Positions 1 through 64,000 of a stretch of 64,000 nt of DNA are shown piece after piece; positions within the stretch are counted from its first letter, which is position 1; each line of letters opens with the position of its first letter. A program made the position numbers and the translations under genes. The notes beneath the pieces were generated by a model, which was not told the DNA's origin, searched no databases, and worked only from the letters and a program-made list of their open reading frames with translations. Origin of the DNA: Methanospirillum stamsii (GTDB lineage Archaea; Halobacteriota; Methanomicrobia; Methanomicrobiales; Methanospirillaceae); contig NZ_QGMZ01000019.1 of the NCBI RefSeq assembly GCF_003173335.1, forward strand, positions 1 to 64,000. The letters run 5' to 3'.

Positions 1-161
1 TTAAAGTATTGGCAGATGTAGACAGATATCCACATTACCAGTATTCCTCTGTCAGAACCAATATTACCCTGAAGGTATTCGTCGGTTCTCCATTAAAACG
101 GCCTCTTACGTTGCTCGCTGAAACATATATACTTTCGTATTAGTCCCCTCGAAACAACTAA

Positions 162-200
162 CCCGGCCGCTGGCTCCTGATGTTTCAGGAAGCGTGTGGG
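162..200. other. Perfect-stem hairpin
   Basis: TCCTGA (175-180) and TCAGGA (185-190) form a stem with a 4-base loop. CGCT (168-171) and AGCG (191-194) extend it past a 3-base bulge, and CCC (162-164) can pair with GGG (198-200). It is much more G/C-rich than its surroundings. The function is unknown; it may be part of a larger structured RNA. Confidence 0.45.
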
Positions 201-316
201 ATAACAAAGTTGCATTGATCAACATATATAGACTTCGATTTGATATCGAGATCAATCAGGTCCATCACAGAAAAAACAAATTCTGTTCCACTAGACTTTA
301 AAAAACTCTAAAAATG

Positions 317-415
317 ACCAACAAAGAAGGTATGGCGGTGTTGATGCGAGGAGTACCAAACATGAATACTAACGTATCAGCTTGGTGTTGATTGCACCAT
401 ACCCCTCTTTGTGGT
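317..415. ncRNA. Candidate structured RNA with nested hairpins
   Basis: The outer stem pairs ACCA (317-320), CAAAGA (322-327) and TATGG (331-335) with CCATA (397-401), TCTTTG (406-411) and TGGT (412-415), giving about 17 pairs with small bulges. Inside it, ACCAA (355-359) pairs with TTGGT (382-386), and ATAC (366-369) with GTAT (374-377) around a 4-base loop. A 9-base direct repeat, GGTGTTGAT, occurs at 337-345 and 384-392. The structure is seen directly; expression and function are unknown, and the strand cannot be decided. Confidence 0.35.
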
Positions 416-590
416 ATTACATACTCCTTTTGTATCAGTGAACGTATAAGGTTTCTTATTCGTAATTAGTAATTTAATGGAAATAATCGGAGATCTAAAG
501 CATCGGAGTCTATTTAAACATTTTTCGAAAAGTTATAATTTTTCATTTAAGGGATAATTTTTTTTAAATTTAGAAAATAAAAAAAAATAT

Positions 591-1352
591 TTACTTTTCT
601 TTTAAACCCGCTGCATTCCGATGATATTTACCAAGTTCACTGTTTTGCAGAGATAACCCGGAAAATATCGGACCATCCCTGCAGACGCACAAACCATCAG
701 GATCCATGCAACATGATCCACAAACACCAACCCCGCATTTCATGTACCGGTGCATGCTGAATTGCGATTTTTCAAGTGAACTCCGTTTTTGAAGCACTGA
801 CAACACAGAACGCATCATGGGATCAGGTCCACAGACAACAATAGTATCATACTCATCAAGGGAAATCTCATCGAGCAGACCTGCAACATAACCATGAAAT
901 CCCGCAGAACCATCATCAGTTGCTACCCGGACATCGCATTTCTCTGTAAGCATTTTATGAAAAATTAGTTCATCAGCAGTTCTTGCCCCCATAAGAAAAG
1001 TCACATCCGGACATTCAAGTCCGACCCGGAGCAGAGGAGCGGTACCTGCCCCTCCGGAGATAGCGAGAATCTTCCCATGTAATCTGAAACCATTCCCAAA
1101 AGGACCACGAATTCCGAGTTTTTCCCCGGGTTTCATAGCAACCAGACGGGTGGTAGCATCTCCAACGCGCTGAATCGTTATCGCATTCTTGTACGAAAGG
1201 GCCATGGGTATCTCATCGGTGCCCTCTACCCAGACCATCACAAACTGTCCTATACATGACTCAAACTCGCGGTCAAAAAAGACCGTTGTAACACCCGGAC
1301 TCTCCTTCACCACCTTTGTGATAGTTACCGTTACCGGAAGGCCTTCAGCCAT
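591..1352 (-). CDS. pyrK: Dihydroorotate dehydrogenase B, electron transfer subunit
   Basis: PyrK passes electrons from PyrD through FAD and a [2Fe-2S] cluster in the oxidation of dihydroorotate to orotate (pyrimidine synthesis). The 253-residue protein has an N-terminal ferredoxin-reductase-like FAD barrel, a nucleotide-binding part with an SGGAGTAP-type loop, and a C-terminal cysteine cluster. Cys206, Cys211, Cys214 and Cys222 fit the PyrK iron-sulfur motif, and Cys215 and Cys224 are extra. The frame runs further upstream, but the ATG at 1352 (protein starting MAEGLPVTV) matches the family N-terminus and avoids a long overlap. That start overlaps the end of pyrD by 8 bp, so the two are translationally coupled. 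Confidence 0.9.
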   Translation of the reverse strand: MAEGLPVTVTITKVVKESPGVTTVFFDREFESCIGQFVMVWVEGTDEIPMALSYKNAITIQRVGDATTRLVAMKPGEKLGIRGPFGNGFRLHGKILAISGGAGTAPLLRVGLECPDVTFLMGARTADELIFHKMLTEKCDVRVATDDGSAGFHGYVAGLLDEISLDEYDTIVVCGPDPMMRSVLSVLQKRSSLEKSQFSMHRYMKCGVGVCGSCCMDPDGLCVCRDGPIFSGLSLQNSELGKYHRNAAGLKEK

Positions 1353-2232
1353 GGGCACACCCCACAATTTCCCGGGGAGATATCCCATCAGGAGCATACA
1401 GATCCTTACAGATATGACTAAAAATATCCGGATCACGAACAATTGCGCTACCGATCTCAACACCCTGGGCGCCGGCCATCATCATCTCAATCACATCCTC
1501 CGCACACGAAACTCCTCCGCAACCGATAATTGGAATCGAACATGCTTCATACAACTCATACACACACCGGACTGCGATAGGAAAAATTGCCTTCCCGGAA
1601 AGACCTCCGTATTTGTTACCCAGGACCGGTCTTCTCATTCCGGTTGAAATACGCATAGCCCTGACGGTATTAATTGCAACAATTGCATCAGCTCCTCCTT
1701 CCTCGGCAGCCTTACCAATACTGGTAATGTCAGTTACATTAGGAGTCAGTTTTACCCAGGCAGGTTTTTTCCATTCCTTAACCGCTTCGGTGCAGGCCTT
1801 CACAATATCCGGATTTGTTCCAATCTGGGCGCCAAATCCTGAAGCATGAGGACAACTGACATTCAATTCAAACGCCTGCGCTTTATCTGCAAACCATCCG
1901 GCAACCTCATGAAATTGTTCAGGGTTTCCCCCAAAAATACTGACAATCACTGGTTCGCCGGATAATGCGGATAATTCATCCTGAAATTGCTTTGAAGGAT
2001 TGGGAAGTCCCATCGCATTCATGAGTCCATCCTCAAGAACAACCAAACAGGGACCGGGGTGACCAAACCGTGGTTCAGGCCCAATCGATTTTGTAACAAC
2101 TGCTCCTGCCCCTGAACGCAGCATACGTGAAAGCGAAGAAGCGCAGGTCCCGAGAACACCCGCTGCCAGCACAAGATGGTTTCTCGCAGATACACCACCC
2201 ATCATCACGGGCTCTGGACTCAGTGTAATCAT
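1345..2232 (-). CDS. pyrD: Dihydroorotate dehydrogenase, catalytic subunit (class 1B)
   Basis: This FMN-dependent TIM-barrel enzyme oxidises dihydroorotate to orotate. At 295 residues the length is normal for class 1B. Visible motifs are the FMN/substrate lysine in VVTKS (Lys48), the NVSCPH motif whose Cys127 is the expected catalytic base of class 1 enzymes, and the C-terminal phosphate-binding GCGGVS and EIGSAI segments. It lies directly upstream of pyrK, its class 1B partner, with an 8 bp overlap. It is transcribed away from mdh across a 55 bp divergent gap. Confidence 0.93.
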   Translation of the reverse strand: MITLSPEPVMMGGVSARNHLVLAAGVLGTCASSLSRMLRSGAGAVVTKSIGPEPRFGHPGPCLVVLEDGLMNAMGLPNPSKQFQDELSALSGEPVIVSIFGGNPEQFHEVAGWFADKAQAFELNVSCPHASGFGAQIGTNPDIVKACTEAVKEWKKPAWVKLTPNVTDITSIGKAAEEGGADAIVAINTVRAMRISTGMRRPVLGNKYGGLSGKAIFPIAVRCVYELYEACSIPIIGCGGVSCAEDVIEMMMAGAQGVEIGSAIVRDPDIFSHICKDLYAPDGISPREIVGCAHG

Positions 2233-2287
2233 GATGAGAAAAATGAGATGATGGTAATTATCTATTCTTCGTTCCTACGGATATGGG

Positions 2288-3157
2288 ATGACCAGCCTTG
2301 CTGTTTTCGGTACCGGGCGCATTGGGGGCGGAGTTGCTTCCCGGGCCGTGTCAAGTGGTCTGATAGACAATCTGGTATTGTATGACTGCTATCAACCACT
2401 CCTCGAGGCGCAACGACTTGACCTGGAACATATGCGATGTCCGGTAACAATCTCCACCAACCCGGAAAAAATTGCTGCATGTGATATTATCCTCTATACA
2501 GCAGGACTGCCAAGAAATCCAAATATTAAAACAAGGGCTGCATTACTGGACTGTAATGTACCTGTCGCTGCAGAACTTGCAGCACTTATCCCTGAGTACA
2601 AAGGAATTCTGATTGTTGTTACTAATCCTGCAGATGTCCTGACATATTATCTCTGGAAAAAAATTGGACTTTCCAAAAACAGGATTATTGGTTTTGGAGG
2701 TCAACTGGACGGAGCCCGCTTTAATTATGAACTCCGTCTTCGGGATCTTCGACCTGATGGAATAATTCTTGGAGAACACGGCGAACACCAGGTTCCTATT
2801 TTCAGCCTGGCTGGATTGGATGTGGATCTTAGCTCCAGAGAAGAAATTCTTACAACTCTTCGTAATGCCAGCATGGAGATCATAAAAGGAAAGGGTGCAA
2901 CAGAATACGCTCCGGTTTATCACATATGGCAACTGGTATCAGCAATTCTTACAGATTCAAAAGAAAACTTTGTCTGTTCTGCTATTATGGATGGAGAATA
3001 TGGGATTTCAGGATGTTCTCTTGGAATTCCAGTAATCATCGGCCGTGAAGGAATCCTTTCGGTAAAAACTCCGGAACTTGACTCATGGGAGATGGAACAT
3101 TATCTGAATGCAGCCGGTTTTGTAACCGATCTCTGCAGGAGGCTGAATTTTGACTGA
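2288..3157 (+). CDS. mdh: Malate dehydrogenase (LDH/MDH superfamily)
   Basis: This is an NAD-type malate dehydrogenase interconverting malate and oxaloacetate in the incomplete reductive TCA pathway of methanogens. The 289-residue protein has the Rossmann motif GTGRIGGG at 8-15 and an acidic residue (Asp33) at the end of the second strand, which favours NAD. It has the malate-type arginines Arg76 and Arg83, the TNP motif around Asn113, and the Asp141/Arg144/His164 catalytic set. Arg76 separates it from lactate dehydrogenases, which have Gln there. The ATG at 2283 is followed at once by a stop, so 2288 is the start. The gene overlaps polB by 8 bp. Confidence 0.88.
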   Translation: MTSLAVFGTGRIGGGVASRAVSSGLIDNLVLYDCYQPLLEAQRLDLEHMRCPVTISTNPEKIAACDIILYTAGLPRNPNIKTRAALLDCNVPVAAELAALIPEYKGILIVVTNPADVLTYYLWKKIGLSKNRIIGFGGQLDGARFNYELRLRDLRPDGIILGEHGEHQVPIFSLAGLDVDLSSREEILTTLRNASMEIIKGKGATEYAPVYHIWQLVSAILTDSKENFVCSAIMDGEYGISGCSLGIPVIIGREGILSVKTPELDSWEMEHYLNAAGFVTDLCRRLNFD

Positions 3158-5633
3158 TGAAAATGGGAACAATATCACACAGATAGAGCAATTTCAAAAG
3201 ACTGATTCACAGAAATCGGATCAGGAACGGATTCAGATCAGTATCAACCAGGTGGAATATTCAACCGCGGCTGATGGCCCGATTATTCACATATTTGGAA
3301 GAAATGGGAAAGGAGATTTCCAGGAAATTCAGGTAACAGGTTTCTATCCTTATTTTTACATCCCGGTCTCACAGGTTACCCGGAACCACCCGGACCAGGT
3401 TTTGAAAGTTGACAATAAACCCTATCAGTCAATTCATGGAGAAGAACTCCGCCGCCTTTATACAAAACGACCATCAGATGTCAGGGATGTAAGAAGCGAA
3501 TACAAACATTTTGAAGCAGACATCCCCTTTGCCACCAGGTACCTGATCGATGCAGGCATAACCGGAGGAATAGAGGTTCCAGCTGGTAGAACAGTCGTTC
3601 CCCACAACGAAGTTGTTCCTGCTGAAGTTCATGCTCCATCAAGATACTGTCTTCTTGATATTGAATGTGAAGATGACAAAGGAGGACTCCCGACACCGGA
3701 TCGGGACAGGATCATCTGTATTACAACCTGGGACTCTTTTGATGATTATTATACAACATTTCTTCTTCAGAACGATGGCAAATCTATTCAAAAAGAAGAG
3801 ATCTGTCATAAATCACTTGTGAATGGCTGTTTTAATCAGGAAACCCACACGGTCAGAATATTTGAGAACGAAACAACGCTCCTGAGGGATTTTTCACATT
3901 ACATCAAAGAAAAAAACCCTGATATCCTTTCCGGATGGAATTTTACCGACTTTGACCTGCCTTTTATCTTCGGAAGAATACGGGCTCTCGGTCTTCCCCC
4001 TGACAGTCTTGCACGACTTCCCGGAATGAGTGAGCGTTCAGGTGTCAGAGGACGGGTTGATTTTGACCTTCTTTCCGCATACAAAAAGATGCAGTCATCA
4101 AAACTGGACTCATACCGTCTGGATGCAGTTGGAGAACGGGAAGTCGGTGACGTAAAGGCCTTCCATTACCAGCCGGGAATGACAACGCGGATGTGGAATG
4201 AATCTCCTGAAGAACTGGTCGAGTATAACTTCAAAGACGTCGAACTTTGCGTCAAAATTAACCAGAAAAATAATATCATTGAATTTTACCAGGAGATTGC
4301 AAAGTATGTCGGATGCCCGCTTGACCGGACACTGAATTCATCCAATGTCATTGATATCTATATTCTTCGAAAAGCCCATGGAAAGTTCATTCTCCCCTCG
4401 AAGGGCTATAGTCCGGGTGATGAATTTGAAGGTGCTACGGTATTTGAACCAAGTTCAGGAATTAGAGAAAATGTCGTAGTACTGGACCTGAAATCACTCT
4501 ACCCCATGGCGATGATGACAATTAATGCTTCACCGGAAACAAAAAATCCGGAAGGGGATCTTATTGCACCCAATGGTATCCGGTTTTACTCAAAACCGGA
4601 CGGACTTACCCGGAGCATCATCAGCGAACTATTGCTGGAACGTGATTTTAAAAAGAATAAGCGAAACGAATACCCCTTTGGTTCGGCAGAATATCATCTC
4701 TTTGACATGCAACAGAATGTCATCAAAGTCATCATGAATACCTACTACGGAGTGAGCGGGTATTCCCGATTCAGACTCTATGACCGCGAGATTGGATCGG
4801 CTGTTACCTCTGTTGGCAGGGCAATTATTGAACATACCAGAAATATTATTGAAAATATGGGATATACGGTCATATACGGCGATACCGATTCCTGTATGAT
4901 CCAGATTCCATCAGATTCCCTGGATGAAACAATCACAAAAGCCCGTGAAATAGAAGCAATTCTGAATGAGAGTTACAATACATTCGCGAAAGATAAACTG
5001 CATGCTGAAAAACATTATTTCTCCATAAAATTCGAAAAAGTCTACAGGCGGTTCTTCCAGGGTGGAAAGAAGAAGCGTTATGCAGGCAACCTCATCTGGA
5101 AAGAGGGAAAGTCGGTTGATGAAATTGACATGGTTGGATTTGAGGCAAAACGATCAGATTCACCACTCCTTACCCGGACGGTGATGAAAGAGGTAATGAA
5201 CCGGATCCTGCAGGGTGCCGAACTCCCGGAAATTAAAAAATACCTGGGAGATATCATCAAAAAATACCGGACCGGAGGATATTCTCTGGATGAAATCGGC
5301 ATTCCCGGAGGAATTGGAAAAGAACTCAAGGACTATGAGACTGATGATGCACATGTCCGGGGAGCTACGTATGCAAACAAAAACTTTGGGACGAATTTCG
5401 GGAAAGGGAGCAAGCCAAAGAGAATCTACATAAAAGCCGTCAATGGAGGGTACCCGAAAACCGATGTCATCTGTTTTGAATATGGTGACCAGGTTCCAAA
5501 AGAATTCACTGTGGATCTGGAGTTGATGCTTGAAAAAACACTCAAATCTCCCATATCCCGGATCCTTGAACCGATTGGATGGACATGGTCAGATGTTGAT
5601 CCGAGCAGGACGACCCTTTCTGATTTTTTTTAA
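3150..5633 (+). CDS. polB: Family B DNA polymerase with 3'-5' exonuclease
   Basis: This is a replicative-type archaeal B-family polymerase of 827 residues with no intein. Exonuclease motifs are present: Exo I with DIE at 170-172, Exo II with Asn264...Asp269, and Exo III YNFKD. The polymerase motifs are intact: motif A with Asp446 in DLKSLYP, motif B in KVIMNTYYG, and motif C YGDTDS at 576-581. A KKKRY segment matches the thumb-region motif of the family. The first 28 residues are hydrophilic and look like an extension. The gene overlaps mdh by 8 bp and is followed 8 bp later by the CbiA-like gene, so the three may be co-transcribed. Confidence 0.95.
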   Translation: MTDENGNNITQIEQFQKTDSQKSDQERIQISINQVEYSTAADGPIIHIFGRNGKGDFQEIQVTGFYPYFYIPVSQVTRNHPDQVLKVDNKPYQSIHGEELRRLYTKRPSDVRDVRSEYKHFEADIPFATRYLIDAGITGGIEVPAGRTVVPHNEVVPAEVHAPSRYCLLDIECEDDKGGLPTPDRDRIICITTWDSFDDYYTTFLLQNDGKSIQKEEICHKSLVNGCFNQETHTVRIFENETTLLRDFSHYIKEKNPDILSGWNFTDFDLPFIFGRIRALGLPPDSLARLPGMSERSGVRGRVDFDLLSAYKKMQSSKLDSYRLDAVGEREVGDVKAFHYQPGMTTRMWNESPEELVEYNFKDVELCVKINQKNNIIEFYQEIAKYVGCPLDRTLNSSNVIDIYILRKAHGKFILPSKGYSPGDEFEGATVFEPSSGIRENVVVLDLKSLYPMAMMTINASPETKNPEGDLIAPNGIRFYSKPDGLTRSIISELLLERDFKKNKRNEYPFGSAEYHLFDMQQNVIKVIMNTYYGVSGYSRFRLYDREIGSAVTSVGRAIIEHTRNIIENMGYTVIYGDTDSCMIQIPSDSLDETITKAREIEAILNESYNTFAKDKLHAEKHYFSIKFEKVYRRFFQGGKKKRYAGNLIWKEGKSVDEIDMVGFEAKRSDSPLLTRTVMKEVMNRILQGAELPEIKKYLGDIIKKYRTGGYSLDEIGIPGGIGKELKDYETDDAHVRGATYANKNFGTNFGKGSKPKRIYIKAVNGGYPKTDVICFEYGDQVPKEFTVDLELMLEKTLKSPISRILEPIGWTWSDVDPSRTTLSDFF

Positions 5634-5641
5634 CTGATACT

Positions 5642-6997
5642 ATGAAAGAAGAACAGACCGGGGAAGAGATCACGTGTACAATTCCCCGCATAGTTATCGC
5701 AGGGATTCATAGCGGGTGTGGAAAAACCACGGTGACTCGTGGATTGATGGCCGCTCTTAAAAAAAGAGGGCTTGTCGTTCAACCATTCAAGATTGGTCCG
5801 GATTTTATCGATCCCAGCCATCACACGAGGATATGCGGACGGGTTTCCAGAAATCTTGATGTGGTAATGACCGGAGAAGACGGGGTTCTGAACTCATTCT
5901 ATGAAGGGACTCAGGGCGCTGACATTGCGGTTATTGAAGGCGTTATGGGGATGTATGACGGAATGGATCATTCCACGTATGGAAGTTCTGCTCATATTGC
6001 CCGGATTATCAAGGCACCCCTCCTCCTGGTAATTCCGGTCCACGGCATGTCAGCCAGTGTTCATGCCATCGCTGCCGGATTTAAAAATTACGAACCTGAT
6101 TCCACAATGGCAGGAGTGATTCTGAACAAGGTGGGCAGCCCAAAACATGCAGACCTGCTGAAAGGAAGAGCAGAGATCCCCCAATTTGGTTTCATCCCAA
6201 AAGATCCCTCATTTCATACAGAAAGTCGTCACCTTGGCCTTTTCATGGGCGATGAATCACCAGCAGAGGAACCAGTATCCCTTATTGAAGAATCATGTGA
6301 TGTCCCGGAGATTCTGAAAGTAGCATCCACGGCACCTCCATTAAAAATAACAGTCAGGAAAAAAGAAAACCCCAATTACCAGGTTCGTGTCGGAATTGCA
6401 CGCGATCCGGCATTTTGTTTTTATTACCAGCATAACCTGGACCTCCTTAAAGAATCCGGAGCAGAACTCATATTTTTCAGTCCCATGCAGGATCACCTTC
6501 CTGACATTGATGCCCTGTATTTAGGCGGAGGCTACCCCGAATTACATCCGGACTATCTTGAAAACGGCCCTGCAAGGAGAGAGATACAAAAAGCGTGTGA
6601 TGATAACCTTCCAGTTTACGGAGAATGCGGTGGGCTGATGTATCTTACCGAAGGCCTGTCAGGGGATCAATCCTACCGGTGGGCAGATGTTCTTCCGGCA
6701 AAAACCGGGATGGCAAACCGGTTCCAGGCTCTTGGTTATAGTGAAGGCACTACCACGGGAGGGACTAATATCACAACAGAAGGTATTCCGTTACGGGGTC
6801 ATGAATTCCATTATTCATTTGTAACTCCCGAAAATGATGCACGGTACGGCATCAGGTTATCACGGGGGAAGGGTATCTCCAATGGAGATGATGGAATGTA
6901 TTGTCATGAAACAATAGGTAGTTACACTCATGCCTGGTTTTCACGACAATTTACAGACACCATCGTAAAGGCAGCCAGGACTTATAAAATGAGATAA
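5642..6997 (+). CDS. cfbB: Cobyrinate / Ni-sirohydrochlorin a,c-diamide synthase
   Basis: This is an ATP- and glutamine-dependent amidotransferase of the CbiA family that amidates the a and c carboxylates of a tetrapyrrole. The 451-residue protein has a P-loop (GIHSGCGKTT, Lys28) in its dethiobiotin-synthetase-like N-terminal domain. The C-terminal class I glutaminase has nucleophile Cys329 in YGECGG and a later His in a HEFHYS segment. In methanogens the same family serves coenzyme F430 synthesis (CfbB) and cobamide synthesis (CbiA). No neighbouring F430 or B12 gene tells them apart, so the symbol is a best guess. The stop lies one base from the end of the convergent pyrophosphatase gene. 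Confidence 0.8.
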   Translation: MKEEQTGEEITCTIPRIVIAGIHSGCGKTTVTRGLMAALKKRGLVVQPFKIGPDFIDPSHHTRICGRVSRNLDVVMTGEDGVLNSFYEGTQGADIAVIEGVMGMYDGMDHSTYGSSAHIARIIKAPLLLVIPVHGMSASVHAIAAGFKNYEPDSTMAGVILNKVGSPKHADLLKGRAEIPQFGFIPKDPSFHTESRHLGLFMGDESPAEEPVSLIEESCDVPEILKVASTAPPLKITVRKKENPNYQVRVGIARDPAFCFYYQHNLDLLKESGAELIFFSPMQDHLPDIDALYLGGGYPELHPDYLENGPARREIQKACDDNLPVYGECGGLMYLTEGLSGDQSYRWADVLPAKTGMANRFQALGYSEGTTTGGTNITTEGIPLRGHEFHYSFVTPENDARYGIRLSRGKGISNGDDGMYCHETIGSYTHAWFSRQFTDTIVKAARTYKMR

Positions 6998-8623
6998 TTA
7001 TTTCTGCATTACCTGCCTGAACCGCTGACCAAAAACCGGGAAGAAATCCTTTTTTCTTGACATAACACCTTCAAGAACCACCGGTTGTTTCTGATACCCC
7101 ATTTTGTTAACAAGACCGGAATCACCAGAAGCAAACAGGAAACTTGTCTGACCAATGACATCGGTGACCAGAACTATGCTCAAATCATATCCATGCATTG
7201 TCTGATACTGACTGAGAGAATCGCGAATTGTTCTGTCATTCTGGAGTGCAAAATCTTTAGAACCGGTCATGATCTGTGCAATTGACACAGTCCGGTCCTG
7301 AAGCGTATAGTCCTTAATATCCCTGACAATAAGCTCTTCTACCGGAACACCCTCAAGGTTCATGCCTTTATTGATAAGTTCACTTCCAAACTCTTCCGGA
7401 TTAATTGAGGTGATTTCTGACAGATATCTGACAGCTTCGCGGTCCTGTTCTGTTGTGGTAGACATCTTCAGAACCAGGGTATCCGAAAGAATTCCAGCAA
7501 GGAGCAATGTAGCAACAGCCTTGTCCGGAACGACATGCTCTTCCCTGAACCTCATAGTGATAATCGTGGAGGTTGAACCAACCGGTTCATTCCTGAAACG
7601 AATGGGCTGCAATGTTGCAATGGTTCCCAGACGGTGATGATCAATTATCTCCAGAATTTCAGCGGTTTCAATTCCTTCTACTGCCTGGGCATATTCGTTA
7701 TGATCCACCAGAATGACAGACTTGTGAACATCTTCCAGGAAGGAATTCCTGGAGAGCATGCCAATAAAATGACCGTCCTCATCGGTCACGCACGCAGTCC
7801 GGTATGGGGAGTTTGAAACAATCTGTGCGGCAGTTGAGAGAAGGAAATCGCGATGAAGTGTCTCGGCATCTGTTGCCATGATGGTCTCGACCGGTCCGGA
7901 TAGGTGGAGCATTCTGCCAACACTAAACGCATCAAGGGGTGTTTTCAAAAGGGTGACCCCCATTTTTTTCGCACTCTCCCTGACCCGTTCACCAAGGTGT
8001 GCACCTTCGGCAATAATAAGAGCACAAATTCGCTCTGCAATCAATGCAATCTGTGACGGTTCATTATCCCCTATGATTGCAATATCTTCAGCTCCAAGCC
8101 TTGCAAGAGATATATGAAGTGCGTCGATGACAATAGATGCACTTCCGCTAATTTCTTCATGGGCGGCATGAACAATTTCTGCCTGAAGTATCCGGGCGAG
8201 TGCTTCTAGTTTTATTGGACCGACTTTAAGTGGAAGACTTGCATGGGGACTGACATACGCCCGGGCAAGACCATGTTCACTGACAAGACCTAAAAACCGG
8301 TCATCTGTATCCACGATCGGAATGTTTCTGAGATCATATTCATCCATCAGAGAGGCAACATCAATGGCAGGCAGGCTCATTGGAGCTTTCTGAGTATAGA
8401 GGAATGGGATGTCCCCTACCATTGGCTCAACATTTTCAATCAGAACCGGAGTTTCAAGACCGGTTATCTCAAGGGCATACCGGCTCTCAGCATTGATATC
8501 CCCGCACCGTGCAGGAATGAAGTTGTTTTCATGTACCTGGTTTAATAGAGAAGCATATGCAATAGCACTGGCAATACTATCAGTATCAGGCTGCCGGTGT
8601 CCGATGATGTAGGTTTGCTGCAT
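6998..8623 (-). CDS. ppaC: Mn-dependent inorganic pyrophosphatase with CBS and DRTGG insert
   Basis: This is a family II (DHH superfamily) pyrophosphatase, 541 residues against about 310 for simple PpaC. The extra length is a regulatory insert. The N-terminal metal motif GHRQPDTDS (His9, Asp13, Asp15) and the later DHH motif in IIDHHRLG are intact. Between them lie two CBS modules flanking a DRTGG-like segment. In related enzymes adenine nucleotides bind the CBS pair and tune hydrolysis of PPi; here that role is inferred from domain order. The gene converges on cfbB with no gap. Confidence 0.9.
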   Translation of the reverse strand: MQQTYIIGHRQPDTDSIASAIAYASLLNQVHENNFIPARCGDINAESRYALEITGLETPVLIENVEPMVGDIPFLYTQKAPMSLPAIDVASLMDEYDLRNIPIVDTDDRFLGLVSEHGLARAYVSPHASLPLKVGPIKLEALARILQAEIVHAAHEEISGSASIVIDALHISLARLGAEDIAIIGDNEPSQIALIAERICALIIAEGAHLGERVRESAKKMGVTLLKTPLDAFSVGRMLHLSGPVETIMATDAETLHRDFLLSTAAQIVSNSPYRTACVTDEDGHFIGMLSRNSFLEDVHKSVILVDHNEYAQAVEGIETAEILEIIDHHRLGTIATLQPIRFRNEPVGSTSTIITMRFREEHVVPDKAVATLLLAGILSDTLVLKMSTTTEQDREAVRYLSEITSINPEEFGSELINKGMNLEGVPVEELIVRDIKDYTLQDRTVSIAQIMTGSKDFALQNDRTIRDSLSQYQTMHGYDLSIVLVTDVIGQTSFLFASGDSGLVNKMGYQKQPVVLEGVMSRKKDFFPVFGQRFRQVMQK

Positions 8624-8717
8624 AAGTGATATACACAGAATTGCGTGTTAACCGTACATATGAATTACCGATCCTTTAAATTGCCATAGAAGAATATTCC
8701 TAACAAAGGCGGGATAC

Positions 8718-9344
8718 ATGAACCTGAATGATGAGATAGACCTGGGTCAGGTTACAGGAGTCATGCAGAAATTAATCGGATATATCGGAGTTGTTGCCCT
8801 GTTAATCGGCGGGATAGCCATGTACGTTGATCTTCCTGTAATTGGAAGAGTTACATGCCTCTATTGTCCGACTCCTTCGGGATATTTTTACATTATTTTG
8901 GCACTGGCCTCTGCATTCCTCTTGTATTCTGGTTGGACCAAACTCCTGTACCTGACAGGAGGACTGGCATTTGTTCTAATGGCATATGATGGATATTCAT
9001 CTACAACCATGGGATATGCAGTCCAGATGCTCCTCTCCGGTGGACTGACTCCCTCAATGGGAGGTCAGATGGATCCGGTGATGGCCCAAATGATGCAGAA
9101 TACCGATCTTTCAATCCCTGTCGGGTGGATAGTGACTGCACTTGGCGCATTGCTTCTGATATTAGTCCCTAAAATTGAGGCTGATACTGATGAAAAAGCC
9201 CCGGCAAATCCCAGGGAAGCAAATCTTCAGGAGAGGATGAAGGAACTAGATAAGATAGTTGCCATGTATAAGGACGGTGACCTTTCAAAACAGGAATTTA
9301 ACCGATTAAAAGAGGATATTCTCGGAACGACCAAAGAGAAATAA
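8718..9344 (+). CDS. Four-helix membrane protein with C-terminal SHOCT motif
   Basis: A 208-residue protein of unknown function. Four hydrophobic segments are predicted at about 18-37, 55-72, 75-92 and 133-151. A CLYC pair (Cys47, Cys50) sits between helices 1 and 2, and a Met/Gln-rich loop at about 112-130. The charged tail carries a SHOCT-type amphipathic motif at about 176-202 (LDKIVAMYKDGDLSKQEF...), commonly found at the ends of archaeal and bacterial proteins and thought to mediate oligomerisation. GGCGGG just upstream of the ATG is a good ribosome-binding site. A hairpin with a T-run follows the gene, so it looks monocistronic. Confidence 0.75.
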   Translation: MNLNDEIDLGQVTGVMQKLIGYIGVVALLIGGIAMYVDLPVIGRVTCLYCPTPSGYFYIILALASAFLLYSGWTKLLYLTGGLAFVLMAYDGYSSTTMGYAVQMLLSGGLTPSMGGQMDPVMAQMMQNTDLSIPVGWIVTALGALLLILVPKIEADTDEKAPANPREANLQERMKELDKIVAMYKDGDLSKQEFNRLKEDILGTTKEK

Positions 9345-9360
9345 CCTTTTTTTGGTTTGT

Positions 9361-9390
9361 ATAAAACGCCGGAGAAGTTTTATTTTTTCT
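9361..9390 (+). terminator. Hairpin plus T-run terminator after SHOCT gene
   Basis: ATAAAAC (9361-9367) and GTTTTAT (9377-9383) form a perfect 7 bp stem with a 9-base loop, followed by a run of T. It lies 17 bp after the stop of the SHOCT-domain gene, whose 3' end is itself followed by a T-rich tract. Confidence 0.5.
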
Positions 9391-9800
9391 AGCATATTTA
9401 AATACCTCCACAGAAGGCCGCTATTCACCGATCTCCTAATCAACCACCTAATTACAAGGGTCCGATCTTTCGAGAATAGCGACCCCTTATTAAAACGACT
9501 ATAATCATTTATTCATTATTTAAAACCCATTTCTTACGTATTTTTATATGATACCAGACCTACAACCAGGATCAATATAAATATCAGATATTTACCCTAA
9601 AAAACCTCAAATAAGAGTTATTTTTTCCCCTTCTTCTTACAAACCCTCCCCAGGTAAGAAGGTTCAGATAGTACCCCCGGGGAGACAGAGAACCCATTTG
9701 TACCTGAACAGTCAACAGGTATATGCAAATCAGATAATGATCTTCAAATAATTACATTTGAGCCGATTTTTGAATGAATTACGTATAAATTAATTGAAAT
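9391..9800. other. Non-coding gap with three stem-loops before uvrA
   Basis: No coding frame is evident. CGCTATTC (9419-9426) pairs with GAATAGCG (9474-9481), with an inner GATC/GATC pair. CTTCTTAC (9633-9640) pairs with GTAAGAAG (9654-9661). GTTCAG...GTAC (9662-9674) pairs with GTACCTGAAC (9700-9709), enclosing a CCCCGGGG palindrome at 9675-9682. The region could be a long uvrA leader or a separate small RNA; the sequence alone does not decide. No clear ribosome-binding site precedes uvrA. Confidence 0.4.
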
Positions 9801-12650
9801 ATGAAAGATATCACCATCAAAGGTGCCAGGGAACATAACCTGAAAAATATCACCGTAACAATCCCACGAGATCAATTTGTGGTTGTTACAGGTCTTTCCG
9901 GATCAGGCAAATCAACCCTGGCATTTGACACACTCTATGCGGAGGGGCAACGCAGGTACGTTGAGTCCCTCTCCTCATATGCACGGCAGTTCCTTGGTCT
10001 GATGAATAAACCGGACGTGGATTCCATCGAAGGTCTTTCACCGGCTATTTCAATCGAACAAAAATCAACTTCAAAAAACCCCCGTTCAACTGTTGGAACG
10101 GTAACTGAGATTTATGATTACCTCCGTCTGCTCTATGCACGAATCGGGATTCCATACTGTCCGGAGCATAACCTTCCCATCATTGGCCAGTCACCGGAAC
10201 GAATAGCTGAGCGCATTGAAGAGGAATGTTCAGGCCAGGTGACCATCCTTGCACCACTTATCCGGAAGAAGAAGGGAACATATCAGCAGCTTTTCAAAGA
10301 TTTAAACAAGGAAGGATTTGCAAGGGTCAGAGTAAACGGGGAAATCCACCGGACTGAAGATGATATTGTACTTGAACGGTACAAGATGCATGACATCGAC
10401 CTGGTTATTGACCGGCTTGACATTTCTGACCATTCACGGCTTGTTGAGGCATGTGAACAGGCTGTTGCCAGATCTGACGGATTACTGATCGTTACCTGCG
10501 AAGATGGAACAGAAAAATTGTTCTCCTCAAAGATGGCATGCCCGGAGTGTGGAATTACCTTTGAAGAACTCCAGCCCAGGATGTTCTCTTTCAACAGTCC
10601 TTTTGGTGCCTGTCCGGAATGTAAGGGCCTTGGATTCAGAATGGATTTTGAACCAGACCTTATTATTCCTGATAAGGAAAAATCCATCGCTGAAGGAGCA
10701 ATCGCCACCTATCGAAATTTTCTGGATGGATACCGATCACAGTTTGTCGGAGCGGTTGCAGATCATTTTGGATTTTCTGTTAATACTCCCATTAAGGATC
10801 TTACAGAAAAGCAGTATAATGCCCTGATGTATGGATCAACTGAAAAAATAGCCTTCCATATGAGTTACAAGCAGGGAGAAGGGGAATGGTCTCACCGTGG
10901 CACCTGGGAAGGACTGCTCCCCCAGGCTGAACGACTTTATAGCCAAACAAACTCTGAATACCGGAAACGTGAACTGGAAAAGTTCATGAGGATCTCTCCG
11001 TGCGGGGCATGTAAAGGGAAAAGGCTCAAGGAAAAGATTCTGGCAGTACGGGTTGCAGATAAATCCATTATCGACCTGACTGATCTTTCTATCTCTGCCA
11101 GTATCGCATTTTTCAACAACTTACATCTCTCAGAAAAGGAGATGGAGATTGCCAGGCAGGTTCTCAAGGAGGTACTGGCTCGCCTTACCTTCCTGGAACG
11201 GGTAGGCCTTGGATACCTGACCCTCTCACGCAGTGCCGGAACACTTTCCGGTGGGGAAGCGCAACGAATTCGGCTGGCAACCCAGATTGGATCCAACCTC
11301 ATGGGAGTGCTCTATGTACTGGATGAGCCATCCATCGGTCTTCATCAGCGGGATAATAACCGGCTCATTGATACGCTTCGCCAGCTCCGGGATCTTGGAA
11401 ATACCCTCATCGTGGTTGAACATGATGAGGATACCATACGGGCAGCGGACCATGTTATCGACATGGGACCAGGAGCCGGTCTTAACGGTGGAGAGATAAT
11501 CGCCGAAGGAACTCCAATTGAGATAGAACAAAATGAAAAGTCTCTAACCGGTGCCTACCTCTCCGGAAGGATGAAGATAGATATTCCCAAAACCAGACGG
11601 ACAAGTGACCGGTTCATATCCATCTCCGGGTGCTCGGAAAACAATCTGAAAAATATCACGGCAAAAATTCCCATGGGAACCCTGACACTTATCACCGGGG
11701 TTTCAGGTTCTGGAAAGTCAACCCTCATCTATGATACCCTGTATCCGGCATTGCAGAAGACGGTTTACCATTCTCGTGTCGAAGCCGGGAAACATACTGC
11801 AGTTTCCAGCGATGATCCAATTGACAAAGTCATTGTTATTGACCAGTCACCAATCGGGAGGACGCCTCGATCCAACCCTGCCACGTACACCAAGCTCTTT
11901 GATGAGGTAAGGCAGATCTTCGCCGAGACCAAAGAAGCAAAGATACGGGGATACAAGACAGGGCGGTTTTCCTTCAATGTAAAAGGCGGCCGGTGTGAAG
12001 CCTGCCAGGGTGACGGCCTGATAAAAATCGAGATGAACTTCCTTCCGGATGTATACATCGAATGTGAGGAATGCAAGGGGAAACGGTACAACAAAGAGAC
12101 GCTTGAAGTCAAATACAAGGACAAATCAATCGCCGATGTTCTTGAGATGAGCGTTGATGAGGCAATAGAACTCTTTGATTCGATTCCCAAGATCCGTAAC
12201 AAATTACAGACTCTTGTTGATGTCGGTCTTGGTTACATAAAACTTGGTCAGAGTGCTACAACCCTCTCCGGCGGTGAGGCGCAGCGAATCAAACTTACCA
12301 GGGAGTTATCAAAGCGGGCAACCGGACAGACAGTATACCTCCTTGATGAGCCAACAACCGGCCTTCACTTTCATGATGTCAGAAAACTCATCCAGGTATT
12401 TACCGAACTGGTAGCAAAAGGCAACACCGTAATTGTCATTGAGCACAATCTCGATGTCATCAAATCTGCCGATTATATCCTTGACCTGGGTCCGGAAGGA
12501 GGAGACGCCGGAGGAGAGATTATCGCAACCGGAACACCTGAAGAGATTGCGGTAAACCCGGACAGTTATACCGGTTCGTTTCTGTCAAAAATGCTGGGAG
12601 ATATCCCCCCGAAAGCAGCTAAATCGAAACGGAAAAAAATTAGTGCCTGA
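9801..12650 (+). CDS. uvrA: Excinuclease ABC subunit A (UvrA)
   Basis: This is the damage-recognition ATPase of nucleotide excision repair, 949 residues and full length for the bacterial family. It contains two ABC ATPase modules. Walker A motifs are GLSGSGKST (Lys37) and GVSGSGKST (Lys639), each with an LSGGEAQRI signature. Zinc-binding CxxC pairs appear in the signature-domain insertions (CPECG...CPECKG in the first half, CEACQG...CEECKG in the second). It heads a uvrA-uvrC-uvrB cluster. This bacterial-type system in a methanogen is usually explained by ancient transfer from bacteria. Confidence 0.97.
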
Positions 12651-12676
12651 ATGAATCCTATACACGTGATGATGCG

Positions 12677-14236
12677 GTGACAATAGATCTTTCAACTATT
12701 CCCGAGGAACCAGGCTGCTACCAGTTCAAAGACGAATCCGGAAACATCCTCTACGTCGGGAAAGCAAAAAATCTCAAAAAAAGAGTATCAAGTTATTTCC
12801 AGAAGAAAAGTATCGCACCCCGGACTGATATTCTGGTCTCCCTGATCCGGGATATTGATACTATTGTCACTTCTTCAGAAGTCGAAGCACTCATCCTGGA
12901 AAATAACCTAATCAAAAAATATCAGCCAAAATATAACATCGATCTAAAAGATGCGAAAAGTTATGCATTCATTCAGTTAACCGATGAACCTTTTCCCCGG
13001 ATTGGAATAGCACGAGAGAGAAACGGGAAAATCAAGGGCACTTTGTATGGTCCTTTCGTTTCAGCTGCTGAAAGAGACCAGATTTTAAAATTTATCAAGC
13101 AGACATTTCATCTCCGGACATGTAAAAAGATAACGAAGCGGGCATGCCTCAGATCGCATCTTGGCACTTGTGCAGCTCCCTGTATCGGAAAAATATCTGA
13201 ACCCGAATATCAGTACCTGGTGAAAAGTGCAGATCTTTTGCTTCGGGGAAAAAACCAGGATCTAATTTCTTCCCTAAAAGAAGAGATGCAAAATTTTTCA
13301 GACTCTGAAGAGTTTGAAAAAGCACTGGTATTACGAAACAGGATACAGGCCATCGAGAATTTATCCGAACGACAATACGTCCAGCGGCAGAAGAAGGCTG
13401 ATGAGCATATTATCAACTACATCATCTCCGGAGACATGGTGTATCTCATCCTCTTTCATGTTGAACGGGGATCTCTTACAAGTAAAGAAGAATTTGTATT
13501 TCAAGAGACCGAAGATTTTCTTGATGAATTCATACTTCAGTACTATGCAACAAATAAGCCCCCCAATGAACTTATCCTTCCAATCCAGCCAGAACAGGGA
13601 ATCCAGGAATACCTGATGCATATCCGGGGGACTAATGTTACCATCACCGTCCCGAAACAGGGTGAAAAAAAGCACCTCATTGACTTAGCATATAAAAATC
13701 TCGAAGTGTCTTTTTTCACCGGAAAAATGCGGCTTTCTGAACTTGGTGAAGCATTACATATGGATAATCCGCCTGAAGTCATCGAATGTTTTGATATCTC
13801 ACACCTCAGGGGGACCGGAACGGTAGGTTCGATGGTCTCATTCCGGGATGGAAAGCCGGATAAGCGGAACTACAGAAGATACAAGATAAAAACTGCAGGC
13901 CCTTCTGATGATTATGCGGCGATTAGTGAGGTTGTAAAAAGAAGATATTCACGGCTTTTGAGTGAAAACCATCCGATGCCAGACCTTATTCTCATTGATG
14001 GAGGTCCTGGCCAGTTAAAATCCGCTAAAACGGTACTGGATGAACTTAATCTTTCAATTCCGGTTATATCATTGGCTAAACGCGAAGAAGAAATCTACGT
14101 TCCCGGTCGTCATCTCCCCCTGTCAGTTCAGAAAAAAAGTCCGGCATCACTCCTGGTCCAGGAGATTCGGGATGAAGCACACCGGTTTGCGATAACGTAC
14201 CAGAGAAAACTCAGACAAAAACAGATGAAAGAATGA
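12677..14236 (+). CDS. uvrC: Excinuclease ABC subunit C, lacking C-terminal HhH
   Basis: UvrC makes the two incisions flanking DNA damage. The 519-residue protein has an N-terminal GIY-YIG nuclease domain (GCY...YVG, about 13-90), a UVR helical hairpin (about 200-235) that contacts UvrB, and an RNase H-like nuclease with FDIS, LIDGG and RDEAHRF motifs. It ends about 18 residues after RDEAHRF, so the tandem helix-hairpin-helix domain at the end of typical bacterial UvrC (about 600 residues) is absent. The start is GTG at 12677, because upstream in-frame ATGs run into a stop. The 3' end overlaps uvrB by 4 bp (ATGA). Confidence 0.95.
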   Translation: MTIDLSTIPEEPGCYQFKDESGNILYVGKAKNLKKRVSSYFQKKSIAPRTDILVSLIRDIDTIVTSSEVEALILENNLIKKYQPKYNIDLKDAKSYAFIQLTDEPFPRIGIARERNGKIKGTLYGPFVSAAERDQILKFIKQTFHLRTCKKITKRACLRSHLGTCAAPCIGKISEPEYQYLVKSADLLLRGKNQDLISSLKEEMQNFSDSEEFEKALVLRNRIQAIENLSERQYVQRQKKADEHIINYIISGDMVYLILFHVERGSLTSKEEFVFQETEDFLDEFILQYYATNKPPNELILPIQPEQGIQEYLMHIRGTNVTITVPKQGEKKHLIDLAYKNLEVSFFTGKMRLSELGEALHMDNPPEVIECFDISHLRGTGTVGSMVSFRDGKPDKRNYRRYKIKTAGPSDDYAAISEVVKRRYSRLLSENHPMPDLILIDGGPGQLKSAKTVLDELNLSIPVISLAKREEEIYVPGRHLPLSVQKKSPASLLVQEIRDEAHRFAITYQRKLRQKQMKE

Positions 14237-16188
14237 ATCAGTTTAAACTGGTTTCTGATTTTAAACCCACCGGATCCCAGCCGGATGCAATAACTGAACT
14301 GGTCAGGGGATGCAGGGAAGGTAACTCATTTCAGACACTTCTTGGCGTTACCGGGTCTGGTAAAACATTCACTATGGCGAATGTAATCGAGGAGTTACAA
14401 CTCCCAACCCTTGTCATTGCACATAATAAGACCCTGGCAGCCCAGCTCTATAACGAATTCAGGGATTTTTTCCCGGAGAACCGGGTTGAATATTTTGTTT
14501 CGTACTATGATTATTACCAGCCTGAATCGTATATCGCTAAAAAAGATCAGTACATCGAGAAAGATGCACAGATAAACCCGAAAATAGAGATGATGCGGCT
14601 CTCTGCTACGGCATCACTTTTAAACCGGACCGACGTTATCGTCATTGCTTCAGTTTCCTGTATCTATGGTCTTGGAAATCCGAATACTTACAAACGAATG
14701 GGTTTTGACCTTGGAGTCGGACAGAAGATTGGAAGAAGAGAGATAATAAGCCGTCTTGTCGATAACCTGTATGAGCGGAACGACATTGAGATAATTCCAG
14801 GAAGGTTCCGGGTGAAAGGAGACATCATCGACCTGGTCCCGAGTTATTATAATAACATCATCCGGATTGAGCTCTTCGGCGATGAGATAGAACGAATCAC
14901 AGAAATTAACCGGATAACCGGAAACCCGGTTGAGCGGCTCAGACATATCTACGTCTATCCGGCCAGTCATTATGTCATTGACGAGGCCCAGAAAGAAGAG
15001 GCACTTTTCGGGATTGAAAAAGAACTGGAAGAGCGACTTCCAAACCTTGGTATGCTGGAGTCTCATCGTCTTCGTCAGCGGACGATGTACGACATCGAAA
15101 TGATCCGGGAGACCGGTTCCTGCAAAGGTATTGAAAATTATTCCCGATTTTTTGACGGGAGAAAGCCGGGCGAAAAACCATATTGCCTGCTTGATTATTT
15201 TCCGGAACAATTCTTGATATTCATTGATGAAAGTCACCAGACACTTCCCCAGGTCCGGGCGATGTTTAATGGTGACCGGTCAAGAAAAACCCCTCTTATT
15301 GAGTACGGATTTCGTCTTCCATCGGCATTTGACAACCGGCCACTCAGGTTTTTTGAGTTTGAACAATACCTGAAAAACGTCGTCTGTGTTTCAGCAACTC
15401 CTGGCGATTATGAACTTGAACATTCAAACCAGGTTGTCGAACAGATTATCAGACCCACCGGTCTTGTAGACCCGGTAGTTGAAGTCCGGCCAATCCAGGG
15501 ACAGATGGAAGATATCAAAAGAGAGATCAAAAAGACCATCGACCGGAAGGATAGGATCCTGCTTACAACCCTGACGAAAAGGCTTGCCGAAGAACTGACT
15601 GAGTACCTGCTGTCATCCGGCATAAAGACAAAATATCTTCATTCTGACATCGACACCCTTGACCGGACGGAGATAATTCGGGAACTTCGGATAGGAGAAT
15701 TTGATGTCCTGGTAGGAATTAACCTCCTCCGGGAAGGACTTGATATTCCGGAAGTAGGATTCATCGGAATCCTGGATGCAGACAAAGAGGGATTTTTACG
15801 GGATGCACGAAGTTTAATTCAGATAATCGGTCGGGCTGCACGAAACTCCGAGGCTTTCGTGGTTCTTTATGCCGATACTACAACCGGTTCAATGCAAAGA
15901 GCACTGGATGAAACCAGTCGGAGAAGGGCACTCCAGATAGAATATAACACCATACATGGTATCACACCCAAAACCATTCAAAAACCAGTCAGGGAACAGG
16001 AAATTGATACCGGAAAGAAAGAAAAAGTTCCAAAGAAGGCACTTCCAAACCTCATCATCAATCTTGAATCTCAAATGAAATCTGCCGCACAACGACTTGA
16101 TTTCGAAGAAGCAATAAAACTCCGGGATCAAATCGCAGATCTTCGAAAAGAAATGGAAAAGGGAGAAAAAAAGGTTACAGGACAGTAA
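14233..16188 (+). CDS. uvrB: Excinuclease ABC subunit B (UvrB)
   Basis: This is the helicase-like damage-verification subunit of nucleotide excision repair, 651 residues. It has the Walker A motif GVTGSGKT (Lys44), a Tyr-rich beta-hairpin segment (YFVSYYDYYQPE), the helicase motif II residues DESH (332-335), and helicase motifs V-VI near GLDIPE and QIIGRAAR. The C-terminal UVR motif (about 605-640) partners the one in UvrC. Translation is coupled to uvrC by a 4 bp overlap. The 3' end overlaps the convergent surface-protein gene by 14 bp. Confidence 0.97.
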   Translation: MNQFKLVSDFKPTGSQPDAITELVRGCREGNSFQTLLGVTGSGKTFTMANVIEELQLPTLVIAHNKTLAAQLYNEFRDFFPENRVEYFVSYYDYYQPESYIAKKDQYIEKDAQINPKIEMMRLSATASLLNRTDVIVIASVSCIYGLGNPNTYKRMGFDLGVGQKIGRREIISRLVDNLYERNDIEIIPGRFRVKGDIIDLVPSYYNNIIRIELFGDEIERITEINRITGNPVERLRHIYVYPASHYVIDEAQKEEALFGIEKELEERLPNLGMLESHRLRQRTMYDIEMIRETGSCKGIENYSRFFDGRKPGEKPYCLLDYFPEQFLIFIDESHQTLPQVRAMFNGDRSRKTPLIEYGFRLPSAFDNRPLRFFEFEQYLKNVVCVSATPGDYELEHSNQVVEQIIRPTGLVDPVVEVRPIQGQMEDIKREIKKTIDRKDRILLTTLTKRLAEELTEYLLSSGIKTKYLHSDIDTLDRTEIIRELRIGEFDVLVGINLLREGLDIPEVGFIGILDADKEGFLRDARSLIQIIGRAARNSEAFVVLYADTTTGSMQRALDETSRRRALQIEYNTIHGITPKTIQKPVREQEIDTGKKEKVPKKALPNLIINLESQMKSAAQRLDFEEAIKLRDQIADLRKEMEKGEKKVTGQ

Positions 16189-19100
16189 CAAGTCCTTCTT
16201 TTATTTTTACTGAACTTCCTTCGTCACTGAAGACACTTAAGGAGACTGTGAAGTTACCGGATGCTCCATAGATGTGTTCCGGATTCTGGTCATATGACTT
16301 CACGGTATCACCAAAGTCCCAGAGCCAGGAGGTCGGGAATCCTGTCGAAAGATCCTCGAACTTCACGGTGAGCGGAGACTTTCCTGAAACCGGATGTGCA
16401 ATAAAGTCTGCTTCAGGCTTTTGCAGGATGGTGATGGTCTCATATGCATAATCCTTTGCAATGAATGGTTTTTCAACCTGGTGTGTTACCTGATATACCC
16501 CCGGAGCGGTGTAATTATGAGTTGCATTCTTCGATATTGCTCCATCAGGACCATCACCAAATACCCAGCCATATGATACGCCATCTGTGTTCAGGGATTT
16601 ATCAATAAATTTGATCTGAACATCAGCCCCAAGAATTCCTCCGTTCTTGTCAACGGTAAACTCTGCAATCGGGTTTTTCGTAACTTCGATATAGTTAACT
16701 TTTGTCTTGTTGACACCATCGAGAGCTGCAGCATTATATGCAGTAAGGGTCACGGTGTAATTTCCAACTTCTGAATAGAGATGTACCGGTTCACGGGTGG
16801 TTGTAATCTCGCCGTCACCAAAGTCCCAAAGCCAGTCAGTTGGATTATTCCGGGTAAAGTCCTTGAACGTTACCGGATACTTTGGCGGAACACGGATCCG
16901 GTCAGCTCCAAAATCAGGTTCCGGAGGGATAACAAAGACTGCTTCAATGGTATGGTCACCGGTGATATTGGTAAAGCAGTACTGGTCATACACGCCAACT
17001 GATGAGTTATCCACAATTACATCATATATGGCATTTCCGGCATCCGGAGTTATGTTGAAGCACTGAGTACTTCCACAATTTACCTCAACAATACCATCTG
17101 TTCCGGCAGGCTCAATTGTTCCTCCTTCACTCTGATTGACGAGAATTTCATACTTCTTTATCTGGAAATCGGCATTGATGGTGTGATCAGCATCAACATC
17201 TTCAAAGGTGTAAGACGTAATTGCTCCCTGGCTTACTCCATCTACCTGGACATCCTGGATATTATAGCATCCGTTCGAGGTAATAGTGAAGGTGACATCA
17301 TCACCCATTGGCACAACCTGCGGTGTTGACGGACTGATAGTTCCACCTACTCCGGCCGAAGGGGTGATAGTATAAGCATACTGGGTGAACTCAGCACTAA
17401 TGGCATGATTACTGGTTACATTGTTGAAGCAGTATTCATAGGGGCTGGTCTGGTTCCCCAGATCTTCTTCATCAACAATTACAGATGATATGTAATAATT
17501 CGCATTTGCGGTAATATTGAAGCACTGGCTATCGCCAAAGGTGACATTCACTGAGCCGTTTGGCTCTATCTTTCCGCCCTCACCAGCAACCGCCGTGATA
17601 GTCAGGACGTCAGACTGAAAATGTGCAATGATGTCATGATCCTCAGTAACGGTGATATTATACGGGTTTACTGCTCCCTTCGATATTCCATTATCAGTCA
17701 GATCTGAAAACTGATACCCGGTAAAACCAGTTACTTTAAAGGAGAGATTCTCTCCGTAACAAGAGGTATAGTTATCATAAGCAGGCTGAATCATACCCTT
17801 GGTTGCATCATCAACCCTTGAATTAATGGTGAAATTCAAAGGTGCAAAGATTGCAGTTACGGAAGTATTAGTGGTAAGACCGGAGATTGGCCCCCAATAA
17901 TAATGATCTGATTCACTCTGTAATACACTGACTTCTTCTCTTGATTCATCAAATTTCACAAAATGGTATCCAGGATCGGCAACTGCTTCATGTTGATGAG
18001 TGGTTCCATTATAGGGTATCTTATATGGAACTGCATCCTCCGTTCCATCTAGCATTCTTCCCCCTGGACCTGCTAATGGAGTTATCCAGACATAGTTCGG
18101 AGAGAACAGACAATTTAAGGTGTGATTCTCCTGGATATTATAAATGGTGTATGTCGGAGCCCAACCTACAGGAACCTGGTTATCATACAACTGTTTGACT
18201 GAGTAATCAGGATCCGCAGAGAAATTATAGCCATAACTGTCGGAACCAAAATCATACATGGTAAGACCAGGATAATTGACAGAACCTCCCTTTCCTGCAG
18301 TCGCATTTACAAAGAGCTTCCTCTTCGTCGATGTAAGAGAGAGTGTTGCATTTTCAAGTGCTGTTGAATGCTGGTATACGACACTACTCATGTTTTTGTA
18401 AATATCATAGGGCATGGGTGCCTGACCTTCACGTGTTACCGTGAAATTGTCAATAACCCAGGCAGGCTGTTCTCCGGAGAGGGTAAACGGAGTAGTGTTT
18501 CCAGCCTTTACTGCAACGGGTCCTGCAGGACTTATCGTGCTGTGTTGGTCACTGATGGTTGTGATATAGTAGGTCATCAGTTCCAACTGAATAATATCTC
18601 CCCATTTGGAAGGTCGTCCTTCGAATAAGGTAGTATCTACACGAACCGTCTTCTTTGCATAAAGAGGTAATTGATCAAATGTTACATCAACGATGTTCTG
18701 TGAAGGAAGCGGAATCCAGCATGGTGTAGTATTTTCGAATACTTCTCCATCCACACTGACAGAAGCACCTCCTTCATCATCAATGTTGGTTTCAAAGTAC
18801 ACCTGAACATATTCCTGAATCGGATCCAATGCTTCCAGTATGGTTTTATCATTCCCTGGTGTAACATTGAATTCGCCTCCGGTATCATCATATCCATCAA
18901 GGAAATACCAATAACCATAATCTCCTTCATGAAGTTCCATCTCGAACGGTGTAGTTCCAACAAATCCCATCACAAATTTCCATGGCGGAACGGTTTCTGC
19001 CCCTACCATACTCTGGATGTGAGCTGATGCTTCATCTACGGAGTCATTTGTTGATTCCAGGTAAGCAGCAATCTCATTTTTAAGACCACTCTGCATGGCA

Positions 19101-19741
19101 GAGAAGTTACCACCATACACAAGCACCCGTGCTTGGTTAGGATCGCTCTTAAAAGTGACCATTGCGGAATCCGGAATTGGATCAAGTGTCTCATAGATTT
19201 CCCTGACATCACCGGCAGTTACCGTGGTACTGCCTTCACATGGATTATAACCATCCTTGGTAATAGTATAGTTATAAGTTCCAATTGGGAGTGATTCCAA
19301 AGAGACCGGAGTTTCTCCATAAATCACACTGGTGACATTCGGAATAACCCGCTGAAGAACAAGTTTTGCACCGGGAGGATTGGAATCCAGATGAATTGCT
19401 CCATATTGTGGGTTCATCTCTGTCATAGTGACATTATAAACCTTGTATGATTCAGGAGTAACAGCAAAAGATTCGTTCCACCATGTGATATACCCGTATT
19501 TTTTCAGGTATATGCTGTAGGTACCCGGATCAACAAAAAATTCACGCGGAGTTACTCCGGCAGTATCTTCTACTGTCAGATTATCCGGATCAACCGATTT
19601 ATTTGTAAGATAGATGTCAGCTCCACCTGGAGTGGAGTCAACATAAATAACTCCTTTCGATGGAGCGGCCATAGATCCGGTCACCAAAAGCAGTAATATA
19701 CATGCTACTGCTATGAACGGAATTAGCTGAAGCTTTCCCAT
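16175..19741 (-). CDS. Secreted PEGA / InlB-like repeat / PKD surface protein
   Basis: A 1188-residue exported protein of unknown ligand. A signal peptide is evident (hydrophobic 6-25, cleavage near the Ala-Ala at 25-26). PEGA-like modules follow at about 30-108, 114-190 and 195-305 (the third holding an insertion) and perhaps 310-390. About seven divergent InlB-type beta-repeats cover 395-936, several carrying a GGxIxP core and paired cysteines near xCFNIT and xYCFxN. Three PKD domains end the protein (942-1021, 1024-1107, 1110-1188), with WDFGD cores in the first and third. Many NxT/S sites suit glycosylation. No C-terminal anchor or sorting tail is seen. A second giant PKD gene lies upstream on the same strand. 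Confidence 0.8.
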   Translation of the reverse strand: MGKLQLIPFIAVACILLLLVTGSMAAPSKGVIYVDSTPGGADIYLTNKSVDPDNLTVEDTAGVTPREFFVDPGTYSIYLKKYGYITWWNESFAVTPESYKVYNVTMTEMNPQYGAIHLDSNPPGAKLVLQRVIPNVTSVIYGETPVSLESLPIGTYNYTITKDGYNPCEGSTTVTAGDVREIYETLDPIPDSAMVTFKSDPNQARVLVYGGNFSAMQSGLKNEIAAYLESTNDSVDEASAHIQSMVGAETVPPWKFVMGFVGTTPFEMELHEGDYGYWYFLDGYDDTGGEFNVTPGNDKTILEALDPIQEYVQVYFETNIDDEGGASVSVDGEVFENTTPCWIPLPSQNIVDVTFDQLPLYAKKTVRVDTTLFEGRPSKWGDIIQLELMTYYITTISDQHSTISPAGPVAVKAGNTTPFTLSGEQPAWVIDNFTVTREGQAPMPYDIYKNMSSVVYQHSTALENATLSLTSTKRKLFVNATAGKGGSVNYPGLTMYDFGSDSYGYNFSADPDYSVKQLYDNQVPVGWAPTYTIYNIQENHTLNCLFSPNYVWITPLAGPGGRMLDGTEDAVPYKIPYNGTTHQHEAVADPGYHFVKFDESREEVSVLQSESDHYYWGPISGLTTNTSVTAIFAPLNFTINSRVDDATKGMIQPAYDNYTSCYGENLSFKVTGFTGYQFSDLTDNGISKGAVNPYNITVTEDHDIIAHFQSDVLTITAVAGEGGKIEPNGSVNVTFGDSQCFNITANANYYISSVIVDEEDLGNQTSPYEYCFNNVTSNHAISAEFTQYAYTITPSAGVGGTISPSTPQVVPMGDDVTFTITSNGCYNIQDVQVDGVSQGAITSYTFEDVDADHTINADFQIKKYEILVNQSEGGTIEPAGTDGIVEVNCGSTQCFNITPDAGNAIYDVIVDNSSVGVYDQYCFTNITGDHTIEAVFVIPPEPDFGADRIRVPPKYPVTFKDFTRNNPTDWLWDFGDGEITTTREPVHLYSEVGNYTVTLTAYNAAALDGVNKTKVNYIEVTKNPIAEFTVDKNGGILGADVQIKFIDKSLNTDGVSYGWVFGDGPDGAISKNATHNYTAPGVYQVTHQVEKPFIAKDYAYETITILQKPEADFIAHPVSGKSPLTVKFEDLSTGFPTSWLWDFGDTVKSYDQNPEHIYGASGNFTVSLSVFSDEGSSVKIKEGLVTVL

Positions 19742-19958
19742 AATTTTTCGTCCCCTTCCCTTCCATACGAGAATGCCCTGTTTTTCCGATATGCATTCCC
19801 CTTACTGGTGCAACTCGCGACAGGAATTAATCAGGGTTATATTGTTCATCATATATATAGGTATGGAAATACGTTCTATATACACCCGGTTTTTTATTCG
19901 CATCGGGATTTAAAATCAGTTTTACGATCAGGTAGAGATTATTCGAACGAAGAAAAAA

Positions 19959-19988
19959 TTTAGAAAATTTTTACATTAATTTTCTAAA
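19959..19988 (-). terminator. AT-rich hairpin terminator of the PKD gene
   Basis: TTTAGAAAATT (19959-19969) and AATTTTCTAAA (19978-19988) form a perfect 11 bp inverted repeat with an 8-base loop. Read on the minus strand it is followed by a T6 run, 22 bp beyond the stop of the multi-PKD gene. This would separate the two surface-protein transcripts. Confidence 0.55.
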
Positions 19989-20010
19989 AAATAGAATTTT
20001 TTTGTTTTTC

Positions 20011-23000
20011 TTACAGGACCACTACGTATGCAACCCTTCTCTTCTCATTCGTTCCGGCATCATTGCGCACGGTAAGTATGACTGTATATTGTCCGGGTTT
20101 CTGATATGTGTGATTTGGTTCTTTCTCGAATGAATTGGTCCCATCTCCAAATTCCCATAACCATTCGACAACATTTGCCTGTGCCGGTGTCGTGTCTTCA
20201 AACTGGACATACAGCGGATGATTACCACTATACTTTTGTTCAGGGATATTAAAGTCGACACCCTGCGGGACGGTCTTATTGATTATAGTTAACTGCTTCG
20301 TAATAGAATCTTCAACAGGCTCCCAGTTTGTCGCTTTCATGGTGATATTATATAGACCTTCTTTTTCGAATTTATGAACAACAAAATTATCGTACGTCTG
20401 CTCGATAATTGTGTTGTCACCAAAGTCCCATGCCCATTTTTCAGGATTCCCTACTGAATTATCCATGAAAGTAACATTTGTGTTAACCGTTGCCCATCCA
20501 CCTGGTGGCACTATGATAAAGTCCGGATCAAGACCACGAATAGAAGCTGGGTGTGTTTTACTCACAGCAGGCCCATAATCACCAGTTACTGTTGCAGTCA
20601 CATTAAATATCCCGGACTTCTGGAACTGGTGTGTTGGCTTTATTCCAGTTACCTCTGGAGAACCATCACCAAAGTTCCAGACAGGAGTACTGACATTTGT
20701 TCCCCCAATTTCAGTTACGGTAAAAGAAACCGGTTCCATTTTATCTGCTCTTGGCGGATTTACTACAAAGTCGATGTAGGGATATTCCTGTGGAGTAATG
20801 TTTAAGAGAAAACCAGTGGTGTTAGTTAAGTTATAATAGTCATTTGCCACAGTAAGATTAACCTGATATTCCTTAAATTCCGGGAAAATGTGCACTACTG
20901 TCGGGTCGGTTTCGATTTGACTTTCATCTCCGAAATCCCAGAAATACTCAGTTACATTTCCGACAGATAAACTCTCGAACAGAACACCAGTAGTCTTATT
21001 CATGTAAACATATGTCTGATTGGGTTTGAAATTGGCATAAATCGGATCAACTACTTCAATAGTGCTCTGGTATGATCCTGTTGCCTGGGTTGTAGTATTT
21101 CTGACGGTAAGATTTACGATAAAGTTTCCTGCATCAGAATAAGTATAATTCGGATTTTGTTCATCACTACCATGAAGATTGTCACCAAAGTCCCAGGTCC
21201 AGTTATTAACTAATGCCGGCTCCGTTTTATCGGTGAACTGAACCTTGAGTGGCCATCCTCCCCTGACAGGTTCAGCTTCGAACTTTGTGTCAAACCCTTC
21301 TGAAAGAATAATCGATTTGGTAGTACCTCTCCATGACATTATTGGTACAATCGTTGTATTTTTCACCCATAATGTAACATCATACGAGCCGGGTGCAGCG
21401 TACTGATGAACAGGGTCTTTCTTATCCGAATGATATGAACTATCTCCAAAATCCCACTCCCATTGATTTGGAGAATCTGTTGAGGTATCAGTAAACTGGA
21501 CATTTAATGGGAATTTTCCATAACTTGGTTGATAGGTAAAATTCGGAACAGGTCGTTCAATAATTGAAATTACCCTTTCTGTACTGTTGTATTGATTACA
21601 GGTATTACCAACAGTCAAATTCACAGTATAATTACCCGGACGAGTATAGATTGAACTTACTGTTTGATCCTCTTTTCCAGTTGAATCGCCATTTCCAAAA
21701 TCCCAATGAATGGATGCTGCATCAAACACATCGGTTGCGTTATAGGTGAAATTAACTTTTATCGGTTGGTTCGTTTCAGTCTGGAATCCCTTCTCAGGAT
21801 CTGCAGTGAAATTTGCATACAAACCTGATACTAAAACTTGTTGCATTTCACTCTGATTAATATCGTGAGTCTCATTATAGGTTGTCAGGATTACATCATA
21901 GATACCCGGCAAGTTGAAACGATGATCAGGATTCTGTCTTGTATCATTTACAGTCTTGTCACCAAAACTCCAATTCCAGGCAGTGGGAATGCTGTTTCCG
22001 GTTTTTGTATCATTTGCAGAAAAATAATACGTAACTGGAAAAACAGGCCTATTACAAGAATCCGTTTTATTTGTATAGGTAAACCCTGCATCCAGAGGTA
22101 AATATGCATTTACATACCGTTTTTGAGTTGTGTTGTTAAAATCCCACGGACTACTGACATTTAATGTAACATCAAATATTCCCGGAGTTGTATAGGTGTA
22201 TGTTGGATGTGTATTCAAATTATAAGGTGAATTATCACCAAATGACCAGTTGCGTCCATTAATATCACTGCCAGTGGAATTGTCAAAAAATTGGAGAGCT
22301 AAAGGTACCGGCCCCTTTACCTGACCGGTAAACGGAACTACAGTTGTACCATATTTTGCAGTAAAATTTGCAACGATTGCTTCTTTTCCAATTATTTGAT
22401 AAATACTTGATGTTGAATTATTTACCCATCCATTTTTATATTGATATTGAACTAAAGGCGAGTCATATGTTGTATTCCAAACAGTATGTTTTATAGTATA
22501 TGTCGTTGCTGTCGGGAATCGTAAAGTCCCATTCCGATTCACTCCGTCTGTTTTCAGGGCGCCTGATTCCCAGTACCATTTATTTGGACCTCCAGTAAAA
22601 TTATCACTATAGAACGTAACATCTAGAGGAAGAACTCCCGTTGTGGGTGTAATATTTGTAAAGTTTGCTGAAACCGGCTTGTATGCAGTAATATAACCTA
22701 ATGGGCGTGGGTTAGAATTCCAACTTTCTCCAGGTGTTCCAGTGCTATTATATGCAATACAAGTAACCCCGTAAAGACCTGGATGAGAAATAATTTGAGT
22801 CCAATTATCACTTGTGTAAGGAATTTTTGTAGATGTTGCATAAATTCCATTTTTATCAAGTAATGTCCAATTTATTTCATCAGGATATCCCGGTGAACCA
22901 TCATGAATATCTGCAGTAAAATTCACGCTCACTGGACTTGATACATCAAAAAATGTCTTATTTGCTGAAATATCAAAGGTAACAGTACTTTCGACGCTTA

Positions 23001-23091
23001 TCTCTCCATCCCCAAATGCCGGACTGATGAGATTTATCACCATTAATGCCACAAACAGGGCAAATACATAATATAACGGTCGTTCATGCAT
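20011..23091 (-). CDS. Secreted multi-PKD-domain surface protein
   Basis: A 1026-residue exported protein made almost wholly of PKD domains. A signal peptide (hydrophobic 7-25) precedes the mature chain. Nine copies of the PKD core (W-x-FGD or FGN) are recognisable, with a tenth, degenerate copy near the N-terminus (WYWESG). PKD arrays in methanogens occur on cell-surface or sheath proteins and mediate protein or carbohydrate contacts; the ligand here is unknown. The protein stops at the last strand of its final PKD domain (YVVVL) with no membrane anchor. Sequon density is high. Confidence 0.82.
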   Translation of the reverse strand: MHERPLYYVFALFVALMVINLISPAFGDGEISVESTVTFDISANKTFFDVSSPVSVNFTADIHDGSPGYPDEINWTLLDKNGIYATSTKIPYTSDNWTQIISHPGLYGVTCIAYNSTGTPGESWNSNPRPLGYITAYKPVSANFTNITPTTGVLPLDVTFYSDNFTGGPNKWYWESGALKTDGVNRNGTLRFPTATTYTIKHTVWNTTYDSPLVQYQYKNGWVNNSTSSIYQIIGKEAIVANFTAKYGTTVVPFTGQVKGPVPLALQFFDNSTGSDINGRNWSFGDNSPYNLNTHPTYTYTTPGIFDVTLNVSSPWDFNNTTQKRYVNAYLPLDAGFTYTNKTDSCNRPVFPVTYYFSANDTKTGNSIPTAWNWSFGDKTVNDTRQNPDHRFNLPGIYDVILTTYNETHDINQSEMQQVLVSGLYANFTADPEKGFQTETNQPIKVNFTYNATDVFDAASIHWDFGNGDSTGKEDQTVSSIYTRPGNYTVNLTVGNTCNQYNSTERVISIIERPVPNFTYQPSYGKFPLNVQFTDTSTDSPNQWEWDFGDSSYHSDKKDPVHQYAAPGSYDVTLWVKNTTIVPIMSWRGTTKSIILSEGFDTKFEAEPVRGGWPLKVQFTDKTEPALVNNWTWDFGDNLHGSDEQNPNYTYSDAGNFIVNLTVRNTTTQATGSYQSTIEVVDPIYANFKPNQTYVYMNKTTGVLFESLSVGNVTEYFWDFGDESQIETDPTVVHIFPEFKEYQVNLTVANDYYNLTNTTGFLLNITPQEYPYIDFVVNPPRADKMEPVSFTVTEIGGTNVSTPVWNFGDGSPEVTGIKPTHQFQKSGIFNVTATVTGDYGPAVSKTHPASIRGLDPDFIIVPPGGWATVNTNVTFMDNSVGNPEKWAWDFGDNTIIEQTYDNFVVHKFEKEGLYNITMKATNWEPVEDSITKQLTIINKTVPQGVDFNIPEQKYSGNHPLYVQFEDTTPAQANVVEWLWEFGDGTNSFEKEPNHTYQKPGQYTVILTVRNDAGTNEKRRVAYVVVL

Positions 23092-23352
23092 GACTTAAAC
23101 ACTCCCCACGTGGTAAAGTCGTTCTCATGTATGGTTCCGGATCAACACCTGACGTCATTTCAGACCCAAAAACCACATACCAGAACTGACTCTCGATATA
23201 TAGAAGATCATATTCTTCACATATTATAAATATATTCATATTTTTACTCTCAAGGCGTAAAATTCAAAGTAGGTTTCCACCTGTTCCGGACCCCCTCAAA
23301 AATTTAAAAAACAGGAAAGAAATTTTCAGTACCAACATCCCATTACTATTGT

Positions 23353-23814
23353 ATGGCAGAACCTGTAAAGGTAAAAATGACCACATCCATGGGGGACATT
23401 CTCATCGAACTCTATGAGGATAAGCCAATAACTGCAGGCAATTTTAAAAAACTCGTCGAAAAAGGATTTTATGATGGGATCATTTTCCACCGGGTGATTG
23501 ATGGTTTCATGGTCCAGGCAGGATGTCCGGAAGGAAGAGGAACCGGAGGCCCGGGTTATAACATAAAGGATGAGTTTGGTAAGATCAACAAAAATGATCG
23601 CGGAACATTATCCATGGCTAACGCAGGACCAAACACCGGCGGCAGTCAGTTCTTTATTAATGTCGTAAACAACAATTTCCTTGACCCAAAACACCCGGTC
23701 TTTGGAAAAGTGATTCAGGGCATGGACATCGTGGATGCAATCTCAAAAGTAAAAAGAGACAGGTATGACAAACCAAAAGAAGATGTTGTCATCCTGAAAG
23801 CATCGGTTGTATAA
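23353..23814 (+). CDS. ppiA: Cyclophilin-type peptidyl-prolyl isomerase
   Basis: A cytoplasmic cyclophilin of 153 residues, a compact single-domain form with no signal peptide. Family hallmarks are [13 protein letters not shown] with catalytic Arg47, the GTGGPGY loop, and SQFFI at 98-102. It catalyses cis-trans isomerisation of proline bonds during folding. It ends one base before an FKBP-type isomerase on the opposite strand, so two unrelated prolyl isomerases converge here. The symbol follows common bacterial usage. Confidence 0.92.
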
Positions 23815-23815
23815 A

Positions 23816-24499
23816 TTATTCTTCAGTCTCTTTTTTCGGCTTGATATAATTCTCAATATACCGGATTTCTTCTATACCTTTGACATCCTCAAAGATGGTA
23901 TTTGTCACATACGGCTTCATATTGAGCCAGGACCTGCTTGCATAGTAAATACCTGGTGGTAATTTAACAAGTGCAGTGGTATCCTCAAGAGTGACATCCA
24001 TATCATACCCGGTGAAGAGCTTGATAATGCCGGAAACCTGCTCGGTTACCTGATCGACGATGCTTTCAATCCGGTAGGTATACGTCACAGTCTGTCCTGC
24101 AAGCGGGTGATTAAAGTCTACAATAACCCGGTTACCAATAACATTCACAACAGTTCCTGTCCCGGCATCCGGAATATTAACCTGCATTCCGCGTTCAGGC
24201 TTTTTAGAGAATGATTTCTTCTCGTATGACCGGAGAAGTTCCTGCTCATGCTCACCAAATGCCTTTTCCGGTGGAACTTCAATTGTCTCTTCAAATCCTA
24301 TCTCTTTGCCAAGAAGCGCTTCGTCAAGACCAAGGACAATCTGATGTTTTCCAACACAAACAACCTTTGGAGTATAACTCTTCTTCTCATCAAAGGTTCC
24401 TGCTTCGCGGGCTTTCTCTTCATCGGTAGTATCAAAGAGTATTCCATTTACATATCCGGTAAAGTTCAGCCGGATAAAATCTCCCTCATTTATTGGCAT
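23816..24499 (-). CDS. slyD: FKBP-type peptidyl-prolyl isomerase, SlyD-like
   Basis: A 227-residue archaeal FKBP with chaperone insert. The N-terminal FKBP half (GDFIRLNFTGYVNG..LFDTT) is followed by the IF chaperone domain inserted in the flap, then the second part of the isomerase fold with the SlyD signature DFNHPLAG (128-135). A C-terminal extension of about 75 residues is seen in longer archaeal FKBPs. The protein is probably cytoplasmic. It has no histidine-rich metal tail, so it is not a nickel-handling SlyD in the strict sense. Confidence 0.87.
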   Translation of the reverse strand: MPINEGDFIRLNFTGYVNGILFDTTDEEKAREAGTFDEKKSYTPKVVCVGKHQIVLGLDEALLGKEIGFEETIEVPPEKAFGEHEQELLRSYEKKSFSKKPERGMQVNIPDAGTGTVVNVIGNRVIVDFNHPLAGQTVTYTYRIESIVDQVTEQVSGIIKLFTGYDMDVTLEDTTALVKLPPGIYYASRSWLNMKPYVTNTIFEDVKGIEEIRYIENYIKPKKETEE

Positions 24500-24549
24500 T
24501 CCTGATTCCTTAATTAAGTGGCAAACAAGATAGATAAAGGATAGTGTAT

Positions 24550-25077
24550 ATGCTTGAGATTGAGATAAAAGTCAGAGTTTCCAATATTGAAGAGATTAAA
24601 GCAAATATAATGAAAATTGGAGGCAGACATTCAGAAACCGTAACAGAAGAAGACATGTATTATAATGCCCCTCATCGTGATTTTGGAATAACCGATGAAG
24701 CTCTCCGGGTCAGAAGTGCCGGAGGAAAAACGATTCTCACGTACAAAGGACCGAAAAATACCCTGAAAGGATCTAAAATCAGAGAAGAACATAACCTTCA
24801 CCTTGACGATGCAAAGACCTTTGACACCATCCTTAAAAACCTTGGATTCAGAGAGGTTGCAAGAGTCAGAAAACTCCGTGAATACTACACATACCAGGAC
24901 TTCTCAATAGCCCTTGATAACGTAGAGGAACTCGGAGAATTTGTAGAGATTGAACTCATCACTGAAAACAATGCAGAACTTGCAGCCACACGAGTAGATA
25001 CTCTTGCGGAAAAATTGGGAGTAAACGGAGAGCGCTTAAGCATCTCCTACTTAGAACTCCTCCTTTCTACACATTAA
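24550..25077 (+). CDS. cyaB: CYTH-domain protein, class IV adenylate cyclase-like (CyaB)
   Basis: A CYTH-fold triphosphate-tunnel protein of 175 residues. The N-terminal ExExK signature (EIEIKVR) and alternating charged beta strands (ALRVRS, LTYKGPK, REEHNL, EFVEIEL) form the tunnel that binds triphosphates with divalent metal. Family members include adenylate cyclases and thiamine triphosphatases; the substrate cannot be told here. The ATG at 24550 is preferred because AAAGG at 24536-24540 lies 9 bases upstream; a GTG at 24544 is too close to it. The 3' end overlaps the convergent phosphoesterase by 11 bp. Confidence 0.85.
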   Translation: MLEIEIKVRVSNIEEIKANIMKIGGRHSETVTEEDMYYNAPHRDFGITDEALRVRSAGGKTILTYKGPKNTLKGSKIREEHNLHLDDAKTFDTILKNLGFREVARVRKLREYYTYQDFSIALDNVEELGEFVEIELITENNAELAATRVDTLAEKLGVNGERLSISYLELLLSTH

Positions 25078-25708
25078 GTAACTTTACTTCAATGTCTTTG
25101 GCATCTTCACCAAAGTGAATCATAGCACAGTTACCCATGGCAGCCGGGCCAGGGTTGACCACTTTTATACCATTTTCTTCAACAATTCCACGTTGTTCAT
25201 GAACATGGGCACAACAGACAAGGTCAAACTGATCTATGTATTTCAGAATGCTTGCACTTCCCACATGATTGCCACCAATCTCGTCCAGGTATCCCTGAGG
25301 AGGCGCATGGGAAATGAGAACATTATGAATACTCTTCTGCATCCGTCCCATTGAAATTTTCATCAGATCATCGATCTGTTTATCAGTCATTTCAAATGGA
25401 GTTTCAAACGGTGTGGGGTTGGATCCACCGATCCCAACCAGAGATATCCGGCCCAGGTTCATGCAAGAACCATGAAGGTTAACACTGCTGCTCTGTTCAA
25501 GAGCATCAATGACCTCCTTTGGATCACAATTTCCGGGAACCGAGAAACTCGGGATATCGATCCGGGAAAAACAGGTCTCAACATCCTTTGCAGTTCCCAT
25601 ATTGGTGATATCCCCTGCGATGAAGACGACATCGGGCGCTAATTCCATGAAGGATTCAAGCATCCCGTATTCTCCGTGCAGATCTGCAAGCAGGAGCGCT
25701 TTCAACAT
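25067..25708 (-). CDS. Calcineurin-like metallophosphoesterase (YfcE/MJ0936 type)
   Basis: A 213-residue single-domain dinuclear-metal phosphoesterase. The full motif set is present: ADLHG (Asp9, His11), GDIT (Asp33), GNCD (Asn60), SHAPP and CAHVHE. It resembles the small archaeal phosphodiesterases typified by MJ0936. The physiological substrate is unknown. It follows the radical SAM gene by 6 bp on the same strand, so they are likely one transcript. Confidence 0.87.
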   Translation of the reverse strand: MLKALLLADLHGEYGMLESFMELAPDVVFIAGDITNMGTAKDVETCFSRIDIPSFSVPGNCDPKEVIDALEQSSSVNLHGSCMNLGRISLVGIGGSNPTPFETPFEMTDKQIDDLMKISMGRMQKSIHNVLISHAPPQGYLDEIGGNHVGSASILKYIDQFDLVCCAHVHEQRGIVEENGIKVVNPGPAAMGNCAMIHFGEDAKDIEVKLLNV

Positions 25709-25714
25709 ACGTTA

Positions 25715-26833
25715 TTACTTGGAAATTTTGCTAAAAAATCTTATCTCAGGGTTGTTCCATGATCCGGTTAATCGGCCGGATAATGCAAGGGATCCAAGAG
25801 CTGATACTACCTCCGGGATCAGATCACGGGACTTACCCCCTTCCAGAGGGGTCCCGGGAAGAGGAAAAAACCGGTGGGCATGCACATACCCGATCCTGGA
25901 TACCTCACGACAGAACTGAACCGTCTCCATCATCTCTTCATCGGTTTCGTCAGGAAACCCGACGATTATATCAACAACCGGAGTAAGACCCCCGTCAATA
26001 CAGCAGTCAATTGCATTCCATACCTCACGGCACCCATGACCCCGGTGTATCTTTGTAAGAGTAGACCCGGCTCCGGACTGAACGCCAATGTGCAGTTTTG
26101 AGTTCGCACAATACGACGTGATGAGATAAACTGCTTCTTCATTAACAAATTCGGGTCTGATTTCACCAGGAAATGTTCCAAGATATATCCTTTTATCAGG
26201 TATTCGGGAAAGTTCCCGGATAAGTTTCTGAATATGCCGAAGGTCCGGATGAATACCGTCAGTCCCATAGGCCAGTGCATTCGGACTTAAAAACCGGATA
26301 TCCCGGAATGATTTTGCATGAGATAGAATAGAAGAAATACTCCTGTGTCTCATGCGATGACCAAAAATCCTGGGAGTCTGACAGTATGTACATCCAAAGG
26401 GACAGCCGCGTGATATCTCGATGTAACCCTTATACTCTCCAAAAGAGCGAAAACCATCCAGAAATACCGAATGATCTACCGGGATAAAACCATCTTTCGT
26501 AGCAACACCCGGTGGAGGAGGTAGCCCGGCCTTTATGCACTCGAGTAAACGCAAAGCAGTATACTCTCCTTCGCCAACCACCACATAATCCGCAATAGAA
26601 ACGAGTTCTTCCCACTTCGCACAGGCATGAGGCCCCCCTACAATCGTAATGGAATCTGCATCCCGGATCTCATCTTCGTATACCATACCGGTTATCGAAT
26701 TCAGACTGTAGAGCGTCACATCCTTTTGCGGTTTATCTGTAAGCCCGAGATGATATCCGGCCTGTTCTAACGCCGCATGAATACAGGCCATGCTGTTTCG
26801 CTGACTGGGAATATCTCGCCAGAAAATCTTCAT
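25715..26833 (-). CDS. B12-binding-like / radical SAM protein (MJ1487-like)
   Basis: A 372-residue radical SAM protein. A degenerate cobalamin-binding-like Rossmann domain (about 1-105, with GGPHA at 66-70) precedes the [4Fe-4S] motif CPFGCTYC (Cys144, Cys148, Cys151). The rest is a TIM-barrel with conserved GVQSG and VGFPDET segments, as in MiaB/elongator-like branches. The order matches the uncharacterised archaeal MJ1487 family. It is followed 6 bp later by the metallophosphoesterase. The reaction is unknown. Confidence 0.82.
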   Translation of the reverse strand: MKIFWRDIPSQRNSMACIHAALEQAGYHLGLTDKPQKDVTLYSLNSITGMVYEDEIRDADSITIVGGPHACAKWEELVSIADYVVVGEGEYTALRLLECIKAGLPPPPGVATKDGFIPVDHSVFLDGFRSFGEYKGYIEISRGCPFGCTYCQTPRIFGHRMRHRSISSILSHAKSFRDIRFLSPNALAYGTDGIHPDLRHIQKLIRELSRIPDKRIYLGTFPGEIRPEFVNEEAVYLITSYCANSKLHIGVQSGAGSTLTKIHRGHGCREVWNAIDCCIDGGLTPVVDIIVGFPDETDEEMMETVQFCREVSRIGYVHAHRFFPLPGTPLEGGKSRDLIPEVVSALGSLALSGRLTGSWNNPEIRFFSKISK

Positions 26834-26856
26834 GATAAAATAAAAATCAGAAAAGA

Positions 26857-27570
26857 TCAGAAGACAGTTGCTTCAGTATATACCTTCACTGAATCCTGGT
26901 ATATCTCAAAAGGCTTGACTTCGCGGGAATGCTGGGACATACGCATCTTTGCCACTTCAATTGCCAGGTGAACATCAGAAACATCATTTCCTCTGGCATA
27001 TTTCAGGATGATAACCGTATCACTCAGATATTCTATGAGATTATATTTGCTGGAGAAGGGATTTGTTTTATCAGCTTCACTAATGAGCAAAGAAGTACAG
27101 TTTAAATCACGAAGACCCTCCAGGAACCGCATCATCTCCCGTCTTCTCGTTGCATCATCCTGAAAAAGATCCTCAAAGAGAGAGACCGGATCAATTACAA
27201 CCCGGTGTGCCCCTGTTTTCTTGATAAGTGTAGGGAGTTCATTTTTTACACTATTAATGGCCAGATTAAAATCCGAAGGATCAAGATTTACAATAGTAAA
27301 ACTGGAATCAAGATACTGAGAAATATCCCACCCCTTATTTTCCATGTATCCGGTTATTCGGGAAGTCCGTTCCTCAAGAGTAATATATAGAGCATTCTGA
27401 CCAAGGAGCAAACCCTGCCATATAAAATACAGAGCAAAGTTCGTTTTCCCGGTTCCATATGCACCGATAATTGAAGATACGGTGCCTTCAATAAGACCTC
27501 CGGAGAGCATCTCATCAAGACCTTTAATGCCAAAATTAAACCGGGGAACCGTCATAAGCGGGATTTTCAT
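26857..27570 (-). CDS. KaiC-like RecA-superfamily ATPase, intact active site
   Basis: A single-domain KaiC-type ATPase of 237 residues. Walker A is GAYGTGKT (Lys42, Thr43). The catalytic glutamate pair follows the next strand (LEER, Glu66/Glu67). Walker B ends at Asp127 in RVVIDPVS. Such proteins act in archaeal signalling; FlaH, a relative, works with FlaI and FlaJ in archaella. It overlaps the upstream paralogue by 4 bp, so both are made from one minus-strand transcript divergent from the FlaI/FlaJ-like pair. Pairing and location suggest a regulator of that machine, which is inference. Confidence 0.8.
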   Translation of the reverse strand: MKIPLMTVPRFNFGIKGLDEMLSGGLIEGTVSSIIGAYGTGKTNFALYFIWQGLLLGQNALYITLEERTSRITGYMENKGWDISQYLDSSFTIVNLDPSDFNLAINSVKNELPTLIKKTGAHRVVIDPVSLFEDLFQDDATRRREMMRFLEGLRDLNCTSLLISEADKTNPFSSKYNLIEYLSDTVIILKYARGNDVSDVHLAIEVAKMRMSQHSREVKPFEIYQDSVKVYTEATVF

Positions 27571-28403
27571 ATTACCACCCTGATATTACTAACTTCAAAA
27601 CCGCGCTCCGGAGTAATTTTTACTGCAAATTTCACAAGATCGCGGTCTTCGAGGTGTATCATGACCCCTCGGAATTTCTCAATATACAAAACCCGCTGCC
27701 TTTTAGCGCTGGAAGACTCCTCCCATTTAAAGTGGATAACTGCATCCATCGCATCAGCAACTTCAATCTCCTGGTATTGATTTAAAATTCCTTTTGTCAG
27801 CATTAAATAAAATGTTGTATTCCATTTTTTCGAAACACGCTGCATTCCCCTGAGATACGCAGATAAATCAGGCCATTTGCCTGCAGCAATATATTGTGTT
27901 GCAATTTCAGTCAGAGAATCAATGATAACCATACTCTGATGATTCACCTCATCCAGAGTGTAAGAAAGCGTAGTAAGGAGATTATCGTGGATTTTGCGGC
28001 GCGCCGTCATGCGTTCTATGATATCGTCATACTCCGAATACCATCCTATCGGAACCAGACTGGTATCAAAATAAATATCAGAAAGATCATCAAAAATTAT
28101 CTTATCGATGTCAGATAGAAGATCATTGTGAAAGGAAAGAGAGATCTCACGGATAATAGACTCTTTTCTCTTCGTGACCGTGATATATCGTATCTCTTTT
28201 GGAATCATCACCTTTCCGTTCGGATTGTCCTTCCCCATCATGTGAGACAGATGAATCATGGAGGTATATGCAAACTCATTCTTGCCAGATCCAATGTCCC
28301 CCTTCAGTAACACCACAGAGCCCGGAGGAATACCTCCATCAAAAACCGGATCAAGCGTTGATAACCCGGTTGGCATATGTTGTTCAATTTTTATTCCGGC
28401 CAT
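27567..28403 (-). CDS. KaiC-like protein with degenerate ATPase site
   Basis: A 278-residue KaiC/RecA-fold paralogue of the next gene. The P-loop reads GDIGSGKN, so the Ser/Thr that binds Mg-ATP is Asn42. Where the partner has the catalytic Glu-Glu pair after the YIT strand, this protein has Thr77-Lys78. A Walker B-like strand (SMVIIDSLTE) remains. It may bind nucleotide but probably does not hydrolyse it well. The gene is first in a two-gene operon with a 4 bp overlap, which would favour a heteromer with the intact paralogue. Confidence 0.78.
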   Translation of the reverse strand: MAGIKIEQHMPTGLSTLDPVFDGGIPPGSVVLLKGDIGSGKNEFAYTSMIHLSHMMGKDNPNGKVMIPKEIRYITVTKRKESIIREISLSFHNDLLSDIDKIIFDDLSDIYFDTSLVPIGWYSEYDDIIERMTARRKIHDNLLTTLSYTLDEVNHQSMVIIDSLTEIATQYIAAGKWPDLSAYLRGMQRVSKKWNTTFYLMLTKGILNQYQEIEVADAMDAVIHFKWEESSSAKRQRVLYIEKFRGVMIHLEDRDLVKFAVKITPERGFEVSNIRVVI

Positions 28404-28641
28404 TATTCGAAGATCCGATTACCACTATTTCATCAGAACTCATAAATTAATTCTTTGGAATGGAGATTAAGAAAAACTCAATTTTTATTATACTTACACC
28501 TTTTTGCAATTGAATGGTAAATGCAAAATCTTACAGATATCCTATGTAATTGTGATTATTTTTATGCTATGATAGCATATGATATTTTTACGTGGTGCCT
28601 GGGGAACACCATTTTAATACCTATGTGTCTGGTGGTTTGTT
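28404..28641. promoter_or_regulatory. Divergent promoter region, KaiC pair / FlaI-like operon
   Basis: A 238 bp A/T-rich gap between divergent operons. A perfect inverted repeat, TATGCTA-tga-TAGCATA, lies at 28563-28579. TATA-like stretches occur at about 28582-28591 and 28612-28620 for the plus-strand operon, and GGTGG (28631-28635) is a ribosome-binding site six bases before the FlaI-like ATG. The palindrome next to a TATA box is a plausible operator. Confidence 0.45.
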
Positions 28642-30573
28642 ATGGGGGATGCCAAAATAAGTGATGATAGTAACGTTCCAAATAAAAAAAGTCGTTCAAT
28701 TAAGATCAAAGTTCCCAGGTTCAGCCTTGGAAAATCTGCCCCCAAGGATAAAACAGATATTCAGAAGAAATCCATTCAGCTTCCTTTTTTAAAAGGTCCT
28801 GGAATCAGGAAAGTCCCTCATGTTGAACTTGAAAAGAAGGAAGTTACTGAAAACCAGGATAAAACGGCTGAAAAAGGATCCGGAATTACCAGGATTAAAC
28901 TTCCTGTTTTAAACAAAGAAGAAGAGATCACTGCCAGAGAAAAGGATCTTCAGCAAACTTTTAAAACCGAAAAAGAGAGTGTCGACCCGGGATTTGAAAG
29001 AAAACTTTTAAGGAAACTTAGTGTTACCCAGAAAAGAGGATTTGAAACCTATGATATGGAAAAGCACAGGAGCCTTTTAGAGATAAAACTTCCCTATCCC
29101 TATGAATCTAAACAGGAATACTGGGTTGATCCAGGCCTTGCAAAAATAATTATTGCTAACAATCTAAAATCAAGATTAACAGAATATCTTCTTTTTGAAC
29201 CCGAACTTACTCCTTTTGAGTATGAATTATTAGAGAGGATTCACGAGGATTTACGGGATGTCCTCATCCTTACTGATGAAGAACTAGGTATCGAGAGGAA
29301 AAAACTCCTTATCTCCAAGGTAATAGATCTTATCGATTATTATGGAATACAACTAGATAAAAAGTCATTATTTAAGATTGAATATTACCTGATACGAAAC
29401 TACCTTGGATGGGGAAGAATCAATGCACTCATGATTGATCCACTCATCGAGGATATCTCATGTGATGGTGACAATGTCCCGATATTCCTGTTTCACCGGA
29501 AGGAACAGAATATTAAAACCAATATTTCATTTGATACGAATTCGTTAATTTCACTCGCGATCACCCTGGCCCAGAGATCCGGAAAACACATCTCATCTGC
29601 AAATCCCATTGTTGATGCGACGATGCCTGACGGTTCGCGTCTGCAGCTGACATTCGGAACCGAAGTGACATCCCGGGGAACATCATTTACCATTCGTAAA
29701 TTCAGGGAAACCCCATTTACTCCTGTAGACCTGATGGACCTGCATACCTTTAACGTCGAAATGCTGGTCTACTTCTGGCTTTCCATTGAAAACAACAAAA
29801 GCCTTGTTTTTATCGGGGGCACTGCATCTGGAAAAACAACATCGCTTAATGCCGTCTCACTTTTTATTCCTCCCCTGGCCAAGGTAATATCCATTGAAGA
29901 CACGAGGGAAGTGACTCTCTTTCATGATAACTGGATTGCCAGTATCACAAGAGAGATAGTAGCCGAAGGAGGAGGAACCCAGGTAGACATGTTCATGCTC
30001 CTGAAAGCTGCAATGCGTCAGAGACCCGAGTATATTCTGGTCGGAGAAGTCCGGGGTCATGAAGCACAGACATTATTCCAGGCAATGAATACCGGACATA
30101 CAACCTTTTCCACAATGCATGCAGGAAGCGTTGATGCAGCAATTCACCGGCTTGAAAATGAACCTCTGAATGTTCCAAGAAATATGCTCCAGGCCCTGAA
30201 CATCATGAGCATCCAGAAACAGATCCAGATGGGACCTGACCGTGTCAGACGATGCGATGAAATTGTCGAGATTGCAGGTATTGATCCGGCTACCGGAAAT
30301 ATCATGGTCAATACAGTTTTTGAATATGATCCGGTCGGCGATGACTTTTCTTACACCGGCAGATCCCAGGTGCTTGGAGAGATTGCAGCATTTCATGGAT
30401 GGGGTCCGGAAAAACTGGTTGAAGAGATGGACAGAAGGAAAAAGGTTCTTTCTGCAATTTGGGACCAGAATATCAGGGATTACATGACTTTTACCAAAGT
30501 AATCCAGGCATATTACATTGACAAAGATAATGTCATTAACAATCTTGATGATCTTTCCATAATTGTAGCATGA
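28642..30573 (+). CDS. Type II/IV secretion ATPase, FlaI/GspE family
   Basis: The hexameric motor ATPase of an archaeal type IV pilus-like system, 643 residues. Walker A is GGTASGKTT (392-400, Lys398). An Asp box with SIEDTRE, Walker B near ILVGEVRG, and the His box ending in STMHAG (His493) all fit active FlaI/GspE enzymes. The first 100 residues are a charged linker with three short motifs (KVPRFSLG at 23, QLPFLKG at 46, KLPVLNK at 86) that look like repeated docking peptides. It overlaps the FlaJ-like gene by 4 bp. No pilin or prepilin peptidase is nearby. Confidence 0.88.
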   Translation: MGDAKISDDSNVPNKKSRSIKIKVPRFSLGKSAPKDKTDIQKKSIQLPFLKGPGIRKVPHVELEKKEVTENQDKTAEKGSGITRIKLPVLNKEEEITAREKDLQQTFKTEKESVDPGFERKLLRKLSVTQKRGFETYDMEKHRSLLEIKLPYPYESKQEYWVDPGLAKIIIANNLKSRLTEYLLFEPELTPFEYELLERIHEDLRDVLILTDEELGIERKKLLISKVIDLIDYYGIQLDKKSLFKIEYYLIRNYLGWGRINALMIDPLIEDISCDGDNVPIFLFHRKEQNIKTNISFDTNSLISLAITLAQRSGKHISSANPIVDATMPDGSRLQLTFGTEVTSRGTSFTIRKFRETPFTPVDLMDLHTFNVEMLVYFWLSIENNKSLVFIGGTASGKTTSLNAVSLFIPPLAKVISIEDTREVTLFHDNWIASITREIVAEGGGTQVDMFMLLKAAMRQRPEYILVGEVRGHEAQTLFQAMNTGHTTFSTMHAGSVDAAIHRLENEPLNVPRNMLQALNIMSIQKQIQMGPDRVRRCDEIVEIAGIDPATGNIMVNTVFEYDPVGDDFSYTGRSQVLGEIAAFHGWGPEKLVEEMDRRKKVLSAIWDQNIRDYMTFTKVIQAYYIDKDNVINNLDDLSIIVA

Positions 30574-32495
30574 TTGCCGGAAAATTTGTTAAACGGATGG
30601 TTTTCCGTAACCCGGATAAATACCACAATCTTCACAAAGACTTAATTGGTATCAGATCCGGACTGACCCTGGAACAGTTTTTAAACCAGGCAATACTCGT
30701 TTCTATCGGGGTCGGTATTTTTTGCGGGATTATTGGATTTATCACTGGCTTTGCTCTTTTTTCTCTGGACCTTGGACTAAAACCTGAACTCTATAATGTC
30801 CTGAACATCTCCTTTGATCCGGATACCGGCGGACTTCCCATAATTATCATGGTCCAGGTACTCCTGGCCATTATCCTTTTTATCCTCGGAACATTTCTGA
30901 CATATGTAATATACACCAACATACCTGCTTTATCCAAAAAAACCCGTGAGACAAAGATTACTATCGGTCTTCCAAATGCAGTCTCATATATGTACGCCAT
31001 GAGAAAGGGTGGTGCCGAAATGATTACCATTCTTCGCTCAATATCAGAAATGTCGGCAATTTATGGAGAAATCTCTTATGAATTCAGACAGGCAGTACGA
31101 GATGCAGACTTTTTTGGATATGATATAATAAATGCGCTCAAAATGGTTGGTGAAACAACACCAAGCAGGAAACTTCGCGATTTTCTTCAGGATCTCATCT
31201 CAACGGTAGAAAGCGGAGGAAACCTTGCACAATTTTTACAGGACAGAGTTTTCATCCTCCAGGAAGAGGCGAAATTTGAACAGAAACAATTTCTTCAGTT
31301 TCTGGGTCTGGTCGCAGAGATATATGTGACAATCTTTATTGCAGGGCCCCTCTTTCTCATCGTCATCCTTGTTGTCATGGGAATGATGGGATCATCAGCA
31401 ATACTTGAATTATCGCTGATCGGATATCTGGTCCTCCCAATCGGTGCTACCATTTTTATTCTCATGATTGATACCATCTCCATAAAAGACGAGAATATTG
31501 TCAGATATGTGAAGGCAAAATGGCTCAACCAGTATACCGATGTCCGGATTACAGAAACCGGAGGTGAAGAACATCTCTTTACCGCTATAGCAAGGTTTGA
31601 CAAGATAAAACCATTAAAACGCTGGCTTGCAAATCCTATCCAGGGATTTGTTCAGTACCCGGAATTATCGTTTTTTATCACCGTGCCAATCGCTCTGGCT
31701 TATGTAATTTTTATCTTTCTGACTATTCCGGCCGGAACATTGGAAGACAACATCAATTACATCGACGACCAGTTGATGGTTGCCCTGCTTATTACCCTCA
31801 TTCCTTTTGCGGTCTTCTATACCCGCTGGAACCAGAAGATAAGATCTTTAGAATCAATGATTCCGGATTTTCTTGATCGTATGGCAGGTATTAATGAAGT
31901 CGGGATAACCCTGACCCAGTCAATCTCAGTTATCGCAAGGGCAAACATGGGTATCCTGGGATATGAAATTAACCGGATTCATCGGGATATTGAGTGGGGT
32001 GCAAATTTCTCCGATGCTCTTATCAGGTTCGAACACCGGGTAAGAACAGCACTCATTGCAAGAACCGTCACCCTGATAACACGGGCAGCAACGATGAGCA
32101 GTTCCATCGCTTCATTACTCAGGATAGCAGCAAATGATGCCCGAATGTCTGAAAACTTGCGTAGAGACCGATTTTCAGAGATGTTTATCTATACTGCTAT
32201 TGTATACCTTTCATTTTTTGTCTTCATCTTCGTGATAGGGGTAATTAATACCCAGTTTCTCACAGTTCTGGCTGCGCAAAGCAAAGAAGGATTATCAATG
32301 GCCGGGCCTCTTTCAAATCTTGGTGCAACTTCTCTCATTACAATGGACAGATTACTCTATCATATCTGCCTTATCCAGGGACTTTGTTCAGGTCTGATGG
32401 CAGGACTTATGGGCGAATCATCAATAAAAGCGGGTGTAAAGCACAGTTGCATCTTGATTATCGGTGCATTAATAGCCTTTAACTTCATGTTCTAA
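30570..32495 (+). CDS. FlaJ/TadC-type pilus assembly membrane protein
   Basis: The inner-membrane platform protein partnering the FlaI-like ATPase, 641 residues. Two T2SSF-type cytoplasmic helical domains (about 115-225 and 420-540) are each flanked by hydrophobic pairs. Membrane segments are at about 45-70, 95-115, 245-275, 280-300, 370-390, 400-420 and near the C-terminus. It is longer than archaellar FlaJ and resembles the platform of archaeal adhesion-type pili. It overlaps the ATPase gene by 4 bp and ends just before the convergent coiled-coil gene. Confidence 0.86.
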   Translation: MIAGKFVKRMVFRNPDKYHNLHKDLIGIRSGLTLEQFLNQAILVSIGVGIFCGIIGFITGFALFSLDLGLKPELYNVLNISFDPDTGGLPIIIMVQVLLAIILFILGTFLTYVIYTNIPALSKKTRETKITIGLPNAVSYMYAMRKGGAEMITILRSISEMSAIYGEISYEFRQAVRDADFFGYDIINALKMVGETTPSRKLRDFLQDLISTVESGGNLAQFLQDRVFILQEEAKFEQKQFLQFLGLVAEIYVTIFIAGPLFLIVILVVMGMMGSSAILELSLIGYLVLPIGATIFILMIDTISIKDENIVRYVKAKWLNQYTDVRITETGGEEHLFTAIARFDKIKPLKRWLANPIQGFVQYPELSFFITVPIALAYVIFIFLTIPAGTLEDNINYIDDQLMVALLITLIPFAVFYTRWNQKIRSLESMIPDFLDRMAGINEVGITLTQSISVIARANMGILGYEINRIHRDIEWGANFSDALIRFEHRVRTALIARTVTLITRAATMSSSIASLLRIAANDARMSENLRRDRFSEMFIYTAIVYLSFFVFIFVIGVINTQFLTVLAAQSKEGLSMAGPLSNLGATSLITMDRLLYHICLIQGLCSGLMAGLMGESSIKAGVKHSCILIIGALIAFNFMF

Positions 32496-32523
32496 AAAAC
32501 AGAATCAAAAATTTTCGATGGTA

Positions 32524-34695
32524 TTATTGATATTGTGCAACAGAAGAGGCCATATTAGAACGACGCCATTCCCTAAACCGAAGGCGGGTATCCCATATTA
32601 ATTCCCGAAGACCGCTTTCAGATGAATCCAGCAGATCGGAAAGGGGCTTTGTGGCCCTTTGATCATTCATTTCATATAACAGAACAGCAACCCACGCCCG
32701 GCGATTCAGAGGTCCACGATATAAAAGGGGAATAAGAATCTCTATTGTCTGAGGTCCCAGTTTAAGGATTTCAGCTGCCGCCTGCATGGCCTGCATCGGA
32801 TCATCAAGGTTGGAAAGATATTCAGAGATATCATGAGGTTTAAGAGAAACCTGCTCTGCAGACCATCCCTGTCTGTCACCAGTTACCGGCGTAGGATCTT
32901 TTTGGTATTCAGCCAGTTCACTTTCTGCCAGGAGTCGGGTCAGGTGAGTATTTTCTGTATCCAGACGCATAATCCGGGATGCCAGCGCTGAATTCTCGGA
33001 TTCCTTCCCGGCCAGTTTCGCAGATAAACTTTGAATCTGGCGATACAATGCATGAACCGGTTCTTCTTTATCTTCCCGGATGGTTTTTTCGAGCAAAATC
33101 AGTCGTGAACGGATTCTCTCCAGCTCTGAACGAAGAGCTTCATTGTTACCACTGATAAGAGAGATATGCCGGTCCCTTTCTGCAAGATCCCGGGATTTAG
33201 ATTCCAAATGCTCTTTCCATTCTTCCATCCCCTTAATATGTTCCTCATGAAGATGCGCAATCTCATCCCGGTATTCCTGTTCACGCTGGTTTTTCTGTTC
33301 GATTGTATGGGTAAGTCCGGTGAGATCAGATTGCAAGTCCTGAATTTCTAAAGAGAGTCTGGATATTTCATGTGCAGCAGCATCTTCCCGTTCTTCTGCC
33401 TGATTGATGAGGAGGAGCTCCTTCTGCTGCAATTCATCAATTGTTAATTCCAGAGAGGAGATCTTTTCATCATTTTCACGTATTATCGTACCGATATCAG
33501 CTTCAAGTGTTGTCCGGACATGTTCTGCCCTGGAAATTTCCTCATCCTTCTCTTCAATAATCCCGGATAATTCTAATATACGATCTTCAAGTCTTCCCCT
33601 GAGATCTTCCATTTGATCCCGGAGTTTATCACCTTCCCTGACCTTTTCTGCTAAATCAGTCTGATAATGCTCATTCTCCTGAATAAGATCAGATATCCGG
33701 GATTCAAGACTGAAACGAAGGGCATCCATATCCGCCCTTAATGTATCAATCTCCTGACTCTTTGTGGATATATCATTCAGGTGTTGCTCAATACTCTCAC
33801 GCAAACTATTGTTTTCCCTTTGAAGTTCAGAAATTAGTTCAAGATTCTTTGTATTTGTTTCATTAATCCGGGAGTTTTCAGTCTCCAGACTCGTAATTTT
33901 TACATCCCGTTCTGAAATGATGTCAGCACTGGTTTTTTCTAAGGAAGAGATCTGATTCTGGAGATTCCCGATAACATTCTCCATCTTTTCAGATTTTTGG
34001 GCAAAATCAGATTCAATCTTTATCCGTTCTCTATGTTCCAGGTCAAGGATATCATTCAGTTCCTCAAGGATTTTTTTCTGTTTTATCTGCTCTTTTATGG
34101 TATCCTGTTCTAACGCTATCTTATTTTTTAATTCATTTGCAAGTGCCCGCAGTTCTGAATCCTTTCGTTCAATCTCGTCTTTTAAAGTGGATATTTGTTT
34201 AGAATAGTGTATTGAAAGATTCTTATATTCCGTTTCACTTTTTTCCCGTTCATTTACTATTTCAGCCTGAAATTCGGAAATTTTTTCCTTTGTAAACTCC
34301 GATTCCTCAATTAGCTGCAGCTGAAAACGACGGTTTTTCTCTTCCAGCTCTAACAGAGTCTGATTCTTTCTGGCAATCTCACCATCATATTTTTCGATTA
34401 TTTCCTCCAGATGTGAAATTTTTCCGGAAAAATCTAATTCAATCTGTTCTTTAACCTTTTCTAACTCATCACGTTCTTTTTTTGACTCCCTTATCTGCGC
34501 CTCAAACTTTTTTTCTGATTTGGCGGCGTTGTCCTGAACTTTTTTTATCTTTTTATTCAAATCTGATATTTTATCTTCAAACTGGTGAATGATTACATCA
34601 GATTCATGTTCCAGCCGGGTTATTATTGCAACCAGTTCTTCGTTCTTTTTTTGTAATGATACCAGTTCATTCAGAATAGATTCCGCTAAATCCAT
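32524..34695 (-). CDS. Long coiled-coil protein with C-terminal HEAT-like repeats
   Basis: A 723-residue soluble protein of unknown function. Residues about 15-610 are almost continuous heptad-like coiled coil, rich in Glu, Lys, Leu and Ile. A low-complexity hinge follows, and the last 100 residues form HEAT-like helices (MQAAAEILKLGPQT, RRAWVAVLLYEM, ATKPLSDLLDSS). The frame starts at a GTG (34707), but the ATG at 34695 has a strong GGGGGG ribosome-binding site and is preferred. It sits between the FlaI/FlaJ pair and a chemoreceptor, both possible partners. It could be a structural scaffold; SMC is excluded because there are no ATPase heads. Confidence 0.75.
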   Translation of the reverse strand: MDLAESILNELVSLQKKNEELVAIITRLEHESDVIIHQFEDKISDLNKKIKKVQDNAAKSEKKFEAQIRESKKERDELEKVKEQIELDFSGKISHLEEIIEKYDGEIARKNQTLLELEEKNRRFQLQLIEESEFTKEKISEFQAEIVNEREKSETEYKNLSIHYSKQISTLKDEIERKDSELRALANELKNKIALEQDTIKEQIKQKKILEELNDILDLEHRERIKIESDFAQKSEKMENVIGNLQNQISSLEKTSADIISERDVKITSLETENSRINETNTKNLELISELQRENNSLRESIEQHLNDISTKSQEIDTLRADMDALRFSLESRISDLIQENEHYQTDLAEKVREGDKLRDQMEDLRGRLEDRILELSGIIEEKDEEISRAEHVRTTLEADIGTIIRENDEKISSLELTIDELQQKELLLINQAEEREDAAAHEISRLSLEIQDLQSDLTGLTHTIEQKNQREQEYRDEIAHLHEEHIKGMEEWKEHLESKSRDLAERDRHISLISGNNEALRSELERIRSRLILLEKTIREDKEEPVHALYRQIQSLSAKLAGKESENSALASRIMRLDTENTHLTRLLAESELAEYQKDPTPVTGDRQGWSAEQVSLKPHDISEYLSNLDDPMQAMQAAAEILKLGPQTIEILIPLLYRGPLNRRAWVAVLLYEMNDQRATKPLSDLLDSSESGLRELIWDTRLRFREWRRSNMASSVAQYQ

Positions 34696-34857
34696 ACAGC
34701 CCCCCACAAGCTCATGGAATGATCTCTGTTTATAGTACCTTCTTCATCAGGCTGATAAATGATTCCATAAAAAAAAGCCAGTACATGTCTTATTTCAAAG
34801 CCTGAATAAAAGAAAAGTGTCATGAGTTATTTATCAAAAAAAATTTATGCGCGAATA

Positions 34858-36441
34858 TCAGAGGTTAAACCGGGACATAGACTCAGATACCTGCTCTGCA
34901 ATCCCTGAAACCTTGTCAACAATATATTTTAACTCCTTAACTGATACGGAGGTATCATTAATTGCCGATGCAGAATCAACCGCTTCTTTTGCAGTATCCT
35001 TTAGCATTGCTGAAACTTCATGCATACTACTGGTGATCTCTTCTACTGCTGCGGCCTGTTCTTCATTCATACTTGCGACCTGTTCAATGTTTTGGGATAT
35101 TTCCTCAACTGAACCGGCCATTTTTCCAAAAATTGCAAGAGTATCCGATAGAAGAACATTTCCATCACGGACAGCAACAGTTGCTCCACTTACTGCGTCC
35201 GCTGCTTTTTGAGATTGTTTCTGAAGGCCTCCAATCATATCTGTTATCTTTTCTGCGGACTGCCGGGACTCCAGAGCAAGTGCTTTCACTTCCGAGGCAA
35301 CCACTGCAAATCCCCTGCCCATCTCACCCGCCCGTGCAGCTTCAATAGCTGCATTGAGTGCAAGCAGATTGGTCTGGTTCGCAATATCGGTAATCACCCT
35401 GACTATCTCATCAATCTTTTTCATTTCACCCTGGATATCTCCAATCAGGCGATCTGCCTCCTCTGCACTGGTGGTAATATGACCCATCCCTTCTTCTGCT
35501 TTTTTAGCAAATTCAGAGCCCTCTCTTGCCATCCGGGTGCCTTCATGTGCAAGCCGTGATACAGATTCCGCCTTTTGAGAGACATCGCCCACAGTGACAG
35601 ACAAATCTTCCATTGCCCGGAGAACCTGTCTGACTCCGGCATCACTCTGCTCAGTGTTTTCAGATACTGCGGATGAATTTTTGGCGACCTGTTCAGAATT
35701 GCTCGCAACTTCAATAACGCTAGCATTGGCTTTCTCTGCATTTACGGATAAATCGACAATCTCCTGGTTGATTATCCGGAATGCATCATTCACCTGTAAT
35801 CCGGTAGTATTAAGAGAATCTTTTAGCCGTTTCCATTCTCCTCTTACCTTTATAGAATCATCAAACCGTGCTGAAAAGTCATATGAAGCAAACTGCCCGG
35901 AAATTCGAACCGCTTCCTGTAATGGGACCTTTACCCCATGGACAATATCCCGGACCTGATTGGTGAAGTTTCCAAAAATTCCTATGTTATCTGGAATAGA
36001 AATCTCTTCATCCATTTTTCCTTCGAGTATACAATTGGAGACAAGAGAAAGAGTATGGGATACTTTGGATATATCATCCCTTATCACATTGAATGATTTA
36101 TAAAGGGTCTGTGCGGATGTTTCAAGGGATTCAAAATTGCCTTCCCGCTTTGGCGGTTCTAATACAGTCGTAGAATCTCCCCTTGAAAGCCGGTCACAGG
36201 CATCTCCAAAGGCTTTTAAATAGACGGAACAGGTATGTTCAATCGCTTCTGCATCAGCAGCTTTTTGTTCATAATCACGACTGATGGTGCGTATCTTTTC
36301 CTGGCAGGTATCAAGAACAGAGTTGAAGGCACGTGCGAGATCTTCATTCCCGTCAGAACGGGTTGAGGATGCAATCCGTACATCAAAATTTCCCTTTTTT
36401 AACTCTTCTATCGCGGAAAAGATCTCTTTTGACAACTCCAT
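34858..36441 (-). CDS. Soluble methyl-accepting chemotaxis protein
   Basis: A 527-residue cytoplasmic chemoreceptor without transmembrane segments. HAMP-like helical modules occupy roughly the first 230 residues (one seen in LKKGNFDVRI, others around 75-215). The C-terminal MCP signalling hairpin has the invariant tip near residues 355-390 (NQTNLLALNAAIEAARAGE...GRGFAVVA) that contacts CheA and CheW. The sensory input is unclear; tandem HAMPs may transmit from a partner. It is transcribed away from the ATP synthase operon. Confidence 0.88.
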   Translation of the reverse strand: MELSKEIFSAIEELKKGNFDVRIASSTRSDGNEDLARAFNSVLDTCQEKIRTISRDYEQKAADAEAIEHTCSVYLKAFGDACDRLSRGDSTTVLEPPKREGNFESLETSAQTLYKSFNVIRDDISKVSHTLSLVSNCILEGKMDEEISIPDNIGIFGNFTNQVRDIVHGVKVPLQEAVRISGQFASYDFSARFDDSIKVRGEWKRLKDSLNTTGLQVNDAFRIINQEIVDLSVNAEKANASVIEVASNSEQVAKNSSAVSENTEQSDAGVRQVLRAMEDLSVTVGDVSQKAESVSRLAHEGTRMAREGSEFAKKAEEGMGHITTSAEEADRLIGDIQGEMKKIDEIVRVITDIANQTNLLALNAAIEAARAGEMGRGFAVVASEVKALALESRQSAEKITDMIGGLQKQSQKAADAVSGATVAVRDGNVLLSDTLAIFGKMAGSVEEISQNIEQVASMNEEQAAAVEEITSSMHEVSAMLKDTAKEAVDSASAINDTSVSVKELKYIVDKVSGIAEQVSESMSRFNL

Positions 36442-36543
36442 ACCTCATCCCCTTAATTAATCCTACCATTATCTCATCCCGACAACTTATTAAATATGTA
36501 GGAACCGCCCTTTTTAAAAAAACGCAACCGTTATAACTGCATT

Positions 36544-36551
36544 ATTTAAAT
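36544..36551 (+). promoter_or_regulatory. TATA box of the ATP synthase operon (candidate)
   Basis: ATTTAAAT lies about 95 bases before the start of ahaH. A perfect 12 bp palindrome lies about 20 bases downstream, where transcription would start. The gene has a strong ribosome-binding site (GAGGAGGG) just before its ATG. The promoter assignment is inferred from position and composition only. Confidence 0.4.
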
Positions 36552-36564
36552 CGCCTTTGAATTC

Positions 36565-36576
36565 TAATCCGGATTA
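36565..36576. promoter_or_regulatory. 12 bp palindrome upstream of the ATP synthase operon
   Basis: TAATCCGGATTA is a perfect palindrome placed about 20 bases downstream of the TATA-like ATTTAAAT, overlapping the expected transcription start. This is a typical position for an archaeal repressor operator. The cognate regulator is unknown. Confidence 0.35.
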
Positions 36577-36642
36577 AAACAATAACAAATATACTCATGA
36601 CTGTCCACTTAAGTAATGAACCATCAATGAGAGGAGGGTTGG

Positions 36643-36972
36643 ATGAAAATTGAGGTCTTGAAGGATATCAGACTTGCAGAAGAAGACTACAAAAAGATGA
36701 TTTCAGAGGCACAGGAAAAGCGCAAAACAATTACTACCAGTGCCGAACTCGAAGCAGACAACATGATTCAGAAGGCTCATGCAGATGCGGAAGAGTTCAA
36801 AAAACAGCGGATTGCAGATGCACGGAAAGAGGCTGATAACCGGTATCAGCGGATTGTCAGTGATGGAAAGGCTGAAGCAATGGCTCTGGAAAACAAGGGG
36901 CGGCAAAATCTGCCTAAGGCAGTAGACCTGCTCGTATCTCGATTCCGGGAGCAGCTTAATGTTTCAACCTGA
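36643..36972 (+). CDS. ahaH: A-type ATP synthase subunit H
   Basis: The first gene of the ATP synthase operon. The 109-residue protein is nearly all alpha-helical coiled coil (KKMISEAQEKRKTI..., Ala/Glu/Lys-rich) and forms the peripheral stalk with subunit E. A GAGGAGGG ribosome-binding site precedes the ATG. Its end overlaps the start of the subunit I gene by 14 bp. Confidence 0.87.
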   Translation: MKIEVLKDIRLAEEDYKKMISEAQEKRKTITTSAELEADNMIQKAHADAEEFKKQRIADARKEADNRYQRIVSDGKAEAMALENKGRQNLPKAVDLLVSRFREQLNVST

Positions 36973-38983
36973 GTCAATGAGCAGACTGCTCATTGTCGCA
37001 TCAAAACAGCAACTCGAGCCAGTCATTACTGAACTATATCGCATGAACATCTTCCATATCGACGATTATGTAGAGAAGGGAGATGGAGAATGGGAAGGGT
37101 TCAGGATTGGAATGCCTCTTGCCGGGGCAGATGTAACATCCGCGGCACTTGTGAAGATTCGATCAATTGCCAGTGCATTTGGTATCAGTAAAGATACGAT
37201 TAGTGATACAGAACGCTCTTCAATCAAAGAACTAAAACGACGCATTGAACAGGATCTTCCTGCCATCGCCGAAGAAGTTGAAAAACTCCTTTCTCATAAG
37301 ACAAAACTTGAGTCTACGGCCAAGGAGTATGAACAGCGTATCGAAGCACTTCGTCCGTTTACTGACGCTCCTGTGTCAATGGAACTTCTGCAGGGTTATG
37401 ATACCATCAGTTTCATTGCCGGAAATGTGAAAGGTCAGGTTAGTCTGTCAGTTCCCTGTGAAATATGGGAAAAACAGTCAAAATCAGGATCTTTCGTTAT
37501 TATCGCAGTGAAAAACTCAGATGTTTCAACGGCAGAGAGAGAACTGCTTGATTTCCAGATACAAAAAATTCAGATTCCGGTAGAAAACGGCTCAGCTTCC
37601 CAGGTAATTGGAGAATATGAGCAGAAGATCGAGGAACTGAAGAAAGAAATCGCAGGTCTCGAAGGTCAGATGGAAAATATCCGGGGAAGACATGAATTTT
37701 TCCTGATGTCATCAGAAGAATTTTTGTCAGGAAATGTTGAGCAGGCTGAAGCACCACTTCGATTTGCTACATCAGAACATGCATTTTCAGTAACCGGATG
37801 GGTTCCGACAAGTAAAGTTACCAAAGTCTTTGAAAACCTGGACAAGGTCTGTGCAGGAAAAGTGTATGTCTCCGAACTCGAAGTCGAGGACTACAATGAA
37901 ATGCCACCGGTTGAATATCACAACCCGGACTTTGCACACCCTACCCAGTTATTCATGGACCTGTATTCACGGCCCAGATATTCCGAAGTTGATCCTACAC
38001 TTTTAATGGCAATCTTATATCCGATAATGTTCGGTTTGATCCTTGGAGATGTAGGGTACGGTATTATTCTGCTCATCATGAGCCTGGGTCTCAGGTCATT
38101 TGTAAAAGGCAGCGATGCCGGAAACCAGTTGGTTACCGTTCTTCGTAACTGCAGTATCAGTAGTATCATCTTTGGTGTTGCATTTTCAGAAGTATTCGGA
38201 TTTTCACTTCCATGGCATCCGATATGGCTTTCGCGTCATATTAACATGGGTGGTGCTGCTACAGAGGCAGCAGCAGAAGCAGCAACTCATGGGATGGAAG
38301 CGTCTGTTGAACATGTTTCCCATATCCCGCAATTACTTGTTCTTTCGATCTGGATTGGAATTTTACACATCACTCTTGGAAGAATCTGGGGTGCCCGGAA
38401 TGCCGCAAAAATGGACCACGGTCACCACAGAACCCTGAAGATTTATTCTAACATTGGATGGATCCTTGTTATGTGGGGTATTCTCGTCCTTATCTGGTCG
38501 AACTTTGGCATACCGATGATGCCGGACTTTTCCGGACTTCCGGTAATTGTAGCGGGAATGAATCCTGCAATGATTGCCGGTGCAGTCATGCTGATTTTAG
38601 GACTTGTATTTATTGCCCGGGAAAATGTTCTTGACCTTATGGAGGTTCCGACGATTATCAGTCACGTACTTTCATATACGCGTCTTATTGCCGTCGGTCT
38701 TTCTTCCGTTGCAATCGCAATGGTTACCAACTTTATCGCAATTGATATGATAATCAGCCCCCAGCTGAAGCTCTTATCACCTATAGGGATTATCCTGGTC
38801 ATTGCAGGAATTGTAGTCTTCCTCTTTGGTCATGCACTGAATACCGCACTTGGTATTCTCGGTGGTGGATTACATCCCCTTCGTCTTCACTATGTAGAGT
38901 TCTTCACCAAGTTTTACCGTGGTGGAGGTAAGAAATACACCCCATTCGGGATGATTCGTAAATTAACTGAACAAACAGATTAA
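36959..38983 (+). CDS. atpI: A-type ATP synthase subunit I (a-subunit)
   Basis: The membrane stator subunit, 674 residues. The N-terminal half (about 1-330) is a soluble hairpin with coiled coil that holds the peripheral stalks. The C-terminal half has seven or eight membrane helices, including the SYTRLIAVGL segment whose Arg575 is the expected essential arginine facing the rotor ring. A His/Ala-rich loop lies at about 430-450. The ATG at 36959 has GGGAG 7 bases upstream and is preferred over the ATG at 36977, which has no such signal. Confidence 0.93.
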   Translation: MFQPESMSRLLIVASKQQLEPVITELYRMNIFHIDDYVEKGDGEWEGFRIGMPLAGADVTSAALVKIRSIASAFGISKDTISDTERSSIKELKRRIEQDLPAIAEEVEKLLSHKTKLESTAKEYEQRIEALRPFTDAPVSMELLQGYDTISFIAGNVKGQVSLSVPCEIWEKQSKSGSFVIIAVKNSDVSTAERELLDFQIQKIQIPVENGSASQVIGEYEQKIEELKKEIAGLEGQMENIRGRHEFFLMSSEEFLSGNVEQAEAPLRFATSEHAFSVTGWVPTSKVTKVFENLDKVCAGKVYVSELEVEDYNEMPPVEYHNPDFAHPTQLFMDLYSRPRYSEVDPTLLMAILYPIMFGLILGDVGYGIILLIMSLGLRSFVKGSDAGNQLVTVLRNCSISSIIFGVAFSEVFGFSLPWHPIWLSRHINMGGAATEAAAEAATHGMEASVEHVSHIPQLLVLSIWIGILHITLGRIWGARNAAKMDHGHHRTLKIYSNIGWILVMWGILVLIWSNFGIPMMPDFSGLPVIVAGMNPAMIAGAVMLILGLVFIARENVLDLMEVPTIISHVLSYTRLIAVGLSSVAIAMVTNFIAIDMIISPQLKLLSPIGIILVIAGIVVFLFGHALNTALGILGGGLHPLRLHYVEFFTKFYRGGGKKYTPFGMIRKLTEQTD

Positions 38984-39008
38984 AAGAGAAATTATTGGAG
39001 TTTGAATT

Positions 39009-39260
39009 ATGGCAGCAGAAATTATGACAGTTGAAGTAGCACAGGCATCAGCAGCAGGACTTAAAGCAGTCGGTGCAGGTCTCGCAGTAGGCCTTGCAGG
39101 TATTGGTTCCGGACTTGGTGAGATGGGTATCGGTGCAGCAGCAATGGGAGCAGTCGCAGAAAACAAGGATATGTTCGGTCTTGCACTGCTCTTTACCGTT
39201 CTGCCGGAAACAATCGTCATCTTTGGTCTTGTTGTGGCACTCCTTCTCATGTTCCAGTGA
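39009..39260 (+). CDS. atpK: A-type ATP synthase proteolipid subunit K (c-ring)
   Basis: The rotor ring subunit, 83 residues, a single two-helix hairpin (helices about 15-50 and 55-82). The ion-binding carboxylate is Glu67 in LPET. A second glutamate, Glu38 in GSGLGE, lies in helix 1. The helices are rich in Gly and Ala. It is a single hairpin, unlike the multiplied forms in some methanogens. Whether protons or sodium are used cannot be settled from this alone. Confidence 0.93.
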   Translation: MAAEIMTVEVAQASAAGLKAVGAGLAVGLAGIGSGLGEMGIGAAAMGAVAENKDMFGLALLFTVLPETIVIFGLVVALLLMFQ

Positions 39261-39274
39261 GTGAGGAAAGGAAC

Positions 39275-39850
39275 ATGGGACTGGACGCAGTCATTGCAGA
39301 GATAAAGGAAAAAGGACGACAAGAGGCGGACACCATTCTACAGGAAGGTTCCGCACGGAAAGATGAGATAATGAATGCTGCAAGCCAGGAAGTTGGAAAA
39401 ATCCAGCAGACGGTTAAGGATGAAGTGGAGAAAAACCTCTCCCACATCATCTCCCAGGAAGAGGCTGCAGCACATCTCATCGTAAAACGCCAGGTACTGA
39501 ACGCCCAGAAGGATTTAATGGACCAGGTTTACAAGCAGTCGCTTGAAAAAATCATTTCCATGCCAGAATCCTTCCACGAGAAGGCAATCACTTCCCTGCT
39601 CAGAAAAGCAAAGGAAGAGATCCCAAAGGGAAAGGTAAGCTGTGCGGCCCGTGATGAGAAAATCCTCAAGAATGTCCTGAAAGAATCTGAATTCTCTGCA
39701 TATAAATTCGGTTCTGTCATCGAAACCGACGGAGGAATCATCGTTGAAAGCGATGACGGACAACTGCAGGTCGATTACAGTTATCGTACATTCCTGAATC
39801 AGGTTTGGGAATTAGGATTAAAGGACGCATCAGACGCTCTCTTCGCATAA
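39275..39850 (+). CDS. atpE: A-type ATP synthase subunit E
   Basis: A peripheral stalk subunit of 191 residues. The N-terminal half is a long charged helix (AEIKEKGRQEADTIL...) pairing with subunit H, and the C-terminal half is the globular part that binds the A3B3 head (IETDGGIIVES...). The frame also opens at a GTG at 39257 inside the end of atpK, but the ATG at 39275 follows GAGGAAAGG and is chosen. Confidence 0.9.
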   Translation: MGLDAVIAEIKEKGRQEADTILQEGSARKDEIMNAASQEVGKIQQTVKDEVEKNLSHIISQEEAAAHLIVKRQVLNAQKDLMDQVYKQSLEKIISMPESFHEKAITSLLRKAKEEIPKGKVSCAARDEKILKNVLKESEFSAYKFGSVIETDGGIIVESDDGQLQVDYSYRTFLNQVWELGLKDASDALFA

Positions 39851-39867
39851 ACACAGGGGTTTAAAAA

Positions 39868-40923
39868 ATGGTTCAGAACAGTGGCGGCCCGGCTCCGTAT
39901 ATCTATGTAAGTACACGGTTACGGGTCAGGAAAGCCAAACTGCTCCCCCCTGAAGAATATCAGCGGATGCTCAACATGAGCCTTCCGGAGATTATTCGTC
40001 TGATTGGAGAGACAGAATACCAGAAAGAAGTCGATGAACTTGGAACTTCATTTGAAGGTATCGATCTGATAGAAGTCGCTCTTTCCTGGAATCTTGCCAA
40101 AGAATATCAGCGGGTTATCGAACTGGCTCCCGGATCCCTCAAGGAATTTACCATGGCATACCTTCGCCGGTGGGATATCTACAATGTCCTGACCATCCTT
40201 CGTGGGAAAATGCAGGGAATGAAAGAAGGTAAGATTAAAGAAGTACTCATTCCTGCAGGAAGCCTTGACCGAACCATCCTTGACCGGGTACTGGCAGAAG
40301 AAAACTGTGAACGTGTTGCTGATGCTCTGAAAAACTGGAAGATGTATCCCACCATCTCTGCGGAACTCTCCGAGGGATGTGCTATCGGATCATTTGCACG
40401 GCTTGAAAATGAGCTTTACAAGCGTTTATATGCAGATCTTCTCCAGATTGCCCGCAGAGGCGTTAAGGGAGGAAACCAGTTTCTGAAATTTGTCCAACTG
40501 GAGATTGATGTCAAAAACATCAAGACGCTGTTTCGTATGAGGGGAGACGGATATGAAGAGGATGCACGTGAATTCTTCATCTCCGGCGCAACCTTTACCC
40601 CGGAAGAATTACAGCAGATGAACCAGATGGCAAACAGGAATGAGGTTATTGATGCCCTGCTCGCACGAATTAAGGCAAAAGCCCTCCAGGTTGCTCTTGA
40701 AGATTTGAGAACGGAAAAATCAGAACAGGAGGTCGACACGGAACTTACCAAGACCCAGCTCGACCACATGGAGCAGCTCTCCAAGATTAATCCATTCTCA
40801 ATTCATCCCATCCTCGTCTATCTTGAAAAGAAGAAATACGAGGTTGTTAACCTGAGAGCAATAGCCCGTGGAAAAGAATCCCGACTGCCCGGTGAGACCA
40901 TAGGAAAATATCTGGTGATATAA
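39868..40923 (+). CDS. atpC: A-type ATP synthase subunit C
   Basis: The V-type d/C-like subunit that caps the rotor ring and links it to the central stalk. It has 351 residues and is all-helical, with conserved segments such as RVRKAKLL near the N-terminus and GGNQFLKFVQLEIDVKNI in the middle. Its stop codon is directly followed by the atpF start. Confidence 0.92.
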   Translation: MVQNSGGPAPYIYVSTRLRVRKAKLLPPEEYQRMLNMSLPEIIRLIGETEYQKEVDELGTSFEGIDLIEVALSWNLAKEYQRVIELAPGSLKEFTMAYLRRWDIYNVLTILRGKMQGMKEGKIKEVLIPAGSLDRTILDRVLAEENCERVADALKNWKMYPTISAELSEGCAIGSFARLENELYKRLYADLLQIARRGVKGGNQFLKFVQLEIDVKNIKTLFRMRGDGYEEDAREFFISGATFTPEELQQMNQMANRNEVIDALLARIKAKALQVALEDLRTEKSEQEVDTELTKTQLDHMEQLSKINPFSIHPILVYLEKKKYEVVNLRAIARGKESRLPGETIGKYLVI

Positions 40924-41226
40924 ATGGAGATCGCGGTAATCGGTAACAGTGAATTCATCCTCGGGTTCAGACTTGCCGGAATTACGAAGACATACGCAGC
41001 TGAATCTGAAGAAAAAGTTGTTGAGTCCGTAAATAAGGTACTTGAAGATAATACAGTCGGAATTCTGGTACTCAACAGCAGCGATATGGCTAAGATTCCA
41101 GTACGACTCCGCACAAACCTCGAAAACTCAGTTCACCCGACGGTTATCACACTTGGTGAGGAGGAAGGCGGTCTGTCAATGCGTGAGAGAATTAAACGAT
41201 CAGTGGGTGTTGATCTGTGGAAGTAA
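40924..41226 (+). CDS. atpF: A-type ATP synthase subunit F
   Basis: A small central-stalk subunit with a Rossmann-like fold, 100 residues. The start [18 protein letters not shown] and the central [15 protein letters not shown]-like strand fit the family. It starts on the base after the atpC stop and overlaps the GTG start of atpA by 10 bp. Confidence 0.92.
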
Positions 41227-42965
41227 AACGAACCAAAGGGGTTTTAAAGAGAATTGCAGGACCTGTCGTCACTGCAGTCAATCTCGACGCACACATGTAT
41301 GATGTGGTGAAGGTCGGGGATGAGCAGCTGATGGGTGAGGTTATCAAGATCAAGGGTGAGGACATCATCATCCAGGTCTATGAGGATACCTCAGGCATCA
41401 AGCCGGGTGAACCGGTAGAGAACACCGGTCTTTCGCTCTCAGTTGAGCTGGGACCAGGACTTCTGACTAGTATTTATGATGGTATTCAAAGACCACTCGA
41501 AGTACTGGTTGAGAAGATGGGAGATTTCATCGAGCGTGGAGTTACTGCTCCCGGCCTTTCCCACGACAAGAAGTGGGACTTTAAGCCGGTTGTAAAAACT
41601 GGTGATATGGTCTCTCCCGGAACAATCATCGGTGAAGTTCAGGAGACCAACATCCTGCATAAGGTAATGGTTCCTCCAAACGTTGAAGCAGGTAAGATAA
41701 AAGAGATCAAAAGCGGATCCTTCACCATCGATGATATCATCTGTACCCTTGACAACGGGGCAGAGATAGCCATGATGCACAAGTGGCCGGTACGTATCCC
41801 ACGTCCGTTTACAGAAAAACTCAACCCGGACATCCCGCTAATCACCGGTCAGCGTATCCTTGACGGTCTGTTCCCGATTGCAAAAGGTGGAACGGCTGCA
41901 ATTCCAGGACCATTCGGATCCGGAAAGACGGTTACCCAGCAGGCACTTGCAAAGTGGTCTGATGCTGAGATCGTCGTTTACATCGGGTGTGGAGAACGTG
42001 GAAACGAGATGACTGAAGTTCTGACCGAATTCCCCGAACTCGAAGACCCGAAGACCGGAAAGCCACTCATGGAACGGACAGTCCTTATCGCCAACACTTC
42101 AAACATGCCGGTAGCTGCCCGTGAGGCATCTGTGTATACTGGTATTACCATCGCGGAATACTTCCGTGACATGGGATACGACGTTTCCCTGATGGCCGAC
42201 TCCACCTCCCGGTGGGCAGAAGCCATGCGTGAAATTTCATCCCGTCTTGAAGAGATGCCTGGTGAGGAAGGTTATCCTGCATACCTTGCAGCCCGTCTTT
42301 CAGAATTCTATGAGCGTGCAGGTCGTGTCCACACCCTGAACAAGGATTATGGATCAGTCACCGTCATCGGGGCAGTTTCACCACCTGGTGGAGACTTTTC
42401 AGAGCCGGTTACCCAGAACACCCTGCGTATCGTGAAATGTTTCTGGGCACTGGATGCAAAACTCTCTCAGAGACGTCACTTCCCGGCAATTAACTGGCTG
42501 AACTCATATTCACTGTACCTGGATACCTTAAGCCAGTACTACGATGAGAAGGTCTCTCCGGAGTGGAACCCGCTTCGTACCTGGGCCATGGAAGTCCTTC
42601 AGAAAGAAGCTGAACTCCAGGAAATTGTCCAGCTCGTCGGTTCTGATGCACTGCCTGATGAGGAGCAGATTACCATTGAAGTAGCACGTATGCTTCGTGA
42701 GATCTTCCTGCAGCAGAATGCATTTGACGCGGTTGATACCTATTGTGACATGACCAAGCAGTTTGACATCCTCAAGGCTATCAAGTTCTATTCCGACCAG
42801 GCCTACGCAGCACTGAAAACAGGTGTTATGACCGCTCAGATAACCGGTCTAAAAGCCAAAAATGACCTGCCACAGATCAAGTACGTCAAGGAGTATAAAC
42901 CTGAGATCGAGGGCATTGTCAAGGCAATGGAATCTGAGTTTACCAAACTCAGGGAGGCGGCTTAG
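41217..42965 (+). CDS. atpA: A-type ATP synthase catalytic subunit A
   Basis: The catalytic head subunit, 582 residues. The P-loop is GPFGSGKT (Lys237), as in V/A-type A subunits. The family's bulge domain is present at about 110-200, with catalytic [12 protein letters not shown]-type residues after Walker A (here [12 protein letters not shown]). Translation starts at GTG inside the end of atpF. There is no intein in the P-loop, a known insertion point in other archaea. The stop is immediately followed by atpB. Confidence 0.97.
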
Positions 42966-44348
42966 ATGAAGGAGTATCGAACTATCTCACAGGTTGCAGG
43001 TCCTCTGGTGTTTGTCGAGAAGACTGAACCTGTTGGATACCAGGAACTCGTCAACCTCGTCCTTGCTGACGGAACAGAAAAGCGTGGTCAGGTCCTTGAT
43101 ACCTCTGACGAAATCGTTGTCGTTCAGGTGTTCGAGACCACTACCGGTATCGGAAAAGACACTGGTGTCCGGTTTACCGGCGAGACTATCAAGATGCCGG
43201 TCGGAAAGGACATGCTCGGTCGTATCCTCTCCGGTGCAGGAAAGCCAAAAGACGGCGGCCCGGACATTGTACCGGAGAAGCGTCTTGAGATCACTGGTGC
43301 TGCAATCAACCCCTGGGCACGTGGTTCACCACGCCAGTTTATCCAGACCGGTATCTCAACCATTGATCTGACAAACACCCTCGTTCGTGGACAGAAACTG
43401 CCAATCTTCTCCGGTTCAGGTCTTCCACACAACGAGATTGCACTGCAGATTGCCCGTCAGGCAAAGGTTCCAGGCTCTGATGAAGAGTTTGCAGTCGTGT
43501 TTGCTGCAATGGGTATCACCAAGGAAGAAGAAAACCAGTTCATGGCCGAGTTCGAGAGAACCGGTGCTCTTGAACACGCAGTGGTGTTCTTAAACCTTGC
43601 AGATGATCCGGCAGTTGAGCGTATCATTACCCCACGGCTTGCCCTGACAACCGCAGAATACCTGGCATTCGAACTTGGATACCATGTGCTGGTTATCCTG
43701 ACCGATATGACCAACTACTGTGAAGCACTCCGTCAGATTGGTGCTGCCCGTGAAGAAGTGCCAGGACGTCGTGGATATCCGGGTTACATGTATACCGACC
43801 TTGCTTCCCTGTACGAGCGTGCAGGTATTATCAAGGGCAAAAAAGGTTCAGTTACCCAGCTCTCTATCCTGACTATGCCAGGTGACGATATCACACACCC
43901 AATCCCTGACCTTTCCGGATACATTACCGAAGGGCAGATTGTGGTTAACCGTGATCTTCACCGGAAGGGTATCTACCCACCGATCAACGTTCTGCCATCA
44001 CTTTCCCGTCTGATGAACCTTGGTATCGGGAAAGGTTTCACCCGTGAAGACCACAAGAAAGTGTCTGACCAGCTCTATGCAGGATATGCAGAAGGTGTGG
44101 ACCTCCGTGGACTTGTTGCAATCGTCGGTAAGGATGCTCTTTCAGAGCGTGACCGGGGATTCCTTGAGTTTGCAGAGATGTTTGAGAACCGGTTTGTCAG
44201 ACAGGGTAAGGATGAGGACCGGACCATCGATGAGTCACTTGACCTTGGATGGGACCTGCTCAAAGACATTCCGGAAGAACAGCTTGTGCGTATAGACCGT
44301 GAACTTATCCAGAAGTATCATCCAAAATACCGCAAGAAGGCAGAGTGA
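42966..44348 (+). CDS. atpB: A-type ATP synthase subunit B
   Basis: The non-catalytic head subunit, 460 residues, alternating with A in the A3B3 hexamer. Instead of a P-loop it has the usual degenerate [11 protein letters not shown] segment. SSLSRLMN-type and [14 protein letters not shown] motifs match V/A-type B subunits. It begins on the base after atpA, with GGGAGG as ribosome-binding site inside the end of atpA. Confidence 0.97.
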
Positions 44349-44354
44349 GCCTCC

Positions 44355-44984
44355 ATGGCACTGAAAGATGTCAAGCCGACACGGTCAGAACTGATCAACA
44401 CCAAAAAGAAGATCAAACTCTCCCAGAACGGCTACAAGATCCTCAAAATGAAGCGCGACGGACTCATTATGGAGTTCTTCAAAGTGCTTGAGGAGGCAAA
44501 GGACTCCAGAGGTGCTCTGCTTGAAAGATACTCCCGTGCACAGGAGATGATGGCTATCGCAAACACCATTGAAGGTTCAATTGGTGTGAAGGCAGCCGCA
44601 TTTTCTGTCCGGGAAAACCCGGATATCACCCTCAAGAGTAAAAATATCATGGGTGTTGTGGTTCCGGAGATTGCATCGACTCAGGTGAAAAAAGGTATTG
44701 CTGAACGTGGATACGGTGTTATCGGGACCACCCCGATCATTGATGATACGGCTTCAGCCTTTGAAGAACTGGTCGAAGCAATCATTAAAAGTGCAGAGAT
44801 AGAGACCACCATGAAACGTCTGCTTGATGAGATTGAATCTACCAAGCGGCGTGTCAATGCTCTGGAGTTCAAGGTTATTCCGGAACTTTCCGAGGCACGG
44901 GACTTTATCAAGATGCGGCTTGATGAGATGGAGCGTGAAGAGTTATTCAGGCTCAAGAAGATCAAAGCCAGATCTACCGCATAA
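44355..44984 (+). CDS. atpD: A-type ATP synthase subunit D
   Basis: The central rotor shaft, 209 residues. It has long N- and C-terminal antiparallel helices (LINTKKKIKLSQNGYKILK and TKRRVNALEFKVIPEL) characteristic of subunit D. It is the last gene of the H-I-K-E-C-F-A-B-D operon. A T8 tract follows the stop directly. Confidence 0.95.
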   Translation: MALKDVKPTRSELINTKKKIKLSQNGYKILKMKRDGLIMEFFKVLEEAKDSRGALLERYSRAQEMMAIANTIEGSIGVKAAAFSVRENPDITLKSKNIMGVVVPEIASTQVKKGIAERGYGVIGTTPIIDDTASAFEELVEAIIKSAEIETTMKRLLDEIESTKRRVNALEFKVIPELSEARDFIKMRLDEMEREELFRLKKIKARSTA

Positions 44985-44992
44985 TTTTTTTT
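44985..44992 (+). terminator. T8 tract after atpD
   Basis: Eight consecutive T residues immediately after the TAA stop, with no stem. Oligo-T tracts alone can stop archaeal RNA polymerase, so this is the likely end of the ATP synthase transcript. Confidence 0.5.
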
Positions 44993-45305
44993 CTGAAGAA
45001 TTCAGGTTATTTTGGTTATTCACTCTTTTCGCTTTTCACTAGCGATTAATTTCACTGCATCACAGCGGAATTACGCATTACCATACTGAATCATATTTGT
45101 CATTCTGTTTCACTCTTTTTTCATGTAGTAATTGCCTCTTATCTATGTATCAACCTCAAAAGCGAAATAAAAAATTCAACAACTGTTAGATAATTGGGCA
45201 AAATCAACCACATGATTCATTAAGGCTTGTTTCGAGTTTATGATAGTAATTAAAGATAATAAAATCATATAATCAACACGTAAAGAGTATACGCAGTTGA
45301 ATCTC
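44993..45305. other. Non-coding gap between atpD and MNT gene
   Basis: No coding frame or strong hairpin is seen. The sequence is A/T-rich. A TATA-like CATATAAT lies about 35-40 bases before the MNT start (near 45265-45272) and is a plausible promoter for the toxin-antitoxin pair. Confidence 0.35.
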
Positions 45306-45647
45306 ATGAACTCAAATGATTGTTTTAAACACACAAACGAAAAAAATGGTGAATTAATAAGAATATTGACAGAATTAAAAAAAAATTACCAGGCATTTCA
45401 AGAGAAATATCATATCAAGGAGATCAGTATTATAGGTTCATATGCCAGGGGAGAACAGACCGAAGATAGTGACCTTGACATCATGGTTGATTTTATCAAA
45501 CCAATCGGATGGGAAGTCGTGGATCTCAGAGATGACCTGGAAAAACTCCTTGGCAAAAAAGTTGATCTTATTTTAAAGGCCGGAGTTGTGCAACGAAAAC
45601 AACTCTATTCCGGAATATTAGAGGATGCAGTATATGTCAAAGCGTGA
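45306..45647 (+). CDS. mntA: MNT-type nucleotidyltransferase antitoxin (MntA-like)
   Basis: A 113-residue minimal nucleotidyltransferase. The core motif is GSYARGE (44-50) followed by DSDLD, giving the catalytic Asp56/Asp58 pair, with a third Asp in KVDLIL. In characterised HEPN/MNT pairs this protein AMPylates and neutralises the HEPN RNase. The frame extends to a TTG at 45297, but the ATG at 45306 is more natural. It overlaps the next (broken) HEPN gene by 14 bp, the normal operon layout. The gene itself looks intact, although its toxin is truncated. Confidence 0.83.
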   Translation: MNSNDCFKHTNEKNGELIRILTELKKNYQAFQEKYHIKEISIIGSYARGEQTEDSDLDIMVDFIKPIGWEVVDLRDDLEKLLGKKVDLILKAGVVQRKQLYSGILEDAVYVKA

Positions 45648-45975
45648 TATCAAACTGATACTTGATGACATAATTGTGGCATCAGAAAGAATATCCGAAT
45701 ATATTGGCAAATACTCGAAAGAAGAATTTTCAGGGGATCAAAAAACAATTGATGCTGTTATCAGGAACATTGAGATAATTGGGGAGGCAGTAACCCAAAT
45801 TCCATAAGAAATTCGAAGAGAATTTCCAGAAATTCCTTGGTCCAAAATTGTCGGAGTAAGGAATATAGTGATTCATAGATATTTTGGGGTTGACATCGAG
45901 ACATTATGGATCATAATTAAGGAACAGATTCCAAGACTCAAAGAGCAGGTTTCTGCGATAACTAGAAATTATTAA
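45634..45975 (+). pseudogene. hepT: HEPN toxin (HepT, DUF86) cut by an in-frame TAA
   Basis: Read from the ATG at 45634, with a GAGG ribosome-binding site, the frame encodes a HEPN/DUF86 protein (SKRDIKLILDDIIVASERI...). A TAA stop interrupts it at codon 58 (45805-45807). The same frame then continues for 55 codons with typical HEPN sequence, including [12 protein letters not shown] and the RNIVIHRY motif, to a TAA at 45973. The RNase motif R-x4-H (Arg76, His81) and the adjacent Tyr83, the AMPylated residue in studied HepT proteins, lie after the stop. The 57-residue product would lack the active site. The stop is TAA, so pyrrolysine readthrough is not an explanation. Confidence 0.85.
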
Positions 45976-46726
45976 TTTTCAAATAAAAGAAGATAACATT
46001 CGCTAATTTATAAAAAATTCAAAACCACTGTTTTCACATAAAAATGAGTTTTTTCTACAAATATTGAGAATCCTGATATCCATTTTTCTATAAAACCCTC
46101 CATTTCGACTAACAATGGATTAACGTTTAAGGTGGGTTTTTAACGATGATCTCAGGTTAAAGCATTCATCATATTATTAAGAAAAAACCATAAAGTTATT
46201 TTCCATTCAGTTAAGACCGCGAGACCCCATATGCCATTGCCCATCAGAATCATTTCCTGAGCCATAGAATCATGATCTCATGATATTTAAGATAAATCTC
46301 GTTTTGTTCATATGGGCGACCATTACCCGATATTTAATTAAAATACGGCATATTTATCGATAAAAAATCGAATGCCCATAGAAAAGTATGGATGTATTAC
46401 TGAAAAACTACAGTCCTTTATAAGTGTATTCTCGAAAAGTCGGAAAAACCGCCCATAATTACAAATATCTATCAATATAGATCACCCAAAAATGTTTGAA
46501 TAGTAAGATTTTACCATAGCAGGAGAAAATTAAAGGGAAATGTTATCCTTCTCTTTACCACCAATAAACCAGACTTTGGCAGATTTTTTAACAAATAAAA
46601 AGAATAGTGACACAACCTTATAATGATTAACTAACTTTACAGATATGGGGCGTGGATACCTGCAAAGGGACCCGATACTCTCAATATTAAGGCAGAATTA
46701 GAGATACATGCATATTAGGAGAATAT
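45976..46726. other. Non-coding A/T-rich stretch between two TA modules
   Basis: No convincing gene. Minor repeats are ATCATGA-tc-TCATGAT within 46260-46290 and CCCATATG (46226-46233) with CATATGGG (46309-46316). An AGGAG ribosome-binding site at 46717-46721 belongs to the decayed MNT gene that follows. The stretch may be eroded accessory sequence. Confidence 0.4.
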
Positions 46727-47015
46727 ATGGATCAAAAAGAGATTATTACTTCTCTTAAACGATAGAAAAGTGAGATCCATAAAAAATATCAGGTGAAACA
46801 GATTGTCTTGTTTGGCTCTTTTGCGAGAGGAGATGAAAAAAAAATAGTGATATTGACATTTATCCAGAATTCGAACCTAAGCAGATATTCTGGATCTATC
46901 CGGACTATCAATTGAACTTGAGGAAATGTTTCACCGTTCAATTGATATTGCAACCCCATATGGAATTCGGGAAGAAATGAAAAACTCAATATTTCGTGAT
47001 CTTATCGTAATATGA
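46727..47015 (+). pseudogene. Decayed MNT nucleotidyltransferase
   Basis: The ATG at 46727 has an AGGAG ribosome-binding site and encodes MDQKEIITSLKR, then a TAG stop at 46763. The frame continues with an MNT core (QIVLFGSFARGDEKK). Two single-base deletions follow: one in an A-run at 46836-46844, after which NSDIDIYPEFEPK continues in another frame, and one near 46880, after which DILDLSGLSIELEEMFHRS continues in the third frame. It ends at a TGA (47013). All parts of a GSFARG...DID nucleotidyltransferase are recognisable, but no intact protein can be made. Confidence 0.8.
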
Positions 47016-47140
47016 GAAATATTCGATTTTTTCTAGAGGATATGCACGAAGCTCTTAATAAGATGATTGAAATTATAAAGGGACTTCAAATTGATGATTT
47101 TTTTGATAACAGGGCCACTAATTACAATTCTGCCTTTTGA
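47012..47140 (+). pseudogene. Truncated HEPN (DUF86) remnant
   Basis: An ATG at 47012 overlaps the MNT remnant's stop by 4 bp (ATGA). It encodes a HEPN-like N-terminus (MRNIRFFLEDMHEALNKM..IKGLQIDDFF), then loses similarity and stops at 47138 after 42 codons. The RxxxxH RNase motif is missing, and the convergent AAA/PD-DExK gene follows. This is the toxin half of a second dead HEPN/MNT module. Confidence 0.65.
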
Positions 47141-47174
47141 TAAAAGAAATATTTTTTTCATTCACATAACATGG

Positions 47175-48728
47175 TCATGATCCAACAATCCAGGAGTCAA
47201 TATTCCGTGTCTTCGGGTTGAAAATTATCCCTATCTCGATTATCTTCCGGGAATCTTTCCGATATTTCTCTGCATAGCCACGGTTTTGTATCTGCTTAAG
47301 AGGATTTTGAATCCCGGTTTTTTCAGGTAGACCTACCTTAAACTCAAATATCCAGATAAAATCAGATGTTTTAACCGTAAGATCAATCCGGCCCCTGTTT
47401 GTTGTATCTTCGGGAATTACCTCAAACCCAAGACTTGCCATAAGTGAATACACCAGGCCGGACCAGTATCCCTCGAACTTTGACAAGGAATTATTCCTAT
47501 ACCAATCATGGGGAATCGAAGCAAAAAAAGCCTGAAGCTTGTGATGCAATCCGTCAATATCACCTAAAATCAGTATCTTTCGAATATCCAGGTTTGAAAG
47601 AGGTTCATTATCCGTTTTCAGGAGCGAAAGAATGCTCCTGTTGAATGATTCTTTCACCTCCCGGTTTGGAAATCCAAGAGTATACCAGGTACCCTCTTCC
47701 GGATTGCTCCTCCATGATGTGATCGTAAGATACCCTGCCTGGAAGAGAAGGGTTTCAAGACGGATATGATCAGGATCAAATGATCCCAGCAGGTCATCAC
47801 TCGCAATAAGGCCCTCATATTCAGCCGGAACTCTCGGATTTGCCTGCCATAAACTGATTAGAAATGAAGGGGTTCCGGTTTCGAACCAATAGGGTTTAAA
47901 AAGACCTGAATCAAAATACAGAAGAATATCAAAGGGATTGTACACCGACTCACCGGTCCAGGAATACCCATCATACCATTCACGAACCAATTCAGAGTTT
48001 TTTTCTGCGTACCATGATGAGAAGTTCTTTCGGAGATCTTCCTTTGTATATCCACAAATAGACGAATACCTGCTATCAAGAGTAATATCCTTGAGATTAT
48101 TCAACCCGGAGAATATGCCTGTTCTGACAAATTTCGACACCCCGGTTAGAAAAACAAACCGGATATGAGAATCTAGAGGTTTTATGACACCATAAAAATC
48201 CCGAAGAATATCACGCATTTCAGCCGCTTTTGATGGATGATTAAGGACATCGAGGATTGGTTTGTCATATTCATCAACCAGGATGACTACCTGCTGGCCG
48301 GTTTGTGCATGAATGTGCCTTACTATTGCAGCAAAACGACCCCCGGGTGATGACTCATGAGGGAAACATTTCCACTCCCGGGCCCATGATGTAAGAAATT
48401 CATCTATTCCTGCTTTAAGCTCATCTCCGGATCGGGGAGACGAGAATGACCAGTCAATCTTCAGGACAGGATTCTTACGGTTCCAGTCCCAGGCAGCAAT
48501 AGGGGTATCCAGGAACAATCCTGAGAATAAATCACGACGTCCCAAAAAAGCACAATGCAATGTGTCAATCAGAAGACTCTTGCCAAATCGACGGGGACGG
48601 GAAAGAAAATAATATTTTCCTGACTGGATTAGTGAATGTAAGAGCGGTGTTTTATCAACATAAACATACCCACCGGTTCTCATTTCAACAAAAGACTGGA
48701 TACCGATGGGAAGTTTCAGATTTGACAT
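47175..48728 (-). CDS. AAA-ATPase with C-terminal PD-(D/E)xK nuclease domain
   Basis: A 517-residue protein of the AAA-ATPase-like/PDDEXK family that is widespread and multi-copy in Methanospirillum-like archaea and Bacteroidetes. It has the N-terminal IGIQSF and YVDKTPLL region, the Walker A motif RPRRFGKS (Lys50), and a Walker B-type strand VVILVDEYDKP. The C-terminal nuclease-like fold has Asp449...Glu462-x-Lys464 (GRIDL, FEFK). It may act in defence or mobile-element biology; no function is established. It sits beside two decaying toxin-antitoxin modules. Confidence 0.82.
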   Translation of the reverse strand: MSNLKLPIGIQSFVEMRTGGYVYVDKTPLLHSLIQSGKYYFLSRPRRFGKSLLIDTLHCAFLGRRDLFSGLFLDTPIAAWDWNRKNPVLKIDWSFSSPRSGDELKAGIDEFLTSWAREWKCFPHESSPGGRFAAIVRHIHAQTGQQVVILVDEYDKPILDVLNHPSKAAEMRDILRDFYGVIKPLDSHIRFVFLTGVSKFVRTGIFSGLNNLKDITLDSRYSSICGYTKEDLRKNFSSWYAEKNSELVREWYDGYSWTGESVYNPFDILLYFDSGLFKPYWFETGTPSFLISLWQANPRVPAEYEGLIASDDLLGSFDPDHIRLETLLFQAGYLTITSWRSNPEEGTWYTLGFPNREVKESFNRSILSLLKTDNEPLSNLDIRKILILGDIDGLHHKLQAFFASIPHDWYRNNSLSKFEGYWSGLVYSLMASLGFEVIPEDTTNRGRIDLTVKTSDFIWIFEFKVGLPEKTGIQNPLKQIQNRGYAEKYRKDSRKIIEIGIIFNPKTRNIDSWIVGS

Positions 48729-48917
48729 TCTCGTATTAATTATTGCTCCGGTTTTATGTAAAATTTAGTATTTGCAATACATTCTTTCAAAAATTTCTAA
48801 CTAAAATTCTCACCGGGCAATCGATCTGTTTAAACCATATCATGACAGGAATTAATGTACTTCCAGCTTCTATGTCGCTGTGATTACTCATATAGAACTC
48901 ATTAACCGGGGAAATCT

Positions 48918-50144
48918 ATGGGAACATATTCAAACATAAAAGGTCTATCAGATGTCGATGTTTCTGGAAAAACAGTCCTTCTTCGGGTTGATTTTAACTC
49001 ACCCATTGACCCGATCACCGGCGCTATACTCGATGACAAACGATTCCGGGAGCACCTCTATACCATAAAGGCACTTAACGGGGCAAAAACCATCATTGTT
49101 ACACACCAGAGCAGACCGGGAAAAAAGGATTTTACCTCCCTTGTTTCACATGCCCAAAGATTATCAGAACTGCTTGGAAAAGAGATCAAATTTGTAGATG
49201 ACATCTTTGGTTCGAATGCGCAGGATGTCGTGAAAAAGGCACAAATCGGTGATGTCATTCTGCTTGAAAATGTCAGGTTCAATGCAGAGGAGAACCTGAA
49301 ACTCTCCGGAGAAGATTCGGCTAAAACCGTTCTTATAAAAAATCTTGCCCGAATGGGAGATATATTCATTAATGATGCATTTGGAACCGCTCATCGCTCA
49401 CAACCAACCATCGTGGGACTTCCGGAGGTTCTTCCTGCGATTGCAGGCCTTCTTATGGAACGGGAAGTTGAAAACCTTTCCAAGGTTTTTACCGGAGCAC
49501 CCCGTCCTGTAACATTTATCCTCGGGGGGACAAAAGTTGACGATTCCATTGATGTAGCCCGCCATGTATTAATGAATGGGATCGCTGATTATGTCCTTGC
49601 CGTTGGTGTCGTTGCCAACATCTTCCTTGCTGCCAGAGACTTTTCTATTGGAAAACCCTCCATGGACCTCATTGAACAACTGGGCTATACCGGACAGATT
49701 GATATTGCCCGTGACATTTACTCGCGATTTAAGGAAAAGATTGTCATGCCGGAAGATGTCGCTATCCGGAAAGACGGGAAGCGTGTTGAAGTCGCAATCC
49801 AGGATATGCCAGATGACTGTCCCATTCTTGATATCAGTGCAGCAGGTCTTATTCCCTGTCTCGAAATAATAAAAAAATCTCACACAGTTGTCCTGAATGG
49901 ACCTGCAGGGCTTTTTGAAGAAGAAGAATTTTCCCAAGGTACCATTGAAATAATTAAAGCAGCATCAGAAGCAGAATTTTCAGTAGTAGGTGGCGGTCAT
50001 ACCGCAGCAGCAATAGAGAAAATGGGATATGACTCCCGTTTTACCCATATTTCTACCGGAGGAGGAGCCTGTATTGAATTTTTAACCGGTAAAAAACTTC
50101 CGGCCATTGCTGCTCTTGAAAAAAGTTCTCAAAGATTTGCCTGA
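48918..50144 (+). CDS. pgk: Phosphoglycerate kinase
   Basis: A cytoplasmic enzyme interconverting 1,3-bisphosphoglycerate and 3-phosphoglycerate in gluconeogenesis and glycolysis. The 408-residue protein is archaeal in size. Substrate-binding segments RVDFNSP and HQSRPGKKDF, the ENVRFN strand, and the nucleotide-binding GGGHTAAAIEKMG near the C-terminus are all present. A GGGGAA ribosome-binding site precedes the ATG. Despite the accessory genes on either side, this is a normal housekeeping gene. Confidence 0.95.
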   Translation: MGTYSNIKGLSDVDVSGKTVLLRVDFNSPIDPITGAILDDKRFREHLYTIKALNGAKTIIVTHQSRPGKKDFTSLVSHAQRLSELLGKEIKFVDDIFGSNAQDVVKKAQIGDVILLENVRFNAEENLKLSGEDSAKTVLIKNLARMGDIFINDAFGTAHRSQPTIVGLPEVLPAIAGLLMEREVENLSKVFTGAPRPVTFILGGTKVDDSIDVARHVLMNGIADYVLAVGVVANIFLAARDFSIGKPSMDLIEQLGYTGQIDIARDIYSRFKEKIVMPEDVAIRKDGKRVEVAIQDMPDDCPILDISAAGLIPCLEIIKKSHTVVLNGPAGLFEEEEFSQGTIEIIKAASEAEFSVVGGGHTAAAIEKMGYDSRFTHISTGGGACIEFLTGKKLPAIAALEKSSQRFA

Positions 50145-50206
50145 TAACAGGTATCAAAAAGCAAACTTATTTTTCTCTGCTGCTGACTTTTCTGCAGCAT
50201 ATACCT

Positions 50207-51139
50207 ATGACAGGAGATTTGATACAGCTGAACCATATTGCTCTTTATGTTACCAACCTCGAGCGAAGTATCCGGTTTTATGAGGATATTCTGCATATGC
50301 AGGCTTTTGGTCCGGTCCATCTCGGATCGATATCCACCAGCGGGCAACTTATCGGAAAGGCAGTATCAGGTGGTCACGGACTTTTAAAAGGAATAATTGG
50401 TGGCATCTCATCCAGAGCAGTTAAAGACCAGTATACGGATATTGCTCTTCTTTCATCCACTGGCTCCGGATATGATATTCTCCTTATCCAGGAACGGCAT
50501 CCTGATTCAGATAATACAAAATCAGTTGATGGGAAGACGATATTCGGATTTTCATGTACACTCTCACCATCTGTTGATATGGAAATTCTTGGATGGGATC
50601 TTCATCAGGCAGAGGCAAATTTTGAATGGGGAGATCCCGGACTTGATGGAACGGTATTTACAGAGGATGCTCAGTATCACTCACTCTATGTCAAGGACCC
50701 GGAGGGAAGGATTATTGAATTAAAGCCGGACACAGAAAATACAAAAACTGGGGGTTTTATCACCAGTCTTGACTCAATAATCCTTCATGTGACCTATCCG
50801 GATATCAGTAAAAAGTACTACCTTGAAGAATTACACTTCCGGATTGATTCGGATTCAGGCAATAAAATTACAGGAAAACGAATTATTTCGCTAACTAACC
50901 AGTCAGGGAAAAGATGCGTAACCCTCTATGGTCTGACAACACCGGATGGAAATCCTGTGCAGACTGGAGGATATGGACTGGATCATTTTGCCCTCTCCGG
51001 TTTGGAGGAGAAGGGAGAGAAAAATTATCCTGGACTGGATTTAAAAATGGATCCGGATACCTTGCAGGAAAAAACAAATTCTTCCTATATCCATGATAGC
51101 GATGGATACTGGATTGAATGCTGCCAATATCAGGAATAA
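50207..51139 (+). CDS. Two-module glyoxalase/dioxygenase (VOC) superfamily protein
   Basis: A 310-residue protein with two tandem vicinal-oxygen-chelate halves, as in ring-cleaving dioxygenase-like families. Metal ligand candidates are His10 (LNHIALYV), a glutamate in IIELKP, His in DHFALSG and a glutamate in WIECCQ. The substrate cannot be predicted. It lies between pgk and the Cas1-like gene on the same strand and starts 62 bp after pgk. Confidence 0.8.
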   Translation: MTGDLIQLNHIALYVTNLERSIRFYEDILHMQAFGPVHLGSISTSGQLIGKAVSGGHGLLKGIIGGISSRAVKDQYTDIALLSSTGSGYDILLIQERHPDSDNTKSVDGKTIFGFSCTLSPSVDMEILGWDLHQAEANFEWGDPGLDGTVFTEDAQYHSLYVKDPEGRIIELKPDTENTKTGGFITSLDSIILHVTYPDISKKYYLEELHFRIDSDSGNKITGKRIISLTNQSGKRCVTLYGLTTPDGNPVQTGGYGLDHFALSGLEEKGEKNYPGLDLKMDPDTLQEKTNSSYIHDSDGYWIECCQYQE

Positions 51140-51163
51140 TCGTTCCTGATTTTAAGAAATTCT

Positions 51164-52096
51164 ATGAAAACAGGAAACTGGAAAATTGTAGGCGGATTTG
51201 GTGCACACATCAAATCAAACCGGACAGAATTAATCATTCAGCATAAGGGAATAATAAAAGAAACTCCAATAAATGAAATCTCTCATTTGGTAATTTTTGG
51301 TGGCCACAACATCCAGACTTCCACGATTACCACTCTTATCAAGGAAGGAGTTTTCATCTCTTTTTGTGAATCTGATGGGGAACCGGTAGGGTATATGGCC
51401 CCTTATGATTATTCATCATTCAGGGAAATCCAGGAACTTCAGAAATCAGTTGCTCCATATTCATACGCATTTACCTGTGCTCTCGGATCCATCAGAACAA
51501 GAATTCTCACAATTGAAAAATATGCCGAAATATTCGGGCCGGATATCATTTATTCAGGTGAACTGGATCTTTTGTCAGGGTACAGTAAAGAACTGGAAAA
51601 TATGGTCCGGATTGAAGAACTTCGAAGAATCGAGAAGCTTGTTCGTGATATGTATTATGAAATAATCAGCAGGTTTATTGATCCATCCTTGCATTTTAAA
51701 AGAAGAACGGTTAGACCATATTCAGATCCGGTAAATGCAATACTGTCGTTTGGATACGGAATGCTTTCTTCTGCATTTACCCGGGCTGTTGTTGGGGGTT
51801 ATTTAGACCCATCAGCCGGATTTTTGAACAGAGGGAACCAGGCATTAGTGCAGGACCTCATTAATTGCTGGAAATGTGAAATGATTGATAAAGCAGCAAT
51901 AGAATTTATCAGATCCGACGATTTTAACGTAAAAGGATACGAAATTTCACACGGACGATGTATCCTGAAAGAGGATATAATTCAGCAGTTAATTACCATT
52001 TTTTCGAGTACCATCAACCCGGATCTCATTGATTCACAGGTGGAAAATCTTATTCAGGCATTAAAAGGAGAATCACAATTTTCAATTCTCCGATAA
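51164..52096 (+). CDS. cas1: Stand-alone Cas1 homologue, probably catalytically inactive
   Basis: A 310-residue Cas1-fold protein. The N-terminal beta domain (GGFGAHIKSNRTEL...INEISHLVIFGGHN) and helical C-terminal domain (DPVNAILSFGYGMLSSAFTRAVV, YLDPSAGFLN, ALVQDLINCWK) align by eye with Cas1. Glu157 keeps the first metal-ligand position. The invariant His of GFLH is Asn222, and the acidic residue of DLxE/D is Asn234; only Asp231 nearby remains. Loss of two of three ligands predicts no integrase activity. No CRISPR array, cas2 or other cas gene is present. It is 25 bp downstream of the VOC gene. Solo Cas1 families are known in archaea. Confidence 0.85.
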   Translation: MKTGNWKIVGGFGAHIKSNRTELIIQHKGIIKETPINEISHLVIFGGHNIQTSTITTLIKEGVFISFCESDGEPVGYMAPYDYSSFREIQELQKSVAPYSYAFTCALGSIRTRILTIEKYAEIFGPDIIYSGELDLLSGYSKELENMVRIEELRRIEKLVRDMYYEIISRFIDPSLHFKRRTVRPYSDPVNAILSFGYGMLSSAFTRAVVGGYLDPSAGFLNRGNQALVQDLINCWKCEMIDKAAIEFIRSDDFNVKGYEISHGRCILKEDIIQQLITIFSSTINPDLIDSQVENLIQALKGESQFSILR

Positions 52097-52124
52097 TCAG
52101 ATGAGCTGACAAGTTCTTTTTTGC

Positions 52125-52150
52125 GATAATGACAGCAGCAGGTCATTATC
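52125..52150 (+). terminator. Perfect hairpin terminator after cas1-like gene
   Basis: GATAATGAC (52125-52133) and GTCATTATC (52142-52150) form a perfect 9 bp stem with an 8-base loop, followed by ATTTTTC. It lies 29 bp after the Cas1-like stop. The following 150 bp to glmM are extremely A/T-rich and hold no gene. Confidence 0.55.
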
Positions 52151-52303
52151 ATTTTTCACATTATATTTTCTTCACAGTATATGTTTTTTTTAATATTTTT
52201 CGTTGTATTTTATATTTTGTAATATATAGCATAATAAGGTTTATTATATGAATGTTGTGATCCAGAAAAATTAATAAAATAATAATAGAATTATAAAAAT
52301 AAA

Positions 52304-53659
52304 TTATATAAAAGAGGATATACAGGAGAGCAGTTCTGTTTCAAAACTCTTTGCAAACGCCTCATCTATTGATTCAACATATAATCTGACCAGTGGCTCG
52401 GTTCCTGATGGCCGGATGAGAGCCCAGGCATCTTTACGGTCGATTCGTATTCCATCAACCAGGTTCAGCGAGTCTTGAGCGAATTTTTCTTTAACGGCAG
52501 CAAGAATCTGTTCTGCATTCTTTGTATGGAATTTATGTTTAAGCATAACAGAAGGAGGAAGAGCATCAACAAGAGATGATAACGGCTGTTTTTTGTTTGC
52601 AAGGAGTATCACCATCATCGCTGCGGTCATTCCTCCATCCCTGCAGAACTGGTGATTCGGATAAATAAGCCCGCCATTTCCTTCACCGCCAAAAACCACC
52701 GGTTTTCCTTCTGAAAGAAGTGCCCTCATCCGACGTGCAACATAGATACTGCCAACAGCAGTGTAATCGACCATGCAGCCATGAGGAGAGATAACAGTTT
52801 CAATAAGCCGTGAGGTGCTGACCGGAGTTACCAGTACACCTTTTTTATTGGAACAGATATATTCGGCAACAAGAGCAAATTCCTTATTTTCCTCAACAAA
52901 CCGGCCTTTATCGTCAATGAATACTGCCCGATCAGCATCCCCGTCGTGAGCAACTCCGAATGCTGCACCGGTTGAAACAACCATGTCAGCCAGTGGAGCG
53001 AGCCCTTCTATGGAGGGTTCCGGGTCCCGGGCGGGGAAATTTCCATCAGGATAGGCATTGAGAGTAAAAACCTGACAACCGATTGACTTTAAAATTTCCG
53101 CGGTTGTCCGGAAAGCTGCACCACAACCAGGATCGATGACAACTTTCATCCCCTCCCCAATCTTCTCCGGAACTTTTTTGACGACTCCTTCGATATACTT
53201 TGTAACCAGGTCACCTTCAGGGATTATCACCCCGACATCCTTCCATTCTTTCAGATCAAAATTGTAAGAAAAGACACGTTCTTCTATCTCGATGGATGCT
53301 TCATCATCCATTTCAGTCCCATCTTTTTCGATAACCTTAACCCCATTATATTCACCCGGATTATGGGATGCAGTAATTACCACTCCGGCACTGTACCGGT
53401 TCATGACAATGTACTGAAGAGCGGGCGTTGGAAGAATTCCACAATCAATGACATCACAGCCTGTTGCCATAAGACCTGCTTTCATTGCATTAATTAATGC
53501 AGGCCCTGAGGTCCTGGTATCCATACCAACAGCAATAGTCCCAGGGCGCATTGACCCGACCGCCATTCCAATCTTCATAACAAGGTCCGGAGTAATCAGT
53601 TCGCCAACAATACCCCGGACTCCGTTTGTTCCAAATAATTGCTTCTTCTTTTCAGACAT
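52304..53659 (-). CDS. glmM: Phosphoglucosamine mutase / phosphomannomutase
   Basis: An alpha-D-phosphohexomutase of 451 residues. The phosphoserine loop is TASHNP (Ser98). The metal loop is HDGDADR, the sugar-binding loop GGEGNGG and the phosphate-binding loop RPSGTEP; all four domains are complete. In methanogens these enzymes interconvert glucosamine-, glucose- or mannose-6- and -1-phosphates for UDP-GlcNAc and surface glycans. GlmM is the best fit, but PMM/PGM activity cannot be excluded. Its start overlaps the stop of the upstream gene by one base (TAATG). Confidence 0.88.
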   Translation of the reverse strand: MSEKKKQLFGTNGVRGIVGELITPDLVMKIGMAVGSMRPGTIAVGMDTRTSGPALINAMKAGLMATGCDVIDCGILPTPALQYIVMNRYSAGVVITASHNPGEYNGVKVIEKDGTEMDDEASIEIEERVFSYNFDLKEWKDVGVIIPEGDLVTKYIEGVVKKVPEKIGEGMKVVIDPGCGAAFRTTAEILKSIGCQVFTLNAYPDGNFPARDPEPSIEGLAPLADMVVSTGAAFGVAHDGDADRAVFIDDKGRFVEENKEFALVAEYICSNKKGVLVTPVSTSRLIETVISPHGCMVDYTAVGSIYVARRMRALLSEGKPVVFGGEGNGGLIYPNHQFCRDGGMTAAMMVILLANKKQPLSSLVDALPPSVMLKHKFHTKNAEQILAAVKEKFAQDSLNLVDGIRIDRKDAWALIRPSGTEPLVRLYVESIDEAFAKSFETELLSCISSFI

Positions 53660-54270
53660 TAGGCATCTTGTGTTAAATCATCAGGATTAAGACCTGGATT
53701 TTCTATCTGCTCTTCTTCTGGTTGAGATTCGGATTTCTTTCTTTTTTCCTGTTTTTCTTTTAACTGTTCCTCACGAATTTTCAGGAGACGAGATGATGCA
53801 AGAGCAACATGGCGCATTACCTCAGTAACGCGATCTTCTATCTCTATTTCATCATCGACCTCAATAGAAGTACTCTCAATCTCCATGAGAAACCGGGCTA
53901 CTTCACTAACCTCGAATAATAAATCATCCAGTTCTTCCGGGGTGTAAAAACCACACATTGCCCCGTACAAAAAAGTAGCTCCTGCTTTACTGACTTTCTT
54001 TTTAAAAGAACTCCGGGCCTGGTTTACTGCCTGCGGAGTATACGTTCCGGTCATAAATGGGACCAGTTCAGGAAGATTTTTCCCGATATATGTCATTTCA
54101 GCACCGGATGAAGTCTGAAAATCTGAACATAACCTGGAGATTGCCCATTCCCTGGCAGTAATGAATGTCCTCTTCCGAAGAAACTGGTTTACCTGGGAGT
54201 ATGATGCACCGTCAACCTTCCTGAACTTGTGATACTTTGTTGGATCCCGTGAACGGAATGAAGTTGACAT
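53659..54270 (-). CDS. Conserved euryarchaeal protein (DUF5806-like)
   Basis: A 203-residue soluble protein of unknown function. The segment KYHKFRKVDGASYSQVNQF, then ITAREWAISRLCSDF and PQAVNQARSSFKKKVSKAG, resembles DUF5806, a family I associate with halophiles and methanogens. The last 40 residues are Lys/Glu-rich and probably disordered. It overlaps glmM by one base, so the two are co-translated and a role linked to envelope sugar synthesis is possible but unproven. Confidence 0.72.
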   Translation of the reverse strand: MSTSFRSRDPTKYHKFRKVDGASYSQVNQFLRKRTFITAREWAISRLCSDFQTSSGAEMTYIGKNLPELVPFMTGTYTPQAVNQARSSFKKKVSKAGATFLYGAMCGFYTPEELDDLLFEVSEVARFLMEIESTSIEVDDEIEIEDRVTEVMRHVALASSRLLKIREEQLKEKQEKRKKSESQPEEEQIENPGLNPDDLTQDA

Positions 54271-54341
54271 GAGAAGTACCGTTAGAATTGCCTCACAGAT
54301 AAGTCCACGGTAAAAAGAATTACCAGATAGACGGGGGGTTT

Positions 54342-54349
54342 TTTATATC
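54342..54349 (+). promoter_or_regulatory. TATA box for tRNA-Asp
   Basis: TTTATATC lies about 35-40 bases before the tRNA-Asp gene in an otherwise non-coding strip. The spacing suits an archaeal tRNA promoter. Confidence 0.45.
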
Positions 54350-54381
54350 TGACATACAACATGTATAGGGGTTGTCCCAAA

Positions 54382-54454
54382 GCCCAGATAGTGTAGTGGC
54401 CTATCATGTCGGCCTGTCACGCCGACGACTCGGATTCGAATTCCGATCTGGGCG
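54382..54454 (+). tRNA. tRNA-Asp (GTC)
   Basis: A 73-base cloverleaf. The acceptor arm GCCCAGA pairs with TCTGGGC. The anticodon stem CGGC/GCCG encloses loop CTGTCAC with anticodon GTC. The T arm contains GATTCGAATTC. The discriminator base is G, and no CCA is encoded. There is no intron. Confidence 0.96.
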
Positions 54455-54465
54455 TCTTGTTTTTA

Positions 54466-56286
54466 TCAGTTTTTATCTTCAGTATATCCTCCATATCCAA
54501 CTCTTATCTCAAATCGTGCTCCCTTTCCTCCTTCTCCGGTTTCATGGATAGTAATACCAGTAATCGATAGGATCTCTCTGACAAGGAAAAGACCAAGGCC
54601 GGTATTACTTCCATATCCCCGTTCAAATACTGTTTCTTTCAGGTCATCAGGAATCCCGATGCCATCATCTTCACACAAAATACAGACGAAATCGCCATCA
54701 TGATAGTAGGAAAAACGGATGAGCGATAAAAATTCACCACCATGACGGAGAGCATTGTCAATAAGATTGAAAAAAACCCGTTCCAAAAGTGGATCAGCAT
54801 AGATAATAAGCCCGTATAATTCATTAACAATCCTGACTTTTTCTGGAATACCAATTTCCGAAACTCTCTGAACAAGAGTTCCAACATCCTTCCACTCCGG
54901 CGAGTGGATACCAAGGTCCTGGTATACACGGGAAAATTCTATCTGGTCCTGAATTAACCTGGCAGCATCATTAATAATACTGATAATCTTCTTCGTTTCC
55001 AGATCATCATCTGGTTTTCCCAGAAGAGGTACAAGACCCAGGATTACAGAAACACGATTTCGAATGTCATGCCGTGTAATACTGGAAAGGAGATTTAATT
55101 TTTCATTCGTCCGGATTAATGCCCGTTCCGCCATAATCCGGGGAGTGATATCACGCATGCTCTGAATAGCCCCGATGATCTGACCCTTTGAATCATACAA
55201 AGGACCAGCCATGGATGAGAAATGTTTTCCCCCTTTGCCCATCCGGGGAAAAGACTCTTCAATAAATAAGGAATCACCGACTCTGCTCACATCCGGAAAA
55301 AACTCCATGACTGCAGTTTCTTTGTTAAGAACAGCATTAAGCAGCATTGGCCTTTTTTCCCCATAAAAGGGTATGGCGTACTCATATTTTCCCCGGCCGA
55401 TGATATCAGAGTCAGGAATCCCTGTGAGTATCTCCATGGCATGGTTCCAGAAAATGACCCATCCATCCTTATCAACGACAAACGTCGCATCAGGAAGACG
55501 AGAGATGACATCCCGGAGTTGACGCGCTGATTCGCGGAGAGCTCCACTCTCAACCACCGCCTTCCAGGCAGTCCGCTGCCCGGTTATATCCTGCACATTA
55601 AGTGACCAGAATGCATTGACTTTTGTTCTTCCGGAAAGAATCGTCAGGTTATGAAATGCTGGAAATATGCTCCCATCCTGCCTTACATGATCTAACTCAA
55701 ATGTGGTGTGTCCGGAATGTAGAGCTTTTTCCAGAAATGGAATGAATTGTTTATCAGGATAACCGGAAACTGAGGAAAATGGACTCCTCCCAATGAACCA
55801 TTCCGGCTCAGTTCCATGCATTGATGAATAGGCAGTATTCACATAATCGACAACATCACCTGTCCCTGTCACAATACCGGTACTGGTATTTTCAACAATA
55901 TTGGCCAGTTTTTGAAGTGATGTCTCAAATTTTTTTCTTTCAGATATATCTATTGCAAATCCACGAAAACCAATAATGTCAGTTCCGGTCCTGATAGGTG
56001 CAGCATATATAACCAGGGGGAATATATCACCATCCTTCGTAAGACCGGAATATTCCTTCCCGCTTATGGTTTTACCATCCCGGATCATCTGAAGGGACGA
56101 TAAAAACAACTGATGATCCTCTGAATCGATAAGGTTTAAAATATGAAGACCTGATTCAAAATCTGTGCTGGAATACCCGGAGATTTCAAACCCCATCTGA
56201 TTTAGAAAGGTAATATTTCCTTTCATATCACATTCAAACACAAATTCCGGAAGGAGGTCTGCAAGTTCCCGGTATTTTTTTTTCAC
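54466..56286 (-). CDS. PAS sensor histidine kinase, C-terminal part of a split gene
   Basis: The 606-residue reading frame begins abruptly at a GTG inside the A9 run and continues the sensor encoded upstream in another frame. It holds three PAS modules (starting near KYRELADLLPEF, IVENTSTGIV and VISRLPDATFVV), an H-box in ITRHDIRNRV (His codon at 55069-55071), and a HATPase domain with NLIDNALRHG, EDDGIGIPD and GLGLFLV. As a stand-alone protein it would lack the membrane sensor. Deleting one A from the run at 56275-56283 fuses it to the upstream CHASE4 part as a 967-residue kinase. Confidence 0.85.
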   Translation of the reverse strand: MKKKYRELADLLPEFVFECDMKGNITFLNQMGFEISGYSSTDFESGLHILNLIDSEDHQLFLSSLQMIRDGKTISGKEYSGLTKDGDIFPLVIYAAPIRTGTDIIGFRGFAIDISERKKFETSLQKLANIVENTSTGIVTGTGDVVDYVNTAYSSMHGTEPEWFIGRSPFSSVSGYPDKQFIPFLEKALHSGHTTFELDHVRQDGSIFPAFHNLTILSGRTKVNAFWSLNVQDITGQRTAWKAVVESGALRESARQLRDVISRLPDATFVVDKDGWVIFWNHAMEILTGIPDSDIIGRGKYEYAIPFYGEKRPMLLNAVLNKETAVMEFFPDVSRVGDSLFIEESFPRMGKGGKHFSSMAGPLYDSKGQIIGAIQSMRDITPRIMAERALIRTNEKLNLLSSITRHDIRNRVSVILGLVPLLGKPDDDLETKKIISIINDAARLIQDQIEFSRVYQDLGIHSPEWKDVGTLVQRVSEIGIPEKVRIVNELYGLIIYADPLLERVFFNLIDNALRHGGEFLSLIRFSYYHDGDFVCILCEDDGIGIPDDLKETVFERGYGSNTGLGLFLVREILSITGITIHETGEGGKGARFEIRVGYGGYTEDKN

Positions 56287-57370
56287 TCTCGGTTAAAAGA
56301 AGAACATGTTCCTCCAGTTGTCTTCTTGACCGATTTAACTCCAGAAAAATGGGGTGAATTTCCTGTGCCAGCCTGCTGAATTCATCATCACCTTCCAGAA
56401 GTGATTCTGATGATTTTTTACGTTCACTTGACCGGATTTTTATCTGCTCAATAAGAGTATGTAACCGGGACAGGACCAGCCGGTCAATCATTACCAGGGA
56501 TACCAGGATAACGACAAGGCCCAGAGCCAGCAGAATAACAATATAAATAAATATTGTGGATTTTCCCCGGTTGATAATATCCCTTTGAATGAGAACATCT
56601 AATTTAAGAAAACCATTGGAATCTATCGTTGGGATAAGGGTTGATCCGGTAATATTCGTGTCAGATAATGGAACTACAGTAATACGAGTCCCATCTTCCA
56701 TTGTTAAAGGCTTGGAAGCAGGCAGAGATATCACCGGTTCAGACTGCCAATTTATCGAGAGAGAGAGATCAGAGATATCCGAAAGGGTATTGATCTTTTC
56801 ATCATCAAGATATTCTCCAAAAATCAGGGTCCCTCCGGAAGGCCCCTCATATATGCTGGTAATAACCGGTTGGGCGACAATAAAAGAGTCACCTTCCGGG
56901 AGATGAATAAATCCGGAATGAGTATCCAGAATTGAATCAAAGGATAATAACCCGGGTATTGAAAGGATTTTTGTGACAGCATCAGGAGGCAGGGGCCCCA
57001 GGGATTCTTCAGAAACATTTTTCAACGCAGAATATTTGACTGAATTATCACTACGCAGATAAATAACGAAATCTATCCCGATGTTATGTATCGATTCGTA
57101 ATTTATATTGCGTTCAATATATGCATCGTTTTTATCCCTTACAAAATCGTACGTCTCATCCCATCTGGACCAGTCTGTAGTTACTGCAATAAACTGTTGA
57201 TTTTCATAATCAAGCATTTTGAGACTTTTCATCATCTTCTGAGTTACATCATCCTGCTCAAACTGAGCATAACTTTGAGTTAATAGGGTATTAGAAAAAA
57301 GAATGATGATGAAAATGCCACCAAGGAGAGTAAGCCCGATTATTAAGAATGTTTTTATCCGCAGATCCAT
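56234..57370 (-). CDS. CHASE4/HAMP sensor, N-terminal part of a split kinase
   Basis: A membrane sensor module ending at a frameshift. The first membrane helix is about 7-29 and the second about 273-295. Between them lies an extracytoplasmic CHASE4 domain with the DWSRWDETYDF signature (66-76). A HAMP and coiled-coil segment leads to LLLTESEKK at 357-365. After the A9 run the frame reads IPGTCRPPSG and stops, giving 378 residues. With eight A residues the sequence would continue KKYRELADLLPEF into the first PAS domain of the downstream frame. It is probably a frameshifted or phase-variable kinase; sequencing error is possible. Confidence 0.83.
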   Translation of the reverse strand: MDLRIKTFLIIGLTLLGGIFIIILFSNTLLTQSYAQFEQDDVTQKMMKSLKMLDYENQQFIAVTTDWSRWDETYDFVRDKNDAYIERNINYESIHNIGIDFVIYLRSDNSVKYSALKNVSEESLGPLPPDAVTKILSIPGLLSFDSILDTHSGFIHLPEGDSFIVAQPVITSIYEGPSGGTLIFGEYLDDEKINTLSDISDLSLSINWQSEPVISLPASKPLTMEDGTRITVVPLSDTNITGSTLIPTIDSNGFLKLDVLIQRDIINRGKSTIFIYIVILLALGLVVILVSLVMIDRLVLSRLHTLIEQIKIRSSERKKSSESLLEGDDEFSRLAQEIHPIFLELNRSRRQLEEHVLLLTESEKKIPGTCRPPSGICV

Positions 57371-57432
57371 TGCGCAGTTCCCCCATCCCGGCTTAAAGCC
57401 GATTCAGGATGGCATCTCACCAGAAAGACGGA

Positions 57433-58179
57433 TTATTGAGGTGTGGTAATACTGATGAATGATCCTGAATATATTCCAAATACATTCATAATCGGGCGGG
57501 CAGTAATTATACATTGCCTCATCTGACCATCAAAGGGAATTGCTACGGGTATTTTTGAATCGTCAGAACCTCTGAAAAATGACGGAGATATCTGGATGGA
57601 GGGATTTATTACCGATAGACCCTCCCGGATATCCCTTAAAAAAATCGCCTGACCATTCTCATGGAATAATTCTTCAGCAGCCTGATTTGCCCAGATAATA
57701 GATAATTCAGAATCCACCAGAACCACAGGATGTACAGAATCGGATATCTGAACACACATGGACTGAGTAAGACCTGCCTTTTTTCCTTCGGTTGTAAGAA
57801 GCATCTTTTCACATAAGGCCAACGCAACATGAATTGAGCTTACAAGAAGATTGGGGTTGACCGGTTTTAAAAGAAAACCAAAGGGAAGGGAACGAATAGC
57901 TTTTTCAAATATCGTATGTTCATCATGGCCGGTAACAAAGATAACCGGAATCGTAAAGAGATTGAAGAGTTCTGCAGCAGTTTTTATACCAGACATCTCT
58001 CCGGCAAGGTCGATATCCATTAATACTATATCAGGTCTTTCAGCAGCAACCTGTTCAATCGCCTGTTCACCAGAATTAACCGGAGTCTGAAGGATAAAAC
58101 CATTATCACGAAGCATCGATATTAGTACGCGAACAATAATCTCGTCATCTTCTACAATAAGAACCCTTTTTTCAGGCAT
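57433..58179 (-). CDS. Response regulator with REC and PAS domains
   Basis: A 248-residue two-domain protein. The receiver domain (about 5-120) has acidic pair Glu10/Asp11/Asp12, phosphoacceptor Asp55 in MDID, Thr83 and Lys105. A PAS-like domain (about 145-245) replaces a DNA-binding output. It is upstream of the CHASE4 sensor kinase on the same strand, 62 bp away, so it is the likely partner and would have its output tuned by PAS-mediated protein or ligand contact. Confidence 0.86.
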   Translation of the reverse strand: MPEKRVLIVEDDEIIVRVLISMLRDNGFILQTPVNSGEQAIEQVAAERPDIVLMDIDLAGEMSGIKTAAELFNLFTIPVIFVTGHDEHTIFEKAIRSLPFGFLLKPVNPNLLVSSIHVALALCEKMLLTTEGKKAGLTQSMCVQISDSVHPVVLVDSELSIIWANQAAEELFHENGQAIFLRDIREGLSVINPSIQISPSFFRGSDDSKIPVAIPFDGQMRQCIITARPIMNVFGIYSGSFISITTPQ

Positions 58180-58282
58180 TTGGAAAAGTCCTCCTGGACA
58201 AAGACCGGTGAAGTACTACCCCGTTCGTTTTTGCTATGTCTACTTGGGAATAGACGGTATAAAGTAATTGCTAGATCATCAG

Positions 58283-58308
58283 TTTCGCAGAATAGGTATT
58301 CTACGAAA
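58283..58308. promoter_or_regulatory. 26 bp dif-like palindrome upstream of the recombinase
   Basis: TTTCG-c-AGAATA-gg-TATTCT-a-CGAAA has 12-base arms that match except for one pair. It can also be read as 10-base arms around a 6-base centre, the geometry of dif sites. It lies between the response regulator and the divergent tyrosine recombinase, 34 bases before the latter. It may be a recombination site or an operator; no sequence match to a published dif was tested. Confidence 0.45.
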
Positions 58309-58310
58309 TT

Positions 58311-58319
58311 CTTAATATT
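58311..58319 (+). promoter_or_regulatory. TATA box, leaderless start of the recombinase
   Basis: TTAATATTT is centred about 27 bases before the GTG start at 58343, the distance expected between TATA and transcription start. No ribosome-binding site precedes the GTG, so a leaderless transcript is likely. Confidence 0.4.
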
Positions 58320-58342
58320 TTAGAGATTCTAATAATATTATA

Positions 58343-59299
58343 GTGAATCAGGGTTATTTTTCAGAATGGATTCCCCGGTTTATCCAATATCTGAAAATGA
58401 GGAATTATTCGCAGAAAACATTGAGCAGTTATGACATCACCCTTCGGAGGTTTGGTCAGTTCATCTGGCTGACCAGATCATTCCGGGGTGACCTGTCAAA
58501 AAAGTGGGAACACAAAGAGATACTCAGGCTTGAGACCGATGTTCAGGTAACTGCAGCAGAAATTTCCCGGTACCTTGAGTTTCTCTCAACAGACAGGGAG
58601 TATCATGCTGCAACATACAACAGAATTCTCTCATCACTCTCTTCATTTTACCGCTTTTTGCTCATGCAGGAAGTAATTGATGCCAATCCGGTTCCAAGAA
58701 TTGATCGCCCGAAAATAAAAGAGAAAGAACTCAGGTATCTCAAACATAGCCAGGTCATGCGTCTTTTAAACTCTATTCCGGATGAACGGGACCGGCTTAT
58801 GATTCGGATTATCTACGCAACAGGTGTCAGGGTCTCTGAACTTTGTACCATGAATGTGGAGGATGTTGATTTTGATGATCAGATGATCCGGGTACTTGGA
58901 AAGGGAGGAAAAATCAGGATGGTTTTTGTGGATGAAGATACTCTTGATGAAATTGCAAACATTATTGGAAATCGTCTCTCCGGACCACTCTTTCCAGGAC
59001 AGTCAGGGAAGTATATATCCACACGAACCGTTCAACTCATTTTCAAAAAATATGCACCCCCGGGCATTACTCCTCATAAAATCAGGCATAGTTATGCAAG
59101 TGAATTATACCGACGCTCAAGAAACCTCAGGGTAGTTCAGGAAAACCTGGGACACGCATCGATTAAAACAACAGAGGTCTACCTGCATACAGATGTGGAT
59201 GAACGCCGTAAGGTTTACCAGGAATTTTTCCCTCTTGCTGGTGACCGGAAAAATCTGAAATCTTCAGATACACAGACGATTTTAGATGAGGATACATAG
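58343..59299 (+). CDS. xerA: Tyrosine recombinase, XerC/XerD (XerA) type
   Basis: A 318-residue phage-integrase-fold recombinase. The N-terminal SAM-like core-binding domain (about 5-110) is followed by the catalytic domain with Arg163 (TGVRVSEL), Lys190 region (GKGGK), His245-x-x-Arg248, His271 (LGHAS) and nucleophile Tyr280. This is the size and spacing of chromosome-dimer resolvases rather than phage integrases. GTG at 58343 fits the family N-terminus and a leaderless mRNA. A 26 bp palindrome lies just upstream. Confidence 0.85.
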   Translation: MNQGYFSEWIPRFIQYLKMRNYSQKTLSSYDITLRRFGQFIWLTRSFRGDLSKKWEHKEILRLETDVQVTAAEISRYLEFLSTDREYHAATYNRILSSLSSFYRFLLMQEVIDANPVPRIDRPKIKEKELRYLKHSQVMRLLNSIPDERDRLMIRIIYATGVRVSELCTMNVEDVDFDDQMIRVLGKGGKIRMVFVDEDTLDEIANIIGNRLSGPLFPGQSGKYISTRTVQLIFKKYAPPGITPHKIRHSYASELYRRSRNLRVVQENLGHASIKTTEVYLHTDVDERRKVYQEFFPLAGDRKNLKSSDTQTILDEDT

Positions 59300-59698
59300 A
59301 CCATTCGCACGCATGATGGAAAATGGCAGGATATAAAGCCCAAACCAGATATCTGATCGATAAAACACCCCATTTTACCAATCATGCTTCACTGGATTAT
59401 TATCAGGGAGAAGATCTCTACATTGGTACATGAGGATGGAACTAAGGATTATTATAGTGTCAGTTTGACTGACGGGTAGCGCGAGATAAAAGAATCATAC
59501 AGAACACTCCAGGAAAGTGAAGCCTGAAAATTTTTTTCAAAAAAAAATATTGGGGAAATACGTATGGATTCGGATATTTCTGACAGGATAACGCTATATT
59601 TTCCTGGCTTTTTATTGATGCGGAGATAATACCAGTGGGAGAGACTATATCATCGAAGAACCAATATGGTAGGGCACGGTATTATTCTGCAATTTATT
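59300..59698. other. Gap with possible coding remnant before tRNA-Gln
   Basis: No intact gene is seen. A 36-codon frame (59323-59433, MAGYKAQTRYLIDK...) and an overlapping frame at 59414-59527 (VHEDGTKDYYSVSLTDG, then TAG, then REIKESYRTLQESEA) look protein-like but are broken by a frameshift and a stop. No family is recognised. The last 170 bp before the tRNA are featureless. Confidence 0.3.
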
Positions 59699-59771
59699 AC
59701 TCCCGTAGTGTAGGGGTCAATCATATCGGATTTTGGTTCCGATGACGACGGTTCGAATCCGTCCGGGAGTA
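59699..59771 (+). tRNA. tRNA-Gln (TTG)
   Basis: A 73-base cloverleaf. The acceptor ACTCCCG pairs with CGGGAGT. The anticodon stem TCGGA/TCCGA encloses loop TTTTGGT with anticodon TTG. The T arm contains GGTTCGAATCC. The discriminator base is A, with no encoded CCA and no intron. Confidence 0.95.
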
Positions 59772-59928
59772 TTGTAGTAACCTTTTTTTGGCCTGAAAAA
59801 TCAAATAGAAGAGATCGGGCGAATCACATCTCTTTTATATAACAATTCACTGTTGACTCATGGTGCCATTAACTATATACGATATCTTGAGATAATCACC
59901 TATCAGCAATAGTGCAGGATTTATTAAT

Positions 59929-62118
59929 ATGATAGGTATACGGTGGATTGATTTTGATCATATTCCTGACCGGTTATCAGGGCTTATTGATCTCTCATAT
60001 AACCTGTGGTCTTCATGGCATCCGGAGGCATGGCTTCTTTTTAAAAATCTTAACAGACAGGGTTGGAAAGAATCGATTCATAATCCGGTAAAAATGCTCC
60101 AGGAAATACCTCAGGAGATCCTGGATACGGCAGCATCCAATATTGAGTATACCAATCACTACGACGCTGTAATTGCGAAATTTCAGCGATATATGCTGGC
60201 AAAAAACCAGTGGTTTGATGAGTATTACCCGGAGCACCAGAATCATAGAGTTGCATACTTTTCTGCAGAATACGGACTTCAGCACTCTTTACCTCTGTAT
60301 GCCGGGGGCCTTGGGTTTCTTGCCGGAGACCATTTGAAAGAATGTAGTGATATCGGCATTCCTTTGGTTGCAATAGGATTCATGTACTCAGATGGATATC
60401 TTCACCAACGTGTCAGAAATGACGGGTGGCAGGAAGATGTGGAAGAAAAACTTGACCGGGATAATGCCCCGGTGAAGAGAGTACTCAACCGTGAAGGAAC
60501 GCAGCTTATCCTCCAGGTTCCATTCATTACCCCTCAAATACATTTTGCCCTCTGGCGTGTGGATATCGGAAGAGTTATCCTCTACCTGATTGACACGGAA
60601 ATTGAACAAAACCCACCCCACCTTCGCAATATCAGCAGCCGACTATACAGTAGTATTAATGAAATGAGACTTCTGCAGGAAGTGGTTTTGGGAATCGGCG
60701 GAACACATGCACTCAAATCACTCGGACTGAAATATTCAGCCATTCATTTGAACGAGGGACATGCAGCTTTTGCTCTGATAGAGAGGTACAGACAACGAAT
60801 TGATGAAGGGCTCACCCCGGAAGAAGCGTTACAACAGATATACAAAACCACCCTTTTCACCACTCACACACCTGTCCCGGACGGGCATGATAGATTCCCG
60901 GTATGGATGATAGATAAGTATCTTAATACGTATTATGCCGGAATGCACATGTCACGAGAGGAATTCCTCAATAAAGGTCATCATATTGAAGATCCTCCGG
61001 ATATGTTTAATATGGCTGCATTCTGCCTGAGAATGGCAGCATATGCCAATGGTGTCAGTGAAAAACATGGTGAAGTAGCACGCAGAATGTGGCATTTTCT
61101 CTGGCCTGATGAAAAACTCGATGACGTTCCCATCGGATCGATTACCAACGGAGTACATATCCCCACCTGGATTAATCCCCGCCTGGTTACCCTGATAAAC
61201 CGGTATGTATCACCAATCTGTTCAGACTGGTTTGATCATCATGACAAGGAATATGTCTGGGCACTTATCGATAAAGTGCCGGATGCCAAACTATGGGAGC
61301 TCCATTACGCTCTCAAGATCAAATTAATCAACCGGATTTTACAATTTAAGCGTAGAGACTGGATGAAATACCAGGCTGACTGTGCAAATGTGGTTGCCGG
61401 AGGGGCACTCATTGATCCAAATACCCTCACCATCGGTTTTGCCAGGCGGTTTTCAACATATAAACGTGCAGACCTTATCTTCCAGGATCTGGACCGGCTT
61501 AAAAAGATACTGAATAATCCATGGAAACCTGTGCAGATCATTTTTGCAGGAAAGGCTCATCCTGCCGATGACGAAGGAAAACGAATTCTGCAACGGATAT
61601 ATCAATACGCGCAACAACCGGAATTTGGTGGGAGAATTGCCTTTATTGAAGATTATGGTGAACAGATTGCAAAATATCTTGTCCAGGGTGTAGACATCTG
61701 GATGAACAATCCGGTTCCACCCCAGGAAGCGAGTGGAACCAGCGGAATGAAAGCAGCAGTAAACGGGGTTCTCAATTTTTCTATCGCTGATGGATGGTGG
61801 ATTGAGGGATACAATGGTAAAAACGGATGGATATTTGGTAAAAACCATTCGAATAATGACAGGAACTGGGATGATGCCTCTGAGATGTACACTCTCCTGG
61901 AAGATGAGATTGTCCCACTCTACTATGAAACCGGACTTGACGGTATCCCCCACAAATGGGTTGCGATGATGAAAGAATCAATAAAAAGTAATGCTCCCCG
62001 GTTCTCATCACGCAGGATGGTAAAAGAGTATATGCACAAATACTATATCTCTACAATCTCCACCGGTGAAAGCAGCATTTTTGAGAATGAAAGTTATTCT
62101 GATGGAATATCAGAGTAA
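59929..62118 (+). CDS. glgP: Alpha-glucan (glycogen) phosphorylase
   Basis: A PLP-dependent phosphorylase that releases glucose-1-phosphate from storage glucan, 729 residues (the short TIGR02094-type form rather than the ~810-residue MalP type). The active site has FSAEYGLQHSLPLYAGGLG near residue 115, HLNEGHAA, THTPVPDGHD, and the PLP lysine Lys608 in SGTSGMK. The C-terminal half shows ARRFSTYKRADL. With glmM and fbp nearby it points to glycogen turnover feeding sugar phosphates. No regulatory domain is present. Confidence 0.92.
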   Translation: MIGIRWIDFDHIPDRLSGLIDLSYNLWSSWHPEAWLLFKNLNRQGWKESIHNPVKMLQEIPQEILDTAASNIEYTNHYDAVIAKFQRYMLAKNQWFDEYYPEHQNHRVAYFSAEYGLQHSLPLYAGGLGFLAGDHLKECSDIGIPLVAIGFMYSDGYLHQRVRNDGWQEDVEEKLDRDNAPVKRVLNREGTQLILQVPFITPQIHFALWRVDIGRVILYLIDTEIEQNPPHLRNISSRLYSSINEMRLLQEVVLGIGGTHALKSLGLKYSAIHLNEGHAAFALIERYRQRIDEGLTPEEALQQIYKTTLFTTHTPVPDGHDRFPVWMIDKYLNTYYAGMHMSREEFLNKGHHIEDPPDMFNMAAFCLRMAAYANGVSEKHGEVARRMWHFLWPDEKLDDVPIGSITNGVHIPTWINPRLVTLINRYVSPICSDWFDHHDKEYVWALIDKVPDAKLWELHYALKIKLINRILQFKRRDWMKYQADCANVVAGGALIDPNTLTIGFARRFSTYKRADLIFQDLDRLKKILNNPWKPVQIIFAGKAHPADDEGKRILQRIYQYAQQPEFGGRIAFIEDYGEQIAKYLVQGVDIWMNNPVPPQEASGTSGMKAAVNGVLNFSIADGWWIEGYNGKNGWIFGKNHSNNDRNWDDASEMYTLLEDEIVPLYYETGLDGIPHKWVAMMKESIKSNAPRFSSRRMVKEYMHKYYISTISTGESSIFENESYSDGISE

Positions 62119-62121
62119 CCT

Positions 62122-62499
62122 TTATTCATCCGTTTTGCCGGATTCAGAAGTAGATTCCTCTGCATCGCTGATTGCAAGCTGATACATCCAGTCAAGGAGA
62201 GCATTGCATTCCTCAACAACACAATCTTCTTCGCATGCTATGCAGGGAATAAGTTCATCACCGGCAAGCAGACAATAGGGATCAGCAGGACCTTTCCTGG
62301 CAATTAATCTGAATGTCTTTATTCCTTCCTGCCGGTATTCAATACGCTCCACCCGATTAGAGTCAAGGAGTTTTTTTACAATACGTGAACATTTCCTGCT
62401 GTCAACCCCCAGAATTTTCCAGAGCTCACTCTGGAGAACTCCATCAGGAGATGATGCTATGATCCGAAATGCGTCTTCATCTGTTCCGGTCATGTCCAC
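62122..62499 (-). CDS. Winged-helix protein with cysteine cluster
   Basis: A 125-residue protein with an N-terminal winged helix (about 5-65, with the recognition helix near RKCSRIVKKLL), similar to the B-block/MarR-like folds of archaeal transcription proteins. The C-terminal part has Cys76, then Cys86-x2-Cys89-x3-Cys93-x4-Cys98, a spacing that could hold an iron-sulfur cluster or zinc. The tail is acidic. It lies 3 bp after the Sm-like gene and is co-transcribed with it. It may be a redox-responsive regulator, which is inference. Confidence 0.75.
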   Translation of the reverse strand: MDMTGTDEDAFRIIASSPDGVLQSELWKILGVDSRKCSRIVKKLLDSNRVERIEYRQEGIKTFRLIARKGPADPYCLLAGDELIPCIACEEDCVVEECNALLDWMYQLAISDAEESTSESGKTDE

Positions 62500-62502
62500 C
62501 CT

Positions 62503-62742
62503 TTAGGCTACCGGTGCAATTGACAGAATATTATTTCCCCGGATTACAAGTGTGCCAAGCTGGCGGCCTTTATTTACACCTGACATCTCTACACTTTCTT
62601 CAAGGTGCAGATTCAGATATTCATCCACTGCCACAAGCCGGCCCTGGAATGTCCTTCCCTCATCTTCTTTCATTTCAACGGAGATCAGGGTGTCAACAAG
62701 AGAATATACCTTCTTGATAGGGAGGACAATACTGCTAACCAT
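62503..62742 (-). CDS. Sm-like archaeal protein (SmAP)
   Basis: A 79-residue LSM protein. The Sm1 motif covers about 17-50 (Asp40 and Asn44 in AVDEYLNLHLEE) and Sm2 about 63-74 (LGTLVIRGNNIL, with RGN at 68-70). Such proteins form heptameric rings binding U-rich RNA. It lies in a minus-strand cluster fbp, lsm, wHTH; lsm starts 58 bp after fbp ends. Confidence 0.9.
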   Translation of the reverse strand: MVSSIVLPIKKVYSLVDTLISVEMKEDEGRTFQGRLVAVDEYLNLHLEESVEMSGVNKGRQLGTLVIRGNNILSIAPVA

Positions 62743-62800
62743 CTGCCTTATATAAGGCCTGCAGCCATATTAAAGATTCCTGATGAAAGAAGAAAATGGA

Positions 62801-63715
62801 TTATGAGAGGGAATATATCTCTTCAATTTTTTCGATTATTCCCTTGCTACCGATGTAGATAGGAGTCCTCTGATGAGGTTTTTCAGGCTGAATATCCAGA
62901 ATATTCTGTTTTCCGTCAGTTATCCGGCCCCCTGCCTGGGTAATTATATATCCAAGGGGATTCGCTTCGAATAATATCCGGAGTTTTCCATTCGGTTTTT
63001 TCTCTGAACCCGGATAGGTGTAAATACCACCATACACCAGTAACTGGTGACAATCTGCTACAAAAGATCCTGAATACCTGATTTTGAAACCCTTCTGATC
63101 AAAATAATCGATCACTTTCACATGGGGCGCCAGCCATTCATTTCTTACTCCTCCGGTTCCGTACTGTGTCCCTTCAGGAACGCTAAAACTGTCCTTAAGC
63201 AGGAGATAATGTTCAGTCTCCGGATCCCAGGCAAAACTCTGGACACCCTTTCCAACCGATACAACAAGGACAGTCAGGGGTCCGAAAAGGGTATAAAATG
63301 CTGCTTTTAACTTTGACCCCGGTTGTAGCACTCCACCGTTTTCAAAAATCCCAACTATTGTTCCTACTGCAAGGTCTGTTGAGATTAAGGAAGATCCATC
63401 CAGGGGATCCATCACCATTGCGTACTCACAACGGGAGTTTTCAAATCTGATTATCTTCTCCTGTTCTTCTGATGCCAGTTCACGAACCAGGCCGGATTCC
63501 CCGACTACCCTGATAAGATGATCATCAGCCCAAGTATCCATCTGTGCCTGCAACTCTCCGGATGCATTCAGTGAATGCTCATACATCTGGTTGTCAAGAA
63601 ATGCTTTACGGATGGGATCCATCTGTCTTGAAATTAACCGGATAAGAGCAATGAGGTCAGGTTCACATCCACATGATTCTAAATATTTTCGAAGAAACAC
63701 CATACAAAACCGCAT
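62801..63715 (-). CDS. fbp: Fructose-1,6-bisphosphatase, class I
   Basis: A gluconeogenic enzyme hydrolysing fructose-1,6-bisphosphate, 304 residues. Metal-binding acids lie in ELASEE (near 80-84) and in MDPLDGSSL (102-110, Asp103 and Asp106). Substrate-binding segments GGIYTYPG and the C-terminal LLFEANPLGYI-like LFEANPLGYI are present. The class I form is less common among archaea, which often use the bifunctional aldolase/phosphatase. The ATG at 63715 is used; an ATG four codons on is possible. Confidence 0.9.
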   Translation of the reverse strand: MRFCMVFLRKYLESCGCEPDLIALIRLISRQMDPIRKAFLDNQMYEHSLNASGELQAQMDTWADDHLIRVVGESGLVRELASEEQEKIIRFENSRCEYAMVMDPLDGSSLISTDLAVGTIVGIFENGGVLQPGSKLKAAFYTLFGPLTVLVVSVGKGVQSFAWDPETEHYLLLKDSFSVPEGTQYGTGGVRNEWLAPHVKVIDYFDQKGFKIRYSGSFVADCHQLLVYGGIYTYPGSEKKPNGKLRILFEANPLGYIITQAGGRITDGKQNILDIQPEKPHQRTPIYIGSKGIIEKIEEIYSLS

Positions 63716-63826
63716 AGAAATATCCGCATCCGATCTAGATACTATTTTTGCATTTATTCCTGATCATCAGTATCATATCGGTGAACTTTAGTCATTAAAA
63801 GACAAGAAAAATTACGGAGAATTGAT

Positions 63827-64000
63827 GTGATACGGATCCTCCTTCTTGACGATGAACCTGCAGTACTCGATATAACCTCTGCATATCTTTCAAAGCAGGA
63901 AGGATATCATGTCAGAACGGTTGATACCGTAAAAGGGGCCAAACTTCTGCTTAGTCAGTTTCCTATAGATGTGATAGTCGCGGACTATGCAATGCCTGAT
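63827..64000 (+). CDS. Response regulator receiver, partial at window end
   Basis: The first 58 residues of a receiver domain. The start is GTG at 63827 with GGAG a few bases upstream, because the nearby ATG (63825) is followed by a stop. The N-terminal IRILLLDDEPAVLDI contains the acidic Asp-Asp pair, and VIVADYAMPD at the edge contains the expected phosphoacceptor Asp. The rest of the gene, including the output domain, lies outside the window. Confidence 0.85.
   Translation, partial: MIRILLLDDEPAVLDITSAYLSKQEGYHVRTVDTVKGAKLLLSQFPIDVIVADYAMPD

Follow-up and report, generated by a model that had tools for sequence, protein, structure and literature searches.

The gene at positions 51164–52096 on the forward strand of the window (the 64-kb stretch of Methanospirillum stamsii DNA analysed here) encodes a 310-residue protein of the family Cas1-solo group 1. 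Cas1 is known as the integrase of CRISPR systems and casposons. The solo protein has the Cas1 fold without the Cas1 catalytic set. It is retained across the order Methanomicrobiales under purifying selection, independently of Cas2 and of CRISPR Cas1, and it carries a new set of invariant residues.

We hypothesise that a Methanomicrobiales ancestor captured a Cas1 as an ordinary chromosomal gene, and that its product, having lost the integrase/nuclease centre, was retained for another household role, independent of CRISPR and Cas2. The protein, a two-domain Cas1 body that probably still dimerises, would then act as a non-catalytic scaffold. Its fixed polar set (H48, E133, R155, Y165, E166, R170, K/R179–R181, R265 and C266) would hold a partner, which may be a nucleic acid bound through an arginine loop or a protein, and it would neither cut nor join DNA. 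On the sequence evidence we give this reading a probability of about three in four. Much more tentatively, Cas1 may have been domesticated once, in the Methanomicrobiales ancestor, to give a core protein independent of CRISPR whose binding or catalytic site is new and unlike that of any characterised Cas1.

A Cas1 paralogue that lost the integrase centre yet is near-universal and strongly constrained in a whole order would show that the fold can be put to another cellular use. For a family so far dismissed as vestigial, this raises a directly testable question: what the protein binds or acts upon, and what its loss costs the cell.

The solo gene and the fold of its product

The open reading frame is complete, with an ATG start, and is full length with clean coding, as the initial annotation described it. 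Its product matches PF01867 with 172 bits over profile positions 5–281 of 283, and TIGR00287 with 127 bits (cut-off 71.7). The AlphaFold model has a pLDDT of 92.5 and a pTM of 0.91. In a Foldseek search with this model the best 50 PDB matches are all Cas1 or casposase chains, with E-values down to 8.7e-19 and best TM-scores of 0.85–0.86. Both the profile match and the fold span the full length of the protein, which places it in the Cas1 superfamily (PF01867 fold) and bears out the earlier claim that the whole Cas1 fold is kept.

Distribution and family membership

The solo gene is found in 139 of the 149 nearest relatives and in 105 of the 106 that are of good quality; the threshold used for this count also admits CRISPR Cas1, and the best match in each listed genome lies far above CRISPR Cas1. 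Across the whole class it is present in 133 of 135 good-quality genomes. No match was found in the other two (G137 and G214), which comprise about 190 and about 70 contigs respectively, so an assembly gap is a possible cause in both. When six genomes lacking a match were searched again with a profile, only a 25-residue fragment was recovered, in one of them.

In a sample of 394 genomes from the phylum all 83 strong matches lie within Methanomicrobiales, and no comparable match was found outside that order. The 80 loci on GTDB contigs with organism titles all belong to Methanomicrobiales where the title names a group below phylum; genera among them include Methanospirillum, Methanoregula, Methanoculleus, Methanolinea and Methanogenium. 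No viral copy was found in IMG/VR, and a virus-borne gene was rejected on this ground.

The solo clade is separated from CRISPR Cas1 with 100% SH-aLRT support in a tree of solo and CRISPR Cas1 proteins, from which casposon sequences were left out. Presence throughout the order and shared synteny fit vertical descent, as judged from distribution and gene order. Restriction to Methanomicrobiales, away from CRISPR loci, is the published distribution of Cas1-solo group 1, and the window protein therefore belongs to that family.

Catalytic positions

The catalytic set of the Cas1 endonuclease/integrase is E-H-D-E/D, and in 22 diverse CRISPR Cas1 proteins of Methanomicrobiales E, H, D and E are invariant at the aligned positions. 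The window protein has an incomplete set. The residues that align to E, H, D and E/D are E157 (codon GAG, 51632–51634), N222 (AAC, 51827–51829), D231 (51854–51856) and N234 (AAT, 51863–51865), all on the forward strand. The four positions were placed in alignments of 139 orthologues and the 22 CRISPR Cas1 proteins, with the codons read at 157, 222 and 234. The alignment agrees with the initial annotation that two of three metal ligands are lost, the histidine having become Asn222 and the acidic residue Asn234. A fourth conserved acid, D231, which it did not mention, is Asp in 139 of 139 orthologues.

Among the orthologues column 157 holds H in 79, S in 17, E in 12, F in 11, Y in 6, D in 5 and other residues in 9, and column 222 holds H in 76, N in 20, S in 15, Y in 10 and others in 18. 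Column 234 has an acid in 122 of 139 (E in 66, D in 56), the rest being N in 13, A in 3 and G in 1. The earlier statement that Glu157 is kept is misleading, as this position is mostly His in the family. Parsimony gives His as the ancestral state of position 157 in the solo clade, although support for the root is weak (61%); the Glu157 of the window protein is thus more likely to have arisen secondarily than to be a ligand kept from the ancestor.

Within the genus Methanospirillum all 12 proteins have N234 and an acid at 157, and 11 have N222. The pattern is acid-N-D-N in 11 of the 12 and acid-S-D-N in the other. Conservation of the Asn residues in orthologues, which had been proposed as a sign of a repurposed protein, is thus seen at the level of the genus.

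Compared with CRISPR Cas1, 132 of 139 orthologues have a 222–231 span that is shorter by three residues. The sequence alignment contains no candidate for a replacement His or Glu ligand elsewhere in the site, and an intact His/Glu at another place in the site was rejected as improbable for lack of such a substitute.

Among the 139 proteins one alone (L042, G026:C333:7981-8883) carries a complete E-H-D-E set. E-N/K-D-E is found in its three closest relatives, so that L042 either regained the set or is a late survivor.

A new set of fixed residues

Changes in each column were counted on a tree built without the catalytic columns. There are about 21 changes at position 157, 29 at 222 and 20 at 234, and the median over all columns is 27; 157 lies at the 38th and 222 at the 55th percentile of all columns. 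No changes are seen at H48, E133, R155, Y165, E166, R170, D231 and C266, and D242 is conserved in every solo copy.

Most or all of 21 CRISPR Cas1 proteins compared from the same order have M at position 48, G at 155, F at 165, D/E at 170, G/A at 265 and V/I at 266. Columns 48, 155, 165, 170 and 266, unchanged in the solo group, thus hold other residues in the compared CRISPR Cas1. Alignments of the helix stretch 155–170 (51626–51673, forward strand) show the invariant R155, Y165, E166 and R170, which are mostly different in CRISPR Cas1. The pair R265–C266 (51956–51961, forward strand) is likewise specific to the solo group, with C266 in 139 of 139 and R265 in 137 of 139 aligned orthologues and other residues in CRISPR Cas1. 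Positions 157 and 222 vary freely and solo-specific residues are unchanged: the former active site has been freed from constraint, and another residue set has become fixed.

Such a set might also form the active site of a new enzyme, in which H48, E133, R155, E166, R170 and C266 would act together with D231/D242 on the Cas1 fold. The many invariant polar residues (His, Cys, Glu and Arg) that are absent from CRISPR Cas1 would suit this, as would the presence of D231 and D242 in every solo copy. However, R155, E166 and R170 are spaced as one face of a helix and may simply form salt bridges, and no neighbouring gene hints at a substrate. We regard a new enzyme as unlikely, and favour a fixed surface that would hold a partner on a non-catalytic scaffold.

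Charge and possible nucleic-acid contact

The solo proteins are acidic, with a median pI of 6.2 and a net charge of -5, whereas most CRISPR Cas1 proteins of the order are basic (pI 8.7, net charge about +4 to +6). An exception is the near-neutral CRISPR Cas1 (pI 6.8) encoded in the window's own genome. In CRISPR Cas1, 14 columns are mostly basic; the solo group has lost most of them but retains R181 and K/R237. The acidic make-up and the loss of these columns weaken the case for a nucleic-acid role.

The solo group has (nearly) fixed Arg/Lys of its own at positions 113, 155, 170, 179, 180 and 265. The conserved loop K179, R180 and R181 (51698–51706, forward strand) appears, from its spacing, to take the place of the casposase loop in which R191 and R192 contact target DNA bases (PMC6977970). 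R181 of the solo protein probably corresponds to casposase R191, since both lie 41 residues from the catalytic His position. With the retained R181 and K/R237 and the new Arg/Lys residues, this equivalence makes DNA binding possible, but it is not the obvious default.

Alternatively, the old centre might survive with altered metal ligands, as a nuclease or integrase that uses H157-H222-D231-E/D234 in many members and acid157-N-D-N in Methanospirillum. All four residues of the former combination occur together in 47 of 139 orthologues; L042 with its full set and the acid at 157 throughout Methanospirillum also fit. The acid at 234, the Asp at 231 in all members and these 47 proteins make it conceivable that some solo members could still bind metal. 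Against catalysis stand the variation of columns 157 and 222 at the rate of an average column, the shortened 222–231 span and the acidic nature of the protein. In addition, alanine at any of the four catalytic positions of Escherichia coli Cas1 abolishes its nuclease activity (PMC4046053). We consider an altered-ligand nuclease quite improbable.

Relation to CRISPR

An exact-repeat scan found no CRISPR array in the 64-kb window, and a gene search found no further cas1 and no cas2 there, in agreement with the initial annotation. The solo gene has neither the adjacent cas2 nor the array that mark CRISPR adaptation. The search of the whole genome for a CRISPR system that had been suggested was run, and an intact system was found outside the window, on contig C36, where type III genes occur with an intact cas1, cas2 and two arrays. 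This type III CRISPR-Cas locus (G000:C36, L104:5244-19730) also includes Cas10-like and RAMP-like genes, and the repeats of its two arrays are nearly identical, with a one-base difference in most copies.

In 30 of 99 good-quality genomes the solo gene is the only Cas1 match and no Cas2 is present, and retention of the gene is therefore independent of CRISPR adaptation. Cas2 is absent from 45 of the 99, and a hidden Cas2 partner of the solo protein was rejected on this basis.

This independence counts against a regulator of host Cas1, for example one that forms inactive mixed dimers with CRISPR Cas1 and so controls adaptation. The fold is shared and the window's genome does have a CRISPR Cas1, but the solo gene persists in the 30 genomes with no other Cas1 and no Cas2, and in the neighbourhoods examined it is surrounded by housekeeping genes and not by CRISPR loci. 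Interference with host Cas1, one of the roles first proposed for the protein, is accordingly very unlikely.

Genomic neighbourhood

A glyoxalase-like (VOC) gene (50207–51139, forward strand) ends 24 bp upstream of the solo gene; neighbourhood comparison shows it as a neighbour in the genus Methanospirillum only. In this genus phosphoglycerate kinase and VOC genes lie upstream on the same strand as the solo gene. Downstream in the window are a convergent gene of the phosphoglucomutase/phosphomannomutase family (52304–53659, reverse strand) and a DUF5806 gene (53659–54270, reverse strand), both in order-wide synteny. Within six genes of the solo gene a sugar-phosphate mutase is found in 47 and DUF5806 in 48 of 77 loci, and a convergent acylphosphatase gene lies directly downstream in 49 of the 77. 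The neighbours are housekeeping genes in old synteny and give no direct clue to function. A function based on an operon was rejected, as these genes are unrelated and differ between genera.

A casposon origin at the locus was also rejected. There are no polB neighbours, as had been noted in the absence of casposon genes from the window, and no terminal repeats flanking the solo gene were seen in the region 48.7–54.5 kb. The broken active site and housekeeping neighbours likewise separate the protein from a casposase.

Three further genes were seen in these neighbourhoods. A PAS/histidine-kinase gene in the window (54466–57370, reverse strand) consists of two overlapping open reading frames of 606 and 378 residues. 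In relatives L033–L037 the same kinase is one open reading frame of about 966–972 residues, and the two window frames cover both halves; the split may reflect a frameshift, a genuine break in the gene or an error of assembly. Near the solo gene, about half of the examined loci encode a conserved protein of about 1190 residues (L105:9170-12739 and homologues) with no clear Pfam family and only weak TPR similarity; it was not seen beside the solo gene in Methanospirillum. The window also encodes an AAA-ATPase_like plus PDDEXK_9 protein (47175–48728, reverse strand), and similar genes also lie upstream of pgk in two relatives (L034 and L038).

Selection on the solo gene

All 139 collected orthologues are open and full length. 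The dN/dS check proposed in the initial annotation gives values of 0.054–0.33, with a median of 0.152, for 62 non-independent pairs with dS of 0.1–0.6, which is purifying selection. A set of 444 pairs with dS up to 1.3 has a plain median of 0.40; this value was left unused because synonymous sites are near saturation there. Pairs that include the window gene have dN of 0.20–0.21 and dS above 2, where synonymous sites are saturated, so the estimate for the window gene rests on its relatives. In the tree the end branch of the window gene is 0.21, against a median end branch of 0.22.

These values, with the Asn residues conserved in the genus, uphold the earlier view of a retained, catalytically compromised stand-alone Cas1 under selection. 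The companion view, that decay is just as likely, is not borne out, given the low dN/dS, the unbroken orthologues and the near-universal presence in the order. The reading as a CRISPR or casposon Cas1 in decay has in its favour the missing catalytic residues and a later published description of these Cas1-solo proteins as probably vestigial (PMC9755687), but the selection data and order-wide invariant residues already contradict it, as far as can be judged at the sequence level, and leave it scarcely tenable.

Comparison with known systems

Cas1-solo group 1 of Methanomicrobiales was described by Makarova in 2013, as cited by Krupovic in 2014 (PMC4046053). The latter paper reports no member with a full active site and no sign of horizontal transfer, and sets the group aside. 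The initial annotation implied that a retained inactive form had yet to be described; on the account in that paper the group and its broken site were published in 2013–2014. A search of the literature returned nothing on function or expression of the group. The window protein shares with it the order, the stand-alone gene and the incomplete active site. Where published accounts present the group as inactive or vestigial, we find that it is near-universal, evolves under purifying selection and has a set of invariant residues that sets it apart. The E-H-D-E set of L042 is a small exception to the absence of full sites stated there.

The casposases (Cas1-solo group 2) also have the Cas1 fold without CRISPR, and the Methanosarcina mazei casposase (PDB 6opm, PMC6977970) matches the window protein with a TM-score of 0.86. 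Casposases keep their active site (E162/H232/E247 in M. mazei, PMC6977970), which the window protein does not. They lie in mobile elements with polB, and those of family 2 carry a C-terminal HTH, neither of which was seen for the window's solo gene and its product.

CRISPR Cas1 proteins of Methanomicrobiales, for example G000:C36:9769-10770, share the fold and the core residues R181, D188, N191, D231 and D242 with the solo protein. They differ in having E, H, D and E in all proteins compared, in being mostly basic and in forming a separate clade. The window protein is of a kind already described; what is new is evidence for constraint on it as a core protein, with invariant residues of its own.
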